From Lichenicola cladoniae (GTDB lineage Bacteria > Pseudomonadota > Alphaproteobacteria > Acetobacterales > Acetobacteraceae): a stretch of 64,000 nt of DNA. The notes under the pieces were generated by a model. That model worked only from the letters and a program-made list of their open reading frames with translations, was not told where the DNA came from and ran no database searches. Location of the stretch: positions 1,863,501 to 1,927,500 of the forward strand of contig NZ_CP053708.1 of assembly GCF_013201075.1 (NCBI RefSeq). The letters run 5' to 3'. Shown one piece after another: positions 1 to 64,000 of the stretch. Positions within the stretch are counted from its first letter, which is position 1. Each line of letters starts with the position of its first letter. The translations under genes were made by a program, and so were the position numbers.

Positions 1-723
1 CCGTCCAACCCGACCGCGTATCTGGCCGACCTCGATTTCTACAAGGAGCTGGTGGCCTTCGCGCGCCGCGAGGAAATCTGGATCCTGTCGGATCTCGCCT
101 ACGCGGAAATCTATTTCGGCGACCTGGTTCCGCCCTCGATCCTGCAGGTGCCGGGCGCCAAGGACGTGGCGGTCGAGTTCACCTCGATGTCCAAGACCTA
201 CTCGATGGCCGGCTGGCGGATGGGCTTCGCCGCCGGCAATCCGCGGCTGATCAACGCGCTCACCCGGATCAAGTCGTATCTCGACTACGGCGCCTTCACG
301 CCGATCCAGGTGGCGTCTGTGGCGGCACTGAACGGCCCGCAGGACTGCGTCGACCAGGTGCGGGCGCTGTACAAGGAACGCCGCGACGTGCTGATCCGCG
401 GTCTGGCCGTGGCCGGCTGGGATGTGCCGTCGCCGGGCGGCTCGATGTTCGCCTGGGCGGCGATCCCGGACAAGTTCGCCCATCTCGGCAGTGTCGAATT
501 CTCCAAGCTGCTGCTGCAGGAAGCCGGAGTCGCGGTGGCGCCCGGCCTGGGCTTCGGCGAGCACGGCGAAGGCTTCGTGCGGATCGGGCTGGTCGAGAAC
601 ACCCAGCGTCTCCGGCAGGCGACGCGCAACATCAAGGCCTTCCTGACGTCGCATGACGGGGTGATCGATCCGCGCGGCGTCGGTGCGATGCGGCATGACG
701 TGCATCTGGAAAAAGCCGGATGA
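1..723 (+). CDS. Class I/II aminotransferase, C-terminal part (5' end outside window)
   Basis: The reading frame is open from base 1, so the start lies upstream; about 240 residues are visible. It is a PLP-dependent fold-type I aminotransferase of the AlaC / LL-diaminopimelate aminotransferase-like group. The PLP-binding lysine is the AAG codon at 193-195, inside the motif SMSKTYSMAGWRMGF, and the preceding NPSNP-like segment begins at base 1. The C-terminal small domain (SPGGSMFAWAAIP, then GFGEHGEGFVRIGLVEN with the substrate-carboxylate arginine) is complete. The stop codon overlaps the hom start by four bases (ATGA), so the two are translationally coupled. This fits a role in aspartate-family or alanine/pyruvate transamination. 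The exact amino acid substrate cannot be read from the sequence. Confidence 0.9.
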   Translation, partial: PSNPTAYLADLDFYKELVAFARREEIWILSDLAYAEIYFGDLVPPSILQVPGAKDVAVEFTSMSKTYSMAGWRMGFAAGNPRLINALTRIKSYLDYGAFTPIQVASVAALNGPQDCVDQVRALYKERRDVLIRGLAVAGWDVPSPGGSMFAWAAIPDKFAHLGSVEFSKLLLQEAGVAVAPGLGFGEHGEGFVRIGLVENTQRLRQATRNIKAFLTSHDGVIDPRGVGAMRHDVHLEKAG

Positions 724-2048
724 ACACGCTCTCGCTCCACGCCGCCGCGGCGCCCCTGCGCGTCGGTATCGCCGGTCTCGGCACCGTGGGTGCCGGCACC
801 GTGCGGCTGCTGCGTGCCAATGCCGAGCTGATCGCGGCGCGGGCCGGGCGGCCGGTGGTGGTGACCGCGGTTTCCGCGCGCGACCGGCATCGGGCCCGTG
901 GCATCGACGTGTCGAGCCTGGCCTGGCACGACGACGCGCTGACCCTGGCGACCGATCCCGATGTCGATGTCGTGGTCGAGCTGATCGGCGGATCCGAGGG
1001 TGCCGCGCGCACGCTCGTCGAGACCGCCCTGTCGCGTGGCCGCCCCGTGGTGACCGCGAACAAGGCGCTGATCGCCATCCATGGCGCCGGCCTGGCCTCG
1101 GCGGCCGAGCGCGCCGGCGTGGCGCTGGCCTTCGAGGCTGCGGTGGCCGGCGGCATCCCGGTGATCAAGGCGCTCCGCGAGGGGCTGGCGGCCGACCGGC
1201 TGGTGCGGATCGGCGGCATCCTGAACGGCACCTGCAACTACATCCTGACCGCGATGCGCGAGACCGGCCGCGGCTTCGCCTCGGTGCTCGAGGAGGCGCA
1301 GGCGCTCGGTTACGCCGAGACCGATCCGTCGACCGACGTGGACGGCATCGACACCGCGCACAAGCTGGCGATCCTGGCGGCACTGGCCTTCGGCCGCCCG
1401 GTCGATTTCGACTCGGTGCATATCGAGGGCATCCGCCGGATCGGTGCGGCCGACATCGCGTTCGCCACCGAGCTCGGCTACCGCATCAAGCTGCTCGGCA
1501 TCGCCCGGCGCAGCGACCAGGGCGTCGAGACCCGCGTGCATCCATGCCTGGTGCCCAACACCGCGCCGATCGCGCAGGTCGAGGGCGTGTTCAACGCGGT
1601 GGTCGCCGAGGGCGAGTTCGTTGGCCGGGTGATGCTGGAGGGCAGGGGCGCCGGTGCCGGCCCGACCGCGACGGCGGTGGTGGGCGACCTGATCGATATC
1701 GCCCGCGGCAGCCTGGTCCCGGCCTGGGGCGCGATCTCCGGATCGCTGTCGAAGCTGACCTCGGTGCCGATGTCCGCGTGCCGTGGCTCGTTCTACCTGC
1801 GGCTCGACGTGCGCGACCGGCCCGGCGTCATTGCCGAGATCACCGCCGTGTTGCGCGACTGCGGCGTCTCGCTGAAGAGCATGCTGCAGCATGGCCAGGC
1901 GCCGAGCGCGCTGCCGGACGAGAGCGTGCCGATCGTGCTGGTGACGCACGAGACTCGCGAAGTCGCGATGCAGGAAGCGACGGCGCGTATTGCAGGGCTC
2001 GACGTCGTGGTGGCATCTCCGGTGATGATCCGGATCGAGGCAGGTTGA
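720..2048 (+). CDS. hom: Homoserine dehydrogenase
   Basis: 442 residues, the usual length for the bacterial monofunctional enzyme with a C-terminal ACT domain. It reduces aspartate semialdehyde to homoserine with NAD(P)H in the threonine/methionine pathway in the cytosol. The N-terminal Rossmann motif GLGTVGAGTV is at about residues 20-29. The NKALIA segment and the catalytic-domain signature (AAVAGGIPVIKALREGL, then GILNGTCNYILT) follow, and an ACT domain occupies about residues 360-430 (RPGVIAEITAVLRDCGVSL). The ACT domain suggests feedback control by threonine, as in the family. The ATG overlaps the stop of the upstream aminotransferase (ATGA). glpX follows after 47 bases. Confidence 0.97.
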   Translation: MNTLSLHAAAAPLRVGIAGLGTVGAGTVRLLRANAELIAARAGRPVVVTAVSARDRHRARGIDVSSLAWHDDALTLATDPDVDVVVELIGGSEGAARTLVETALSRGRPVVTANKALIAIHGAGLASAAERAGVALAFEAAVAGGIPVIKALREGLAADRLVRIGGILNGTCNYILTAMRETGRGFASVLEEAQALGYAETDPSTDVDGIDTAHKLAILAALAFGRPVDFDSVHIEGIRRIGAADIAFATELGYRIKLLGIARRSDQGVETRVHPCLVPNTAPIAQVEGVFNAVVAEGEFVGRVMLEGRGAGAGPTATAVVGDLIDIARGSLVPAWGAISGSLSKLTSVPMSACRGSFYLRLDVRDRPGVIAEITAVLRDCGVSLKSMLQHGQAPSALPDESVPIVLVTHETREVAMQEATARIAGLDVVVASPVMIRIEAG

Positions 2049-2095
2049 TTCGACTCGTCGTTCAAGATCTTCCGCTATCAGCCAAAGGAATTCGC

Positions 2096-3085
2096 ATGCA
2101 AGCGTCCACCGGTTCCAGCTATCAGACAGACCGCAACCTGGCGCTCGAACTCGTTCGGGTCACCGAGGCGGCTGCCTTGGCGGCGTCGCGCTGGACCGGG
2201 CGCGGCAAGAAGAACGAGGCGGATGGCGCCGCCGTCGAGGCGATGCGGCTGGCCTTCGATACCGTCGCCATCTCGGGCACCGTCGTCATCGGCGAGGGCG
2301 AGATGGACGAGGCGCCGATGCTGTATATCGGCGAGAAGGTCGGCGCCGGCGGACCGGCGATGGACATCGCGGTCGATCCGCTCGAAGGCACCTCGCTCAC
2401 CGCCAAGAATGCACCCAACGCGCTAACCGTGGTGGCACTGGCCGAGCAGGGCAAGTTCCTGCACGCGCCCGACATCTACATGGACAAGATCGCGGTCGGT
2501 CCCGGCCTGCCCGAGGGCGTGGTCGACCTGGATTCGAGCATCGCGGTGAACCTGCGCAACCTGGCGCGGGCCAAGAAATGCGACGTCAGCGACCTCACTT
2601 TGTGCACGCTGGATCGCGACCGCCACGAGGAGCTGATCGCGCTGACCCGCGAGGCCGGCGTGCGGGTCATGCTGATTTCCGATGGCGACGTGGCGGGCGT
2701 GATCGCCGCCTGCATGCCGAACAGCGGCGTCGATATTTTCGCAGGCTCCGGTGGTGCGCCCGAGGGTGTTCTGGCGGCGGCGGCTTTGCGTTGCACGGGC
2801 GGCCAGATGCAGGCCCGCCTGCTGTTCGAGGACGAGGCCCAGGCAACGCGGGCCCAGCAGATGACCCCCGGCGATCCGCGCCGCCGGCTCGCCCTCGAGG
2901 ACCTGGCCCAGGGCGACGTGCTGTTCTCGGCGACCGGCGTCACCACGGGCGCGCTCCTGCGCGGCGTGGTGCGGTCCGGCGACCATGCGGTGACGCATTC
3001 GATCGTCATGCGCAGCAAGTCGGGCACGGTGCGGTTCATCGAGGGGCACCATAACTTCGCGACGAAAACCTGGAGCGCCACCTGA
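2096..3085 (+). CDS. glpX: Class II fructose-1,6-bisphosphatase
   Basis: 329 residues. It hydrolyses fructose 1,6-bisphosphate to fructose 6-phosphate in gluconeogenesis; many alphaproteobacterial class II enzymes also act in the pentose phosphate/Calvin context. GlpX landmarks are GTVVIGEGEMDEAPMLYIGE (metal-binding acidic residues, about residues 62-81), the DPLEGT motif at about 98-103, and LISDGDVAGVIAA and FAGSGGAPEGVLAAAA in the second half. ATG at 2096 was chosen because AAGGA lies about seven bases upstream and the protein then starts like other GlpX proteins. The same frame happens to be open back through hom to 683, which is a high-GC artefact rather than a fusion. recJ follows after 10 bases. 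Confidence 0.96.
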   Translation: MQASTGSSYQTDRNLALELVRVTEAAALAASRWTGRGKKNEADGAAVEAMRLAFDTVAISGTVVIGEGEMDEAPMLYIGEKVGAGGPAMDIAVDPLEGTSLTAKNAPNALTVVALAEQGKFLHAPDIYMDKIAVGPGLPEGVVDLDSSIAVNLRNLARAKKCDVSDLTLCTLDRDRHEELIALTREAGVRVMLISDGDVAGVIAACMPNSGVDIFAGSGGAPEGVLAAAALRCTGGQMQARLLFEDEAQATRAQQMTPGDPRRRLALEDLAQGDVLFSATGVTTGALLRGVVRSGDHAVTHSIVMRSKSGTVRFIEGHHNFATKTWSAT

Positions 3086-3095
3086 CTGCCGGCTG

Positions 3096-4922
3096 ATGCC
3101 TGACGGCGGCCTGGTCCCGGCCATCGCCGGGGGCGCGCTCCCCGGCAGCGTGCTCGGGGTCGAGGCCAGCATCGGCCAGCGGCGCTGGATCTGGCGCGGC
3201 GCCGACAGCGCCGCCCAGGAGCGGGCTGGGCTGGCGATGTCGCAGCGGCTGGTCCTGCCCGAGATGGTCGGGCGGCTGCTGGCGGCGCGCGGCGTCGATG
3301 TCGAGACCGCGCAGCATTTCCTCGAGCCGACCCTGCGCGCGCTGCTGCCCGACCCGTCCTGCATGATCGACATGGACGCGGCGGCGGCCCGGCTGGCGCG
3401 GGCCGTCGAGCAGTCCGAAACCATCGGCGTATTCGGCGACTACGACGTGGATGGCGCCTGTGCGGCGGCGGTGCTGACCACGCTGCTGCGATCGTTCGGC
3501 TGCACCGTGCATACCCATATCCCCGACCGGATTCGCGAGGGCTACGGCCCGAACGCGACGGCCCTCGGCGGCCTGGCGGAGCGTGGCGCGACGCTGATCG
3601 TCTGTGTCGATTGCGGCACCGCGGCGGCCGACCAGCTCGCGCACATGGTCGGCCGGGCGGACGTTGTCGTGCTTGACCATCACAAGTCGGACGGTCCGGT
3701 GCCGCCGATCCTGGCCACCGTCAATCCGAACCGGCTGGATTGCGGGTCCGGCCTGAACACCCTGTGTGCGGCGGCGATCACCTTCCTCACCGGGGTGGCG
3801 CTGGTCCGGCATCTGCGCCGGGACGGGTATTTCGCCAGCCGGCCGGCGCCGGACCTGATCGCGCTGCTGGATCTGGTGGCGTTGGCGACGGTCTGCGACG
3901 TGATGCCACTGACCGGCCTGAACCGGGCGCTGGTCACCCAGGGGCTCAAGGTGATGGGAAGGCGGGCGCGCCCTGGCATCCATGCGCTGCTGGAAGTGGC
4001 GTCTGTGAAGGACGTGCTGAGCGCGTTCACCTGCGGCTTTGCGCTTGGGCCGCGGATCAATGCCGGCGGCCGGATCAGCGAGGCAGATCTCGGCTTGCGG
4101 CTGCTGCTGTGCGACGATCCCGTCGAGGCGAAGCTGCTGGCCGAGCGGCTGGATGCGGTGAACCGCCAGCGGCGCACCGTCGAGAGCGGCATCATGGACC
4201 AGGCGATGGAGCGCGGCGCCGCGCAGATCGAGGCGGGCCATGCGGTGATCCTGCTGGCGGGAACCGACTGGCACCCGGGCGTGGTCGGCATCGTCGCCGG
4301 GCGGCTGAAGGAGCGGTTCAACCGCCCAGCCTTCGTGGCGGCGGCACTCGAGGACGGCACCGTGAAGGGCTCGGGCCGATCGGTCGACGGGCTGGACCTG
4401 GGTTCGGCAATCATCAGCGCACGCCAGAACGGGCTGCTGCTGACCGGCGGCGGCCACGCGATGGCGGGCGGGTTCTCGCTTCAGGCGAGCGACCTGGACA
4501 GGTTCCACGCCTTCCTCGACGAGCGGCTGGCGGCGGCCCGGTCCCGCCCGATGGCGTCCGCATTGGCGGTGGACGGGGTGCTGACGGTGCAGGCCGCGAC
4601 GGTGGAGCTGGCCAGCCACATCGACCGGCTGGCGCCCTTCGGGTCCGGCAACGAGGAGCCGCTGTTCGTGCTGTCGCGGGTCAGGGTGCTGCGGGCCGAC
4701 CGGATCGGCCGCGAGGGCAACACGCTGCGGCTGATGCTGGAAGGCGAGGGCGGCGGCCCCCGGCTCAAGGCGCTGCTGTTCCGCGCCAACGAGAGCAAGC
4801 TGACCGCGACGCTGGAGGCCCGTGGCGGCCCGCCGCTGCACCTGGCCGGCTGGCTGCGGGCGGAGAGCTGGAACAACACGACTAGCGCCGGCTTCTTCAT
4901 CCAGGACGCCGCGGTCGCTTGA
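3096..4922 (+). CDS. recJ: Single-stranded-DNA-specific exonuclease RecJ
   Basis: 608 residues, normal for RecJ. The enzyme is a 5'-3' ssDNA exonuclease used in recombinational repair (RecF pathway), base excision and mismatch repair. DHH phosphoesterase motifs in order: GVFGDYDVDGACAAAVL (about residues 109-125), VCVDCGT, and the signature VLDHHKSDG (about 192-200). Then come INAGGRISEADLGLRLL and the DHHA1 domain with GSGRSVDGLDLGSAI and GGGHAMAGGF (about 451-460). A C-terminal OB-like region follows. It starts 10 bases after glpX and is probably co-transcribed. The first 25 residues are less conserved, so the true start could be a little downstream. Confidence 0.96.
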   Translation: MPDGGLVPAIAGGALPGSVLGVEASIGQRRWIWRGADSAAQERAGLAMSQRLVLPEMVGRLLAARGVDVETAQHFLEPTLRALLPDPSCMIDMDAAAARLARAVEQSETIGVFGDYDVDGACAAAVLTTLLRSFGCTVHTHIPDRIREGYGPNATALGGLAERGATLIVCVDCGTAAADQLAHMVGRADVVVLDHHKSDGPVPPILATVNPNRLDCGSGLNTLCAAAITFLTGVALVRHLRRDGYFASRPAPDLIALLDLVALATVCDVMPLTGLNRALVTQGLKVMGRRARPGIHALLEVASVKDVLSAFTCGFALGPRINAGGRISEADLGLRLLLCDDPVEAKLLAERLDAVNRQRRTVESGIMDQAMERGAAQIEAGHAVILLAGTDWHPGVVGIVAGRLKERFNRPAFVAAALEDGTVKGSGRSVDGLDLGSAIISARQNGLLLTGGGHAMAGGFSLQASDLDRFHAFLDERLAAARSRPMASALAVDGVLTVQAATVELASHIDRLAPFGSGNEEPLFVLSRVRVLRADRIGREGNTLRLMLEGEGGGPRLKALLFRANESKLTATLEARGGPPLHLAGWLRAESWNNTTSAGFFIQDAAVA

Positions 4923-4983
4923 CCGCCAAAGGTCGCTCCGCTACGCAGTCGCCGTAGGTCGCCCAGGCGACACTCTGGCCCAA

Positions 4984-5059
4984 GTCCTGTTCGTCTAGTG
5001 GCCTAGGACACCGCCCTTTCACGGCGGTAACACGGGTTCGAACCCCGTACGGGACGCCA
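4984..5059 (+). tRNA. tRNA-Glu (anticodon TTC)
   Basis: A complete cloverleaf can be drawn. The acceptor stem GTCCTGT (4984-4990) pairs with ACGGGAC (5049-5055, one G-T wobble). The anticodon stem CCGCC/GGCGG (5011-5015 / 5023-5027) encloses the loop CTTTCAC with anticodon TTC at 5018-5020. The T-arm is GGGTTCGAACCCC, the discriminator is G5056, and an encoded CCA lies at 5057-5059. The anticodon reads GAA/GAG glutamate codons. The AT-richer accessory island starts immediately 3' of it, a common integration position, but I found no direct repeat of the tRNA 3' end at the far side of the island. Confidence 0.97.
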
Positions 5060-6006
5060 ATCAAATTGCTCAGTGTTTCGAGAATGTGTTTTTGGCTGAG
5101 CCGGTTAGGAAAGCTTGGGGCTGGCATTGAATCTTTTCGTTCGGTAGCCTGAGGTCACAAAGAAAGGGCAGCCCCCTTGTGGCACCGCCCTCCGATCTGT
5201 CTGGCGAGGGCCAAAGTGTCTATGGAACGGTGGGCGCTAGTGGAGCAAAGGTGCCCTCACTGTCGTCGGCTGTCGGAGACCGTGTGTCGCCTCTAAGGCA
5301 TTTCGAGCCTCAGCACCTTGACTGGTTCGTCTTCATACTTGCGCCAACGGCCTACGGTGCATCTTCGCCTTGCTCGACAACATCGAGGTTAAGCCCATGC
5401 GACAGTTGTGGTCGGTGCCGGCAGGTCGATTACTGCGGCCGAGGCGTGTGCGGCCCGCAGGCGAGCCAGAATTCAAGGCCGACTGAAGAACTGCGTATAG
5501 ATCGCGGTTGGTGTTATGGTGCAAAGGCTCGCCGATCACGCTTCATGCCTTCAAAGACGCAATACCATTTGACGTGCCAACCTTGCGCGTCTACCCCGGC
5601 ACTTGGCTCATCTCCAGGGGTCCTGGACATAGCTCGAACGCCCGGCCGCCTCTTACCGTAGCCGTCCAGATGCAAAGCGGCTCTAGGATTTCGTGCAACG
5701 GTTCAAGTCAAAGCAGGCGTTACGTCGCGTAGGACCTCGCCACGAGCGCCGGCACTTCTTGAGGCGGACGCTCCAGTTCGACCGATTTTTTCGCATCGAG
5801 ACGAGATTTAAGACTCCCGCCCGTAAGAGCAGTGTTCCACACTATGGTGCCTGCGATGGTTCCGATAATCGCCTAAGTCAGCATGCTACTACCAAGGTCT
5901 TACTGAAAAGACCGGAAGCCGAATTTAGGCCTGCGTCTTTCATCAAGCGGGCGAATTAGATGTAATGAAGATCCCGGGCACCTGCGTAAGAATGGGATGA
6001 GAGTGA
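5060..6006. other. 947-bp gene-free stretch at the tRNA-proximal edge of the island
   Basis: No frame on either strand gives a protein that I recognise, and short ORFs overlap each other without ribosome-binding sites. Base composition is noticeably less GC-rich than in recJ upstream. It could be the eroded remains of an integration module, since a tRNA-targeting integrase would be expected here. I looked for and did not find an integrase signature (no convincing R..HxxR..Y block), an IS terminal repeat, or a repeat of the tRNA tail. The last bases hold a GGATGAGAG purine run just before the hsdR TTG start at 6007. Confidence 0.5.
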
Positions 6007-8397
6007 TTGGCGGACGAGACCGAAACCGAGGCTGATACCTGCCGTAGGGCTATCACTCCACGTCTGCAAGCTGCTGGGTGGGATAGCCTTCCTCATCAGT
6101 TGCACGAGCAGCACATTATCACTCCTGGGCGCATCCTGTTTACCAAGCGCGGGACAAGGCGAGGTGAGCGTCGAAGGGCCGACTACTTATTGCGCTATCG
6201 AGCCGATGTTCCCATTGCGGTTGTTGAGGCCAAGGCCTCCTACCTGCCTGCTGCAGAGGGCATGCAGCAGGCGAAGCAATATGCAATCATGCTTGATCTA
6301 AGCTTCGCTTATTCCAGCAATGGCGTTGAAATTCTGGAATTTGACTTTTTTACTGGACTAGAAAAGCTAGTCGACACGTTCCCAGCTCCGGATGAGCTCT
6401 GGGAGCGACAGCGTATCGGCCTCGGGCTAGATCCGCGTGCAGCGGAGGTGGCGCTAACGCCTGGACGCCCTGATCCGAAGCAGCCTCTTCGCTACTACCA
6501 AGAAGCAGCAATTACTCGAGCCATTGAGGCTATTGCGTCGGGCCGCCGTCGTACATTGATTATCCTTTGCACGGGATCGGGTAAAACATCCATTGCCTTC
6601 CAGATCGCATGGCGTCTTCACGCCGCCCGCTGGACAGCAATCTCAGGCCGCTTGCGCGCACGTGTGCTATACTTGGCGGACCGCGATGTGCTGGTGAAAG
6701 ACCCGCAGAACCGATACTTCGGACCATTCGGGGATGGGCGCCACCGCATCCTGGCCGGACATGCACCGGGGTCACGCGAGGTCTTCTTTGCCACGTATCA
6801 AGCTCTACTGGAAGAGGGACCCAATGACGTACGATTTGCAGGACTGCCCTCCGACTTCTTCGATTTGATTATCGTCGACGAGTGTCACCGTGGCAGCTCA
6901 CGTGCTGACAGTGCTTGGCGTACTATTCTCGAGCATTTTGCGGCGGCCGCTCAGATTGGCATGACAGCGACACCGATATACGACGAGACACGCGATACCT
7001 TCGCTTATTTCGGAGCGCCGCTTTACGTCTACTCCCTAAGACAGGGGATTGAGGATGGGTATCTTGCCCCTTACAAGGTCCGTCGTGTCGTAACTGACTT
7101 TGACGCTGCAGGTTGGCGGCCGACAAGTGGCGAACTCGACCGCTACGGGCAACCTATTCCCGACGACGAATATCAGACCAAGGATTTTGAACGCGTTGTG
7201 GCACTTCGGGCTCGTACTGAAGCGATTGCTCGTCATTTAACTGAATACCTCCGCGGTACCGACCCGTTCGCTAAGACACTTGTTTTTTGTGTTGATCAAG
7301 AGCACGCGGACGAAATGCGCCGAACTCTGGCTAACCTGAATTCCGACCTGATGGTGATGCACCCTGATTGGGTTTGTCGTGTTACCTCAGATGAGGGCGA
7401 TGTCGGACGCACGTATCTGGAACGCTTTCAGGATTTGGATTTACGTACGCCGGCTGTGCTGACAACGTCACAGATGCTTACGACTGGCGTCGATGCGCCG
7501 ACTGTACATAACGTTGCGCTAGTCCGCGTCATCGGTTCGATGAGCGAGTTCAAGCAGATCATCGGCCGGGGCACGCGTGTCCGTGAAGATTACGGAAAAA
7601 CCTGGTTTACGATTCTTGATTATACAGGTACCGCGACGGCAAAATTTGCCGACCCAGCATTCGATGGTGATCCCATTGCCGTGATGGTGGAACCGATGGA
7701 TCCGATCACAGGCACCGTGCCTGATGGGGCCCTTGAGACGACTCCTCATGAGGATTCAACAGCGAATGAGGCTCAAGATGAAGGGGGCGGAACAGTCCTT
7801 GTGCCATGAGGCGGCGGACCCGCGGCCAGATCAAAATATTATGTAGATCAAGGAAGATCCCGCATCGTGTGGGACCGAGCAATGGAGCTCGATCCAGAAG
7901 GTAGGCTTGTTACCCGAAGAGTCCTTGATCGCACACGGGACGTTGTGCGCACTCTTTATGCAACGCCTGCCGCTCTCCGCACGGTCTGGGGCCTTCCTGA
8001 TAAGCGGCTAATAGTAGCAGAGGCGCTGGCTGCTCACGGACTCGACGTGAAGGAGCTGGCGGAGGCTGCTGGACAGCCCGATGCTGACCCCTTTGACTTG
8101 CTCTGCCACGTAGCTTGGGACGCCCCGCCTCGCACAAGACGAGAACGAGCTGAAGAGTTGAAGCGCCGCAAACCCGCGGTTTTTGATCGGTTTGGCGGAG
8201 AGGCTCGGGCCGTACTGGATGCCCTTCTTGATAGATATGAGATTGGCGGCCCGGATGAATTGCGGCTGCCGGAAGCCTTGAAGATCAAGCCACTTTCCGC
8301 CATGGGCAACCCGCTGGAAATTGCTAGTCGGTTCGGTGGCCCAGAAGGTCTTCGGCAGGCTGTGATTGAACTGCAGGAACAACTCTACGCCGCCTGA
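6007..8397 (+). pseudogene. hsdR: Type I restriction endonuclease subunit R, interrupted by one in-frame TGA
   Basis: The reading frame runs from a TTG at 6007 to a TAA/TGA-type end at 8397 with a single TGA at 7807-7809. Both sides of that stop are in the same frame. Residues 1-600 carry the PD-(D/E)xK-type nuclease core (D59, then EAK at 75-77), Walker A TGSGKT (189-194), DECH box (291-294), MTATP (motif III) and a motif VI-like IIGRGTRVRED. After the stop the frame continues with KYYVDQGRSRIVWDRAMELDP and the C-terminal domain typical of the EcoAI/EcoEI R-subunit family, ending at an alanine-rich tail. TTG 6007 is the first possible start because TGA precedes it directly. The R subunit translocates and cuts DNA in complex with HsdM and HsdS. 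Loss of the C-terminal domain should impair assembly or cleavage unless the stop is read through. Confidence 0.9.
7867..8397 (+). CDS. Detached C-terminal domain of HsdR (possible separate product)
   Basis: 176 residues from a GTG at 7867, in frame with the first hsdR segment and lying after its TGA. Content matches the C-terminal segment of EcoAI/EcoEI-like R subunits: an RTRDVVRTLY start, a helical middle with DPFDLLCHVAWD, and FGGPEGLRQAVIELQEQLYAA at the end, where this domain contacts the methylase. AAGGA at about 7850-7854 lies 12 bases upstream, so reinitiation after the TGA is possible, which would give a two-piece R subunit. I regard the simple reading (nonsense-mutated hsdR) as more likely. 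The segment shows no further lesions, so the mutation is either recent or tolerated. Confidence 0.5.
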   Translation: MWDRAMELDPEGRLVTRRVLDRTRDVVRTLYATPAALRTVWGLPDKRLIVAEALAAHGLDVKELAEAAGQPDADPFDLLCHVAWDAPPRTRRERAEELKRRKPAVFDRFGGEARAVLDALLDRYEIGGPDELRLPEALKIKPLSAMGNPLEIASRFGGPEGLRQAVIELQEQLYAA

Positions 8398-8425
8398 TTT
8401 GGCTGGCCCTTTAAAGAGAATCAAG

Positions 8426-9994
8426 ATGGCACCAGCACAACGGTTGAAGCGGGAGGCTCCCCCGCGCGGCGCGGCCCAGCGGCTCGACGCCATTATTAAA
8501 CAGGCTCGCAATAAGTTACGTAAGGACAAGGGCTTAGACGGTGACACAGACCGTTTGCCGTTGCTTGCGTGGCTCATGTTTCTCAAGCTCTTGGATGACG
8601 TAGAGCGTGTGCGTCAAGCAGAGGTCGCGATGGAGGGGCGGCGCTTCGACAGCGTGGTCGCGCCTCCCTATCGCTGGCGAGATTGGGCCTCGCCAAAAGA
8701 TGGGCTTACGGGGGATGACCTCATCCGCTTCTTGACGATCGAAAAGGAGACGCTGCGGCCGGATGGCACGACTGGCCCAGGTCTTTTCGCAACTTTGCGC
8801 TCCCTCCGGGCTGATGGCGCACGTGATCGTCGAACGGTTGTTGCAACTGTATTTGTAGGCGTCAGCCTAAAGGCGCGTTCAGGCCACATCCTACGCGAGG
8901 TGGTAGAGCTGGTGGATGGCATCCACTTCGATGCCTCTGACGAGGTGTTCCAGCTCTCGCGCCTTTATGAGAGCATGCTGCGTCAGCTGCGTGATGCAGC
9001 TGGTTCGGCTGGCGAGTACTATACACCGCGTCCTGTCGTGCGGCTCATGGTAAAAGCACTCGACCCTCGCCTTGGCGAGGTAGTGGAGGATCCGGCGTGT
9101 GGAACCGCAGGCTTCTTGGTGGAGGCTTTTACTCACCTTCGCGATCAGCGCAAGAGTGCAAAAGACCAGCGTATCTTGCAGGAGCGGAGTATCCGTGGCG
9201 GTGAGGCTAAGCCGCTACCATTCCTGCTGGGTCAGATGAACTTGATGCTGCACGGCTTAGATGCGCCTGACATCGATTCCGGTAACGCTCTTCGCAACAA
9301 ACTTACCGAAATAGGAGAGGCACAGCGGGTGGATGTCATCCTGACTAATCCCCCGTTTGGAGGAGAAGAGGAGGCGTCTGTTCTTGGTAATTTCCCAATA
9401 AATAAACGCACTTCGGAAACGGCTCTGCTGTTTTTGCAACTAATAATGCGCAAGTTACGACGTGGCGGGCGAGGCCGAGCCGCGGTTGTCTTGCCAAACG
9501 GAACGCTGTTTGAGGGCGGAGTCGCGGCAAGAATCAAGGCGGAATTACTGGAAACCTGTGACCTGCGCGCAATCATCCGTCTCCCCGAAGGAGTGTTTGC
9601 ACCCTATACGGACATACCGGCCAATATCTTATTTTTCAGCACCGGAGGTCCGTCCCGCAACGTTGCCTATTGGGAGCAAACCCCGCCAGAGGGACGGCGG
9701 AAGTATACCAAAACGCAGCCAATGCTAGATGAGGAGCTAAGCGACGCGTTGGCATGGTATCGTGTCGGATTTCCGGATGATGAACGTGCTTGGATGGTGC
9801 AGGCGGAGAGCCTGCTGATAAAGGACAAGGCTGGTCGAGTCGTTTCCTGTAATCTTGATATCAAGAACCCTAAATCTGCAGCAAAAGAAGATCATCGTTC
9901 TCCATTCGAGATTATTGCATCTGCGATCGAGAAAGAGCGTGAAGCACTTCGACTTTTGGAAGACGTGCGAGTATTGCTGAGGCAAGACACGTGA
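8426..9994 (+). CDS. hsdM: Type I restriction-modification DNA methyltransferase subunit M
   Basis: 522 residues. It methylates adenine N6 in the recognition sequence specified by HsdS, using S-adenosylmethionine. An N-terminal helical HsdM_N domain covers about residues 15-140. The block GEYYTPRPVVRLMV (about 196-209) is followed by SAM motif I DPACGTAGF (222-230) and catalytic motif IV TNPPFGGEE (about 307-315). ATG 8426 was preferred over upstream possibilities because those overlap the end of hsdR and the family usually starts near here; AAAGAG lies upstream. It overlaps hsdS by four bases (GTGA). All catalytic motifs are intact, so methylation is expected to work even though hsdR is broken. 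Confidence 0.95.
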   Translation: MAPAQRLKREAPPRGAAQRLDAIIKQARNKLRKDKGLDGDTDRLPLLAWLMFLKLLDDVERVRQAEVAMEGRRFDSVVAPPYRWRDWASPKDGLTGDDLIRFLTIEKETLRPDGTTGPGLFATLRSLRADGARDRRTVVATVFVGVSLKARSGHILREVVELVDGIHFDASDEVFQLSRLYESMLRQLRDAAGSAGEYYTPRPVVRLMVKALDPRLGEVVEDPACGTAGFLVEAFTHLRDQRKSAKDQRILQERSIRGGEAKPLPFLLGQMNLMLHGLDAPDIDSGNALRNKLTEIGEAQRVDVILTNPPFGGEEEASVLGNFPINKRTSETALLFLQLIMRKLRRGGRGRAAVVLPNGTLFEGGVAARIKAELLETCDLRAIIRLPEGVFAPYTDIPANILFFSTGGPSRNVAYWEQTPPEGRRKYTKTQPMLDEELSDALAWYRVGFPDDERAWMVQAESLLIKDKAGRVVSCNLDIKNPKSAAKEDHRSPFEIIASAIEKEREALRLLEDVRVLLRQDT

Positions 9995-11190
9995 CGGTTC
10001 GGGAGCAGCTACATGTTGTACTAGAGGATGTACTGACACCAAACTACGACTGGATAGTCTTGGATCCTGATGCTGACTATAAGCAGGTAACCGTTAAACT
10101 CTGGGGCAAGGGCATAGTCCAGCGAGCGATCGTCAAAGGCAGTGATATCGCTGCCGCCTCTCAACTACGCGTTAAAGCCGGGCAGTTCATTGTCTCTCGG
10201 ATCGATGCAAGGCACGGGGCATTCGGATTTATCCCACCTCAGTTGAACGGCGCAGTTGTTTCGAGCGACTTTCCTTGCTTTGACGTGGATAAAACCCGGC
10301 TCAACGTAAGGTATTTAGCTTGGCTCAGCCGAACTCCAGAGTTTGTGGATCTTGCGCGATCGGGTAGCGAAGGATCAACAAACAGAGTACGTCTGAAAGA
10401 GGCTCGCTTCCTAAAACAAAAGCTCATTTTGCCGTTGCTAGCAGAACAAGAGGCAATTGCGAAACAATTGGACAAGGCAGCGTCTTATATAGAAAAAAGA
10501 GCAAAAGCGGCGCAGTCAGTTAGTGATAACTTGCAAGCGATGCTGCAGGTTGTTTTCCGTCGTATCACGCGCAGTGCGCCTGTCGTTTGCCTTGGTGAGA
10601 TCGCTCCGTTGGTCCGTCGTAATGTAAAGATCGAGGAAGAGAAGAGCTATACGGAAATCGGTATACGTAGCTTTTATCGCGGAACATTCCGCCGACGAAC
10701 TATTCCAGGTTCTTCTTTTACTTGGCAGGAGCTTTTCTCAATCAAAGAACACGATTTGATATTCAGTAATTTAATGGCCTGGGAAGGTGCGGTAGCAATT
10801 GCGACACGGAGCGACGTCGAATGTGTCGGTAATCGACGCATGCTCACCTGTGAGGTTAATTTAAAACGAGCGGTCCCAAGCTTCATTCACTTCTATTTCA
10901 CGCAACCAGAGGGTTCGGCTCGGTTGATTGCAGCCTCTCCAAGTAGCATTGCTCGAAACCGTACATTAGGCCCGGTAGCACTCCATAATCTACCGGTTCC
11001 ACTGCCTAGCTTGGGTGCGCAGCAGATATTCGACTCTCTGCATACCAAAGTTCAGGCGGCGCTAGCTGCACATAACAAGGTTGAAGAAGAGCTCGCCAAT
11101 CTCTTGCCGGCTTTGTTGCATCAAACCTTCAATGATCACGAAGTGGCTTTGCCGAATAAAAAGGCGACAAGGCGCCGTGCAGCCGCTTAG
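9991..11190 (+). CDS. hsdS: Type I restriction-modification specificity subunit S
   Basis: 399 residues, normal for HsdS. It holds two target-recognition domains, about residues 1-140 and 190-330. Each is followed by a conserved helical spacer: LAEQEAIAKQLDKAASYIEKRAK (about 150-172) and LGAQQIFDSLHTKVQAALAAHNKVEEEL (about 342-369). These helices set the spacing of the bipartite DNA site and dock HsdM. The start is the GTG at 9991, overlapping the hsdM TGA (GTGA), which implies translational coupling. Sequence and codon use are AT-richer than the chromosome around the island. The DNA target cannot be predicted by reading. Confidence 0.92.
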   Translation: MTVREQLHVVLEDVLTPNYDWIVLDPDADYKQVTVKLWGKGIVQRAIVKGSDIAAASQLRVKAGQFIVSRIDARHGAFGFIPPQLNGAVVSSDFPCFDVDKTRLNVRYLAWLSRTPEFVDLARSGSEGSTNRVRLKEARFLKQKLILPLLAEQEAIAKQLDKAASYIEKRAKAAQSVSDNLQAMLQVVFRRITRSAPVVCLGEIAPLVRRNVKIEEEKSYTEIGIRSFYRGTFRRRTIPGSSFTWQELFSIKEHDLIFSNLMAWEGAVAIATRSDVECVGNRRMLTCEVNLKRAVPSFIHFYFTQPEGSARLIAASPSSIARNRTLGPVALHNLPVPLPSLGAQQIFDSLHTKVQAALAAHNKVEEELANLLPALLHQTFNDHEVALPNKKATRRRAAA

Positions 11191-11655
11191 GTTTTATTTA
11201 CGGTTCTAGACCCGTGAGTTGAGGGAGAAAAGTTTAACTTAAGGTTAGGGCATGAGGATGAACAATACATCCGGTAATGTCTGGCGTGGCGTTCATCTTG
11301 CTTAAGGCGAGGCTGCTATCTGCCGTGGTCTCGTGCATGAAAAGCGGATTGGGGCTGCACTTTCGATTTCGGCTCGGTCTGGCCCCCGTGAAAATATTTG
11401 GTTTGTGGTCCCGGCCGATTAGCTACATTTCGTGGTATTGGATGGTGTGTGGCACCTGCGCCAGCTTGTTGTGCCAAAATTTGAGTGTGCGCGGTTCGCG
11501 ATTAAGCATATATTCTAACCTGATGGTAGAGACGTTCACAAGGTCATCGACCTGTTGGAGTGACCAGCAAGATGATTAAGGTAGATGTTTGATAAGCGAA
11601 TTGCAGGGCCGCACGGTCGGGTATCAACCGCTGGCAAGCCTGGACGTTTTTGCGC
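11191..11655. other. 465-bp gene-free stretch after hsdS
   Basis: No convincing coding sequence on either strand; the ORFs present have no recognisable domain and no good ribosome-binding site. The composition remains AT-richer than the core genome. No clear rho-independent terminator follows hsdS; an imperfect palindrome around TCTAGA at 11200-11214 is weak. The stretch probably consists of eroded sequence between the restriction locus and the decayed gene at 11656-12109. Confidence 0.45.
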
Positions 11656-12109
11656 TTACTTGAGAGCGTCTGCGGCAGCATTATTGATGGCCTTGCACAA
11701 ACGAGACACCCCGACTGGGCAGGAATTCTTGGCAAGATAAGCTATCTTCTCAATGTCGCGTGTATTCAGCGTCGAGTTGATTTGAGCGGTAACAAAAAAG
11801 GCGGAGAGCAGGAGCCTTCTTGGTTTCGGCTGCGAAGTTAGGAAGCGATCTCCAATGGTCGGCTAAGATTCTTGCCACACCCTCGGACGACGCCTCGGCT
11901 ATTTCCCCTCCGTCGCACCCTTAATAAAGATGGAGATACGCCGCGACAGCTCGCCACGACGTCAGCCCGTCGGCTGCAGTCTCCGCAGCATCCGCCTTCG
12001 CTGGTGGGCAAGCTAAAGACTGGGCGCCCACGTTGCCAACGAACAGAAGAAGAAACGCAGCAACGGGAAGACATTTAACGAATAGGTTTACGTTCCCGGC
12101 TTGCCCCAT
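11656..12109 (-). pseudogene. Decayed gene for a small secreted cysteine-containing protein
   Basis: Reading the minus strand from ATG at 12109 gives a signal peptide (hydrophobic core VAAFLLLFVGN, probable cleavage after VGA or GAQ) and then LACPPAKADAAETAADGLTSWRAVAAYLHLY. TAA stops the frame at 11921-11923. The same frame continues past the stop with GCDGGEIAEASSEGVARILADHW. Near a run of six T residues (minus strand, about 11790) the similarity moves to another frame: FFVTAQINSTLNTRDIEKIAYLAKNSCPVGVSRLC..., ending at TAA 11656-11658. The pattern (CDDG-like, IAEG-like, VA..L..HW, late CP.G...LC) recalls an uncharacterised periplasmic family that I remember from several proteobacteria. Two lesions make it a pseudogene, or possibly one lesion plus a homopolymer sequencing error. 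Confidence 0.65.
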
Positions 12110-12281
12110 GCGCGGTACCGACAGGCGGCTACGCCAGCATGATGTTGTTCCCCGACTAAGACAGGCGCGATACCCGTGTAGCCTGCCCTTCAACGTTTCG
12201 ACGGAAGCTGCCCCACAAAGTGCACCCGGACGGCCGAGACCCTGACCCAACAAATCAGACATCTCCACACCGCCTCCATCA

Positions 12282-13307
12282 TCAGCCAAACCCATCACTC
12301 CCACCCTCCACCAACGTCATCGGCCAAAGCCGCTGCACCGGCCCAACCAGGACCCCCTCATCATCGGGTGTCATCGCCAGCAGCAACGCCTCGGCAAGAT
12401 CCCTGCCGAGGTCGTGCAGCGATAGCGTGAAGCATGTCAGCGAGGGCGACAGGCCGCGGCTTGCCGGCGTGTCGCGGATGCCGATCAGCGACATGTCCCG
12501 GCCTGGTCGCAGTCCGGCCTCCTGCAGCCGGCGATAGGCCCCGACCGGCATGGTGTCGCCATTGAGGATCAGCGCCGTCGGGGGATCGGCCAGCCCCAGC
12601 AGCGTATCCACGGCCCGGTAGCCACCGGCCTCGTCGGTCTCGACGCGAACCAGCAGGGCCGGATCGACCGCCAATCCGGCGTCCTGCAGTGCTGCGCGAT
12701 AGGCATCGGCAAACACATGCCCGAGATTGATGTCCGATGCCGGGTCGGCCAGGGCGATACGCCGGTGTCCGGCGGCGGCAAGGCGGGCGACCGACTGGTG
12801 GGCTACGGCCTCGAAATCGAGGTCGATCCACGGCTGGCTGCCGCCGGACAGGCTGCGTCCCAGCGTGGCGAACGGAACCCCGCGCTCCAGCAGGAACGGG
12901 ATGCGCGGATCATGCCGCATCGTCGCCGACAGCAGCCAACCATCCGCAAGGCCGCGCGACACCGCACGCTGCAGGAACGCGAACTGGTCCTCGTCGCTCC
13001 GGGCAAGCAGGACCATGAGGTCCAGTTGCCGGGACGCCAGGGCAGCCTGGATCCCGCCGAACAGCGCCATGAAGAACGGGTCGCCCTGGGCCGCACTGTC
13101 CGCGCTGGGGGTCAGCACGAAGGCGATGGTCCGGGTCTGGCCACGACGCAGCGTCTGGCCGGCCTGGTTGGGCACGTAGCCGAACGCCGCGACCGCCTCG
13201 AGCACCCGGACCCGCGTCGCCTCGCGCACGTCCTTGCGGCCATTGAGGGCCCGGGACACCGTGCCGATCGACAGGTCGAGATGGCGGGCGAGCGCGCGTA
13301 TGTCCAT
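12282..13307 (-). CDS. LacI-family transcriptional regulator
   Basis: 341 residues from ATG 13307. The N-terminal helix-turn-helix is classic (MDIRALARHLDLSIGTVSRALNGRK, with VSRALNG as recognition-helix signature). The hinge-helix region follows, then a periplasmic-binding-protein-like effector domain (about residues 60-335). An upstream in-frame extension to 13373 exists but would place extra residues before the HTH, so ATG 13307 is preferred. The gene is divergent from the sugar operon starting at 13451, and a perfect palindrome at 13379-13394 lies between them. It is therefore very likely the local repressor of that operon and probably of itself. The effector is unknown, probably the sugar or polyol taken up by the operon. 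Confidence 0.93.
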   Translation of the reverse strand: MDIRALARHLDLSIGTVSRALNGRKDVREATRVRVLEAVAAFGYVPNQAGQTLRRGQTRTIAFVLTPSADSAAQGDPFFMALFGGIQAALASRQLDLMVLLARSDEDQFAFLQRAVSRGLADGWLLSATMRHDPRIPFLLERGVPFATLGRSLSGGSQPWIDLDFEAVAHQSVARLAAAGHRRIALADPASDINLGHVFADAYRAALQDAGLAVDPALLVRVETDEAGGYRAVDTLLGLADPPTALILNGDTMPVGAYRRLQEAGLRPGRDMSLIGIRDTPASRGLSPSLTCFTLSLHDLGRDLAEALLLAMTPDDEGVLVGPVQRLWPMTLVEGGSDGFG

Positions 13308-13378
13308 CGGGTCCGTTCCATCCTCGAGCCGTGTCGCCGCAATCCCGGCTTGACGCAGGGATAGCACGCGCACAGTCT

Positions 13379-13394
13379 CCGTAAACGTTTACGG
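13379..13394. promoter_or_regulatory. LacI-type operator, perfect 16-bp palindrome
   Basis: CCGTAAACGTTTACGG reads identically on both strands, with the central CG step that LacI/GalR-type hinge helices intercalate. It sits 72 bases upstream of the regulator start (13307) and 57 bases before the first operon gene (13451), the right place to control both directions. No second copy was seen by eye elsewhere in the window. Confidence 0.85.
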
Positions 13395-13450
13395 GACCGA
13401 TCGCCGAACGCAGCCTCACAGAAGGCAGGCGGCGATCGAGCAGGGGGAGG

Positions 13451-14503
13451 ATGACGATGCGAGCAGCCTTGATCGGTTGCGGCGAGATGAGTCGCGCCTG
13501 GCTGGCGGCAGCGGCCGAGCTGGACGAGATCGAGATCGTCGGCCTGGCCGACCTGGACGAGGGCCGCGCCCGGTCGCGGGCGGTGGAATTCGGCCTCGGC
13601 GACGTGGTGATCGCCAACGATATCGAAACGCTGCTGGAGCGCTCAAGGCCGGACATGCTGTTCGACGTCGTCGTGCCGGCGGCCCGTCATGGTGTCGTGC
13701 TGGCCGCCCTGGCCGCCGGATGCCACGTGCTGAGCGAGAAGCCGCTTGCCGACACGCTGGTGCATGCACGGGAACTCGTCCACGCGACACGCTCGGCCAG
13801 CCGCCTGCACGCGGTGATTCAGAACCGGCGCTATTTGCCCGGGATCCGGAGGCTGCACCGGCTGATCGAGAGCGGCGCGCTCGGCAAGGTCACCGGCCTG
13901 CATTGCGATTTCTTCAAGGCGCCGCATTTCGGCGGATTTCGCGAGCAGATGGAACACGTGCTGCTGCTCGACATGGCGATCCACAGTTTCGATGCGGCGC
14001 GCTATCTCGCCGGCGTCACGCCGGACAGCGTCTATTGCCACGAAACCAACCCGGACGGATCGTGGTTTGCCGCTGGCGCCGCGGCGAACGCCATCTTCAC
14101 CCTGCCCACCGGCGGGGTGCTCACCTATCGCGGCAGCTGGTGCGCGAACGGAATGCCGACCAGTTGGAACGGCCAGTGGCGCGTGGTCGGCGACCGCGGC
14201 ACCGCCATTTGGGATGGCGAGGATGCCGTCACCGCCGAATGCCTCGCCGACCCCGCGGCACAGGATGGGCTGTTCTCGGTCACGCAGCCCATCGAAGTGC
14301 CGCCGTTGCATTCCGATGACGGGATCGACGGACATCTCGGCCTGCTGCGCGACTTCGCACGCTCCGTGCGCGAAGGCCGCGAACCCGAGACGGTCAGCCA
14401 CCACAATCTCGGCAGCCTGGCCATGGTGTTCGGCGCGATCGAAAGCGCCGAGACCGGCCGCAGCGTCACCATCGCCATTCCCGAAGAACCGGAGGTTCCA
14501 TGA
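13451..14503 (+). CDS. Gfo/Idh/MocA-family NAD(P)-dependent oxidoreductase
   Basis: 350 residues. The N-terminal Rossmann fold has GCGEMSRAW (residues about 9-17), and the SEKPLADTL motif at about residues 96-104 supplies the conserved lysine. The C-terminal alpha/beta domain carries the family's HSFDAARYLAG segment. Family members oxidise or reduce a hydroxyl of a sugar, inositol or glucoside to a ketone. Strong ribosome-binding site GGGGGAGG lies just upstream of ATG 13451. It is the first gene of the LacI-controlled operon and overlaps the next gene by four bases (ATGA). A 3-keto-glycoside or inositol route is a reasonable guess given the paired TIM-barrel isomerases, but the substrate is not determined. 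Confidence 0.92.
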   Translation: MTMRAALIGCGEMSRAWLAAAAELDEIEIVGLADLDEGRARSRAVEFGLGDVVIANDIETLLERSRPDMLFDVVVPAARHGVVLAALAAGCHVLSEKPLADTLVHARELVHATRSASRLHAVIQNRRYLPGIRRLHRLIESGALGKVTGLHCDFFKAPHFGGFREQMEHVLLLDMAIHSFDAARYLAGVTPDSVYCHETNPDGSWFAAGAAANAIFTLPTGGVLTYRGSWCANGMPTSWNGQWRVVGDRGTAIWDGEDAVTAECLADPAAQDGLFSVTQPIEVPPLHSDDGIDGHLGLLRDFARSVREGREPETVSHHNLGSLAMVFGAIESAETGRSVTIAIPEEPEVP

Positions 14504-15402
14504 CCAATCCTGCGCTCGATATCCGCATCGGCACCATGGTCCGCGCCAACGCACCGGATCCGGCCGGTACCGTGCGACAGATCTTGCCGCATGGCTTCGA
14601 GAGCATCGAGCCGTTCTTCTGGCAGACGCTGGGCGGCGTCGATCTGCCGCGCCTGGCCGGACAGCTTCGCGACGTGATCGCCGATTCCGGCGTGACCATG
14701 AGCACGCTCGGGATGTTCGGCAATCCGCTGGAGGACCGCCCGCTCGATCGCGAGACGCTGGCCGGCTGGGAGCAGCTCATCGACCATGCGCACCTGTTCG
14801 GCGCGACCACGATCGCCGGCTTCACCGGCCGGGTGCGCGACCGGCCGCTACCGGAAAGCCTGCCGCGCTTCAGGCAAGTCTTCGGCCCGCTGGCGAAGCG
14901 CGCCGCCGACAAGGGTGTGCGGATCGCCTTCGAGAATTGTCCGATGGAGGGGTCCTGGGCAACCGGCGACTGGAACATCGCCCATAATCCGGCTGCATGG
15001 GAGCTTATGTTCAACGCGCTGCCGGACGAGAATATCGGCCTCGAGTGGGAGCCGTGCCACCAGCTCTATTACCTGATCGATCCGATGCCGCAGCTGCGCG
15101 ACTGGATGCCGAAGATCTTCCATGTGCATGGCAAGGATGCCAGCGTGCGCTGGGATGTGGTGCGCCGGCACGGCGTGCACGGTGCCGAGCCGTTCGCCTT
15201 CCACCGCACGCCCGGGTTCGGCGACAGCGACTGGACCGCGATCATCAGCGACCTTCGCCTGGGCGGCTACACCGGCTCGATCGATATCGAGGGCTGGCAC
15301 GATCCGGTCTATCGCGAGGCGCTGGAAATGACCGGGCAGGTGGCCGGGCTGAACCATCTGAAACGCTGCCGTGGAGGCGACTTCGTGCCCAACCCGGCCT
15401 GA
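14500..15402 (+). CDS. Xylose-isomerase-like TIM-barrel sugar isomerase/epimerase
   Basis: 300 residues of the AP-endonuclease-2-like TIM barrel (sugar phosphate isomerase/epimerase, hydroxypyruvate isomerase group). Acidic and histidine metal ligands are visible along the barrel: FENCPM (E near residue 145), GLEWEPCHQ (about 183-191), KIFHVHGKDA (about 206-215) and DIEGWHDPVY near the C-terminus. It is translationally coupled to the preceding dehydrogenase and followed 62 bases later by the binding protein. Its likely job is aldose-ketose isomerisation, 2-epimerisation or dehydration of the keto-sugar formed by the dehydrogenase. The second TIM barrel at 18463 is a different subgroup. Confidence 0.9.
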   Translation: MTNPALDIRIGTMVRANAPDPAGTVRQILPHGFESIEPFFWQTLGGVDLPRLAGQLRDVIADSGVTMSTLGMFGNPLEDRPLDRETLAGWEQLIDHAHLFGATTIAGFTGRVRDRPLPESLPRFRQVFGPLAKRAADKGVRIAFENCPMEGSWATGDWNIAHNPAAWELMFNALPDENIGLEWEPCHQLYYLIDPMPQLRDWMPKIFHVHGKDASVRWDVVRRHGVHGAEPFAFHRTPGFGDSDWTAIISDLRLGGYTGSIDIEGWHDPVYREALEMTGQVAGLNHLKRCRGGDFVPNPA

Positions 15403-15464
15403 CACCGTCGCACCTGCGGCCGACCGGGGATCAACTCCGGCGGCGTCTTCGAGAGGAAACACCG

Positions 15465-16709
15465 ATGTTCAAACATGCATGCCGGCTGGCGTTTTCCAGG
15501 TTGGCGATCTCCGGGCTGGCGATACTGTGTGTCGCACCCGCCCGGGCGGCTCCCGTCACGTTGCAATTCTGGACGATCGAGAAGCCGAACCAGGTGACGC
15601 AAAGCTACGCGCTGGCGAAGGAGTTCGAGGCAAAGAACCCCGACATCCACATCGAGATCAAGCATGTCGATTTCGCCGATGTGTCCAACGACACCATGCG
15701 CGCCATCGCCACCGGCGCCGGGCCCGACCTGGTCACCATCGACAACCCCGAGGTCGCGTTGTTCGCCGCGCATAATGCGCTGGCCGACCTGTCGCCGCTG
15801 ATCGCGCAATCGAAGGTGATCGATCCGAAGCGCTTCTTTCCCGGCCCGCTCGCATCGGTGACATGGAAGGGGCACGTGTTCGGGCTGCCGCGCGGCTCGA
15901 ACACGCTGGTGCTGTATATCAACGACGACGCCTTCAAGGCGGCCGGGCTCGATCCCGCGCAGCCCCCGGCCACCTGGGACGCCCTGCGCGAAGATGCGCG
16001 CAAGCTGACGGACCCGGCGAAGGGTGTTTACGGTCTTGCCTTCTCGGCCATCGGCGACGAGGAAGGAACGTTCCAGTTCCTGCCATGGGTGCAGAGTGCC
16101 GGCGGTGACTACGACAAGATCTCCGGTCCGGCCGGGGTGGCGGCGCTGACATTCTGGCAGAGCCTCATCGACGAGAAACTCGCCTCGCACGACACGCTGA
16201 TCCGGGCACAGTCGGACGCGTTCCAGACCTTCGTCAACGGCAACGCGGCGATGGCGATTTCAGGACCGTGGGAGCTGAGCGGCCCGATCTCGACCGCGAA
16301 GTTCGCCTGGAGCACAGCACTCCTGCCGGTCCAGAAGCCGGGTGGCACGCACGCCTCGGCCCTCGGCGAACATGCGTTCGTCATCCTGCACAACAGCGCG
16401 CACCCGGCCGAAGCATTCCGCTTTCTCGAGTACGTCTATTCGCAGGAAGGACGCGACTGGAACGAGTTCGGCATGCTGCCCTCGATCCGCATCGACAATC
16501 CGGCCGCGCCGCAGCATCCGCAAGCCTACGCGACCTTCATCGAGGAGATGAAATATGCCCGGGTGCGTGGACCGAACCCGCACTGGTCGGTCATTTCCAA
16601 AGCGATCCAGGCCGCCTTCCAGTCGGCGCTGACGCATCAGGCCCAGCCGGCCGCCGCGCTGAAGGACGCACAGGCGATCATCGACCCGGCGCTGCAGGGC
16701 GACAATTAA
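15465..16709 (+). CDS. Sugar ABC transporter, extracellular substrate-binding protein (CUT1 type)
   Basis: 414 residues from ATG 15465, with GAGAGGA upstream. It starts with a signal peptide (LAISGLAILCVAPARAA, cleavage near residue 29). The body is a family 1 solute-binding protein: VTLQFWTIEKP at the start, GAGPDLVTIDNPEVALFA, GLPRGSNTLVLYIN, GNAAMAISGPWELS and the C-terminal EAFRFLEYVYSQEGRDW. No lipobox, so it is a soluble periplasmic protein. The stop overlaps the first permease start (TAATG). It delivers a sugar or polyol to the two permeases that follow. Ligand unknown. Confidence 0.95.
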   Translation: MFKHACRLAFSRLAISGLAILCVAPARAAPVTLQFWTIEKPNQVTQSYALAKEFEAKNPDIHIEIKHVDFADVSNDTMRAIATGAGPDLVTIDNPEVALFAAHNALADLSPLIAQSKVIDPKRFFPGPLASVTWKGHVFGLPRGSNTLVLYINDDAFKAAGLDPAQPPATWDALREDARKLTDPAKGVYGLAFSAIGDEEGTFQFLPWVQSAGGDYDKISGPAGVAALTFWQSLIDEKLASHDTLIRAQSDAFQTFVNGNAAMAISGPWELSGPISTAKFAWSTALLPVQKPGGTHASALGEHAFVILHNSAHPAEAFRFLEYVYSQEGRDWNEFGMLPSIRIDNPAAPQHPQAYATFIEEMKYARVRGPNPHWSVISKAIQAAFQSALTHQAQPAAALKDAQAIIDPALQGDN

Positions 16710-17599
16710 TGAAGCTTGCCCACCAGCGGCCTATGTTCGACATCGCCATGCTCGGCGTGCCGCTGGTGTTTCTCGTGCTCATCTGTGCGGTCCCGGTGGT
16801 CTACACCGTCGTGATGTCGTTCCAGAGCGTCGACATGTTCACCATCATGTCGCTGCGCCGGCCGTTCGTCGGGCTGCACAACTACATGGCCCTGTTCGCG
16901 CGGCCGGGTGCCCGCCACATCTTCCTGAACACCGCCCTGTTCACCATCCTCTCGGTGAGCGCGCAGCTCGTGCTGGGGTTCGCGCTGGCGCTGTTCTTCA
17001 ACCGCCGCTTCCCGGGCGCCGCCACGCTGCGGGGCGTGTTCCTGGCCGGCTGGATCATGCCCGGGCTCGTGGTCGGCGGGATCTGGAAATGGATCTTTGC
17101 CGGCGATAACGGCGTGCTCAACGCGGTGCTGGCCGGACTGCACCTGACCCGGTCGCACCCATTCTGGTTGTCCGATCCCGCTTTGTCGCTCTACGCGGTC
17201 ATCGTCGCCAACATCTGGCTCGGGATCCCGTTCAACATGATCCTGCTGTCGGTCGGCTTGGCCGCGGTCCCGGCCGACGTGTACGAGGCTGCGAAGATGG
17301 ACGGCGCCGGCCCGGTCCGCACGTTCCTGTTCATCACGCTGCCGATGATGCGGGCGACCATCGCCGCGGTGGCGTCCCTCGGGGTCATCTTCACGCTGCA
17401 GCAATACGATCTGATTTCCGGCCTGACCGAGGGTGGCCCGTCCAACAGCTCCAATGTCGCGCAATACTGGTCCTGGCAGCTGTCGTTCCAGGTCTACGAG
17501 ATCGGGCAGGGCAGCGCGCTGGCGGTGCTGATGCTGGCGTTCACGGCGGCGGTCGCGGGCTTCTATGTCTGGTCGACCCGACAGGAGCAGGCGGCATGA
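16709..17599 (+). CDS. Sugar ABC transporter permease (MalF/UgpA-like)
   Basis: 296 residues with six predicted membrane segments. The first is VPLVFLVLICAVPVVYTVVMSF at about residues 15-36. The cytoplasmic EAA loop is present as YEAAKMDGAGPVRTFLFITLP (about residues 192-212), where an ABC ATPase docks. ATG 16709 overlaps the TAA of the binding-protein gene. The end overlaps the next permease by four bases (ATGA). Together with the gene at 17596 it forms the heterodimeric membrane channel. No ATP-binding subunit is encoded in this operon, so the pair must borrow one. Confidence 0.95.
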   Translation: MKLAHQRPMFDIAMLGVPLVFLVLICAVPVVYTVVMSFQSVDMFTIMSLRRPFVGLHNYMALFARPGARHIFLNTALFTILSVSAQLVLGFALALFFNRRFPGAATLRGVFLAGWIMPGLVVGGIWKWIFAGDNGVLNAVLAGLHLTRSHPFWLSDPALSLYAVIVANIWLGIPFNMILLSVGLAAVPADVYEAAKMDGAGPVRTFLFITLPMMRATIAAVASLGVIFTLQQYDLISGLTEGGPSNSSNVAQYWSWQLSFQVYEIGQGSALAVLMLAFTAAVAGFYVWSTRQEQAA

Positions 17600-18426
17600 T
17601 CCTCCCATCCGTGCGCCGGCGGCGGATCGATGGCGGCATCGGCCTGGTGCTGGCCGCGATCTACCTGTTTCCGCTCTACTGGATGTACGCCACCGCGCTG
17701 AAGAGCCCCGCCGAGATCTTCCGCAATCCGCCGACCTTCTGGCCGCACACCCTGCACATCACCTTCGGGCGGGTGTTCGTCGAACATGCGATGGCGCATT
17801 ATCTGTGGAACTCGGCACTGATCGCCGCCGGGACCACGGTGCTGACGGTCCTGCTCGGCACCGGCGCCGCCTATGTGCTGGCGCGTCACCGCAACCGCTG
17901 GGTGGATGCGGCACTGTTCCTGGTGCTGCTGTTGCAGGCGCTGCCGCCATCGTTGCTGGTCACGCCGATCTTCGTGGCGTTCAATCAGCTCGGCCTGCTG
18001 GCCACGCCGCGTTTCGCGGTCGTCCTGGCCCAGACCGGCAAGATGGTGCCGTTGTTCATCGTGCTGTGCCGTGCCAGCTTCGCGCAGGTGCCACGCGAAC
18101 TCGAGGATGCCGCCCGCATGGATGGTGCCAGCCGCCCGATGGCGTTCCTGCTGATCATGGTGCCGCTGGCGCGCAACGGTATCCTGGTCTCGGCGATCCT
18201 GGTGTTCCTGCAATCCATGGGCGAATATGTCTATTCGCGGTCGCTGATCTCGTCCGATGCGCTCCAGACCGCGAGCGTCGGCCTGCGCGGCTTCCTGGGC
18301 ACCAACACGACGGACTGGGGCGGCATCATGAGCTATTCCGCGATCTTCGTGACGCCGATCCTGATCGTCTTCGCACTGCTGCAGACCCGGATCATCGGCG
18401 GCCTGACCGCGGGAGCGCTCAAATGA
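17596..18426 (+). CDS. Sugar ABC transporter permease (MalG/UgpE-like)
   Basis: 276 residues, six membrane segments, and an EAA loop LEDAARMDGASRPMAFLLIMVP (about residues 166-187). The N-terminal segment IYLFPLYWMYATALKSP and the early WPHTLHITFGRVF are typical of MalG-type partners. It is translationally coupled to the upstream permease. The operon continues after 36 bases with the isomerase at 18463, where an ATPase gene would often be found, but none is present. Confidence 0.95.
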   Translation: MILPSVRRRRIDGGIGLVLAAIYLFPLYWMYATALKSPAEIFRNPPTFWPHTLHITFGRVFVEHAMAHYLWNSALIAAGTTVLTVLLGTGAAYVLARHRNRWVDAALFLVLLLQALPPSLLVTPIFVAFNQLGLLATPRFAVVLAQTGKMVPLFIVLCRASFAQVPRELEDAARMDGASRPMAFLLIMVPLARNGILVSAILVFLQSMGEYVYSRSLISSDALQTASVGLRGFLGTNTTDWGGIMSYSAIFVTPILIVFALLQTRIIGGLTAGALK

Positions 18427-18462
18427 TGCCGGCGGCAACGACGGACAGAGGGAGACATCCGA

Positions 18463-19533
18463 ATGAAAACGCTTAAAGGGCCGGCCCTGTTCCTGGCGCA
18501 GTTCGCGGGGGATGCAGCACCGTTCAACGGGCTTCCGGCGATCGCCGCCTGGGCGAAGGAATGCGGCTTCGATGGCGTGCAGATCCCGTCCTGGGACGCG
18601 CGCCTGTTCGACCTGGCCCGCGCCGCCGAGAGCGACACCTACTGCGACGAGGTCAAGGGCGTGCTGGCCGAGAACGGCCTGGTCCTGACCGAGTTATCCA
18701 CGCACCTGCAAGGCCAGCTGGTGGCGGCACACCCGGCCTACGACGTCGCACTCGACGGGTTCGCTCCTCCATCGGTGCATAATAACCCGGTGGCACGGCA
18801 GCAATGGGCGGTGCGGCAGCTGCATCTCGCGGCGCAGGCGACGCGCCGCCTCGGGCTGACGGCGCATGCGACATTCTCGGGCGCGCTCGCCTGGCCGTAC
18901 CTCTATCCGTTCCCGCAACGTCCGCCGGGCCTGATCGACGAGGCGTTCACCGAGCTGGCCGGCCGCTGGCGGCCGATCCTCGACGCGTTCGACGAGGCCG
19001 GGGCCGACCTCTGCTACGAGCTGCATCCGAGCGAGGATCTGCACGACGGCGTGACGTTCGAGATGTTCCTAGACCGCGTCGGCAACCATCCGCGCTGCAA
19101 CATCCTGTACGACCCCAGCCATTTCGTGCTGCAGGTCATGGATTATCTCGGCTTCATCGACGTCTATCACCAGCGCATCCGCATGTTCCACGCCAAGGAT
19201 GCCGAATACGTCCCGAGCGCCCGCCAGGGGGTCTATGGCGGCTACCAGGCCTGGATAGACCGTACCGGCCGGTTCCGGTCGCTCGGCGACGGGCAGGTCG
19301 ATTTCGGATCGGTGTTTTCCAAGCTGGCGCAGTATGATTTCGACGGCTGGGCCGTGCTGGAATGGGAATGCTGCCTCAAGCATCCCGAAGTCGGCGCGCG
19401 CGAGGGTGCGGAGTTCATCCGGCAGCACATCATCCCGGTGACCGACCGGGCCTTCGACGATTTCGCCAGCGGCGGCACCGACCATGCCGCCAACCGGCGC
19501 ATGCTGGGCCTTCCGGTCGGGGACGCCACATGA
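18463..19533 (+). CDS. TIM-barrel sugar isomerase/epimerase (xylose-isomerase-like), long form
   Basis: 356 residues, longer than the one at 14500. Barrel landmarks are KECGFDGVQIPSWDARLFDL near the N-terminus, HATFSGALAWPYLYPFPQRP, and the metal-ligand strands CYELHPSEDLHDG (about residues 184-196), LYDPSHFVLQVMDY (about 215-228) and RMFHAKDAEY (about 240-249). WAVLEWECCLKH lies near the end. The LLYDPSH and H-A-K-D elements are those of divalent-metal sugar isomerases. GGGAGACATCCG upstream gives a plausible ribosome-binding site. It overlaps the next dehydrogenase by four bases. It probably acts with that dehydrogenase on the transported compound. Confidence 0.9.
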   Translation: MKTLKGPALFLAQFAGDAAPFNGLPAIAAWAKECGFDGVQIPSWDARLFDLARAAESDTYCDEVKGVLAENGLVLTELSTHLQGQLVAAHPAYDVALDGFAPPSVHNNPVARQQWAVRQLHLAAQATRRLGLTAHATFSGALAWPYLYPFPQRPPGLIDEAFTELAGRWRPILDAFDEAGADLCYELHPSEDLHDGVTFEMFLDRVGNHPRCNILYDPSHFVLQVMDYLGFIDVYHQRIRMFHAKDAEYVPSARQGVYGGYQAWIDRTGRFRSLGDGQVDFGSVFSKLAQYDFDGWAVLEWECCLKHPEVGAREGAEFIRQHIIPVTDRAFDDFASGGTDHAANRRMLGLPVGDAT

Positions 19534-20684
19534 CCCGGCGTCGCCTGCGCCTCGGCATGGTCGGCGGTGGCGCCGGCAGCTTCATCGGCGGGGTGCATCG
19601 CATGGCGGCCCGGCTGGACGACCACTACACCCTGGTGGCCGGCGCCCTGTCGTCCGACCCCGAACGGGCCCGGCAGTCGGCGGAAGCGCTGCACATCGAG
19701 CCGGACCGCACCTACGCCGACTACGACACGATGGCGGCCGCGGAAGCTGCGCGCCCGGACCGGATCGACGTCGTCAGCGTCGTCACCCCGAACGACAGCC
19801 ACGCGGCGATCTGCCATGCGTTCCTGACGCACGGCATTCCGGTGATCTGCGACAAGCCGCTCTGCACCTTGATGCAGGATGCGCGATCATTGGCCGACCT
19901 GCTGCAACGAACCGGACTGCCGTTCGTGCTGACCCACAACTACACCGGCTATCCGCTGGTCCGGGAGGCGCGCGCACGCGTGCTGGCGGGCGAACTCGGC
20001 ACGATCCGCGTGGTGCAGGTCGAGTATCCGCAGGAGTGGCTGGCCGAGGCGATCGAGAACACCGGCCAGAAGCAGGCGGCATGGCGCACCGACCCGGCGC
20101 GGTCCGGGCCCGGCGGCAGCGTCGGCGACATCGGCACCCATGCCCATCAGCTGGCCGGGTTCGTGACCGGGCTGCGCCTGGAATCCGTCGCGGCCGACCT
20201 GTCGACGTTCGTGCCGGGACGTCGTCTCGACGACGATGCCCGCATGCTGCTGCGCTACGAGGGCGGCGCACGCGGCATGCTCTGGTGCAGCCAGGTCGCG
20301 CCGGGTTTCGAGAACGGCTTGCGCCTGCGCGTGATCGGCGACAAGGGCAGCCTGGATTGGCTGCAGGCGGAGCCGAACGTGTTGCACCTGGCGCTGCTCG
20401 GCCAGCCCATGCGGCGCCTGACACGGGGGATGCCGGACTTGTCCGCCTCGGCCAGCCACGCCACGCGCATTCCGTCAGGCCATCCGGAAGGCTATCTCGA
20501 AGCGTTCGCGCAGATCTATACCGATGCCGCCGCCCTGCTCTGGAACCGGCTGGAGAACACGCCGGCCGGGGCGGATGCGATGCTGCTGCCCGGGATACAG
20601 GACGGGCTACGCAACGTCGCCTTCATCGACGCGGTCATCGCGTCGCACAAGGCCGATGCGGCATGGACGCGGCTGGAGGTCTAG
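19530..20684 (+). CDS. Gfo/Idh/MocA-family NAD(P)-dependent oxidoreductase, last gene of the sugar operon
   Basis: 384 residues from ATG 19530 (ATGA overlap with the isomerase). The N-terminal nucleotide-binding motif is GMVGGGAGSFIGGVHR. Conserved VTPNDSHAAICHAFL and CDKPLCTLMQDA (lysine of the catalytic EKP/DKP motif) follow, then GGSVGDIGTHAHQLAGFVTGL, which supplies the active-site Asp and His. The length and the extra helices place it in a longer subgroup than the dehydrogenase at 13451, so the two are not a recent duplication. Its TAG stop overlaps the galE stop on the other strand. Confidence 0.92.
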   Translation: MTRRRLRLGMVGGGAGSFIGGVHRMAARLDDHYTLVAGALSSDPERARQSAEALHIEPDRTYADYDTMAAAEAARPDRIDVVSVVTPNDSHAAICHAFLTHGIPVICDKPLCTLMQDARSLADLLQRTGLPFVLTHNYTGYPLVREARARVLAGELGTIRVVQVEYPQEWLAEAIENTGQKQAAWRTDPARSGPGGSVGDIGTHAHQLAGFVTGLRLESVAADLSTFVPGRRLDDDARMLLRYEGGARGMLWCSQVAPGFENGLRLRVIGDKGSLDWLQAEPNVLHLALLGQPMRRLTRGMPDLSASASHATRIPSGHPEGYLEAFAQIYTDAAALLWNRLENTPAGADAMLLPGIQDGLRNVAFIDAVIASHKADAAWTRLEV

Positions 20685-21721
20685 GCCGCCGAAGTCGCCT
20701 GGATGGACCTCGCGGTTTCGAACGTGCGCTCCTGCATCATGCGGCGCTCCCAGGCAAGCGACGAGCCGAGGATCTCGTCGAGCCCGGTATGGCGCGGCTC
20801 CCATCCCAGCACGCTGCGGATACGGTCGGCTTGCGCCACCAGCGCCGGTGGGTCGCCGGCGCGGCGTGGCATCGTCGTCAATTCGACGGTGGTGCCGGAC
20901 AGGCGCTCGACCGCCTCGATCACCGCACGGACCGACTGGCCGCGTCCGTAGCCGCAGTTCAGCGTGGTGCTGGCGCCGCCGGCACGCAGGTAGCGGAGCG
21001 CCAGCACGTGCGCCTCGGCCAGGTCGGAGACGTGGATGAAGTCGCGCACGCAGGTGCCGTCGATGGTGTCGTAGTCGCAGCCGAACACCGACATGCCGGC
21101 CCGCTGGCCGGTGGCGACCTCGCAGGCGACCTTGATCAGGTGCGTGGCACCGACCGTGCGCTGCCCGGCGCGGCCGTCCGGGTCTGCGCCGGCGACATTG
21201 AAGTAGCGCAGCACGGCAACCCGGATTCCGTGCGCCGCCGACACGTCCGCCAGCAGGCGCTCGGCCGCAAGCTTGCTGCTGCCGTAAGGGTTGATCGGCG
21301 CCGGCACGGTGTCCTCGTCCACCTGTGCCGCATCGGACAGGCCATACACCGCGGCGGTCGAGGAAAACACCAGCTGCTCGACGCCGGCCAGAACGCAAGC
21401 CTCGGCCAGGTTCATCGTGTTGGCAACGTTGTTGCGCCAGTAGGCAACTGGATGGACGACCGATTCCGGCACAACCAGCGAGCCGGCGAAATGCATGACG
21501 GAATCTATGTCGTACAGACGGACCAGCGTCACGATCAGCTTGGTGTCGGCGGTGCTGCCGCGGATCAGCGTAACGCCCGACGGCACCGCCGCTTCCGTGC
21601 CGGTCGAGAGATCATCCAGCACCACGACCCGAACCCCGGCATCGCGCAGTGCGAGCGCTGCGTGACTGCCGATATAGCCTGCTCCGCCGGTGACCAGCAC
21701 CGCACGATTTCCATTGATCAT
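20681..21721 (-). CDS. galE: UDP-glucose 4-epimerase-like NAD-dependent epimerase
   Basis: 346 residues from ATG 21721, with a GAAG purine run upstream. Extended SDR signature: GGAGYIGSHAALAL (NAD-binding, residues about 11-24), VLDDLSTG, HFAGSLVVPESV, the S/T at VFSSTAAVYG and the catalytic YGSSK (tyrosine and lysine, about residues 150-154). The C-terminal RRAGDPPALVAQADRIRSVLGW is typical of GalE. It interconverts UDP-glucose/UDP-galactose or the N-acetyl forms. It lies 118 bases downstream of the PIG-L gene on the same strand, so it is probably the last gene of the YcaO cluster, supplying the sugar nucleotide for the GT4 enzyme. Confidence 0.92.
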   Translation of the reverse strand: MINGNRAVLVTGGAGYIGSHAALALRDAGVRVVVLDDLSTGTEAAVPSGVTLIRGSTADTKLIVTLVRLYDIDSVMHFAGSLVVPESVVHPVAYWRNNVANTMNLAEACVLAGVEQLVFSSTAAVYGLSDAAQVDEDTVPAPINPYGSSKLAAERLLADVSAAHGIRVAVLRYFNVAGADPDGRAGQRTVGATHLIKVACEVATGQRAGMSVFGCDYDTIDGTCVRDFIHVSDLAEAHVLALRYLRAGGASTTLNCGYGRGQSVRAVIEAVERLSGTTVELTTMPRRAGDPPALVAQADRIRSVLGWEPRHTGLDEILGSSLAWERRMMQERTFETARSIQATSAA

Positions 21722-21839
21722 GACACGATTTCTTCTGGTTGCCGGATGCCTGGCAGGGAGCGGTCCGCTTCCATGAACCCGATGATGGTGCGCACCGCCC
21801 AGCGTGGATGCGCGGCGAGCTTGCATGATCCCGGCCTGT

Positions 21840-22619
21840 TCACGTGGCCGGCTCCAGGATCGCTGCCAGCGCATGGTCCTGGCCCGGCGCCGCCTCGATC
21901 CGGAACCACTCAATCGTCCCCGCCGCATCGAGTGCCATGGCGAGCCCTTCCGGCCCGCCGAACTGGAAACCGAGCTGGGTCGCGTAGGCACTGCAGACCC
22001 TACGCTTGCGCGCAACGTCGATGGTGACCGCGCACTCCGGAAGATCCGACATCGCGCCCGCGAACGGCTCGGCCGGCTCCGCGGTGCGTGCGGCGTATGG
22101 AAAGTCTCGCCACCACAGCACCGGAACCGCGACGGGAAGCTCGCGCAACGCGTTCACCGTGACGACATGATCGACATGGCCGCCAATGCCCTGCGGCGCC
22201 AGAACCAGCGCCGGCGTCGTGACCGCGAGCAGTCCTGCGATCGTGCCCATCACGGCGGTGCCAGCCTCGTCGCTTGCAAGCACCGGCCCGAACAACGCAG
22301 CGGCCGACGAATATCCTCGATGCGGCGCCTCGGGGAAATCCATCCACCGCGTTTCTGCGCCGGCAATCGAACAGGCGGCTGCATCCTCGTCGCGGCGCAA
22401 CGCCATGTAGTCGGTGCTGGCCGGCAGACCCTTGTCCAGCTGGCAGGCCAGCGCGAAGCCGGTAGGGGACGCGACCGACCGGGTGAACAGGGTTGCCACC
22501 ACCACCCGCCATCCGGCCGCGGACAGCCGTGCCAGCGTGCCGCCGCAGGAAAACACCGCATCGTCGAGATGCGGCGACACTGCGAGCGCGATCGGGGCCG
22601 GGTTGGGCGAGGCTGTCAC
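21840..22619 (-). CDS. PIG-L family deacetylase
   Basis: 259 residues from GTG 22619, which overlaps the upstream GT4 stop (GTGA). Zinc-binding motif SPHLDDAVFSCGGTLARL (variant of AHPDD...GG) at about residues 14-31 and the distal HxxH element GGHVDHVVTVNAL at about 113-125. These proteins remove N-acetyl groups from glycosidic N-acetylglucosamine, as MshB and BshB do in mycothiol and bacillithiol synthesis, or from similar sugar conjugates. Its immediate upstream partner is a GT4 glycosyltransferase, the same pair used in those pathways. The longer frame to 22763 would overlap the GT4 gene heavily and lacks similarity, so it was rejected. Confidence 0.88.
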   Translation of the reverse strand: MTASPNPAPIALAVSPHLDDAVFSCGGTLARLSAAGWRVVVATLFTRSVASPTGFALACQLDKGLPASTDYMALRRDEDAAACSIAGAETRWMDFPEAPHRGYSSAAALFGPVLASDEAGTAVMGTIAGLLAVTTPALVLAPQGIGGHVDHVVTVNALRELPVAVPVLWWRDFPYAARTAEPAEPFAGAMSDLPECAVTIDVARKRRVCSAYATQLGFQFGGPEGLAMALDAAGTIEWFRIEAAPGQDHALAAILEPAT

Positions 22620-23845
22620 AGCAGGTGCGGTGCCTCCCGATAGCGGCAAGGGGTCAGCGGCAGCACCGGATCGAAACCTGTCGCGGCAGGCTGTCCGCGA
22701 ACGGTCGCATAGACATCCATGATGCTCCGTCCCACGGACTCCCACGAATAGGTCAGGCGGCATTCCTCGAGCGCCGCACTCGCGAGGCGACGGCGCAACG
22801 CGGGATCGCCGATCAGCCGGCGCAACGCTTCCGCCTGTGCCGGAACGTCGCCCGGCTGCACCAGCAATCCGTTCTCGTCGTTGCGGATGCAGTCCATGAC
22901 GCCGACCGCGACGCAGGACAGCACCGGCAATCCGCTGGCCATCGCCTCCAGCACGGTGTTCGAGAAGCCCTCGGCATAGGTCGGCGACACGAACACATCC
23001 TGCCGGTGATAGATCGCCGGCGCGTCGTCATAGGCGGCATACCCGCTGAACCCGACCAGCGCCTCGATACCGTGCGACGCCGCGCGTTCCCGGGTCGCGT
23101 CCAGGTCCGGCCCGATCCCGGACACGGTGGCGGCGAACGGGATGCCGTCGCGGTGAAGCAGCGACAGCGCGTCCATGAAATCGAGCGAGCCTTTCCGCCG
23201 GTCGACGCGGCCATGATACAGCAGCCTGACCGGGTCCGCCGCGTCGCCGAGGGTGCGGCCCGGCTCGGGTGCGAACCGATGCACGTCGACCGCGCCTGGA
23301 ACGATCGTGAAGAGCGAGCGCGGCACCGACAGTCGCTCCACCACCTCGTGCGCGAAGCTTTCGCAGCCGATCAGGACCGCGTTCGCATTCTCCAGCACGC
23401 GCAGCATGCCGAGCCGGTGCGTCTCGCAGCATGATCCGACCCAGTGTCCATCGCCGCCCTGGATCGAAACCACGCAGGGAATGCCGAGTTCACGGCCGGC
23501 CAGCAACACCGCCCAGCCGTTCGGATACCCATACTGCGCATGCAGGATGTCGAACGGTGCTCGCGCATGTTCTTCACGGATCGTGGCGATCATGTCGTCG
23601 ATATCGCGCTCGAAATCGCCGCCGTTCTCCTCGCCGAGCGAGCGCCGGCCGATGATCTTCACGCCGTCGAGCCCGGGTGGCGGGCCGCCGCCATAAACGC
23701 GCGTGCCGACCGGATCGCCGCGATACTGGCTGATCATCGTGACGTCGTGGCCTGCCGACACCAGCTGGCGCAGCAGGTTTTGCGCATAGACGCTCATCCC
23801 GCTGACCGCCGGAAAGTAGCGTCGCGAGCAGAACAGGATTCTCAT
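22616..23845 (-). CDS. Glycosyltransferase family 4
   Basis: 409 residues from ATG 23845 (ATGA overlap with the upstream isomerase). GT-B fold. The N-terminal acceptor domain has FCSRRYFPAVSGMSVYAQNLLRQL (glycine-rich loop after the first strand). The C-terminal donor domain contains LLYHGRVDRRKGSLDFMDAL (about residues 210-229) and the E-x7-E signature VSPTYAEGFSNTVLEAMASGLPVL (about 287-310). This is the MshA/BshA-type arrangement of retaining transferases using UDP- or GDP-sugars. Together with the next gene (deacetylase) and GalE it forms a sugar-attachment and trimming block. The acceptor is unknown. Confidence 0.92.
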   Translation of the reverse strand: MRILFCSRRYFPAVSGMSVYAQNLLRQLVSAGHDVTMISQYRGDPVGTRVYGGGPPPGLDGVKIIGRRSLGEENGGDFERDIDDMIATIREEHARAPFDILHAQYGYPNGWAVLLAGRELGIPCVVSIQGGDGHWVGSCCETHRLGMLRVLENANAVLIGCESFAHEVVERLSVPRSLFTIVPGAVDVHRFAPEPGRTLGDAADPVRLLYHGRVDRRKGSLDFMDALSLLHRDGIPFAATVSGIGPDLDATRERAASHGIEALVGFSGYAAYDDAPAIYHRQDVFVSPTYAEGFSNTVLEAMASGLPVLSCVAVGVMDCIRNDENGLLVQPGDVPAQAEALRRLIGDPALRRRLASAALEECRLTYSWESVGRSIMDVYATVRGQPAATGFDPVLPLTPCRYREAPHLL

Positions 23846-24672
23846 CGACGGCAATCGTTCAGCCAGCGGCGGGCATCGGGCACCATCCGGTCCGCACGCC
23901 CACTGTCCGAGGACAGCTCGACGCACACCAGGCGGGAAAATCCGATCTGCTCCAGAGCGTCCAGGCAGCCGGGAATATCCATGTCGCCGTCGCCGAACGC
24001 GAGATGCACATGATCGCCGCGCTTCATGTCCTCGATCGAGACGCTGCCGATCCGGCCCGCGAACTCCAGGATCGCCGCTGCCGGGTCACGCTCCTGCGTC
24101 ACCATGACATGGCCGAGATCGAGTGCCAGCTGCAGGCTCGGGAATGCCTCGGCGATACGCACGAAATGATCGACGGTGCCGACCATCATTTCCGGTTCCG
24201 GCTCCATCGCGGCGGAAACTCCCACGCGCTCGGCACGCGCCAGCACCTGCTCGACGCCCTCGTGCAGCCAGTCCCACGCCTGGCCGAGCTCGATCCCCGG
24301 CTTGGGGGAACCGGACCAGAACGACATCACCTCGGCCTGCAGGATCTGGCCGATATCCAGCGCCCTCTGCAGATAGGCGAGCCGGTAGCCGCGTCCATCG
24401 GCGGTCGGGCTGACCAGGGTCGGCTGGTGCTTGTCGCGCGGATCGAGCAGGAACCGCGCGCCGGACTCGATCACGCAGCCGAGCCCGCGTGCCTGGAGAT
24501 CCGCGGCGAGCGCCTCGGCCCGTCGCTCCCAGCCCGCATTCATCGGGTCGAGATAGTCGTGATCCAGGGTCAGCGCGACGCCGTCGTAACCCGCGTCGGC
24601 GATCAGGGAAACGGCATCCGTCATGCGATGATGCACGGTGCCGTTGGTATTATATGCGTACCGGAGCGCCAT
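23842..24672 (-). CDS. TIM-barrel isomerase/epimerase (xylose-isomerase-like)
   Basis: 276 residues from ATG 24672, with GAGGA upstream. The start MALRYAYNTNG...VSLIADAGYDGVALTLDHDYLDP, the central SGARFLLDPRDKHQPTL and AEVMSFWSGSPKPG, and the metal-ligand strands AAMEPEPEMM (E), LALDLGHVMV (D, H) and VSIEDMKRGDHVHLAFGDGDMD (E, H) give a complete metal site for an AP-endonuclease-2-like barrel. It overlaps the end of the YcaO gene by 23 bases and the GT4 start by four. It differs from the two barrels in the convergent sugar operon. A role on a sugar, inositol or keto-acid intermediate of the cluster product is inferred from context only. Confidence 0.88.
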   Translation of the reverse strand: MALRYAYNTNGTVHHRMTDAVSLIADAGYDGVALTLDHDYLDPMNAGWERRAEALAADLQARGLGCVIESGARFLLDPRDKHQPTLVSPTADGRGYRLAYLQRALDIGQILQAEVMSFWSGSPKPGIELGQAWDWLHEGVEQVLARAERVGVSAAMEPEPEMMVGTVDHFVRIAEAFPSLQLALDLGHVMVTQERDPAAAILEFAGRIGSVSIEDMKRGDHVHLAFGDGDMDIPGCLDALEQIGFSRLVCVELSSDSGRADRMVPDARRWLNDCRR

Positions 24673-26185
24673 CTTGGTCCTCGATGAATGTCGGTGTTTG
24701 TGCTGAGCCGGACGCGTCATCCTGCGCGCGTCGCGATCGCAGGATCTGGGCGGCGAAACAGCCGGGTTCGCGATAGAGCGGGTAGAGCTGGTCGACGATG
24801 CGGTCCGCGCGAGCCGCGTCGAACCAGGCCGGTCCGCCGGCACGACGCTCATCCGCCGGCCGCATCCTGACGGGCAGGGCGCCTTCGCGCGGTGCGTCGA
24901 GAAGCATGGGGTCGTTCCGGTCGCGCAGGCGTCGCACGCCGCGCCAGCCGATGCGGTGGTAGCTCATGGTTTCGCTCTCAAGCCCCGGCACCACCACCTT
25001 GACCGTCTGCACCTTGTCGTCCGGACCCCGGAACGCGACGTAGAAAGCCTCCAGCCCCTCGCTGGCAAGTCGGTCCTCGAGAACCCGCAGCCGGTCGGTT
25101 GAGCGGCTTACGGTCTCGGCGCCGGTCTGCGGCAGCGACGACAGCCTCAGCGTGCGCCGGTGCGAGAACACGGTGTCGGCCAGGCGGGCGCGCAGGGACG
25201 TGGCATCCTGGTCCAGCCATTCGGCCATCGCCTGCAAGGCACGCGGCTCCTCGTGCTCGAGCTGCACGTCATCGAGCTGCTGGTCCACATGTGCCGCCGG
25301 CATCACCCGGCGGCATTCCTCGATCGTGCCGTGCGTCGCCACCTTCCGCACACGCGAACCGCAGAACTCGAGCAGCGCCTTGCGGAGTGCGCGATCACGA
25401 TCCGGATGCGAGGCCTCGCCGCATGCGGTGACCTGCAGTGGCGAACCGGGCGCATCGTCGTCGCCCACGACATACAGGTTGGTCATCCCGAAATCGGTGG
25501 CCGCCAGCTTGGCCGTGACATGGATGCCGAGCGTTTCCAGACGGTCGAGCAGCCCGCGCACCGCCGGGTCCGGCACCGCATCGAGCTCGATGACCAGCCC
25601 CTGGTCGAGCGCCCGGTAGCCGATCACGTTGCCGTCGCGCTGCAGCAGTTCCATGATCCCATGGCCGATCGCGTAGTCGAGGTCGAAGCCCGCGCCGAGA
25701 CCGTTGGTGATCGGCGTGATCAGTTCGGGCCCATGATCCAGATCGAACCCGTGCGAGGCGATCCAGTCCATCGGCAGCCAGATCGCCGCTTTCGACAGGC
25801 GGCTTCCCTCGACCCAGGTCAGCGGGCGATCCGGCGCATAGCCGGAGCCGGCGGGAAGGCACAGCGTCAACGGGTCGGCCACGGCGTCCACGCCATGCTC
25901 CGCCACCATGTCTTCGTACGACGCCCTAGTGCCGCGGTTCCGTGCCAGCCAGGCGTTGCAATGCACTTCCTCGCAGAGTTCGCCGACTGCGCCGACTTCG
26001 CCTTCGATCGGCTCGAAGCCGTAGCCATGGCCGGTCATCAACGGCAATCCCGGCAGCAACAGGTTGGCCTGCACCACCGGGACGCCGGTACGATCGAGAC
26101 CGTCGATTCGCATCATCGACAGGGTGCCGCCGGCCGGCAGGGCGGCACGGTAGGCGGCTGCGACCTGCTCGAGCGTATCCGTCAT
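24650..26185 (-). CDS. YcaO-family ATP-dependent amide-backbone activating enzyme
   Basis: 511 residues from ATG 26185. YcaO enzymes phosphorylate a peptide amide to form azolines, thioamides or amidines. Visible landmarks of the YcaO fold are the acidic helix GELCEEVHCNAWL (about residues 68-80), TNGLGAGFDLDYAIGHGIMELLQRDG (about 160-185, the SNGLAAG...E(L/V)(I/V)ERD block) and ACGEASHPDRDRALRKALLEFCGSRV (about 254-279). The usual ER of the second block reads QR here. There is no C-terminal PxPxP tail and no fused E1-like or ocin-ThiF domain, so it is a stand-alone YcaO. A second conserved part after about residue 330 (EDRLASEGLEAFYVAF, VVVPGLESETMSYHRIG) is normal for the family. It is coupled to the zinc-ribbon hydrolase gene (ATGA). 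No obvious precursor-peptide gene lies next to it. Confidence 0.9.
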   Translation of the reverse strand: MTDTLEQVAAAYRAALPAGGTLSMMRIDGLDRTGVPVVQANLLLPGLPLMTGHGYGFEPIEGEVGAVGELCEEVHCNAWLARNRGTRASYEDMVAEHGVDAVADPLTLCLPAGSGYAPDRPLTWVEGSRLSKAAIWLPMDWIASHGFDLDHGPELITPITNGLGAGFDLDYAIGHGIMELLQRDGNVIGYRALDQGLVIELDAVPDPAVRGLLDRLETLGIHVTAKLAATDFGMTNLYVVGDDDAPGSPLQVTACGEASHPDRDRALRKALLEFCGSRVRKVATHGTIEECRRVMPAAHVDQQLDDVQLEHEEPRALQAMAEWLDQDATSLRARLADTVFSHRRTLRLSSLPQTGAETVSRSTDRLRVLEDRLASEGLEAFYVAFRGPDDKVQTVKVVVPGLESETMSYHRIGWRGVRRLRDRNDPMLLDAPREGALPVRMRPADERRAGGPAWFDAARADRIVDQLYPLYREPGCFAAQILRSRRAQDDASGSAQTPTFIEDQDGAPVRI

Positions 26186-27027
26186 GCGTAGGTCCTGCCG
26201 CGCAGCTCGTCGATCGGGATATGCCGTACAGCCGGTGGCCCGCGCATGCCGTCATCGAGAACGGCGAGCGCCATTTCGGTATCGATACCCGGCGCGTGCT
26301 CGAAAGGCGTGCAGATCGTATCGAAGTCGAGCGACGCGATCACGTTCCGGTAGCGGCACAGCTCGAGCGGTGTAAGCGGGATGTTCTTGTGGAATGCCTT
26401 GTGCGTCGAAACGGCCAGGCTTTCGCCGGCCTCGTTCTGATCGACCTTGAATGCATCCCCGCAGAACAGCATCCGGCGGGTAGGATCATGCAGCACCGAC
26501 TGGCCCTCGTAGTGACCACCGACCTGCCGCAGCGTCTGTCCGGTCGGGAGCACCAGCGCGTCGTCATACGGCCACGTGACGCGAAAGGCCTTGGTCAGCC
26601 ATAGATCCTCGCGCTGGATCGCGACGATCTCCGGGTCGAATTCCTGCTGCAACTGCCAGAGCGCGCCATATCCGTGCACGTGGCTGGCTGCAAGAATACG
26701 AATGCCGCCAAGACGCCTTATCTCGTCCAGCATCGCCGGCGTGTAGTAGGGTGCCGCCTCGAAGGCGATATTTCCCTCCGGATGCAGCAGCAGCCAGCCG
26801 GTGCCGTTCAGGCCGAACGGCGGAGACGTCGAGAACGCCACCACGTCGCGACCGATGGTGCGCCAGCGTCCCACCAGCCTGGACGCGACATCGGCTTCGC
26901 TTCGGAAATCCCAACCATTCTCGGGCAGGTCGTTGCGCGTGTCGGTGCAGACCGGGCAGTCCGGCGGCGTTGCGAAGTAGCGCTGCCAGTGTCCGCAATT
27001 CGAACATGCATAGTAGCTCAGGGGCAT
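26182..27027 (-). CDS. Metallo-beta-lactamase-fold protein with N-terminal zinc ribbon
   Basis: 281 residues from ATG 27027. The first 30 residues form a rubredoxin-like zinc ribbon with CxxC pairs C8/C11 and C24/C27. The rest is an MBL fold: GTGWLLLHPEGNIAFEAAPYY, SHVHGYGA at 115-122 where HxHxDH is expected, GGHYEGQSVL (H172), FCGDAFKVD (D191) and PFEHAPG near the end. The first metal motif keeps the two histidines but lacks the Asp-His pair, so the metal site is altered, perhaps mononuclear. It might be a hydrolase or a redox or metal-dependent enzyme on the cluster's intermediate. It overlaps YcaO (4 bases) and the dehydrogenase (10 bases). Confidence 0.85.
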   Translation of the reverse strand: MPLSYYACSNCGHWQRYFATPPDCPVCTDTRNDLPENGWDFRSEADVASRLVGRWRTIGRDVVAFSTSPPFGLNGTGWLLLHPEGNIAFEAAPYYTPAMLDEIRRLGGIRILAASHVHGYGALWQLQQEFDPEIVAIQREDLWLTKAFRVTWPYDDALVLPTGQTLRQVGGHYEGQSVLHDPTRRMLFCGDAFKVDQNEAGESLAVSTHKAFHKNIPLTPLELCRYRNVIASLDFDTICTPFEHAPGIDTEMALAVLDDGMRGPPAVRHIPIDELRGRTYA

Positions 27028-28022
27028 GCGGCACTCTCGTAGCATCGGTGGAGCAGGCGCATCGTGTGCAGGTCGCGCACGGCATCGAAGCTGTGCGCCG
27101 TGCCTCGAACCGCATCCGAGAACGCCGCCATCTGTCGCGTGAAGGGCGAGACATCGAGGTCGGACACCGGAAGCGCCGACCGGGAGCCGGTATCGGCATC
27201 GATGAACGTGACGCAACCACCCGCGTCCTGGCCCATGGTGTTCTCGGCCACGAACATTCCGGCGGTACCGACGATCTCGAGCCGGCGCCGTGGCAGCGCG
27301 TCCGGGTGGTTGTACGCAACCGACAACGAGACCAGCACGCCGGACCCGGTCGACCCGACCACGACCGCCCCGTCATCGACCGGATAATCATGCACGCGCC
27401 GTTGCGTCATCGCGGTGATCGAGCAGATCGGCTCGTCGAGCAGGAAATCCACGAGATCTATCCCGTGCGGCGCGAGGTCCATCAGCGCCCCGCCACCGGC
27501 GCGTGCCTGGTCGATCCGCCAGTTGTCGACGCCACCGTTCGGCGACCAGTCCGCAGGCAGCCAGCAGGCATAGGTGATGCGGATCGCGGTCACCTGGCCG
27601 ACGCGTCCGGACCGGAGCGCGTCGCGGATCGCACGGTGCGCGGGATGATGCCGCTGGTCGAACGCCGTGCCGTAGAGAACGCCGGCCCGGGCCACCGAAA
27701 CAGCCATGGCTTCCGCCTGCTCCAGCGTCGCCGCCATCGGCTTCTCGCACAGCACCGGCTTGCCGGCCGCCGCGGCAGCGCCGACCACGGCACCGTGGGA
27801 CCAGTTCGGCGTGGCGACATACACGGCGTCGACCGCCGGATCGGCCAGGAATGCATCGAGCGTCTCGTGCCAGTTGGCTCCGGACCGGCGCACGGCATCC
27901 GCGGCACCCGCGCCGGTATCGTGCACCGCGACCAGCCGATGGCCGGCGGCGATGATTGCCGGCATCGCAAAATCCTGCGCCACCCAGCCGAACCCGACGA
28001 TGCCCCATCCGACCTGACGCAT
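27018..28022 (-). CDS. Gfo/Idh/MocA-family NAD(P)-dependent oxidoreductase
   Basis: 334 residues from ATG 28022. The Rossmann motif GWGIVGFGWVAQDFAMPAI is at the N-terminus. ATPNWSHGAVVGAAAAAGKPVLCEKPMAATLEQAEAM contains the conserved EKP lysine (about residue 94), and GGGALMDLAPHGIDLVDFLL supplies the active-site Asp and His. It is a cytosolic dehydrogenase of a sugar, amino-sugar or cyclitol. It belongs to the YcaO cluster, with its start overlapping the methyltransferase stop and its end overlapping the MBL gene by ten bases. It is the third Gfo/Idh protein in this window but is in a separate operon from the other two. Confidence 0.9.
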   Translation of the reverse strand: MRQVGWGIVGFGWVAQDFAMPAIIAAGHRLVAVHDTGAGAADAVRRSGANWHETLDAFLADPAVDAVYVATPNWSHGAVVGAAAAAGKPVLCEKPMAATLEQAEAMAVSVARAGVLYGTAFDQRHHPAHRAIRDALRSGRVGQVTAIRITYACWLPADWSPNGGVDNWRIDQARAGGGALMDLAPHGIDLVDFLLDEPICSITAMTQRRVHDYPVDDGAVVVGSTGSGVLVSLSVAYNHPDALPRRRLEIVGTAGMFVAENTMGQDAGGCVTFIDADTGSRSALPVSDLDVSPFTRQMAAFSDAVRGTAHSFDAVRDLHTMRLLHRCYESAACP

Positions 28023-29149
28023 TACCAGCGCTCCGGCAGGTCGAGCAGTTCGCGGCGCCTTGCCCAGGACCGGGTCGCCTCGTCGAGCCTGGCGCGCGGC
28101 GGGCAGGGCGACCGCAGCGGGTAGGTGGCCCGTGGCCCGTATTCGGCCTCGTATCGTGGCGACGGCCACGTCACCGCCCCATCGGCGCGGTACAGGGGGT
28201 TGCGGCGAAGCTCCGCGCCTTCCGATGGCACCGTCAGCAGGCCGACCGCTGCCGAGCCGGGCCGACCGCGCATCACCGCGAATGCCTCGACGGTCTCGAG
28301 TTCGGTCGGCTGCACACTGCGTGGCTGCCGTCCATCCGCGGCGGCCACGGTCAGCTCCGCGTCGTCGTAGAAGGTGCCGTCCGCGAATAGGGCCACCAGC
28401 TGATCGACCGTGATCGCCGATCCCGCCGACAGGTTCGGCCAGTTCCGGTTATGGATATGCCCGACCAGCAGCGTGCCAGCATCTGCCAGCGCGCTCAGCC
28501 GATCCAGGATCTCCTGCTTCGGCTCCAGGAAATAGAACGCGTCGTGACAGCACACGAGATCGAAGCGCTGGCTGCCGACCGGCCATGGGCTTCCTGCATC
28601 GAAACAGACCAACTCGCTCGCCGGCGAAACGAACTGGCGCGCCAGCCACAACTTGGCGAACACGATATCCGCTCCGGTCGTGCGGACGCCATGCTGGGAG
28701 AGGGCGCGCAGATGATGACCGATCCCACAGGCGAGTTCGAAAGCCGATCGCGGCGACGACCAATGCGCCTCGACCAGCGACAGACCGGCAATGAAGCTCG
28801 GATCGCTCCACCGGTGCGCGAAATAATCGGCGACCGGGCCCCAGCTCAGCAGTGCCATCGCCTCGCGCAACGTCAGCGTCGCCCGATCCCGCACCAGCCG
28901 ACGCAACGCGTCCGGCTCGGCCACCGGACCGGTCCACCACGCATCCTGGTCGGCAAGCAGCAGCACCAGCGCCTCGTCGGCCCGGCCGGCATCGAGTTCA
29001 GCCAGCACCGCGGACACCAGGGCGTCCCGTCCGGTACGCAGGTATGGGATCCCTTCCACCACCGGCCATCGCGACGTGCCATCGGAGACGGAATGGGCAC
29101 TGTCCGCCCGTAATGCGAGACCGGTGACCGGCGAGAGCAGGTCCATCAT
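28022..29149 (-). CDS. Class I SAM-dependent methyltransferase with N-terminal Trm112-like segment
   Basis: 375 residues. The N-terminus (LLSPVTGLALRADS...RWPVVEGIPYLRTG) resembles the small Trm112/zinc-ribbon-like module often fused to methyltransferases, but lacks its cysteines. Motif I of the Rossmann-like domain is FELACGIGHHLRAL (about residues 139-152), followed by TTGADIVFAKLWLARQ (motif II acidic residue) and RFDLVCCHDAFYFL (motif IV). Residues after about 250 form an uncharacterised C-terminal extension. ATG 29149 overlaps the stop of the HD-like gene, and a second ATG follows directly. It may be an O-, N- or C-methyltransferase acting on the cluster product. Confidence 0.85.
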   Translation of the reverse strand: MMDLLSPVTGLALRADSAHSVSDGTSRWPVVEGIPYLRTGRDALVSAVLAELDAGRADEALVLLLADQDAWWTGPVAEPDALRRLVRDRATLTLREAMALLSWGPVADYFAHRWSDPSFIAGLSLVEAHWSSPRSAFELACGIGHHLRALSQHGVRTTGADIVFAKLWLARQFVSPASELVCFDAGSPWPVGSQRFDLVCCHDAFYFLEPKQEILDRLSALADAGTLLVGHIHNRNWPNLSAGSAITVDQLVALFADGTFYDDAELTVAAADGRQPRSVQPTELETVEAFAVMRGRPGSAAVGLLTVPSEGAELRRNPLYRADGAVTWPSPRYEAEYGPRATYPLRSPCPPRARLDEATRSWARRRELLDLPERW

Positions 29150-30048
29150 GCGAGCAGACCGGCTTCCCGTAGCAAATCATCCTGGAACATCTTGACCGGG
29201 CCTGCATGAACCAGCGCCATGTCGTTCAGCACGAAATCCAGCGTGACTTGGCCCGGACGCAGATGCTGGTCGATTTGCCAGACGCGATCGAGAGTGTCGG
29301 CAGCGTGGAACGCGCGGCCCTCGGGAGAAGCCACGTCGGGAAGGATCCGGCGCGCCACGCGCACTTTTTCGGCCAGTGCCGCAGGCAACTGGTCGAGGCA
29401 TAGCGTTGTGGCACGCTGCATCAGCGGTTCCAGATGTTCCCCGAGCAGCATTTCGCCGCTGAACCCGGAGTCCGGCATGAACGCGTTGTGCAGATGATGC
29501 GACATCGATGCCAGCCACACGGTCGCCGGGTCTGCGCCGTAAGCCGGGGCCAGGAGAACACCATATAGGGCAACGATCGCGCAGTGCTCGGCATGATTCT
29601 CTGCCGGCTCGAACAGGAGCCGCTGCAATCCGGGACAGGTGACCCCGGCTCGAGGCTGGGATGCGAGCCGGTCGACGAAGTCACTGTCCCGGGTCTCATG
29701 GTCTGCCTGCGGCTCTACGCTTGCCACCATCGAAACGATCGCCCCGGGCAATCCGGCGGACATGTCCGCCACGCCCGAACGCTGCACCGCAATGGCCTCG
29801 GAAACCCTTAAACCGAGTGCGACGAGAGTCTCGATATCAAGGTCACCGAGCCGCGACGCGGCGAGTAGCTTGAAGACGCTTTCCCGCATCGCCTGATCTA
29901 TGGAGCGACCGCCGACAAGCAGCCGCCAATCCCGCCGGAATGCACGCTCGGCAATCGATCCCGAGCGTCTCGCTGTCCGCACCCGCTTGAGCTCACCTAG
30001 TTCCCGTAGCGTCGTGAGCAGGCCGGGACGGATTAATGCATCGGTCAA
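29146..30048 (-). CDS. HD-domain-like protein with altered metal motif, first gene of the YcaO cluster
   Basis: 300 residues from a TTG at 30048 preceded by an excellent ribosome-binding site (GGGAGG, 30054-30059). The middle resembles HD-fold phosphohydrolases and oxygenases: ENHAEHCAIVALYGVLLAPAYG (residues 150-171) aligns with the ExxxEHS helix, SHHLHNAF (183-190) sits where the LLHDLxE motif is expected, and AADTLDRV (D251) fits the last metal-ligand helix. The central HD doublet is therefore HH-x-H, so a normal di-metal site is not guaranteed. The N-terminal 130 residues are unrecognised helices. It could be a degenerate HD enzyme, an MIOX-like oxygenase relative or a binding protein. 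The start overlaps nothing upstream, so the operon promoter must lie in 30049-30496. Confidence 0.7.
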   Translation of the reverse strand: MTDALIRPGLLTTLRELGELKRVRTARRSGSIAERAFRRDWRLLVGGRSIDQAMRESVFKLLAASRLGDLDIETLVALGLRVSEAIAVQRSGVADMSAGLPGAIVSMVASVEPQADHETRDSDFVDRLASQPRAGVTCPGLQRLLFEPAENHAEHCAIVALYGVLLAPAYGADPATVWLASMSHHLHNAFMPDSGFSGEMLLGEHLEPLMQRATTLCLDQLPAALAEKVRVARRILPDVASPEGRAFHAADTLDRVWQIDQHLRPGQVTLDFVLNDMALVHAGPVKMFQDDLLREAGLLA

Positions 30049-30496
30049 AAAACCTCCCGGGGCCCATATCCAGCACAGGTTGTCGAAATCGTTGAGCGGG
30101 GGAAAAGTTCCGTGAACAGCGCTGCCTCATTCGTTCACCTTGGTGTGGCGCGGAGTTCGGAACGTCATGACACGCAGTGGCAATCCTACCCTGCAGCTGG
30201 CATTCCGTTATGGCGGTTCGACACCACACCTCGCCGAACAGGATCAGGCAGGTCGCAAAAATTTGCACGCACAGACAGGTTGATTTTCTATCCAGGGTGA
30301 CAAGTCAAAGTATTCCGCGCACGGTCGAATTTTGTTCGAGCGTGTCGATCTGCTTGAACGCTACCGCCGCGATCGATCGTATTGTCAGGCAAGGTCGCGG
30401 CAAGTCCGAAGGCTGGATCATCAGGCACCACCGGCCCATGTTGTGAACGTGCGTCGAGCCGGCTGCATGGCGGTGCTCGAAATCCAGGAGGGATAC
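30049..30496. other. 448-bp intergenic region between divergent genes
   Basis: This gap separates the YcaO cluster (minus strand) from the small lipoprotein gene (plus strand) and should hold promoters for both. The sequence is slightly AT-richer than its neighbours (for example the AAAAATTTG run at about 30257). I saw no tRNA, no clear riboswitch fold, no long inverted repeat and no short ORF on the minus strand that looks like a cysteine/serine-rich RiPP precursor. The only firm site is the ribosome-binding site GGGAGG of the HD-like gene at 30054-30059. Confidence 0.5.
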
Positions 30497-30649
30497 ATGC
30501 TGGAAAGATTGATGCCGATCACGGCGATCCTGGTCACGCTGGCCGTGTCGGCCTGTGCTCCCGCCGAACGATCGGGAGCGAGCGATGGTCGCGGCGCAAG
30601 CGTGAGCGGGCCGTATATCGGCGGGGGAGGCGGCTATGGCGTCCACTGA
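30497..30649 (+). CDS. Small glycine-rich lipoprotein
   Basis: 50 residues, with a near-perfect ribosome-binding site (AGGAGGG at 30487-30492 region) ahead of ATG 30497. The sequence has a lipoprotein signal peptide with a hydrophobic stretch PITAILVTLAVSAC, with cysteine 20 as the lipidated residue. A short mature part follows, ending in a glycine run (PYIGGGGGYGVH). Function unknown; it looks like the many small lipoproteins of alphaproteobacteria. Its last 14 bases overlap the start of the DUF427 gene, which suggests co-translation. No match to a characterised protein is claimed. Confidence 0.75.
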   Translation: MLERLMPITAILVTLAVSACAPAERSGASDGRGASVSGPYIGGGGGYGVH

Positions 30650-31133
30650 GGATCTCCCTGCCGCTTCGGGCATCGAGGATGTCTGGACCTACCCCCGCCC
30701 GCCTGCGCTTCAGCGGGTCCCGCAGCGTGTGCGGATCATGTTCGGTGGACAGACCATTGCCCTGACCGATGCCGCATGGCGTGTGCTCGAGACGTCGCAT
30801 CCGCCGGTCTATTACCTGCCGCCGTCTGCATTCCCGGACGGCGTGCTGGAGCCGGCGCAGGGCACCAGCTTTTGTGAATGGAAGGGCCTGGCGCGATACT
30901 GGTCCGTTCGGTCGGGCAGCCAGTTCGCCGAGCGAGCCGGCTGGAGCTACCCCGAGCCCGACCCCGCCTATGCGGCCCTGCGCGATCATGTCGCCGTCTA
31001 TGCCGGTGCCATGCAGGCCTGCTTCGTCGGCGACGAGCAGGTGACGCCGCAGCCGGGCGGATTCTATGGCGGGTGGGTCACCCGTAACCTTAAGGGTCCG
31101 TTCAAGGGCGGGCCTGGCAGCATGGGCTGGTAG
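30636..31133 (+). CDS. DUF427-domain protein
   Basis: 165 residues. Two-strand pattern and signature of DUF427: VRIMFGGQTIALTDAAWRVLETSHPPVYYLPPSAF (about residues 33-67), then GTSFCEWKGLARYWSV (about 78-93) and a WSYPEPDPAYAALRDHVAVYAGAM helix. The proline- and glycine-rich ends (PQPGGFYGGWVTRNLKGPFKGGPG) are also typical. The domain's biochemical role is not established to my knowledge. ATG 30636 overlaps the lipoprotein gene, and the SDR gene follows after three bases, giving a three-gene operon. Confidence 0.88.
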   Translation: MASTEDLPAASGIEDVWTYPRPPALQRVPQRVRIMFGGQTIALTDAAWRVLETSHPPVYYLPPSAFPDGVLEPAQGTSFCEWKGLARYWSVRSGSQFAERAGWSYPEPDPAYAALRDHVAVYAGAMQACFVGDEQVTPQPGGFYGGWVTRNLKGPFKGGPGSMGW

Positions 31134-31136
31134 TCG

Positions 31137-31886
31137 ATGCGATCCTTCGAACCGGGTGGCAGTGCGGTCGTGGTCGGTGCCGGTGGTGGCATCGGCGCGG
31201 CGCTTGTTTCCGGATTGCTGCAGACCGAGGCGTTTTCCTCCGTCTGGGCGTTGTCGCGCGACGGCGATACCGGGCGCGACGGCAGGCTGCGGCGTGGCCG
31301 CATCGATGTCGGGGACGAACCCAGCATTGCGGCCGCATGCCTTTCCCTGTCGCTTGGGGTCGAACAGGGTGCCGGGCCGATCCGGCTGGTGATCGTGGCG
31401 ACGGGCATGCTGCACAGGCCGGGAATGCAGCCGGAGAAGACCTATCGGGCGCTCGATGCGGACGCGCTGATGCTGAGCTACCGGATCAACGCGATCGGGC
31501 CGGCACTGGTCGCCAAGCACATGCTGCCGTTGCTCGCCCGGCCCGGCCGAGCGGTATTCGCGGCGCTCTCGGCGCGGGTCGGGAGCATCGGCGACAACCG
31601 CACCGGTGGCTGGCACGGCTACCGGGCGTCGAAGGCGGCGCTCAACATGATCCTGCTGAACCTGGCGATCGAGACGCAGCGGCGTGCACCGGACACGCTT
31701 GTTGTCGGGCTGCATCCCGGCACCGTCGATAGCGGCTTGAGCCGGCCGTTCCAGCGCGGTGTCGCCGAAGATCGGCTGTTCACGCCCGCGCATTCGGCGG
31801 ACCGCCTGCTCGCGGTGATCGACGGACTGGGCGCCGGGGACAGCGGCCGGGTGCTGGACTGGTCGGGGCAGGTGGTCGTGCCCTGA
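31137..31886 (+). CDS. Short-chain dehydrogenase/reductase
   Basis: 249 residues. Classical SDR: nucleotide-binding motif VVGAGGGIGAALV (about residues 12-24, TGxxxGxG variant with alanine), catalytic serine in FAALSARVGSIGD (about 141-153), YRASKAALNMI (YxxxK, about 161-171) and the post-catalytic GLHPGTVDSGLSRPF (about 198-212). This resembles the C-factor/YbbO-like cluster of SDRs that lack a defined substrate. It lies three bases after the DUF427 gene, so co-transcription is likely. Confidence 0.9.
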   Translation: MRSFEPGGSAVVVGAGGGIGAALVSGLLQTEAFSSVWALSRDGDTGRDGRLRRGRIDVGDEPSIAAACLSLSLGVEQGAGPIRLVIVATGMLHRPGMQPEKTYRALDADALMLSYRINAIGPALVAKHMLPLLARPGRAVFAALSARVGSIGDNRTGGWHGYRASKAALNMILLNLAIETQRRAPDTLVVGLHPGTVDSGLSRPFQRGVAEDRLFTPAHSADRLLAVIDGLGAGDSGRVLDWSGQVVVP

Positions 31887-31895
31887 CCACGTAGC

Positions 31896-32528
31896 TTAGC
31901 CGGCGAGGGATGCCGCGATGTTCACACCAAGGGCTATCACCGCGGTGTTGAACAGGTAGGCCACCATCGAGTGCGCCAGCACCAGCTTGCGCATCGACGC
32001 CGTCTGTGTGGACACGTCGCTGACCTGACTGGCGACCGCAACGCAGAACGAGAAATACAGGAACTCCGACGAGTTCGGCCTGTCGTTGCCCGGGAAGATC
32101 AGGCCACCGCGCTGCCAGAACTCATGCGCGTAGTGTGTCGCGAAAATCGTGTGGATGAAGAACCAGGACAGCAGCACGGTGACGCCGCCGAGCCCCTCGA
32201 GGAAGCCGCCATGCGCCTTGCCGTGCGCGTGCGCCAACTCGAACACGATCGCGCCCAGCGACGCGACCGCAGCCACGATCGTGGCGCCGAGAATGCCCAG
32301 GCGTCCCTCATCGAGCAGGTCCGCGATGCGCTTGAGGCTTTCGGGCGTGGTGCGCCACATGATCGCCAGGAACACTGCGCCGTAGGCGACGATTCCGACA
32401 TCCCAGCCGATCAGTGCCGACGTGACCAGCCCCAGCCGCGTGCCGGCCAGCATCGCCACGAGTACGGCCACGCCCAGGCCGGTCATGAGCGAGGGGCGAT
32501 GTCGGAGAGGGTTGATGAAGTTCGGCAT
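31896..32528 (-). CDS. DUF1345 family integral membrane protein
   Basis: 210 residues. About five membrane segments: LMTGLGVAVLVAMLAGT, IGWDVGIVAYGAVFLAIMW, GATIVAAVASLGAIVFEL, TVLLSWFFIHTIFATHYAHEFW and LVLAHSMVAYLFNTAVIALGVNI. The central GGLIFPGNDRPNSSEFLYFSFCVAVASQVSDV is the family signature. Function is unknown. ATG 32528 begins the protein as in homologues. The gene is convergent with the SDR gene, only nine bases separating the stops. Confidence 0.88.
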   Translation of the reverse strand: MPNFINPLRHRPSLMTGLGVAVLVAMLAGTRLGLVTSALIGWDVGIVAYGAVFLAIMWRTTPESLKRIADLLDEGRLGILGATIVAAVASLGAIVFELAHAHGKAHGGFLEGLGGVTVLLSWFFIHTIFATHYAHEFWQRGGLIFPGNDRPNSSEFLYFSFCVAVASQVSDVSTQTASMRKLVLAHSMVAYLFNTAVIALGVNIAASLAG

Positions 32529-32760
32529 CTGGTTCCGTGCGTTGATGGGCGTTGGCGCGCCGGTGCGGCCCGCATGGGGCTAACGTCGGTTTGGCGATTG
32601 TATTTTCCGGCAGGGGCTTTATATTCGAGAAATCGGCTGTCTTTTCGGCCGGGAAGATACGATCCCTACGTAGTAACGCACGTCGACTTCAAAGTCTCCC
32701 AATCGGAAAGTGGAGTGGTCCACATCGTCGTGGATTGCAGGCCTATCAAGGAGACTTGCG

Positions 32761-32967
32761 ATGTCAACAGGTACAGTGAAGTGGTTCAACAGTCAGAAGG
32801 GCTATGGTTTCATCCAGCCCGACGATGGTTCGAAGGACATCTTCGTACACATTTCCGCCGTTGAGCGTGCAGGCCTGACCGGTCTGAACGAGGGTCAGAA
32901 GATCAGCTACGAGCTCGAGCGTGGCCAGCAGGGCAAGGTCTCTGCCGGAAACCTCCAGGCGAGCTGA
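32761..32967 (+). CDS. Cold-shock protein, CspA family
   Basis: 68 residues with RNP1 KGYGFI and RNP2 DIFVHI motifs in a single OB-fold. It binds single-stranded RNA/DNA and prevents secondary structure. AAGGAG sits at 32748-32753 before ATG 32761. The 232-base upstream region with no gene (32529-32760) is long enough for the structured 5' leader known from CspA-type mRNAs, though I cannot confirm the transcript start. A strong hairpin (32981-33006) follows the stop and precedes the gene at 33020. Confidence 0.95.
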
Positions 32968-32980
32968 TTTCGCTGGTTAA

Positions 32981-33006
32981 GACGGCCCCGCTTCGGTGGG
33001 GCCGTC
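32981..33006 (+). terminator. Strong GC hairpin with TTCG loop after the cold-shock gene
   Basis: GACGGCCCCGC (32981-32991) pairs with GTGGGGCCGTC (32996-33006), 11 base pairs including one G-T wobble, closed by a C(TTCG)G tetraloop. No T-tract follows, only GAAAGGAC that serves as the ribosome-binding site of the gene at 33020. It is either a terminator of the csp transcript or an internal stabilising or attenuating structure between the two genes. Confidence 0.65.
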
Positions 33007-33019
33007 GAAAGGACTCGTC

Positions 33020-33217
33020 ATGAGTATGCCGAAGTTCGGGATCGGCGACCGCGTCTCGTTTGTTCCCGGCAAGTATGACAACAACATCACGCGTGGCGTC
33101 TATACAGTCGTTCGTGCCATGCCCGTCACCAATCAAGGCTATCAATACCGGGTCAAAAGCCTGCGTGACAGCCATGAGCGGGTGATCGACGAAGTTCAGC
33201 TCGCGTCTGCGTCCTGA
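33020..33217 (+). CDS. Small conserved alphaproteobacterial protein
   Basis: 65 residues from ATG 33020, with AAAGGA eight to ten bases upstream. The sequence has a short beta-rich pattern: FGIGDRVSFVPGKYDN, GVYTVVRAMPV, YQYRVKSLRDSHERVIDEVQL. Proteins of this pattern (GDRVxFxPG...YTVxRxxP...YRVKS..D.HERV) recur in alphaproteobacteria and I know of no assigned function. It looks like a single SH3-like or KOW-like barrel, suggesting a nucleic-acid or ribosome-associated role, but this is a guess. It lies 52 bases after the cold-shock gene. Confidence 0.8.
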   Translation: MSMPKFGIGDRVSFVPGKYDNNITRGVYTVVRAMPVTNQGYQYRVKSLRDSHERVIDEVQLASAS

Positions 33218-33323
33218 AACTGCGGCCTTGCCTGAAGATCGGGCCGTAGAAACGGGAGAAGCGGTGTCCGGTGACGGTTCCGTCGATCCTGTCGCCGATC
33301 GAAGCCCTCGCAATCCTCGCCAT

Positions 33324-33965
33324 ATGAACTTCCCGACCTATCGCGACGACGAAGCGGCAGCAGACCGCGCGATCCACATCGTCGGCCTGATCGTGGCGTT
33401 CGGCGGCCTGTCCTGGTTGCTCGCCCGCAGCCTTCCCAACACGAATGTCGCCGGGGCCGTAGCGCTCATCGTCTACGCCGTTGGCGTGCTCTGCATGCTC
33501 GGAGCGTCGGCCGCCTACAATCTGTGCCCGCCGAGTCCCCTCAAGGCGACCCTGTGCCTGGTCGACCGATCGATGATCTTCGTGATGATCGCCGGCAGCT
33601 ACGCGCCGTACGCCCTGCACGCGCTCCCGCCCAACATCGGCCTGCCGCTGTTCATCGTCGTCTGGACACTGGCCCTGGTCGGGGTGGTGCTGACCCTGTT
33701 CTGGTTCGAGCGGTTCCAGAAGGTGTCGCTCTGGCTGTATCTCGGCATGGGCTGGCTGCTGGTCGCCGTGCTCCGACCGCTGATCGCCTGGCTGCCCCCA
33801 ACGGTGCTGTATCTGCTGCTTGGCGGCGGCCTGACCTATTCGCTCGGCACCGTGTTCCACAGTTGGGAGCGGCTCCGGTTCCACAACGCGATCTGGCATC
33901 TCCTGGTACTGGTGGCGGTGCTGACGCATCTGGCTGCGATCATGCTGATTTTCACACCGCATTAA
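33324..33965 (+). CDS. Hemolysin III / YqfA-type membrane protein
   Basis: 213 residues from ATG 33324. Seven membrane segments of the PAQR-like hemolysin III family. MNFPTYRDDEAAADRAIHIVGLIVAFGGL at the N-terminus carries the conserved D/H of the first segment. SAAYNLCPPSPLKATLCLVDRSMIFVMIAGSYAPYA (conserved S-A-Y-N, D, Y) follows, and VFHSWERLRFHNAIWHLLVLVAVLTHLAAIM holds the conserved histidines. A TTG at 33228 would extend the protein by 32 unconserved residues and lacks a ribosome-binding site. Family function is uncertain; the histidine/aspartate residues suggest a metal-dependent membrane hydrolase. Confidence 0.88.
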   Translation: MNFPTYRDDEAAADRAIHIVGLIVAFGGLSWLLARSLPNTNVAGAVALIVYAVGVLCMLGASAAYNLCPPSPLKATLCLVDRSMIFVMIAGSYAPYALHALPPNIGLPLFIVVWTLALVGVVLTLFWFERFQKVSLWLYLGMGWLLVAVLRPLIAWLPPTVLYLLLGGGLTYSLGTVFHSWERLRFHNAIWHLLVLVAVLTHLAAIMLIFTPH

Positions 33966-34109
33966 CGCATAGTCTCGCAATCACCCCGACCGACCAAAAA
34001 CCTTAACAAAACCTCGATAGTCGATTTCGACAAACTGTTTCAAAAGAACCACCGGCAGCAACGATGCGGCGCCAGAATTAACAGATCCAACCTGCGGTGG
34101 TGAGACGAC

Positions 34110-36164
34110 ATGACCTTCAAAACCTGGTGCAGGTCGACCTGCGCCTTTGCCGTAACTTTCGCGATGATGCAGCCGACCGTGGTGTTCGCCCAAGAGGCTC
34201 GCGGCGACGTGACGATCGCACCGCACAGCAGCGATCTCGTGCAGCGCTTCGCCACGGACATGGCCAAGCAGCCCGTGATGACCACGGCCGACAAGATCAA
34301 GCTGCTCCGCAAGCGCGTCAAATACGTGTTCGTCCTGTATCAGGAGAACCGCTCGTTCGATTTCTACTTCGGCACCTTCCCGGGCGCGCACGGCCTGTTC
34401 ACGCAGTCGGCGGCCAACACGCCGGGCTTCAAACAGAAGATCGTGAACACCGACGGTAGCGTCGGCACGATCTCGCCGTTCCTGATTCCGCAGACGGTCA
34501 CCACCGCGTCCGGCAAGACCATCCCGATCTATCCGGCCGATACCGCGTCGATCGATCATTCGCACAGCGGCATCGACAACAGCCAGCATTACGTGAACGG
34601 GATTTCGCAGAACGACCGGTTCGCGCTCGACGAGGAGGGCCTGACCACCGACGCGAAGGGCACGATCGTCAGCACGAAGACCGGCCTGGCACCGGCAGCA
34701 CATCCTACGCTGATCCAGAAGCAGATGGCGGAACTCGCCATGGGGCATGTGGACTGCGACACCGCGCCATACCTCTGGCAGTTCGCCGACCGCTTCGCGA
34801 TGTTCGACAACTTCCATATGACCGTAGCGGCTCCGTCCACCCCGAATGCGCTGGCCCTCATCGCCGGCCAGTCCGGACTGACCCAGTGGGCGCTGCATCC
34901 CGGCGAAGCCAGCAGCAACACGGCCAGCCCGGTCGTTGCGACGAGCGGCGGCGAGCCGATCGTCGCCGATCCGGGCCCGTTCCCGGGTTCGGATCTCGAC
35001 ACGTCGCCGATCAAGCCGCCCTATAACCCGAGTGACGAGAATCCGGCGACCCCGGCTCTCAACCAGACCTATGCGAGCCTGCCGCTCTCGTTCATGGGCA
35101 AGGACATTCTCAAGACGGTCTCCACCGACCAGAACCCGGCGCTCGACCTCGTCGACATCCAGCACGACATCAAGACCATTGCCGGCGACGGCAAGAAGCC
35201 GACCGACTGGGCGTGGTTCCAGGAAGGCTACGATGCGGAACCGACGGACTCGGCCGCCGTACCGCTGCATAGCAGCTACATCATCCATCACGATGCACCG
35301 CAGTATTTCGGCTACATCGCCGACAACCCGGCCGTTGCGAAGAGCCATCTCTACGGGCTGCAGGATTTCTTCAGTGCGATCCAGTATCGGCAGTTCCCCT
35401 CGAAGGGCGGCGTCGCTTACGTTCGCGGCGGCTATGACAACAACGATGGCCTGGTGCCTGTCGATCCGAACAGCGCGGTCCGGGCGGCATTCCCCGGCAG
35501 CGACGATCATCCCGGCTATTCCGACGTGCAGATCAGCGAGCAGCTGCTGGCGGACGAGGTCAACGCCATCGCGGCCAGTCCGTACTGGAAAGACAGCGCG
35601 ATCATCATCACCTACGACGAGACGGACGGGCTTTACGACCACCAGTCCAACACCACGCGCGTGCGTGATCCCGAGGGCAAGCCTCTCGAGCCGTCCTCGC
35701 GCATCCCGGCAATCGTGATCTCGCCATACAGCAAGGCGCACGCGATCATCAGCCAGAACTCCGAGCACAGCTCGGTCATCAAGCTGATCAACGAACTGTT
35801 CGACCTGACCCCGCTCGCCGATCTGCCCGACGAGAAGCGTGGCGTGAAGCTCGGCAAGGCGCAGTTCGGCCAGGACTACATGGGTCCGGCCGACGCCAAC
35901 GTTCCCGGCATCGGCGACATGCTCGCCGCCTTCGACAACTCCCGCCTGCTCGGCACGACGGCGCCGCTGCCGGCGTCGTATGCCGAGATCCAGCCGGGCC
36001 AGAAGCCGAGCCTGCCGCATTACGCGGGCGGTGGTTGCTACACGCTCAACATCGTCCCGACCGACTATGCACAGAACAAGCTGCTCGATCCGGCGCCCGC
36101 CGACTTCAACCCGCGCCCCGCACTCACTCCGGGCGTGCCGACCTCGGGTACCTGGACGCCCTGA
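34110..36164 (+). CDS. Secreted phosphoesterase of the phospholipase C / acid phosphatase family
   Basis: 684 residues. It starts with a signal peptide (CRSTCAFAVTFAMMQPTVVFA, cleavage near residue 27). Phosphoesterase (alkaline-phosphatase-like superfamily) landmarks are YVFVLYQENRSFDFYFGTFPGAHGL (about residues 72-96), HSHSGI, FADRFAMFDNFHMTVAAPSTPNALAL (nucleophile region), YVRGGYDNNDGLVPVDPN, IIITYDETDGLYDHQ (about 499-513) and IPAIVISPYSKAHAI. Such enzymes hydrolyse phospholipids or other phosphodiesters outside the cytoplasm, often under phosphate limitation. I saw no clear Pho box in the 144-base upstream gap. It is terminated by the hairpin at 36191-36220. Confidence 0.92.
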   Translation: MTFKTWCRSTCAFAVTFAMMQPTVVFAQEARGDVTIAPHSSDLVQRFATDMAKQPVMTTADKIKLLRKRVKYVFVLYQENRSFDFYFGTFPGAHGLFTQSAANTPGFKQKIVNTDGSVGTISPFLIPQTVTTASGKTIPIYPADTASIDHSHSGIDNSQHYVNGISQNDRFALDEEGLTTDAKGTIVSTKTGLAPAAHPTLIQKQMAELAMGHVDCDTAPYLWQFADRFAMFDNFHMTVAAPSTPNALALIAGQSGLTQWALHPGEASSNTASPVVATSGGEPIVADPGPFPGSDLDTSPIKPPYNPSDENPATPALNQTYASLPLSFMGKDILKTVSTDQNPALDLVDIQHDIKTIAGDGKKPTDWAWFQEGYDAEPTDSAAVPLHSSYIIHHDAPQYFGYIADNPAVAKSHLYGLQDFFSAIQYRQFPSKGGVAYVRGGYDNNDGLVPVDPNSAVRAAFPGSDDHPGYSDVQISEQLLADEVNAIAASPYWKDSAIIITYDETDGLYDHQSNTTRVRDPEGKPLEPSSRIPAIVISPYSKAHAIISQNSEHSSVIKLINELFDLTPLADLPDEKRGVKLGKAQFGQDYMGPADANVPGIGDMLAAFDNSRLLGTTAPLPASYAEIQPGQKPSLPHYAGGGCYTLNIVPTDYAQNKLLDPAPADFNPRPALTPGVPTSGTWTP

Positions 36165-36190
36165 TCCATCCGGTTCAGTTGGCTAGGAAT

Positions 36191-36220
36191 GGGGAGCCGG
36201 TTTCGACCGGTTCCCCTTTA
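36191..36220 (+). terminator. Rho-independent terminator of the phosphoesterase gene
   Basis: GGGGAGCCGGT (36191-36201) pairs with ACCGGTTCCCC (36206-36216), 11 pairs with one G-T wobble, around a TTCG loop, and is followed by TTTAT. It is a classic intrinsic terminator 27 bases after the stop codon, and it separates this gene from the binding-protein gene at 36241. Confidence 0.88.
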
Positions 36221-36240
36221 TCTTGTACGGAGCGACAGTT

Positions 36241-37344
36241 TTGAAAAGCCTATTGACCGCGCCGCTCGCCTTCGTGGCGGCGGCGCTGCTTGCATGTCCG
36301 GCGATCGGCGCCACCCGGGATGCCGCGACCGCGATTGCGGAAGTTTCCGGCGGCAGCATGCAGACCGATGCTTCATCCAGCCAGACACTCGACCGGGTTC
36401 GAAGGTCCGGCACGTTGGTCTGCGGCGTGGTGATCGACGAGGACGACATTTCGGAGGCCGATACGCACGGCAATCTCTCGAAGCTGGGTGCCGATTATTG
36501 CCGCGCCATGGCAGCCGAGATTTTCGGCGACGTGAACAAGGCAAGGTTCGTCTCGTCATCGGACGAACCTGCGGCTCTTGCCGCGCTGCGCGACGGCAAG
36601 ACCGACGTGCTGTTCGGCGCGACGCCCAATCCCGTTCTGGGCATGGTCTATCACCTGGCATTCGGCCCGCCGATCCTGATCGACGGCCAGGGCTTCCTGG
36701 TCGCAAACCGGCTCGGCATCAGGACGCTGGCCGACCTCGGCGGCCGCAACGTCTGCTTCATCAATGCATCCCCGCCCGAGCAGACACTCTACGACTCGCT
36801 CGAACCACGCCTGAAGAAACGCGAAAACCGGTTCCCCTATTCCGAGCGGGGCGAGATGGATATCGCGCTGCTCGATGGCCATTGCGATGCCATAACGGGT
36901 GATATTTCCTGGATGGCGAACGTGCGTGCGAGCTTCGGCAAGCGCGCATCGGAGTTCTCGATCCTGCCCGACACAGTGTCGATCGATCCGTTCTCCCCGG
37001 CCTACCGTACCGGTGACCCCGGCTGGGCGGCGCTGGTCGATTGGACCGTCTGGGCGGCTCAGCAAGCGGAAGCGCACGGCATTACGCAGGCCAACGTCGC
37101 CACGCTGGGCCGGAGCACCGATCCGGTAGTGCAGCGCCTGGTTGGAACCAGTCCCTGGATCGGGCGCACGCTCGGAATTCCGGACAACGCGTTTCAGCAT
37201 GCGGTGGCCGCGGTCGGCAATTCCGGGGAGATCTACCAGCGCAATGTCGGAAGCGGCTCCGACCTCGACCTGCCGCGCGGACGAAGTGCGCTGGCCGAGC
37301 AGGGCGGCCTGCTCTGGTCGCTGCCGGTCGAGCCATCGCAATAG
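36241..37344 (+). CDS. Amino-acid-type ABC substrate-binding protein, orphan
   Basis: 367 residues from TTG 36241, with GGAG about eight bases upstream; a second TTG at 36223 would add six residues. A signal peptide (LLTAPLAFVAAALLACPAIGA) is followed by a family 3 solute-binding domain resembling AapJ: TLDRVRRSGTLVCGVVIDED, GADYCRAMAAEIFGDVNKARFV, AALRDGKTDVLFGATPNP, GQGFLVANRLGIRTLADLGGRNVCF and LLDGHCDAITGDISWMA. GDPGWAALVDWTVWAAQQAEAHGIT follows. AapJ binds polar L-amino acids with broad specificity. No permease or ATPase gene is near, so it either serves a remote transporter or acts as a sensor. A bidirectional terminator follows at 37382. Confidence 0.88.
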   Translation: MKSLLTAPLAFVAAALLACPAIGATRDAATAIAEVSGGSMQTDASSSQTLDRVRRSGTLVCGVVIDEDDISEADTHGNLSKLGADYCRAMAAEIFGDVNKARFVSSSDEPAALAALRDGKTDVLFGATPNPVLGMVYHLAFGPPILIDGQGFLVANRLGIRTLADLGGRNVCFINASPPEQTLYDSLEPRLKKRENRFPYSERGEMDIALLDGHCDAITGDISWMANVRASFGKRASEFSILPDTVSIDPFSPAYRTGDPGWAALVDWTVWAAQQAEAHGITQANVATLGRSTDPVVQRLVGTSPWIGRTLGIPDNAFQHAVAAVGNSGEIYQRNVGSGSDLDLPRGRSALAEQGGLLWSLPVEPSQ

Positions 37345-37381
37345 ATCGGCGCTCCCCGCGTCGATCCTGCCCTGAAACACG

Positions 37382-37410
37382 AACGCCTCCCCGCAGAACG
37401 GGGAGGCGTT
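37382..37410. terminator. Bidirectional terminator between convergent genes
   Basis: AACGCCTCCCCG (37382-37393) and CGGGGAGGCGTT (37399-37410) form a perfect 12-bp stem with the five-base loop CAGAA. Plus-strand continuation is GTTATTTCC, and the minus-strand side continues TCGTGTTTC. It lies 38 bases after the stop of the plus-strand binding-protein gene and 43 bases beyond the stop of the minus-strand cold-shock gene, so it can serve both. Confidence 0.88.
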
Positions 37411-37452
37411 GTTATTTCCATCCGGCGCGGATCACCGCGCCGATGTGTCGTG

Positions 37453-38172
37453 TCAGGCGAGGCTGATCGCGGCAGCCTCGGGACCCTTCTGGCCCTGGAC
37501 GACCTGCACGCGGGTCGCCTGACCCTCGTTCAGGCTGGACAGGCCGGACCGCTCGAGCGCGGACGCATGGACGAAGATGTCCTTGCCACCGGTGTCGGGG
37601 GTGATGAAGCCGAAGCCCTTGGTCGCGTTGTACCACTTGACGATGCCACGGGTCTCTTCGGCCGAGGACAGGTCAGGGGCGGCACGACCGCTGCGGAAAC
37701 CGCCGCTGGCACCGGCCGGGCCGGCAGCGCGTGGCGCGCCGAATCCTGCACCGGCGGAGCGCGGACGCTCCGGCTGCGCGGTGGTCTCGTCTACGGAGAT
37801 CACCTCGGCAACCTGGCGACCCTTGGGGCCCTGGCCGATGCGGACGCCGAGCGTCGCGCCTGGGCTGACCGAGTCGTGGCCCGACTGCGACAGCGCGTTG
37901 GCGTGCAGGAACACGTCGCCGGAGCCATCCGCCAGCTCGACGAAGCCGAAGCCCTTCTCGCTGTTGAACCACTTCACGCTGGCGCTGATCTCGGGGCCGG
38001 ACGCGATGACCTGCGAACCCCCGCCACCACCACCGGCACCGCCCATGGGACGACGCGGCGGGCCACCACTGTTCCGGTCACCAAACGACGGCGAGGGCGT
38101 GGGGACGAAATCATCATCGAAGCCGCCGCGGCGTGGGGAGCGGGGGCTGCGGTCGGTTCTGTTACTTCTCAA
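37453..38172 (-). CDS. Double cold-shock-domain protein with disordered N-terminus
   Basis: 239 residues. An arginine/glycine-rich disordered start (about residues 1-60, with a GGGGGG run) precedes a first cold-shock domain (about 62-125; [30 protein letters not shown]). A low-complexity linker follows (about 126-170, [17 protein letters not shown]). The second domain is at about 173-238 ([31 protein letters not shown]). Both domains keep RNP1 (KGFGF[VI]) and RNP2 (D[VI]F[LV]H). Proteins of this shape are common RNA chaperones in alphaproteobacteria. The start is a TTG at 38172; no in-frame ATG exists close by, so the start is uncertain. Confidence 0.9.
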
Positions 38173-38369
38173 CGGTCGTAATCCCGAGGTCTAAAAGGTT
38201 GCACCTGGCGACAGGCACACCGGGTGAATGGGTCGGCACGCGATCGGTCATCAAGTAGCCTGGGTGCCCCAGAGCGTCTCTTCTTGATGGATCGGACCAT
38301 GGCATAGCACGATCGGTGCTGCACGGACCACCACCATACATCACCCGATCGTGTAGTTTTTTCGGGGTG

Positions 38370-39338
38370 TTACCGTTCGATCAGTGGCTTTCCCACGGAC
38401 GTTCCGGACAACACCGGCCCGGCCGCATGGTGGTCGTGCCAATGCCGCGCAATGTCGATCCGGCGACAGATCCAGACCCGGTCGTGCTGCTGGATGTGAT
38501 CGAGGAAACGGGCGAGCGAGGCTGCCCGGCCCGGCCGTCCCGCAAGCCGGCAATGCAGGCCGACCGACAGCATCCGCGGTGCATGCTCGCCTTCGGCATA
38601 AAGCATGTCGAAGCTGTCGCGGAGGTAGTTGTAAAAGTCCTCGCCGGTGGAAAATCCGCCCGGCGTCGCGAACCGCATGTCGTTGGCGTCGAGCGTGTAC
38701 GGCACGATCAGCTGCGGCCGGCCGTTTCGCCCCGCTTCATGGGTGCGGTCCCAGAACGGCAGCTCGTCGGCGTAGGAGTCCGCGTCATAGGAAAACCCGC
38801 CCTCCTCGGCGACCAGTTGCCGCGTGTTGGGGCTGCAGCGCCCGAGATACCAGCCGAGCGGGCGGCTGCCGGTGACCGCCGTCTGCACCGCGATGGCACG
38901 CTGCAGATCCTCACGCTCGCGCGCGATATCGACATGCTGGTAATCGATCCAGCGATAGCCGTGGCTGGCGATCTCGTGGCCCGCCTCGGTCATCGCATGC
39001 GCCAGTTCGGGATAGCGCTCGATCGCCATGCCGACCGCGAACGACGTGAACGGCAGCCCGCGCTCCTCGAACAGCCGCATGATCCGCCAGACCCCGACAC
39101 GGCTGCCGTATTCGTAGATGCTTTCCATGTTCATGTTGCGCGCGCCCTGGATCGGCTGCGCGGTGGTGATTTCGGAGAGGAACGCTTCCGAGGCCGCATC
39201 GCCGTGCAGGATGCAGTTCTCGCCGCCTTCCTCGTAGTTGAGCACGAACTGCACGGCGATCCGGGCCTTGCCCGGCCACTGCGGATCCGGCGGCGTCCGC
39301 CCGTAGCCGACCATGTCGCGCGGATAGGGCTGGCTCAT
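38370..39338 (-). CDS. puuE: Polysaccharide-deacetylase-fold protein, PuuE-type allantoinase
   Basis: 322 residues from ATG 39338 with a strong site AAGGAGG nine bases upstream; the longer frame to 39506 is rejected. The opening YPRDMVGYGRTPPDPQWPGKARIAVQFVLNYEEGGE is the PuuE signature. GSRVGVWRIMRLFEERGLPFTSFAVGMAIER, GHEIASHGYRWIDYQ (metal-site histidine region) and GWYLGRCSPNTR follow. The family includes cofactor-light allantoinases that open allantoin to allantoate in purine breakdown. No urate or allantoate genes are nearby, so the substrate could differ (for example another cyclic amide). Confidence 0.88.
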   Translation of the reverse strand: MSQPYPRDMVGYGRTPPDPQWPGKARIAVQFVLNYEEGGENCILHGDAASEAFLSEITTAQPIQGARNMNMESIYEYGSRVGVWRIMRLFEERGLPFTSFAVGMAIERYPELAHAMTEAGHEIASHGYRWIDYQHVDIAREREDLQRAIAVQTAVTGSRPLGWYLGRCSPNTRQLVAEEGGFSYDADSYADELPFWDRTHEAGRNGRPQLIVPYTLDANDMRFATPGGFSTGEDFYNYLRDSFDMLYAEGEHAPRMLSVGLHCRLAGRPGRAASLARFLDHIQQHDRVWICRRIDIARHWHDHHAAGPVLSGTSVGKPLIER

Positions 39339-39450
39339 CGTGCCTCCTTCTGATGACGCTATCCCGGACGTTCGCGCGCGGGGCGCGCGGGGCAGGGGTT
39401 TCCGCAACGCGCCGAAGCCCTTATGAGAAAACAATCCGAGCCATGACGTA

Positions 39451-40521
39451 GTGAGCACAATGATGCGCAGCATGACCACCCGCACAAGAGCCATCGCTCC
39501 CGTCATCGGAGTGTCGATCGGCCTCGCGCTTGGTGTGTCGCCGGGTTCGGCCTCGGCCGAGCCGCAGCAGGATCCCTACGGAACCTGGACCGCGCAGGTC
39601 GAGAACGATGCCGTCTCGACCCTCAAGGGCACGTCGGACCAGTACTACACGAGCGGCCTGCGGCTCGGCTGGACCTCCGGCACCGACAACCAGCCGCCGG
39701 CGATCTCGGACCTGAACCGGTTCATCTGGGGCCCCGGCGTGCAGCGGATCGCGATCGGCCTGCAGCAATCCATCTTCACGCCGCGCGATACCCAGCAGAA
39801 CCAGTCGTTCGTCAACATCAAGGGATCCGGTTCCCAGGGCCGCGCCGACCGGCCCTATGCCGGCGTGCTGCTGGCCACCGTCAACCTGATCAGCGACACC
39901 GACATGACCCGCTCGGTCGCCGGGATCCAGGCCGGCGTGGTCGGCTCCTATGCCGGCGGCTACCAGGTGCAGAACGGCTTCCACAGCATCATCGGCGACA
40001 CCCTGAATCGCGGCTGGTCGCGCCAGCTGCCGAACCAGCCGATCCTGCAGATCCAGGCGGCGCGCACCTGGCGCCTGCCGCTGATCACCCGCTACGGGAT
40101 CTCGGCGGACGTGCTGCCGACCGTCAGCGGCGCCGCCGGCGACTATCGCACCTACGCGCAGATCGGCGGCACGGTCCGGATCGGCCAGGGGCTTGACAGC
40201 GACTTCGGCAGCCCGCGCATCTCGCCCGGCCTCGACGGCACCGATGCCTACAAGGGCACGCGCCGGTTCGCCTGGTACGCCTTCGCCGGCGCCGACGGAC
40301 AGGCTGTCGCGTATGACGTCACGTTGCAGGGAAGCACGTTCCGCAGTGGGGAACCGCACGTGTCCAAGCTCTGGGACGTCGGCGAGTTCGAGGGCGGTGC
40401 CGCGCTGATCTTCCACGGCTTCCGCGTGACCTACACGCAGACCTGGCAGACCCAGGAATTCCGTGGCGCCAAGTCCGGACTGTTCAATTTCGGCTCCGTC
40501 GCGTTATCGACGAAGTTCTAA
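39451..40521 (+). CDS. LpxR-like outer-membrane lipid A 3'-O-deacylase (DUF2219)
   Basis: 356 residues. A signal peptide (IAPVIGVSIGLALGVSPGSASA, cleavage near residue 36) is followed by a beta-barrel with LpxR landmarks: TAQVENDAVSTLKGTSDQYYTSGLRLGW (N-D pair and S of the catalytic site), GRADRPYAGVLLATVNL, and QVQNGFHSIIGDTLNRGWSRQLPNQP carrying the catalytic histidine. The last residue is phenylalanine (STKF), as expected for barrel insertion by BAM. LpxR removes the 3'-acyloxyacyl group of lipid A. The start is a GTG at 39451 or ATG 39460; the ribosome-binding site is weak. Transcribed away from the puuE gene. Confidence 0.88.
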   Translation: MSTMMRSMTTRTRAIAPVIGVSIGLALGVSPGSASAEPQQDPYGTWTAQVENDAVSTLKGTSDQYYTSGLRLGWTSGTDNQPPAISDLNRFIWGPGVQRIAIGLQQSIFTPRDTQQNQSFVNIKGSGSQGRADRPYAGVLLATVNLISDTDMTRSVAGIQAGVVGSYAGGYQVQNGFHSIIGDTLNRGWSRQLPNQPILQIQAARTWRLPLITRYGISADVLPTVSGAAGDYRTYAQIGGTVRIGQGLDSDFGSPRISPGLDGTDAYKGTRRFAWYAFAGADGQAVAYDVTLQGSTFRSGEPHVSKLWDVGEFEGGAALIFHGFRVTYTQTWQTQEFRGAKSGLFNFGSVALSTKF

Positions 40522-40536
40522 TGCCGATCTCGAAGC

Positions 40537-40911
40537 TTGCAGCGGAGTGACGCCGTCCTGATCCCGACATCCCGCAATGGCCGCGCCAAGCCGGGCAGGA
40601 ACCGGCTGATAGCCTACCGCGTGCTGGTGGCGATCGCGGCCGCATGCTTCGTGGGGGCGTTCGCGATCGCGGCACTGGCGCCGTTCGACCTGACCCTGGC
40701 CGGTGGCCTGGTCCGGCTGGACCAGACGGCGGCGTCGTGGCTGCAGCCGGTCATGAGCGAGGCGGGGCAGGCGGCGTTCCATCCATCCTGGCACATCATC
40801 GTGGTGCCGTTCCTGGCACGGCCCGCGTGGATATTGCCGGCCATGATCGGGTTGATCAGTGCCGGCCTCGCGGTCACGGTCGGGCGGGTCGTCGGCAAGC
40901 AGCGCGTCTAG
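40537..40911 (+). CDS. Small membrane protein of unknown function
   Basis: 124 residues from a TTG at 40537, 15 bases after the LpxR-like gene. Two clear membrane segments: RVLVAIAAACFVGAFAIAALAPF (about residues 28-50) and WILPAMIGLISAGLAVTVGRVV (about 98-119). The loop between them contains LTLAGGLVRLDQTAASWLQPVMSEAGQAAFHPSWHIIVV. The loop vaguely recalls PAP2 lipid phosphatases, but none of their catalytic motifs is present. It may modify or accompany the lipid A enzyme upstream. Confidence 0.6.
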   Translation: MQRSDAVLIPTSRNGRAKPGRNRLIAYRVLVAIAAACFVGAFAIAALAPFDLTLAGGLVRLDQTAASWLQPVMSEAGQAAFHPSWHIIVVPFLARPAWILPAMIGLISAGLAVTVGRVVGKQRV

Positions 40912-40942
40912 CGGCGCGCCTGCCCACCCCCCCGGTGGCGCT

Positions 40943-42808
40943 CTAGTCCGACGAGATCGGTTCGAGCGCCGTGTCGGAATCATCCTGGTTCAGCTTGCGC
41001 AACGGCAGTTTGGGGATCGGGCGCCCGATCAGGTAGCCCTGGATTTCCTCGCACCCATGCGCGTCGAGGAACGCCAGCTGCTCCTCGGTCTCGACCCCTT
41101 CGGCACAGCTCGTCATGCCGAGCGCCTGCACCATCTGCAGCATGCTGCGGGTCACCGCCTCGGCGCGCCGGTCATGGCCGAGAGCCTGCACGAACTGCCG
41201 GTCCAGCTTGATCTGGTCGAACGGGTAGGTGATGAGCGTGCTCAGGCAGGAATAGCCCGTCCCGAAATCGTCCAGCGCCAGCCTGACGCCCATGGCACGC
41301 ACCTGCGACAATTCGCGGCGGACGTTGCCGTCCTGCTCCATGGAACTGCGCTCGGACAATTCGATCTGCAGCCGGTTCGGCTCCAGCCCGGTTTCCTCGA
41401 GAACCCGCTTCAGCAGGTTCGGCAGCCGGCTGTGCGACAGCCAGACCGGCGACACGTTGACGCTGATGCCGAGCGCCTGCTCCCAGGATTGCGCTTCCTT
41501 GCAGGCAGCCCGCAGAACCCAGGCATCGATCTGCTCGATCAGCCCACCCGCTTCCGCCACCGGAATGAACAGTGCCGGCGATACCTCGCCATGGCCCGGA
41601 CGGTTCCAGCGCACCAGCGCCTCGAAGCTCACCACCCGCTCGGTCGCGGTGTCGATTGCCGGCATCCAGTTCAGGTGGAAGGCACCCTGTGCCACCGCCG
41701 CCTGCAGATCCTGCTCCAGCCCGGTCGACAGGGTGTAGGCAGCGGTCAGCTGCGGCGTGGCCCGGCAATGCCGTCCGTCACCGTGCTTCTTGGCCGCCGC
41801 GAGCGCCGCCTCGGTGCCGAGCAGCAGGGACGCGACATCCTGGCCATCCGCCGGCGCCAGCGCGATCCCGGCCGACGGGCGCAGCGGCAACTCCAGGGTG
41901 CCGATCTGCACCGGCTCCCGCAGCCGCTCCATCATCCTCAGCACGATCGCCTCGGCATCGCTCGGCCCGATCCGGCCGGGTGCCACGAGCGCGAAACCGC
42001 TGCCGCCGAGATGCGCCAGGAAGCTCGGGATCGGGGCGATCGTCTGCAGCCGGTCGGCCGCCTGCTTGAGGAACTGGTCGGCGATCTCGCGCCCGTACAT
42101 CTCGTTGAGCGCGGTCAGCCTGCCGACATCGACACGGAACAAAGCCAGCCCGGGCGTGGCGCTCGGGCCGGGTGCATCGCCGGCACCGCGGACAGGCACT
42201 TCCAGCGCCTGTTCCAGATAGCGCTCCAGCCCCTGCCGGCCGGGCAGGGCGGTAACCGCATCGATTCCGCTATCGACGCTGTGGCCGTCGTGATGCACGG
42301 CCAGCACGCCGGCAACGCCACGGGCGAGGTCGGACAGGGTCAGCAGTACCTCGCGCCCATAGCGGCGGCGCTCCCGGTCGAGCAGGAACAGCACGCCGAT
42401 CGAGGCGCCGGCGGGATCGCGGATGGTGGCGCCGGCATAGGCGTTGAAGCCGGCATCGCGCTCGTGCATGGGCGCATCGATGAATTGCGGATCGACCGAC
42501 AGATCGACGATCTCGACCGTCACCCGTCGCGGCCGGCTCATCTGCGCACGCAGGATCGAGACCGGCAGCGCCTCGCCGTCGCAGGTGCCGGATACGGCAT
42601 GGACCTGCAGCCCCGATGGCGCGTCCACGACCAGGACAGCCAGCTGGCTGCCGGTGGTGCGCACCGCCAGCCTGGTGAAGATGGTGAGGGGTGTGTCCGA
42701 CGACTCCTCGGAACGACTGCTGGCGCGAGGCAGCGCCAACCGTTCCGGAGTCCGTGCGGCCAGGGGCCCTGATGGTGTGGTGTTCGGGCCAATTCGCGAC
42801 ATGTTCAA
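40943..42808 (-). CDS. GAF-GGDEF-EAL cyclic-di-GMP phosphodiesterase
   Basis: 621 residues. A GAF-like sensor covers about residues 35-170 (FTRLAVRTTGSQLAVLVVDAPSGL; the conserved F/Y-A-G-x-T-I-R segment), a GGDEF domain about 180-345 and an EAL domain about 355-605. The GGDEF box reads GGSGF (LGGSGFALV), so cyclase activity should be lost. The EAL domain keeps SFEALVRW, LSERSSME (a variant of ELTES), ALDDFGTGYSCLSTL, KLDRQFV and CAEGVETEEQ, the residues for metal and c-di-GMP binding. It probably degrades c-di-GMP, with the degenerate GGDEF perhaps a GTP sensor. Transcribed divergently from nothing nearby; recG lies upstream on the same strand. Confidence 0.93.
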   Translation of the reverse strand: MNMSRIGPNTTPSGPLAARTPERLALPRASSRSEESSDTPLTIFTRLAVRTTGSQLAVLVVDAPSGLQVHAVSGTCDGEALPVSILRAQMSRPRRVTVEIVDLSVDPQFIDAPMHERDAGFNAYAGATIRDPAGASIGVLFLLDRERRRYGREVLLTLSDLARGVAGVLAVHHDGHSVDSGIDAVTALPGRQGLERYLEQALEVPVRGAGDAPGPSATPGLALFRVDVGRLTALNEMYGREIADQFLKQAADRLQTIAPIPSFLAHLGGSGFALVAPGRIGPSDAEAIVLRMMERLREPVQIGTLELPLRPSAGIALAPADGQDVASLLLGTEAALAAAKKHGDGRHCRATPQLTAAYTLSTGLEQDLQAAVAQGAFHLNWMPAIDTATERVVSFEALVRWNRPGHGEVSPALFIPVAEAGGLIEQIDAWVLRAACKEAQSWEQALGISVNVSPVWLSHSRLPNLLKRVLEETGLEPNRLQIELSERSSMEQDGNVRRELSQVRAMGVRLALDDFGTGYSCLSTLITYPFDQIKLDRQFVQALGHDRRAEAVTRSMLQMVQALGMTSCAEGVETEEQLAFLDAHGCEEIQGYLIGRPIPKLPLRKLNQDDSDTALEPISSD

Positions 42809-42861
42809 AGGCTCCGCCCGACTGCAATAAAACGCAAGTGCCGTGGTCGGTTCCCGCCCGG

Positions 42862-45006
42862 TCAGCCGGACGAAAGTGTCCGTACGGCATCAGTCCGCCC
42901 GAATAGCGCCAGCAGCGGGCGCACCGCCTGGCCCCGTGGCGAGGTAAGCTGCGGATCACGCTGCAGCAGCCGTTCCGCATCTTGCCAGGCGCGTCGCACC
43001 AGCCGGTCGAAGTCGGTCCCGCGGGCCAGCCGGAAGCCGGGCAGCCCGGACTGGCGCCGTCCCATCAGGTCGCCGCCGCCGCGGATGCGGTAATCCTCGT
43101 CGGCGATCACGAAACCGTCCTCGGTGTCACGCAGCAGCGCCAGCCGCCGCCGCGCGGTCGCCCCAAGCGCCTCGTCATGCAGCAGCAGGCAGTAGCTCAC
43201 CTCGTGTCCGCGCCCGACACGGCCGCGCAGCTGGTGGAGCTGGGCCAGCCCGAAGCGCTCGGCATGCTCGATCACCATCACCGTGGCGGTCGGGATATCG
43301 ACCCCGACCTCGATGACGGTGGTGGCGACCAGGATGCGGGTGCGGCCGGCGGCGAACGCGTCCAGCGAGGCCTGGCGCAGGTCGGCGTCCTGCTGTCCGT
43401 GCGCCAGCCCGACCAGCCCTGGAAAGCGTTCATCCAGCGCGGCATGCCGGGCCTGGGCGGCGGCGAGGTCTACCAGTTCGCTCTCCTGCACCAGCGGGCA
43501 CACCCAGAACACCTGCGCCCCAGCCTCGATCGCGCGGGCGATCGCCGCCAGCATTCCGGCCTGAGCCGACAGGCTGTGCAGCGTGGTGCGGATCGGCAGC
43601 CGCCCGGCCGGCTTCTCGTCCAGCCGGCTCACCTGCATCTCGCCATACTGGGTCAGCAGCACCGTGCGCGGGATCGGCGTCGCGGTCATGACCAGCACGT
43701 CGGTGGCAGCCCCCTTGTCGCCCAGCATCAGCCGCTGCTCGACCCCGAAGCGGTGCTGCTCGTCGATCACCGCCAAGGCGAGGTCGTGGAACACCACGCC
43801 CTCCTGGAACAGCGCGTGCGTACCGACCACCAGCGGTACCTCGCCGGTCTCGAGCAGGCGCCGCACGCTGCGCTTGGCGCCGATCTTCAGGCTTCCGGTC
43901 AGCAGGGCCACCGGCACCGGCGACAGCCGGCTCAACGTGATGTGGTGCTGGCGGGCGAGGATCTCGGTCGGCACCATCAGGCAGGCCTGGGCGCCGGCCT
44001 CCACCGCCCGCAGCATCGCCAGCAGCGCCACCAGGGTCTTGCCGGAGCCGACATCGCCCTGCAGCAGGCGCAGCATCCGGGTCGGCTGCGACAGGTCGCC
44101 GTCGATCTCGGCGAGCGCGCGGCGCTGCGCGTTGGTGGGCGTGTAGCCGAACCGGGCCAGTGCCTCACGCCGCAGCCGATCGTCGCCGGCCAGCGCACGG
44201 CCGGCGCGGTTGCGGGCGACGAGGCGGGCCTGTCCGATCGCCAGCTGGTCGGCCAGCAGTTCGTCGCAGCCGAGCCGGTCACGCGCTGCCGCCTCGCGCG
44301 CCATGTCGCCGTCGGGGGTGTGCACGAGACGCAACGCGCCCCCGAAGCTGGGCCAGGCCTGGCGCCGCACCAGTTCCGGATCCAGCCATTCCGGCAGTTC
44401 GGGCAGGCGCCCCAGGGCTGCCCGCATGGCACGCCCGAGCATCCGGTTGGAAAGCCCGGCCGTCAGCGGCCATACCGGGTCGATCCCGGGGATCGCGGCG
44501 TCGGTCAGCACGGCCGACGTGCCCAGCGGCACCACGTGCTCCGGATGCGACATGCTCAGCCGGTTGCCGTACGCCTCGAGGATTCCCGAGATCGCCACGT
44601 GCTGCCCGACCGCAAGCTGGCGGGCCTGGTACGGGCTGAAGAACACCAGCTCGACGGTGCCGGTGCCGTCTCCCGCATGCACCCGCCAGGGCTGGCGCGG
44701 CCGGCCCGGCCGTTCGATGCGCTGGATGGTCACGGCCAGGGTGGCGATGCGGCCGGGCTCGGCAGCGAGAAGGGTCGGGCGGTAGCGCCTGTCGATCGTG
44801 CTGTCCGGCAGATGGAACAGCAGGTCGATCACTTTGGTGCCACCGGTGGCGCGGGCGATCAGGCCGGCTATGCCGGGTCCGACGCCGGGAAGGCTGGTGA
44901 TGCTGGCGAGAAGCGGTGCCAGCTGGGACGCGAACGGGACGGAAGCGGGGCGGTGGGAGCCTGATGGAGAGACGCCGGGACCGGCGACCGGTGTTGCTGA
45001 TGCCAC
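42862..45006 (-). CDS. recG: ATP-dependent DNA helicase RecG
   Basis: 714 residues, usual size. A wedge/OB domain at the N-terminus (about residues 40-190, RIATLAVTIQRIERPGRPRQPWRVHAGDGTGTVELVFFSPYQ) is followed by helicase motifs: LLQGDVGSGKTLVALLAML (Walker A, about 318-336), VIDEQHRFGVEQR (DEQH, about 422-434), MTATPIPRTVLLTQYGEMQVS, VATTVIEVGVDIPTAT and HQLRGRVGRGHE (motif VI, about 600-611). RecG remodels stalled replication forks and Holliday junctions. Divergent from sdhE-mfd, an arrangement conserved in many alphaproteobacteria. Confidence 0.97.
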   Translation of the reverse strand: MASATPVAGPGVSPSGSHRPASVPFASQLAPLLASITSLPGVGPGIAGLIARATGGTKVIDLLFHLPDSTIDRRYRPTLLAAEPGRIATLAVTIQRIERPGRPRQPWRVHAGDGTGTVELVFFSPYQARQLAVGQHVAISGILEAYGNRLSMSHPEHVVPLGTSAVLTDAAIPGIDPVWPLTAGLSNRMLGRAMRAALGRLPELPEWLDPELVRRQAWPSFGGALRLVHTPDGDMAREAAARDRLGCDELLADQLAIGQARLVARNRAGRALAGDDRLRREALARFGYTPTNAQRRALAEIDGDLSQPTRMLRLLQGDVGSGKTLVALLAMLRAVEAGAQACLMVPTEILARQHHITLSRLSPVPVALLTGSLKIGAKRSVRRLLETGEVPLVVGTHALFQEGVVFHDLALAVIDEQHRFGVEQRLMLGDKGAATDVLVMTATPIPRTVLLTQYGEMQVSRLDEKPAGRLPIRTTLHSLSAQAGMLAAIARAIEAGAQVFWVCPLVQESELVDLAAAQARHAALDERFPGLVGLAHGQQDADLRQASLDAFAAGRTRILVATTVIEVGVDIPTATVMVIEHAERFGLAQLHQLRGRVGRGHEVSYCLLLHDEALGATARRRLALLRDTEDGFVIADEDYRIRGGGDLMGRRQSGLPGFRLARGTDFDRLVRRAWQDAERLLQRDPQLTSPRGQAVRPLLALFGRTDAVRTLSSG

Positions 45007-45061
45007 GCGATTCAGAAGCCTTTCGGGCCGACGGGCTGACAGGGCCCGGGTGCGCCGCTAT

Positions 45062-45408
45062 ATGACAACCCGCGCCATGCAACCATACGCCAGTCCCCCC
45101 GAGTCCGTCCCGGATCCCGATCCGTCCTCGCCGCCGCTTCTCGATTCGAGACGGCGGCGCATCCTGTTCCGCGCGACCCATCGCGGCACCCACGAGACCG
45201 ACGTGCTGATCGGTGGCTTCGTAACGCCGCGGATCGCCGGCTTCGACGATGCCGAGCTCGACGCGCTCGAGGAACTGATGGAACTGCCCGATGTCGACCT
45301 GGCCGACTGGCTGATGGGACGCCTGCCGATCCCGCCCGAATGCGATACGCCGATGCTCCGGGCGGTCGAGGCGGCGGCACGGACGCGGTCCCTGTCCGGG
45401 TTGAAGCG

Positions 45409-45412
<4 letters not shown>
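45062..45412 (+). CDS. sdhE: Succinate dehydrogenase assembly factor 2 / SdhE
   Basis: 116 residues from ATG 45062, slightly long because of a proline-rich N-terminus (about 25 residues); ATG 45077 is an alternative. The SdhE core is LDSRRRRILFRATHRGTHETDVLIGGFVTPRIAGFDDAELDALEELMELPDVDLADWLMG. The conserved RGxxE-type segment (HRGTHETD) binds the flavoprotein subunit and promotes covalent flavinylation of SdhA/FrdA. The gene is between recG and mfd and its stop overlaps the likely TTG start of mfd, a conserved linkage. Confidence 0.93.
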
Positions 45413-48921
<3,509 letters not shown>

Positions 48922-48993
48922 CCGTTCCCGTTCCGGTCGTTACGGTGATGGTCTAGCACGGCCGGGCTGCGCTATAACGCCCGTATCGCTTCC

Positions 48994-49758
48994 ATGTGGG
49001 ATTTGTGTGTGCTCCAGAACCGTCGCGTCGTCGTTGTCCTGCCCGCCTACAACGCGGCGAGGACGCTGGAGCAGACTTGCCGTGAGATCCCCAGGGATAT
49101 CGTCGACGACATCATCCTGACCGACGATGCCAGCCGGGATGGCACCGTGGAGCTGGCCCGGTCGCTCGGTTTGCACACGATCCGCCACGACCGGAACCGC
49201 GGCTACGGTGGCAACCAGAAAACCTGTTACGCTGCAGCATTGGAGCGCGGTGCCGACATCGTCGTGATGCTGCACCCCGATTACCAGTATACGCCGAAAC
49301 TCATCGCGGCGATGGCCGCCATGCTGGTGTCCGACCAATACGATGCCGTCCTTGCCTCGCGGATCCTTGGACGTGGGGCGATCGCCGGCGGCATGCCGCG
49401 CTACAAGTACGTGGCGAACCGCGGTCTGACCCTGGTCCAGAACATCCTCATGCAGGCAAAGCTATCGGAGTATCACAGCGGCTATCGGGCCTGGACCAGA
49501 CAGGTTCTGGAACGTCTGCCGCTCGATCGCTGCTCCGATGATTTCGTGTTCGACAACCAGATGCTGGCGCAGGCGCTGCATCACGGGTTTCGGATCGGCG
49601 AGATTTCCTGCCCCACGCATTACTTCGCGGAGGCTTCGTCGATCAACCTGAAGCGCAGCGTGGTCTATGGGCTCGGCGTGCTCCGGACGTCCGCACAATA
49701 CCGTCTGCATCACATGAAGCTTCGGCATGACCGGTTGTTCGATGCCGTCCCGGACTGA
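48994..49758 (+). CDS. Family 2 glycosyltransferase (polyprenyl-phosphate-sugar type)
   Basis: 254 residues. GT-A fold: VVVVLPAYNAARTLEQT (about residues 12-28), DDIILTDDASRDGTVELA (donor-binding Asp, about 38-55), HDRNRGYGGNQKTCYAAAL, GADIVVMLHPDYQYTPKLI (variant DxD as H-P-D) and a SRILGRGAIAGGMPRYKYVANRGLT segment. SGYRAWTRQVLERLP and DFVFDNQMLAQAL follow. This is the dolichol/undecaprenyl-phosphate mannosyl/glucosyl transferase-like group that acts early in surface glycan synthesis. The start used is ATG 48994; GTG 49006 is an alternative. The next gene overlaps its end. Confidence 0.92.
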   Translation: MWDLCVLQNRRVVVVLPAYNAARTLEQTCREIPRDIVDDIILTDDASRDGTVELARSLGLHTIRHDRNRGYGGNQKTCYAAALERGADIVVMLHPDYQYTPKLIAAMAAMLVSDQYDAVLASRILGRGAIAGGMPRYKYVANRGLTLVQNILMQAKLSEYHSGYRAWTRQVLERLPLDRCSDDFVFDNQMLAQALHHGFRIGEISCPTHYFAEASSINLKRSVVYGLGVLRTSAQYRLHHMKLRHDRLFDAVPD

Positions 49759-50551
49759 GCCGGTGAACAGCCCAGCCATCCGGACCGATTCAACCGCCCG
49801 GTCGTCCGGAGCATTCGCAATACGCGTCGCCTTGGCAGTAGTCCTTCTCCTGGTGGTCGTGGCCGGGATCGTTGGAATACGGGTCTGGCCGCATCGGTTC
49901 GCCCACGGCCTGAGCACGATGATCGAGATGGGTCGCAGCTTCGGCGCTGTCGGGTGGTTGCTGGCCGCGTTGATCCAGATCCTGATCGCCTTGTGCGGGA
50001 TACTGCCGGCGTCCGTCGGCGCACTCGCTGCCGGAATGCTCTACGGGATCGTGCCCGGCTTCCTGCTGTCAGGCGTGGCGACGCTGATCGGCGCGGCACT
50101 CGCGTTCATGCTGACGCGGTCGCTGTTCCGGCCATTCATCGCCCGGACGTTGCTGCGCTGGCCGCGGATCGGCCGGCTCGACGATGCGGTGGCGCAGGAC
50201 GGCTGGCGCCTGGTGTGCCTGCTGCGTATTTCGCCCATCATGCCATTCGCCGTCACCAGTTATGCGCTCGGCCTGACATCGCTCCGTATGCGGCAATACA
50301 TGATCGGCACACTGGCCTCGCTTCCAGCGCTGCTTGGCTATGTAGTGCTTGGAAAACTTGCGGGAGCTGGCCTGAGCGCGCTCTCGACCCGCCAAGCCCA
50401 GCCACTTCGGTGGATCCTGCTTGCCCTGGCGATTGCTGCAACCGCGCTCCTGACGCTGCGGCTAGGACGGATCATCGCTAGGATCATGCAATTGCCGACT
50501 GTTCCCCGGGCGGCACAGGAGCCAGATACTCAACGGCACGTTATCCTATGA
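49742..50551 (+). CDS. VTT-domain (TVP38/TMEM64/DedA-like) membrane protein
   Basis: 269 residues from ATG 49742 (17-base overlap with the GT2 gene); GTG 49763 is an alternative. A hydrophobic first segment (IRVALAVVLLLVVVAGIVGI) and the VTT core follow: LIQILIALCGILPASVGALAAGMLYGIVPGFLLSGVATLIGAALAFML. Then come RISPIMPFAVTSYALGLTSLRMRQYMIGTLASLPALLGYVVLGKLAG and a C-terminal segment LRWILLALAIAATALLTLRLG. DedA-type proteins are lipid or undecaprenyl-phosphate scramblases/transporters. The position next to a GT2 enzyme suggests recycling of a lipid carrier. The next gene starts in its stop codon (ATGA). Confidence 0.85.
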   Translation: MPSRTEPVNSPAIRTDSTARSSGAFAIRVALAVVLLLVVVAGIVGIRVWPHRFAHGLSTMIEMGRSFGAVGWLLAALIQILIALCGILPASVGALAAGMLYGIVPGFLLSGVATLIGAALAFMLTRSLFRPFIARTLLRWPRIGRLDDAVAQDGWRLVCLLRISPIMPFAVTSYALGLTSLRMRQYMIGTLASLPALLGYVVLGKLAGAGLSALSTRQAQPLRWILLALAIAATALLTLRLGRIIARIMQLPTVPRAAQEPDTQRHVIL

Positions 50552-51828
50552 CACCTTTGACGTCTCCCAATCGTCGCGTCTGGGCGCTTCGCATTATCCT
50601 GCTGACGGTGTTCGCATTCTTTGTATGTATTCGCATGCCAGAAATCGTTCTGAAAGGCCGGTTCTGGGCGGAGGAAGGAAAATTCTTTTTCCACAATGCG
50701 TGGGTAATGCCACCGCTTCAAGCGCTGCTGGAGCCGGTAGGAGGATACCTGAACTTGGTGGCCAACGCCGCGACGCTGGCGGCTCGCTGGCTGATGCCTC
50801 TGCGTCTAGCTCCTTATCTTACAATAGCTGTCGCGTTAGTGTTCCAGCTAATGCCGCCGCTGCTGCTGCTGACCGCTCGCGACTCTTGGTTGCAAGAAGG
50901 AAGGATAAGGCTTTGTGGTTTACTGTTATTACTGTTGGTTCCAGCTTCGGAGGAAATCTGGCTACAAACTCTCCACAGTCAGTTCGAGCTGACGCTTAGT
51001 TGTGCCATCATCTTAACGTTAGAAACCGATTCCGGACGGATGCCGTTATCGAGACGAGGTTTTGGGCAGGCGGGGATCCTTCTGTTAGCGCCCCTTTGCG
51101 GCCCCGGCGCGATTGTACTGGTGCCGCTATTTTTCATGCGCGCCATACTCGATCAGTCGGGGTCGCGCCTGATCCAAGCGTTCGTCCTTTCGGTTGGTAG
51201 CGTTATCCAGTTGCTTCTGTTCTTCCATGCGATTCCTGGTAGAGGCTATAAGCTGGAGCCCGTATCGTTGCTCTGTGTCTTTGCAATTCGGCATTTGGCG
51301 GTTCCGTTTCTCGGTCTTCCGCAGGCCGAAACAGTCGCCGGGGTCGTGCGAGCAAGCTTGTCCAGCGGTCATCTTCCGTGGCTTGCGGTGCTATTGCCGT
51401 TGTTGTTGTTCGTGCCGTTCTCCATCGCCACACTCGGTACCCGTAGAACCCGTCCAGCATTCTGGCTACTGGCAGCCGGCGGCTTCACGGCGTTGGCGTC
51501 TTACTTCGGTGCGATCGGCGGGACGATTGCACTTATCGACGTGCATTTTGGAGAGCGCTACGTGTTCGTGCCGCAGGCACTTTTTAGCCTGGCGTTCCTT
51601 GCGTTTGCGGCAACTGGCAATGCCAAGCTTGCAGGCATCGCTCGGGTCGCAGTGCTTTGGCTCATCGTAGTTGGTGCGACCAATTTCTTCTGGACGTGGC
51701 CTCTGATCAGCAACGGCCCGTCGTGGCGATCCGAGATCAGCAAATGGCAGAGTGACCCGACGCGTTTTATAGAACTATGGCCGGATGGTTGGACGATGAC
51801 GCTGGAAGCCCCACGCACTTCCAAGTAA
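50548..51828 (+). CDS. Polytopic membrane protein of unknown function, glycan locus
   Basis: 426 residues with about ten to eleven membrane segments, starting at ATG 50548 in the stop of the previous gene. After the first segment (IILLTVFAFFVCI) comes GRFWAEEGKFFFHNAW, a periplasmic motif with acidic residues where GT-C glycosyltransferases and related membrane proteins carry their catalytic or ligand-binding loop. A late SYFGAIGGTIALIDVHFGERYVFVPQALFSLAFLAFA contains an ERYVFV segment similar to the RYxxP-type motif of such proteins. Base composition falls noticeably from this gene onward, unlike mfd or the GT2 gene. It may be a GT-C-like enzyme but no full motif is seen. Confidence 0.75.
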   Translation: MTPLTSPNRRVWALRIILLTVFAFFVCIRMPEIVLKGRFWAEEGKFFFHNAWVMPPLQALLEPVGGYLNLVANAATLAARWLMPLRLAPYLTIAVALVFQLMPPLLLLTARDSWLQEGRIRLCGLLLLLLVPASEEIWLQTLHSQFELTLSCAIILTLETDSGRMPLSRRGFGQAGILLLAPLCGPGAIVLVPLFFMRAILDQSGSRLIQAFVLSVGSVIQLLLFFHAIPGRGYKLEPVSLLCVFAIRHLAVPFLGLPQAETVAGVVRASLSSGHLPWLAVLLPLLLFVPFSIATLGTRRTRPAFWLLAAGGFTALASYFGAIGGTIALIDVHFGERYVFVPQALFSLAFLAFAATGNAKLAGIARVAVLWLIVVGATNFFWTWPLISNGPSWRSEISKWQSDPTRFIELWPDGWTMTLEAPRTSK

Positions 51829-51912
51829 CGTTGCTGCATCGCGTCCCCGAGTTAGCTACTTGGGAGCAAATCTTTCTGTCAGATTTTACAAGGGAGATCT
51901 GCATCCATAGGC

Positions 51913-52735
51913 TCATTGAAGTTTTGTAAACCATGACAGGCGCTCCGTAGATACGAAGGCGTGATTCCAACTCTCGGGATGATACACGACATCTGATCCG
52001 ATAACGGGTGTGCCTCCGGCCATGGGGCGGACGTCTGTGTAACGATTAAGCCTAACCAACTGGTTCAAGCTTTCAATATCCGCGTTTGGCAGGATTTCGA
52101 TGAAAATGATCGGCCGGTAGCGGCGGGTTGTCCATGTTGTGCCCGCCAGTAACGCTGTTTCATGGCCCTCCACATCAACCTTGATCAGCGATAGTTGCCT
52201 TACAAACGGCGCAAGGTGCAGCATCGCCCGGTCCAACGTTCTGACAAGAACCGGATTGCTTGATGAGTGATTGGACTTGAAACTCGCCTCCAGCGAGGCA
52301 CTGGTTTCTACCAGACCGTGCTCCTGAGTTAGCATGTAGAGGTTAGAATATCCGTTCGAGTTGCTAAGCGCACACGTGATTGGCCTTATGCGTTTCTCAA
52401 GCTTGTTTCGACGGATATTATCGTGGAGCATGACAGAAATCGATGCTACAGGCTCGAATGCTAGGTCCTTGACCCGCAAAGAAGCCGAAGCTGCCAGCAA
52501 GGGAATAGAATCCGGTATTCGCACCGACGTCTATCACCAGCCCCGGCGAAGCGCGACATACCTTGAAAATATAGTCAGGCAGCGGACGTTCGAACGCCTG
52601 CCAGCCATCGAGGCCGATCTGACAAGCGACGAGATCTCGATCTTCGTGCTTATCAAGGATGAATCTTTGTAAATCAGCATTTAGAGGTAGGCTTACGGCA
52701 GTCTGTAACATCGTCTCTGACATGTTTCGATCCAC
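51913..52735 (-). pseudogene. FkbM-family methyltransferase, frameshifted
   Basis: Two overlapping minus-strand frames together make one FkbM protein. The first (from ATG 52735) gives MDRNMSETMLQTAV... and SAM motif I LVIDVGANTGFYSL. After a shift near 52497-52500 the second frame continues LLAASASLRVKDLAFEPVASISVMLHDNIRRNKL with motif II, then LIKVDVEGHETALLAG (FkbM signature), IFIEI and ends at 51913. One inserted base (minus strand CCTTGCTGG) explains the break. FkbM proteins methylate hydroxyls of sugars or polyketides. The break is either a real inactivation or a base-calling error, since the rest of the protein is undamaged. Confidence 0.8.
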
Positions 52736-52866
52736 CGTATGCCGTCAGAACAGTCTGACTTCAAAGTTGCTGCTCGTTGATGATGACACGGTCGGGCTGC
52801 TCACACGAGCCTGGCCCCGATCTCTGCTTCTGTCCTCAACGTGTACGCATTATCCTGACGTATCTT

Positions 52867-54342
52867 CTACTGTCCATGATAGAAAAACGTCACTATAGCT
52901 ACAGGTATCAAATATAAACCTGCGAGCCCAGCAACAGCCGTAGGAATGAGCAGAATACCTGGCTGGCCAGCATCGCGTGGTCCGAACCGCGGAAGCGCGA
53001 GTGCCACCAGTGGAATTAACGGGACTAGATACCGACCTTGCGGTCCGCTGATCCAATCATACCCGACCGGTGTGAAGCTGAGATATTGCGAAATGTAAAT
53101 TAAGAGGATCGTTATGAAGACTGCTGCAAGCAAAGCAAGCGTTTCTTGAGGCTGGCTTCCGTCCGTGTTTGATGCCCCAGCTAACGTCCCGGCGAGACAC
53201 GAAGCGCCGAGTGCCACCACCCAGAGCGTCATTAGCGTGGTCGGCAATACTAGGTTAAGCCAACCAAGTACACCCAAGAGCTGCGTAAAGACATCTCGAT
53301 TCATAAACATCGAGTGAATCGGAAGGCTAATGAAGAGCCAGGGTCGCGCCAGCAATACCGACAACTGCGCTCCCATGTCAGTGCGATCGAAGATCGCCGG
53401 GCGATTGCCCGGCCAAAGCGGACCAGCCTCTTCTGGCGCCCGTATCACCGGTGCTGCCGCGTAGTGGACGTTAAGCCACGTCCAGCCGATAGTGCATGCC
53501 AGAATCAAGGCAACTGTGCCTAACCTGATACCGAACCATGCTGGTAGCGGGCTGCGTCGTGATAGTTTCAGCGGTAGGAACAACAGAATGACAAGTGGGA
53601 GATAAGGGGGTTTAGCCAAGCTGATGCAGGCGACCAGAATTGCCACCGCCCAATAGGATGGCGATGCAGCGGGAGGCTGGTCTAGGCGGAGACGACTAGC
53701 GAAAGCGACGGCAAGTACTGCTGCGCCGATCAACAGCCCGTCCTGGTTAACTGACGCGGCCAAGGACAAGGTCGTGGGTAGCAGAAGGGTTGCAAACAAA
53801 AGCGCTCTGCCGCGCGTCGCCAAAGACAATGCGGCCGCCCCCATACAGAGCGTGAGAACCAGATTGATGAGGCGAGCAGCCATGAACGCCGCATATGCAC
53901 CAAAGCCACACAACTTGCAGATCCCTATCGCGACTGCGGCCGGGATATAGAAAATCGGAAAATAGCTGGCAATCGTGCCGATCTCATAGAAAGCATGCCG
54001 TCCGCCAAACCTAACCCGTCTCGACTCTTCCAGAGCGGCTCCGCTCATATGACTAGGCGTCAGATCATTCACGCGGATCTGCGAGATGATGACGTCCAGC
54101 AACGCGCTATCTCCTATTACTCCTTCACGTAGAATGCGCCTTCCGTCCGGTCGGATTTGTGTTTCGCGATGTCCGATCAGTTCACCGTGCAGCAGTGAGT
54201 CGGCCTTCATCACGTGCGGCGGTTCGTCTGGTATCTGTCCCAGAGGGGTGAGGGCTGCCAGGAATATGCCCAGAGGCAATGACAGCATCAAGAACAGCAG
54301 AACCAGGGGCTGCAGTAACGGGCGGTTTATCGTCAGGCGCAT
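52867..54342 (-). CDS. DUF2142 family polytopic membrane protein
   Basis: 491 residues with about twelve membrane segments. The periplasmic loop after the first segment contains LTPLGQIPDEPPHVMKADSLLHGEL, the DEP.H motif of DUF2142. A long loop (residues about 60-125) with SHMSG and RFGGRHAFYEIGTIASYFPIFYIP follows, and YDWISGPQGRYLVPLIPLVALAL near the end is the family's RY.LPL element. The family is a GT-C-like group of putative glycosyltransferases found in surface-polysaccharide loci. Base composition is lower in GC than the chromosome. The stop at 52867 leaves a 131-base gap to the frameshifted FkbM gene. Confidence 0.85.
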   Translation of the reverse strand: MRLTINRPLLQPLVLLFLMLSLPLGIFLAALTPLGQIPDEPPHVMKADSLLHGELIGHRETQIRPDGRRILREGVIGDSALLDVIISQIRVNDLTPSHMSGAALEESRRVRFGGRHAFYEIGTIASYFPIFYIPAAVAIGICKLCGFGAYAAFMAARLINLVLTLCMGAAALSLATRGRALLFATLLLPTTLSLAASVNQDGLLIGAAVLAVAFASRLRLDQPPAASPSYWAVAILVACISLAKPPYLPLVILLFLPLKLSRRSPLPAWFGIRLGTVALILACTIGWTWLNVHYAAAPVIRAPEEAGPLWPGNRPAIFDRTDMGAQLSVLLARPWLFISLPIHSMFMNRDVFTQLLGVLGWLNLVLPTTLMTLWVVALGASCLAGTLAGASNTDGSQPQETLALLAAVFITILLIYISQYLSFTPVGYDWISGPQGRYLVPLIPLVALALPRFGPRDAGQPGILLIPTAVAGLAGLYLIPVAIVTFFYHGQ

Positions 54343-54363
54343 CTGGTCCTGTTAACAGGCCTT

Positions 54364-55314
54364 CTAACGTAATGGCAACGGAACGTTGTTGACCATCAGC
54401 GTGCCCTGTTGCCAGGCGAGGTCCCAGTCGGACTGATCGCCCTGGCGGTGGGCCACCAGTTTCGCGAGGAACAACCCCGTGCGCAGGCGCTCCAGCCCGG
54501 GCGCGTTCGCGGCCTCGATCAGCGCATCGAAGCCTTGCGCGGTCAGGTGGCCCACGCCGGTGCCGGCATCCGGCGTGCTGGCGATGCTGGCCCGGCCGTG
54601 CCCCGACAGGGTCGTGGCGCCACGACGGGCGACCGCCTGCTCGATCGTCACGTCGACCGGGGCGCCGTGGCCGCCGGTGGCCGACAGCAGCGCCGGCAGT
54701 TCGCTGGCGGGCAGGGCCACGCGCACATCGAGCGATTCCGGAAACAGCCCGGCGGCGCGGTCGTTCGACACGGCGCCGTCAAGCATCCCGGTCAGGTGCG
54801 CCGTGCGTCCGTCGCCGGCCACGTGCAGCGCCAGGCGATGCGCGCCGAACCTGGTAGTGCCGGCACGGACCGATACGTCGGTCCAGGTGAAGTCGTAGCC
54901 GCCACCGGTCTGGACGCCATGCGCGAGCGGCCGCATCGCCGTCTGCAGTACCGCATCCGGGCAGGCGCCCGAATGTTGGGAGGATAGCGCGGTCAGCAAC
55001 GCGGCGGCGGCGGCGGTCGAGGCCTGCTCGAGTTGCGCCGGCCCGACCGAGGCGGCACCCTTGGCGTCGGCCCGCAGGCGCGCGGCGTGCAGGGATGGCG
55101 GGGTCGGCGAGCCGGTGCCCGGGATCGTCACCTCGAGCCGGCCTGCCTCGAAGCCACCGCCAGTCTCATGCAGGTTGGCACTGCCGGCGATGGCACATCC
55201 CCCCGGCAGGTCGAGATCGGCCGCCCGAGCCGGAGTTGGCGCGGCGATGGCGACCCAGGCGGCCAGGGCAGGCACAAGGATCGCGGCGAGGGCTGGTGTG
55301 GCATCGTTGATCAT
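54364..55314 (-). CDS. Secreted DUF2125-like protein
   Basis: 316 residues with a signal peptide (LAAILVPALAAWVAIAAPTPARA). The mature part is alternating beta/loop with repeats of short strands: LEVTIPGTGSPTPPSLHAARLRADAKG, YDFTWTDVSVRAGTTRFGAHRLALHV, VDVTIEQAVARRGATTLSGHGRASI and a WDLAWQQGTLMVNNVPLPLR end. The final LxVNNxPLPL strand and overall size resemble DUF2125/YdgA-like proteins of alphaproteobacteria. Function unknown. The GC content returns to the normal high value here, so the AT-rich glycan part ends just before it. Confidence 0.6.
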   Translation of the reverse strand: MINDATPALAAILVPALAAWVAIAAPTPARAADLDLPGGCAIAGSANLHETGGGFEAGRLEVTIPGTGSPTPPSLHAARLRADAKGAASVGPAQLEQASTAAAAALLTALSSQHSGACPDAVLQTAMRPLAHGVQTGGGYDFTWTDVSVRAGTTRFGAHRLALHVAGDGRTAHLTGMLDGAVSNDRAAGLFPESLDVRVALPASELPALLSATGGHGAPVDVTIEQAVARRGATTLSGHGRASIASTPDAGTGVGHLTAQGFDALIEAANAPGLERLRTGLFLAKLVAHRQGDQSDWDLAWQQGTLMVNNVPLPLR

Positions 55315-55374
55315 CGGGGACTAAGGGTGGCCCAGCCTCCACACGGTGGCAACTCGCCACGGTGGGGATGAACG

Positions 55375-56367
55375 ATGCTGAAGCCAGACCCGTTCCTGCT
55401 CGCCTTGATCGTCACGGTGCTGCTGGCCTCGTTCGTCCCGTGCCACGGGGCGGCAGTGCCGGTGTTCCATGGCCTGACCATCGCGGTCATCGCGCTGATG
55501 TTCTTCATGCAGGGCGCCCGGCTGTCGCGAGCGGCGATCCTGACCGGGCTGGGACACTGGCGGCTGCACCTGGCCATCCTGTGCTGCACCTTCGTGCTGT
55601 TCCCGCTGCTCGGCCTGGCCCTGCACGCCCTGGCGCCCGGATTGCTGACGCCGACGCTCTGGCTCGGCGTGCTGTTCGTGTGCGTGCTGCCCTCCACGGT
55701 CCAGTCGTCGATCGCGTTCACCTCGATCGCGCGGGGCAACATCCCGGCGGCGGTGTGTGCTGCCACCGCGTCGAACCTGCTCGGCATCGTGATCACCCCG
55801 CTCCTGACCGGGCTGGTCCTGGCGGGCGGGATCCACGCCCATGCCCAGGTTTCCGGCCGGGGCGTGCTCGATATCGTCCTGCAACTGCTGCTGCCCTTCG
55901 TGGCCGGCCAGCTGCTGCAGCCGTGGATCGGCGGCTGGGCGCGGCGGAACAAGCGGCTGCTCGGCTTCACCGATCGCGGCTCGATCCTCATCGTCGTCTA
56001 TACGGCGTTCAGCGAGGCGGTGGTGCAGGGGCTCTGGCAGAAGGTGCCGCTGGAACAACTCGGGCTGGTGCTGCTGGTGGATGCGCTGCTGCTCGGGGTG
56101 ATCCTGCTGGTGACGCGATACGGCGCGCGGGCACTGGGCTTCGCGCACGAGGACGAGATCGCGATCGTGTTCTGCGGCTCGAAAAAGACGTTGGCCACCG
56201 GCGTGCCGATGGCCAACGTGCTGTTTCCCAGTGCCATGGTCGGGCAGATCGTGCTGCCGCTGATGATATTCCACCAGCTGCAGCTGTTCGTGTGCGCGGT
56301 ACTGGCCCGCCGCTATGCGCAGCGAGCCATGATCGACGCGGATACGCCGGTCAGAACGCGTAGTTGA
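55375..56367 (+). CDS. Bile acid:sodium symporter-like transporter (BASS/SBF-like, YfeH type)
   Basis: 330 residues with about ten membrane segments: PDPFLLALIVTVLLASFVPC, GLTIAVIALMFFMQGARLS, LHLAILCCTFVLFPLLGLALHAL, LWLGVLFVCVLPSTVQSSIAFTSIARGNIPAAVCAATASNLLGIVITPLLTGLVL and others. The LPSTVQSSIAFTS and FCGSKKTLATGVPMANVLF segments are the signatures of the SLC10-like subgroup (sodium-coordinating region). The ligand is unknown. It is convergent with the TonB receptor; the two stop codons overlap by 17 bases (56351-56367). Confidence 0.9.
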   Translation: MLKPDPFLLALIVTVLLASFVPCHGAAVPVFHGLTIAVIALMFFMQGARLSRAAILTGLGHWRLHLAILCCTFVLFPLLGLALHALAPGLLTPTLWLGVLFVCVLPSTVQSSIAFTSIARGNIPAAVCAATASNLLGIVITPLLTGLVLAGGIHAHAQVSGRGVLDIVLQLLLPFVAGQLLQPWIGGWARRNKRLLGFTDRGSILIVVYTAFSEAVVQGLWQKVPLEQLGLVLLVDALLLGVILLVTRYGARALGFAHEDEIAIVFCGSKKTLATGVPMANVLFPSAMVGQIVLPLMIFHQLQLFVCAVLARRYAQRAMIDADTPVRTRS

Positions 56368-58963
56368 CGCGTCCGTAGTAGAAGCCGCCCGAGAGCGGGA
56401 TCTGCGAGGCGGTCTGGTCGTAGTGGCTGACGTTCGCGTAGGCGGTCGAGGCCGGGGTCTGGCGCGGACGCATGTTGAACAAATTGTTGGCGCCGAGCGT
56501 CGCGTGCCAGTGCTTCTGGATCTGGTAGCCGATCTCGAGATCGGTCAGCCACACCGGCGTGCTCTTGAACTCCAGGAACTGCGTGCCGGAGAAGGCGAGG
56601 TCGGCCGGCGCCTGGTCCTGGTAGCCGAGCAGGTTGGTGGTCTGGCCCCAGCGTGTCTCGCGGACGTTGACGTCCACCTTCCCGATCTTCCAGAACGCAT
56701 TGAGGATGATCTTGCTGCGCGGCGTCGCGGTGGTGACGTAGCCCGCACCCTGGGCGGTCAGGAACGGGTTGCCGAGACCGTCGGTGCCGACATGATGCAG
56801 GCGGGTCCGGTTGAGATCGATGCCGGCGGTCCAGTTGACGGTGCCGTACTGGCGGAAGTCGGAAAAATAGTTGGCGGCGACGTTGAGGCCCTGGGTGCGG
56901 GTGCTGACCCCGTTGGCGAAATAGAACGCCGAGATCTGGTCGACCTGGGCATTGGCCGGAATGGTGGCACCCGTCAGTTCGATCGCATCGAGCGCTGGCT
57001 GGCCCGTCACGCCGCCGGCGCCGACGATCCGGTCGCGGATGTTGATCTGGTAGACGTCGGTGGTGATGCTCAGGTTGGTGATCGGCTCCACCACGAAACC
57101 CGCGCTGACGTTGGTGGAACGTTCCGGCTTGAGCGGCAACGCGCCGATCGAACGGCCGGCGGCGGAGTCCACGGCAAGATCGCCGCTGGCGCTGGTCGGC
57201 CCGACATTGAGCGAGCTGAAATGCTCCTCGGCCAGTGACGGCGCCCGGAAGCCGTTGCTGATCGTGCCGCGGATCGCGAACCTGCGGCTGAAATCGTAGC
57301 GGGTCGAGACCTTGCCGTTCTCGGTATTGCCGGAGTCCGTGTAGTGCTCGAAGCGGCCGGCGAAATCGAGGTCCCAGTGCTTGAGCGGGTGGGTGTCGAG
57401 GTCGATGTAGCCGGCATAGACGTCGCGGTTCCAGCTGCCGGCGTTCTGCGGGCGCAGGCCGGCGAAACCCTGGGTGCCTCCGACTTCCCAGGAGGCGGGA
57501 TTACCGGCGCCGAGCTGGTAGGTATCGAGCCGGTGTTCCGCACCGAATGCCAGGTTGACCGACTTGCCGAACACGGTGAACGGCTGGGTGAAATCGAGGT
57601 TGTTGGTCCATTGCGCGGTGCGCTGGGTCTGTGCCAGGACCTTGGTCGGCGTGAAGCCGGTGCCGAGATCGAAATCCGGATCGCCGGGCTCGGCGCCGGT
57701 CTTGTAGAGGTTGGGGTTGGCGGTGTTCTTGTTGCCGATGTCGGTCTCGTCGTCGCCGTACGTGCTGCTGATGTCCACATGGAAACCGAAGAAGTCCTCG
57801 GCCTTCAGGCCCAGGGTGGTGGCGAAATCGTTCTCGTCGTTGGTCTCCAGCGGCGAGAAGCCGTTCGGATAGAGTTGCGGAAGCACTGTCGGGGTCCGCC
57901 AGTTCTCGTAGCCCTCGGAGTGGCGGTGGGCATAGGTGATCAGGCCGTAGCCCTGCACGCCACCGAACAGGTCGGGCACCAGCGTCTCACCGGCGGCGAT
58001 GCTCAGCGTCTCGCGGGTTTCCTCGGGGACGCCCAGGATTTTATTCGAGTTGAGTGGCGAGCCGAACTTGGCCGCACGATTATCCTCGGTGGGCGCGACG
58101 AAGAAGTCCTTGTGATACATGCCGCCGCCGATATGCAGGTAGCCGTCGCGGCCGAACGACGTGCCGCCATCGGCATCGAGCTGATAGAGCCAGCCGTCGC
58201 CGTTCGCGGCGTTCGCCCCGGTCTGGGCGCTGGCGTTGAAGCCGTGATCGCTCTTCTTGGTAATGATGTTGACCACGCCGGCGATGGCGTCCGATCCGTA
58301 CTGCGCCGCCGCGCCATCGCGCAGGACCTCGATATGGTCGATCGCCGACGACGGGATCATGTTGATGTCCGGCGCCGTCGAGCCTTGCTCGGGTCCTGAA
58401 TCGGCCGCGATGTTCGAGGTCGGATGCCGGCGCTTGCCGTCGAGCAGGATCAGGGTGTCGTTCGGGTTGAGGCCGCGCAGGACGATGTTCGCGGTCAGTG
58501 CTGCGGTATCGGAGCCTTCCGCCTTGATGTTGATCGAGGGGTCGGTCTTGACCAGCGCGCTGGCGAGGTTGGGTTCGCCGGACCGACGCAGGGTGGTCGC
58601 GCTGATGACGTCGATCGGGCTGGTGCTGTCGCGCGCCTTGCGGTTGAGGCTGCGCGTGCCGGTGACGATGACGCTCTCGCCCGCATCCGCGAACGCCGGA
58701 GCTGCGGCGCCCGATCCGGCACTGCCCCGTCCCGCCGGGACTGGCTCGTTCGCTGCAACCAGGATGGGTGGTGCTTCCACTTTGGCCGCGGTTGTGGCGC
58801 TGACATGTCTTGTCTTGTGCGAATGATGACGAACCGGTGCGGGCGTCTTGGTTGTCGCATCACCTGTCTGGGCGATCGCCGGAAGCGTCCCGGCAATGAT
58901 CGCCAACGGACATGCAGTATACAGCAGCACTCTTCGAAAGCCGCTTGCTTGGGTTGTCGTCAT
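56351..58963 (-). CDS. TonB-dependent outer-membrane receptor
   Basis: 870 residues from ATG 58963 with GGAG seven to ten bases upstream; ATG 58975 would add four residues. A signal peptide (VLLYTACPLAIIAGTLPAIAQ) and a histidine/alanine-rich spacer precede the TonB box-like ESVIVTGTR. The plug domain follows (SPIDVISATTLRRSGEPNLASALVKTDPSINIK, NIVLRGLNPNDTLILLDGKRRH, IDHIEVLRDGAAAQYGSDAIAGVVNIITKK). A 22-stranded barrel ends in FYYGRVNYAF with a C-terminal phenylalanine. The group (long receptors with TLILLDGKRRHPT) takes up undefined organic ligands. Divergent from the amine-oxidising module, so its ligand may be an amine or amine-containing compound. Confidence 0.93.
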   Translation of the reverse strand: MTTTQASGFRRVLLYTACPLAIIAGTLPAIAQTGDATTKTPAPVRHHSHKTRHVSATTAAKVEAPPILVAANEPVPAGRGSAGSGAAAPAFADAGESVIVTGTRSLNRKARDSTSPIDVISATTLRRSGEPNLASALVKTDPSINIKAEGSDTAALTANIVLRGLNPNDTLILLDGKRRHPTSNIAADSGPEQGSTAPDINMIPSSAIDHIEVLRDGAAAQYGSDAIAGVVNIITKKSDHGFNASAQTGANAANGDGWLYQLDADGGTSFGRDGYLHIGGGMYHKDFFVAPTEDNRAAKFGSPLNSNKILGVPEETRETLSIAAGETLVPDLFGGVQGYGLITYAHRHSEGYENWRTPTVLPQLYPNGFSPLETNDENDFATTLGLKAEDFFGFHVDISSTYGDDETDIGNKNTANPNLYKTGAEPGDPDFDLGTGFTPTKVLAQTQRTAQWTNNLDFTQPFTVFGKSVNLAFGAEHRLDTYQLGAGNPASWEVGGTQGFAGLRPQNAGSWNRDVYAGYIDLDTHPLKHWDLDFAGRFEHYTDSGNTENGKVSTRYDFSRRFAIRGTISNGFRAPSLAEEHFSSLNVGPTSASGDLAVDSAAGRSIGALPLKPERSTNVSAGFVVEPITNLSITTDVYQINIRDRIVGAGGVTGQPALDAIELTGATIPANAQVDQISAFYFANGVSTRTQGLNVAANYFSDFRQYGTVNWTAGIDLNRTRLHHVGTDGLGNPFLTAQGAGYVTTATPRSKIILNAFWKIGKVDVNVRETRWGQTTNLLGYQDQAPADLAFSGTQFLEFKSTPVWLTDLEIGYQIQKHWHATLGANNLFNMRPRQTPASTAYANVSHYDQTASQIPLSGGFYYGRVNYAF

Positions 58964-59278
58964 CCTGCTCTCCATTCCGCCGTCCGTTGGAAGCCGTGTC
59001 CCGGGATTTCGAAACCTGAACGAACCGATCCGGCGTCGTGCCGGCGCGGAAGTCCGTTCGCTTCCCGTCACGACCAAAAACTAGGCAGGTAGGGGAATCA
59101 AGCCAAAACTGCATATCAAGTATGCAAATAGAGTCAGTGCGGCCTATATGCACCACCAAGAATGTCTATGAAACAGGCAGTTGAGTAGTATATGTGCTGT
59201 TTGACGAATCGTTACTGACTATAATAACGTCAGGTCTATCGAGAGCGCGATCTCGATACCGACCTGGAGCACCGCACC
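58964..59278. other. Divergent promoter region between the TonB receptor and amine-oxidation module
   Basis: 315 bases, AT-richer than its flanks. A perfect TATAAT lies at 59220-59225 on the plus strand, with TTGACG at 59201-59206, but the 13-base spacer is short for sigma70, so the -35 assignment is weak. An imperfect 36-base inverted repeat at 59231-59266 lies downstream of it. On the TonB side (58964-59150) I see no clear promoter elements. Confidence 0.5.
59231..59266 (+). promoter_or_regulatory. 36-base imperfect inverted repeat before the amine oxidase gene
   Basis: Arm CAGGTCTATCGAGA (59231-59244) pairs with TCTCGATA (59251-59258) plus GACCTG (59261-59266); only CC at 59259-59260 is unpaired, and the loop is GCGCGA. 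It sits just after the TATAAT at 59220-59225 and its right arm abuts GGAG, the ribosome-binding site for TTG 59279. It could be a repressor operator or an mRNA hairpin controlling translation. Confidence 0.6.
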
Positions 59279-60877
59279 TTGAATCGAATGCACGCCTTGG
59301 AGCCGACCCGACGGCAACTGCTGATGCGCATCGGAGCGGCGGCCGGCAGTGTCGCCATGTATCAGGCAATGACACAGCTCGGCCACGCAGCCGGAACCGA
59401 CTTCACGGGCTCACCGGTCCTGTCCGGGGCAAAAAAAGGGACTTCCGTGCTGGTGCTTGGTGCCGGCTTGGCCGGCATGCTGGCGGCCTACGAGTTGCGC
59501 AAGGCCGGCTACAGCGTGCGCGTGCTGGAGTACCAGACGCGCTCCGGCGGCCGCAACATCACCCTCCGCGGCGGCGACACCCTGACCGAGCTGGGCGGCG
59601 CGACCCAGAACGTGAAGTTCGCATCCGGCAACTACATCAATCCCGGACCATGGCGTATTCCGTATCACCACCAGGGGCTGCTGCATTACTGCAAGCTGTT
59701 CGGGGTCCAGCTCGAGCCGTTTATCGAGGTCAACCACAACACCTATCTGCACAACACCGAAGCCTTCGGCGGCCAGCCGCAGCGGTACCGCGACGTGATG
59801 TCGGACTTTACCGGCCACACCGCCGAGCTTCTGGCCAAGGCGATCAACCAGGACAAGCTCGATCAGCCGGTCAGCGCCGACGAGAAGCGCGACCTGCTCG
59901 ATGCGATGCGCGGCTGGGGCCTCCTGGACAAGGACTACGCCTACAAGACCAGCGACTTCGTGTCCCTGCGGCGCGGCAACTCGAAGCCGGCCGGCGGCGG
60001 TCCGGACGGAGCACCGGTCCCGTCGACCGTGATGGGTCGCAGCGAGATCATGAAGTCCGGCCTGTGGCAGTGGCTGTCGTTCAACATGAGCTACGAGATG
60101 CAGACGACGATGTTCCAGCCGGTCGGCGGCATGGACATGATCGGCAAGGGTTTCGCCAAGCAGGTCAACGATCTCGTCACCCACAACATCAAGGTCACCA
60201 AGATCGCGCAGGATGCGAACGGTGTCACCGTGAGCTTCCTGGACAACGGCAAGGGCGGCGCCGCGGGCGAGGCGAAGGCCGATTGGTGCGTCTGCACGAT
60301 CCCGCTGCCGATCCTGGCGGAAATCGAGGTGCAGGCGGGCGCGCCGATGAAGGCGGCGATCAAGGCGGTGCCCTATGCCTCCTCGGTCAAGGTCGGTCTC
60401 GAATTCAATCGGCGGTTCTGGGAGCAGGACGAGCAGATCTATGGCGGCATCAGCTTCACCGACCAGCCGATCAGCCAGATCTCGTATCCGAGCACGAACT
60501 ACTTCTCGAATGACAAGGGCGTCCTGCTCGGCGGATACATGTTCGGGCCCGCCGCCTATTCGTTCGCCGGCATGACACCGGAGGAGCGGATCGAGGCGGC
60601 GCTCAAGCAGGGCAGTCTCATCCACAAGCAATACCGGAAGGAGTTCAGCAACGGCGTCGCCGTCGCCTGGAGCCGGATGCCATGGACGCTCGGCTGCTGC
60701 TCGACCTGGAGCGAGGAAAGCCGCAAGGCGCACTACAAGCCGCTGACCGAAATCGATGGCCGCCTGGTTATCGCCGGCGAGCACGCCTCCTACGTCGGAT
60801 GCTGGCAGGAGGGCGCCATCCTGTCGTCGGTCAGCGCCATTACCCGTCTCCACCAGCGCGCGATCGGAACCGCATGA
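59279..60877 (+). CDS. Tat-exported flavin-dependent amine oxidase/dehydrogenase
   Basis: 532 residues from TTG 59279 (GGAG 9-12 bases upstream); ATG 59288 is an alternative. The N-terminus carries a twin-arginine signal (PTRRQLLMRIGAAAG, arginines 11-12). FAD-binding GxGxxG is VLGAGLAGMLAAYEL (about residues 59-73), with the second FAD motif TRSGGR (87-92), both typical of the flavin monoamine oxidase family. WCVCTIPLPILAEIE and the C-terminal IAGEHASYVGCWQEGAILSS (FAD-contact motif with W and G) follow. It oxidises an amine to the imine in the periplasm. The coupled cytochrome c suggests electrons go to the cytochrome rather than to oxygen. ATGA overlap with that gene. Confidence 0.9.
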   Translation: MNRMHALEPTRRQLLMRIGAAAGSVAMYQAMTQLGHAAGTDFTGSPVLSGAKKGTSVLVLGAGLAGMLAAYELRKAGYSVRVLEYQTRSGGRNITLRGGDTLTELGGATQNVKFASGNYINPGPWRIPYHHQGLLHYCKLFGVQLEPFIEVNHNTYLHNTEAFGGQPQRYRDVMSDFTGHTAELLAKAINQDKLDQPVSADEKRDLLDAMRGWGLLDKDYAYKTSDFVSLRRGNSKPAGGGPDGAPVPSTVMGRSEIMKSGLWQWLSFNMSYEMQTTMFQPVGGMDMIGKGFAKQVNDLVTHNIKVTKIAQDANGVTVSFLDNGKGGAAGEAKADWCVCTIPLPILAEIEVQAGAPMKAAIKAVPYASSVKVGLEFNRRFWEQDEQIYGGISFTDQPISQISYPSTNYFSNDKGVLLGGYMFGPAAYSFAGMTPEERIEAALKQGSLIHKQYRKEFSNGVAVAWSRMPWTLGCCSTWSEESRKAHYKPLTEIDGRLVIAGEHASYVGCWQEGAILSSVSAITRLHQRAIGTA

Positions 60878-61320
60878 TGCGCCCGGCTTTTTCCAGCACG
60901 ACCTTCTCAACCATCGCCGCGACCCTGGCGATCGCGGCGCTGTTTTCGCTTCCGTCCAGTCAGGCGCTGGCGGATGCGGCATCCAACGTCGCCGGCAAGT
61001 CGACCACCAGCACCGACGGCGCGGTGATCTTCCAGCAGGTGTGCCAGGGCTGCCACATGGCCAACGCCAAGGGCGCGGTCGGTGCGGGTTATATCCCGGC
61101 ACTCGCCGGCAACCCGAAGCTCAAGAGCGCCGGTTATCCGATCTATGTCGTGCTGAACGGCTACGGCGGCATGCCCTGGCTCGGAACGATGCTGAACGAC
61201 GCCCAGGTGGCCTCGGTGGTGAACTACGTGCGCAGCAATTTCGGCAACAACTACACCGACAAGTCCAAGCCGGAAGACGTCGCCGCCGTGCGCGGCGCGG
61301 CCCCCACGATGGAGAAATGA
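60874..61320 (+). CDS. Periplasmic c-type cytochrome
   Basis: 148 residues from ATG 60874, overlapping the stop of the flavoenzyme gene (ATGA). A signal peptide (IAATLAIAALFSLPSSQALA) precedes a single class I cytochrome c domain: FQQVCQGCHMANAKG (heme-binding CxxCH, cysteines 57 and 60, histidine 61) and a later methionine region GGMPWLGTMLNDAQVASVVNYV containing the distal Met ligand. It probably takes electrons from the amine-oxidising flavoenzyme and passes them to a terminal oxidase. It overlaps the RidA gene start by four bases. Confidence 0.93.
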   Translation: MMRPAFSSTTFSTIAATLAIAALFSLPSSQALADAASNVAGKSTTSTDGAVIFQQVCQGCHMANAKGAVGAGYIPALAGNPKLKSAGYPIYVVLNGYGGMPWLGTMLNDAQVASVVNYVRSNFGNNYTDKSKPEDVAAVRGAAPTMEK

Positions 61321-61826
61321 GCGTGATGACCAGGATGATTCCGGCTGCCGTGCTGTCCGCGATGCTGGCCGCGACGGCGTTGTATGGCGCACCGGCCTCG
61401 GCGGCGGACCTGATCAGGCACGCCACCGGCAAGTTCCCGATCGCCTCGGCGATCGAAGTTCCGCCAGGCTACACCACGATCTATCTGTCCGGCATGGGCG
61501 CCGAAATATCGGACAAGAACGCCAAGCCGATGACGATGGCGGCGTATGGCGATACCGAAACCCAGGTCAAGAGCGCGCTCGGCAAGATCCAGGCATCGCT
61601 TGCCGAGCTGCACCTGACCTTCGCCGACGTGGTGCAGATGCATATCTACATGGTGGCGGATCCGAAGCTCGGGAAGCTCGACTTCGCCGGCATGATGAAG
61701 TCGTACACCCAGTTCTTCGGCACCACGGCTCAGCCGAACCTGCCGACCCGGTCCGCCTTCCAGGTCGCGGCCCTGGCCAATCCCGGCTGGCTGGTCGAGA
61801 TCGAGGTGACCGCCGTCAGGAAGTAG
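61317..61826 (+). CDS. Exported RidA/YjgF-family enamine/imine deaminase
   Basis: 169 residues from ATG 61317 (ATGA overlap with the cytochrome). An unusual feature is a signal peptide (MIPAAVLSAMLAATALYGAPASA), so this RidA works in the periplasm. The RidA core shows GYTTIYLSGMGAE, TETQVKSALGKIQASLAELHLTFADVVQMHIYMVAD and NLPTRSAFQVAALANPGWLVEIEVTAV, with the conserved arginine that holds the substrate carboxylate in the PTRSAFQV motif. RidA hydrolyses imines/enamines to ketone and ammonia. It therefore probably clears the product of the upstream amine oxidase. Its end overlaps the convergent DsbA-like gene by 11 bases. Confidence 0.92.
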   Translation: MSVMTRMIPAAVLSAMLAATALYGAPASAADLIRHATGKFPIASAIEVPPGYTTIYLSGMGAEISDKNAKPMTMAAYGDTETQVKSALGKIQASLAELHLTFADVVQMHIYMVADPKLGKLDFAGMMKSYTQFFGTTAQPNLPTRSAFQVAALANPGWLVEIEVTAVRK

Positions 61827-62484
61827 CGACCTCGAGCGTCGCCACGTCCAGGAGGCGCAGGAAAACCTCCGTCTCCTGGGCGCCCGACACGGCAAGGCGG
61901 CCGGCGAACACGAAGCACGGCACCCCGCTGATGCCGCGACGGTGCGCGCGAAGGTTCTCCGTATGGACGATGTCCGCATTCTCGCGGGAGCGCAGGAACG
62001 CGAAGGCCGCGCTCTCGTCCAGGCCCGCGGCCGCGGCGATCCCGGCCAGCACGTCGAGATCGCCGATATCCAGTCCCTGTGTGAACTGCGCGGCGAACAA
62101 CGCTTCCACCAGCGCGTCGGCCGGGCCGAATCTCGCCGCCCAGCCGGCCAGGCGATGCGCATCGACGCTCGACGGGATATGCGTCATGCGATCGAACCGA
62201 AACGCGACGCCGTCCTGCAGGCCGAGTTCGGTGACCGACGCATAGAGGCGGCGGCCCCGTTCCTCGCCGCCATACTTGCGTTGCACGTAGTCGGGCCGGC
62301 TGAGCCCTTCGCGTGGAATATCGGGGTTGAGCAGGAACGGCCGCCAGTTGATCTCGAACCGGTCGTCCGGACGCAGCGCGAGGGCACGAAGCAGACGGCG
62401 CACGCCCAGGTAGCACCACGGGCACACGAAGTCGTGTACGACTTCGATGGCGAGGCGGGTATGGATCGGCGTCAGCGCATTCAC
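61816..62484 (-). CDS. DsbA/FrnE-like thioredoxin-fold oxidoreductase
   Basis: 222 residues. The active site CPWC is at about residues 21-24 in VVHDFVCPWCYLGVRRLL, and the conserved cis-proline region is GISGVPCFVFAGRLAVSGAQ (about 181-200). The helical insert contains RFDRMTHIPSSVDAHRLAGWAARFG, typical of the FrnE/2-hydroxychromene isomerase-like branch. No signal peptide, so it is probably cytosolic. It could be a disulfide isomerase-like or glutathione-S-transferase-like enzyme. Convergent with the RidA gene. Confidence 0.9.
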   Translation of the reverse strand: MNALTPIHTRLAIEVVHDFVCPWCYLGVRRLLRALALRPDDRFEINWRPFLLNPDIPREGLSRPDYVQRKYGGEERGRRLYASVTELGLQDGVAFRFDRMTHIPSSVDAHRLAGWAARFGPADALVEALFAAQFTQGLDIGDLDVLAGIAAAAGLDESAAFAFLRSRENADIVHTENLRAHRRGISGVPCFVFAGRLAVSGAQETEVFLRLLDVATLEVATS

Positions 62485-62546
62485 CGCCCCAGTCTATGAC
62501 AAGTTGCCGCTGATTCGACTAAAATCCATGGCATGAGTCGATCACG

Positions 62547-63563
62547 GTGAGCAGTGCCATGGACCAAGAGCTTTCCGAAGGCCAGGCGCGTTTCGCCGGC
62601 TACGTCGCCACGCTGGGTCGCGGCCCCGGCAAGTCGCGCGCACTGACCCGGGAGGAAGCGCGGGATGCGTTCTCGCTGGTCCTGTCGGATGCGGTGCATC
62701 CGGCGCAGCTCGGCGCGTTCCTGATGCTGCTGCGCTATCGCGGCGAAGACCCGGACGAGATCACCGGACTGGTCGAGGCGGCCCGTGCGTCGGTCGCCGG
62801 CGCCGGCGAGCATGCCGTCGGGCGCGTCGATCTCGACTGGCCGAGCTACGGGGCAGGCCGCACGCGCGGTGCGCCCTGGTTCCTGTTGTCCGCCCTGGCC
62901 GTATCGCAGGCCGGCTTTCGCGTCCTGATGCACGGGACCAACGCGTTCTCCGGCGCCATCTCGGTCGGCGACGCACTGGCCGGACTGGGACAGGCGGTGT
63001 CGACCGATGCGGCCGGCGTCGGCGACGCCCTCGACCGGCGCGGCTTCGCCTACTGGCCGGTCGACTGCTTCGCTCCCGGCGTGGACCGGCTGCTGGACAT
63101 GCGGCGGCTGTTCGGACTGCGCTCGCCTGTGAACACGGTGGCGCGCCTGCTCGATCCGGGCAACGCGGCAGCGTCGGTCGATGGCGTGTTCCACCCGGCC
63201 TATATCGCACTGCACCTGGGCGTGGCCGAACGGCTGCAGCGCCGGTCGTTGCTGGTCATCAAGGGCGGTGGCGGCGAGGCCGAGCGACCCGCCACGAAGG
63301 CGACCGCCGCGCATGTATGGCGCCACGACACCGGACGGTCCGAACTGCTGCTGCCGGCGCTGGCATCGCCGTCCGAACCGCGTGGGGCCGATACCGTCGC
63401 CGGCCTGGTCCGCGTCTGGCGCGGCGAGGACGAACAGCATGCCGCGGTGCAGACGGTAATCGGCACGATCACGCTCGCGCTGCTTGCGCTGGAGCCGGGG
63501 ATCGAGGCTGCGGCGGCCGACCGGAGGGCGGGTGAAATCTGGTCTGCGCGGCGTCCGATCTAG
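62547..63563 (+). CDS. TrpD2/YbiB-like phosphoribosyltransferase-fold protein
   Basis: 338 residues from GTG 62547; ATG 62559 is the other candidate. The fold is that of anthranilate phosphoribosyltransferase: helical N-terminal domain ([50 protein letters not shown]), then [38 protein letters not shown] and [36 protein letters not shown]. The glycine-rich phosphoribosyl loop is altered (GAGRTRG instead of GTGGD), which marks the TrpD2/YbiB group that binds nucleic acids and lacks anthranilate activity. It lies between the DsbA-like gene and the ABC ATPase without clear linkage. Confidence 0.85.
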
Positions 63564-63655
63564 CATCCGGCAAGCCATCACACGCACTGTTGCGCTGGCG
63601 TGCCAACAGGGGCTTACTTCGACCCAATCAAGAATCAATGATCCCGGGGAACGAA

Positions 63656-64000
63656 ATGGATAGAGGCGAGGATCCAGGGCCGCCGGCCCTGGAGATGAAG
63701 GGTATCTCGAAAACATTTCCGGGCGTGCGCGCACTTGCCAGCGTCGAGCTCAAGGCCTGGGGTGGCGAGATCCTGGCGCTGATGGGCGAGAACGGCGCCG
63801 GCAAATCGACCCTGATGAAGATCCTGTCCGGCGCCTACCAGGCCGACCCGGGCGGCGAGATCAAGGTGTTCGGCAAGCCGATCAGCATCGGCAGTCCGCA
63901 GGCGGCCAAGCAGGCAGGCATCGCCATCATCTACCAGGAGCTGGCGCTGGCGCCGAACCTCACGGTGTCGGAAAACATCCATCTCGGCAACGAGATGAGC
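63656..64000 (+). CDS. Sugar ABC transporter ATP-binding protein, CUT2/RbsA type (3' end outside window)
   Basis: The first 115 codons of a longer gene are visible. The start ATG 63656 has GGGGA just upstream; ATG 63638 in the same frame would add six residues. [52 protein letters not shown] shows Walker A (GENGAGKST) and [23 protein letters not shown] shows the Q-loop, both highly typical of the duplicated RbsA/MglA/XylG ATPases. These power CUT2 uptake of ribose, xylose, galactose and similar sugars. It is a different type from the CUT1 system at 15465-18426 and cannot serve as its missing ATPase on family grounds. Confidence 0.9.

Follow-up and report, generated by a model that had tools for sequence, protein, structure and literature searches.

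A lao-cccA-ridA operon in Lichenicola cladoniae with a predicted role in L-amino acid oxidation outside the cytoplasm

Three consecutive genes of Lichenicola cladoniae encode a flavoenzyme, a c-type cytochrome and a Rid-family protein, each with a putative export signal. The locus, which lies in a 64,000-nucleotide stretch of the genome (the window), raises the question of what such a set of proteins would oxidize outside the cytoplasm and where the electrons would go. We analyzed the genes, their relatives and their genomic surroundings to propose an answer.

Anatomy, conservation and published counterpart of the operon

The first gene, lao (59279..60877, + strand), encodes a putative Tat-exported flavin L-amino acid oxidase/dehydrogenase of 532 aa if translated from a TTG start, with an in-frame ATG at 59288 as an alternative, and its product matches the Pfam family Amino_oxidase (PF01593, E 7e-52). 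It is followed on the same strand by cccA (60874..61320, 148 aa), encoding a monohaem c-type cytochrome with a Sec-type signal peptide (Cytochrome_CBB3 / Cytochrom_C, PF13442/PF00034, E 1e-10 / 3e-8, respectively), and by ridA (61317..61826, 169 aa), encoding a Rid3-like imine/enamine hydrolase with an N-terminal signal peptide (Ribonuc_L-PSP (Rid), PF01042, E 4e-16). The lao and cccA genes overlap by ATGA at 60874-60877, as do cccA and ridA at 61317-61320; a preliminary description of this DNA had reported three coupled genes at 59279-61826, all overlapping by ATGA, and their coordinates, order, strand and overlaps proved exact. Scans for sigma-70 promoters and terminators gave about as much as shuffled sequence would. 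The 3′ end of ridA overlaps by 11 bases, tail to tail, that of a DsbA-family gene on the opposite strand (61816-62484, -), a homologue of which is kept downstream at loci L004, L005, L007 and L008.

Export signals were predicted from motifs, a hydrophobicity scan and AxA sites. The N-terminus of the lao protein, EPTRRQLLMRIGAAAG, carries a Tat motif that is conserved in its relatives, and the TRRQLL element is present with either the TTG or the ATG start. The cytochrome and Rid proteins start with conventional hydrophobic signal sequences that terminate in AxA. In the cytochrome, the haem motif CQGCH occupies residues 57-61 and M100 is a candidate Met ligand; the haem-binding Cys, Cys and His and M100 are invariant in 74/74 relatives. 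The best PDB matches of the cccA product are domains of the cytochrome subunits of dehydrogenases, e.g. fructose dehydrogenase.

Some loci end at contig ends, so the linkage counts are lower bounds: a cytochrome c gene adjoins lao at 76/79 loci of the named genomes and at 17/17 loci of a phylum-wide sample (93/96 altogether), and a Rid gene lies beside lao at 57/79 and 11/17 loci, respectively (68/96). The linkage of both genes to lao is not due to chance. In the relatives, lao, cccA and ridA typically overlap or lie only a few bases apart, and gene order and strand are conserved. The 28/96 loci where no Rid gene was seen beside lao indicate that Rid is not essential to the lao-cytochrome pair. 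The enzyme itself has a patchy occurrence: a search at E<=1e-120 recovered it from 22 of the 150 family genomes sampled and from 17 of the 397 in the phylum-wide sample. Judging from these searches, the module is common in the Acetobacteraceae and scattered through the Proteobacteria. The earlier view of an exported module of three components, in which a cytochrome c and an exported imine hydrolase accompany the flavoenzyme, is supported.

The module is not new, being of the same kind as the lao-cccA-ridA operon of Gluconacetobacter diazotrophicus PAL5 (GDI2456-GDI2454) published in 2016 (PMC5053998). We used the six RT-qPCR primers of that study to infer orthology. They map in order, at near-published spacing and with 0-6 mismatches each, to the Gluconacetobacter/Nguyenibacter loci within L012-L021 (L013, from Acetobacter, was left out of this set), and do not fit the second Gluconacetobacter paralogue (L066-L071). 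The primer-matching orthologues are 70-72% identical to the lao enzyme of Lichenicola cladoniae, whose operon is, by this indirect, primer-based comparison, orthologous to GDI2456-GDI2454.

In G. diazotrophicus, IAA was gone and most tryptophan remained unused upon Tn5 insertion in lao, in two separate cases (PMC5053998). The insertions also lowered the transcripts of all three genes, lao, cccA and ridA (PMC5053998), and the phenotype thus does not separate the roles of cccA and ridA. Mutants of cytochrome c maturation (ccm) make 5% of wild-type IAA, according to earlier work as cited in the same paper. Both lao and cytochrome c maturation are accordingly needed for the conversion of tryptophan to IPyA/IAA in the orthologous operon, and the authors already proposed Tat export, electron transfer to cytochrome c and clean-up by RidA (PMC5053998). 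For Lichenicola cladoniae, the present analysis establishes the anatomy of the operon, the family placement of its products, the substrate-site residues, the linkage and the export signals.

The flavoenzyme and its probable substrates

The preliminary description had taken the first gene product for a flavin amine oxidase, compared it with NicA2-type enzymes and proposed an amine-to-ketone system. The Tat-type flavoenzyme was confirmed, with the FAD-binding dinucleotide motif GAGLAG at residues 61-66, but sequence, fold and active site all pointed to the L-amino acid oxidases. The best PDB match of the lao protein was 2jae, the L-amino acid oxidase (LAAO) of R. opacus (E 9e-85), and the second best an ancestral tetrapod LAAO obtained by reconstruction (E 9e-39). 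The AlphaFold model, with a mean pLDDT of 76.9 and low values for residues 1-38 and for several loops around the presumed active site, aligned with 2jae over 466 residues (Z 44.2, rmsd 2.8), with weaker fold matches to snake LAAO (Z 32.7) and to MAO and LSD1 (Z about 28). NicA2 was absent among the PDB and fold matches listed for the protein.

The substrate site of the R. opacus enzyme (RoLAAO) includes Arg84, Tyr371 and Trp467 (83, 370 and 466 as counted in the chain), the Arg and Tyr binding the carboxylate. The corresponding residues of the lao protein are R126, kept in 80/80 aligned homologous proteins, Y420, kept in 79/80, and W509, one of the substrate-site Trp residues, present in all 80. 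Since the Arg/Tyr pair holds a carboxylate, alpha-amino acids rather than simple amines would be expected as substrates and, with an LAAO as the closest relative, a reaction turning L-amino acids into 2-oxo acids is more probable than one turning an amine into a ketone. These data place the lao enzyme, at the level of sequence and predicted structure, with the R. opacus-type L-amino acid oxidases and probably not with the NicA2-type amine oxidases. The gene most likely encodes an exported flavoenzyme oxidizing L-amino acids outside the cytoplasm, and we infer that L-amino acids are its substrates in Lichenicola cladoniae.

An enzyme that, like NicA2, oxidizes a non-amino-acid amine in the periplasm, whether as an oxidase or a dehydrogenase, would also account for the Tat signal and the adjacent cytochrome c gene, which are features of NicA2/CycN and related FAOs (PMC12224317). 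However, the nearest relatives of the lao enzyme all act on L-amino acids, the carboxylate-binding Arg and Tyr are conserved, and the orthologous operon acts on tryptophan (PMC5053998). We consider an amine of this sort a highly improbable substrate, and did not favour it on the grounds of the family placement and the active-site residues. The exported module of the earlier proposal is retained, but its chemistry most likely converts an L-amino acid into the 2-oxo acid.

Elsewhere in the same genome (L002, G000:C1:282280-283800) lies the gene of another LAAO paralogue with a Tat signal, which is 35-36% identical. No cytochrome c gene was seen within the stretch read around it; amino-acid ABC transporter genes adjoin, and a relative of the TonB receptor described below lies about 4 kb away.

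A gene for a TonB-dependent outer-membrane receptor (56351..59077, - strand; PF00593/PF07715) lies divergent from lao, and the preliminary description had noted it as a neighbour. The proximity of the two genes turned out to be conserved, with a homologue directly upstream of lao in 24/80 loci (11 divergent and 13 co-directional). As relatives of the receptor at E<=1e-60 number only 1-6 per genome in the seven genomes checked, the association is more than chance would give, and the receptor is probably associated with the lao operon. The nearest named families are siderophore receptors, with scores far below their cut-offs. Import of the lao substrate by the receptor, suggested in the preliminary description, is possible. 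The receptor gene is adjoined by a gene for an SBF-like transporter (55375-56367, +), and this pair is kept in L004, L007 and L008, which are close relatives. The intergenic control region between the receptor gene and lao (59078..59278) contains a 22-bp near-palindrome just 5′ of lao (59237-59258, TATCGAGAGCGCGATCTCGATA), which was rejected as an operator because even the closest relatives do not share it.

Electron acceptor and respiratory context

The nearest characterized relative of the lao enzyme, R. opacus LAAO, is an oxygen-using oxidase, as is snake LAAO, also among its nearest solved relatives. A Lys near flavin N5 helps oxidases react with O2, and this residue is kept in the lao protein (K371 in the alignment). 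Both points would fit a true periplasmic oxidase, passing electrons to O2 and making H2O2, with the cytochrome c in some other role, such as electron supply to a cytochrome c peroxidase by which the H2O2 is removed. NicA2, however, also keeps the flavin-site Lys yet avoids O2 (PMC12224317), and K371 does not therefore decide between oxidase and dehydrogenase. Most FAOs that combine a Tat signal with a neighbouring cytochrome c gene are dehydrogenases using cytochrome c (PMC12224317), and the lao protein has, by motif and hydrophobicity, both the signal and an adjacent gene for an exported cytochrome c; by this sign, taken from a survey that began with NicA2 BLAST hits, it should be cytochrome c-using. 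Tight, overlapping linkage of one cytochrome c gene, found here at 93/96 loci, marked the true dehydrogenases in that survey and, in the G. diazotrophicus work cited in PMC5053998, ccm mutants lose 95% of IAA. None of the papers cited here shows an enzyme of this LAAO clade reducing its cytochrome c. Taken together, the evidence suggests that cytochrome c, rather than O2, is the acceptor of the lao enzyme, and we think it unlikely that the enzyme is a true oxidase.

The best explanation, to which we assign a probability of roughly three in four, is that the operon encodes a periplasmic L-amino acid dehydrogenase system, comprising a Tat-exported FAD enzyme, a cytochrome c acceptor and an exported Rid3 protein. 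The flavoenzyme would take a hydride from an L-amino acid, the likeliest physiological substrates being aromatic ones such as tryptophan, to leave a 2-imino acid. The small exported cytochrome c would then take electrons from the flavin one at a time, re-oxidizing it in two steps, and hand them on. The Rid3 protein would accelerate the reaction of the imino acid with water, which releases ammonia and the 2-oxo acid. In the indole case, tryptophan would yield indole-3-pyruvate, the entry to IAA.

We searched for respiratory genes by protein family, with cut-offs. The genome of Lichenicola cladoniae encodes bc1 cytochrome b, CcmF and a CoxB with the CuA motif CSEYCGTDH, beside a CtaD that scores above cut-off. 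A route to O2 thus exists in this genome, and electrons from the lao enzyme could use the available bc1 complex and CuA-type cytochrome c oxidase. The respiratory electron transfer put forward in the preliminary description is accordingly plausible here, given bc1 and an oxidase of the aa3 type, but should not be taken for granted in relatives lacking any cytochrome c oxidase. A CuA-type CoxB was found in 13/22 family genomes with lao, and neither CuA-type CoxB nor the cbb3-type CcoN exceeded the cut-off in the other 9/22 (G051, G001, G008, G028, G034, G044, G103, G117 and G144), the first of which belongs to the same genus as Lichenicola cladoniae. All nine of these oxidase-less carriers have lao with an adjacent cytochrome c gene, and seven also have Rid.

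A CCP/MauG family gene occurs in 8/9 of the oxidase-less carriers (all but G051), which would suit an oxidase paired with a peroxidase; against this pairing, the family search gave no CCP/MauG match in the genome of Lichenicola cladoniae itself. It has already been noted that the acetous respiratory chain may be disrupted at the level of cytochrome c, and that re-oxidation of cytochrome c may be the work of a peroxidase (PMC10715153). The lao operon provides a concrete electron source for this cytochrome c pool. As far as these genome searches go, the absence of a cytochrome c oxidase from nine carriers is a point that the papers cited here on such operons do not cover.

The exported Rid protein and comparison with known systems

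The best PDB matches of the ridA product were PSPTO3006 (9bka, E 4e-30) and PFL1385 (9bkc, E 1e-26). Both have been assigned to Rid3, a group shown to act on the imino acids that an LAAO produces, hydrolysing them (PMC5619798). In this subfamily, the catalytic Arg (Arg105 of RidA) and a Glu are kept, and the Tyr is replaced by Ile (PMC4433059). The equivalent residues of the ridA protein, R145, E161/E163 and I42 (at the Tyr17 position), were found in 56/56 relatives, and Rid3 is, by sequence, the subfamily nearest to the protein.

The Rid proteins of 54/56 relatives carry a strongly hydrophobic segment at the N-terminus, the remaining two falling just under the cut. At four loci from distant Proteobacteria (L098, L101, L102 and L103), the N-terminus of the Rid protein encoded beside lao ends instead in an apparent lipobox (LTGC, VTGC or IGAC). 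The use of a second type of export signal suggests that selection acts on the export of Rid itself. A conserved predicted export signal on Rid, of the lipoprotein type in some relatives, goes beyond what PMC5053998, PMC12224317 or PMC5619798 report.

These observations can be extended, tentatively and with rather less than even confidence, to a broader proposal: that in oxidase-less acetic acid bacteria the electrons of amino acids enter periplasmic cytochrome c, so that a sink yet to be described would exist (H2O2 via a peroxidase, or return to quinone), and that Rid acts outside the cytoplasm as an exported, sometimes lipid-anchored, imine hydrolase. More generally, our analysis links an operon that had not been characterized with a gene cluster already published for auxin formation, and it predicts that L-amino acid dehydrogenases using cytochrome c exist beyond the NicA2-like enzymes for which measurements have been made. 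It also supplies a concrete case in which to ask how cytochrome c is re-oxidized in oxidase-less acetic acid bacteria and whether Rid acts in the periplasm.

Among known systems, the G. diazotrophicus operon matches in its three genes and their order and has a lao protein of 533 aa (vs. 532 aa) with a Tat signal; it belongs to another genus, and in Lichenicola cladoniae lao has a divergently transcribed TonB receptor gene as its neighbour. R. opacus LAAO (2jae, 2jb1) shares the fold over 466 residues, 34-35% identity and the Arg, Tyr and one Trp of the substrate site, but the Lichenicola cladoniae operon has the gene of an exported cytochrome c attached. NicA2-CycN, Pnao and other Tat-exported FAO dehydrogenases resemble it in pairing an exported FAD enzyme with an adjacent gene for an exported cytochrome c (PMC12224317), and differ in substrate class, the Lichenicola cladoniae enzyme having an LAAO-type active site; the survey that describes them was built from NicA2 BLAST hits and mentions RidA nowhere in its text (PMC12224317). 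The Rid3 proteins PSPTO_3006 and PFL_1385 likewise keep the catalytic Arg and have Ile for Tyr, and PFL1385 has a hydrophobic N-terminal stretch, whereas the Lichenicola cladoniae Rid shares an operon with an exported LAAO and a cytochrome c. Finally, the periplasmic pair LAO1/LAO2 (RidA) of Chlamydomonas combines an extracytoplasmic LAAO with a Rid partner and leads from tryptophan to IPyA/IAA (PMC10805672), but this system is eukaryotic, produces H2O2 and is encoded in a cluster without a cytochrome c gene (PMC10805672).
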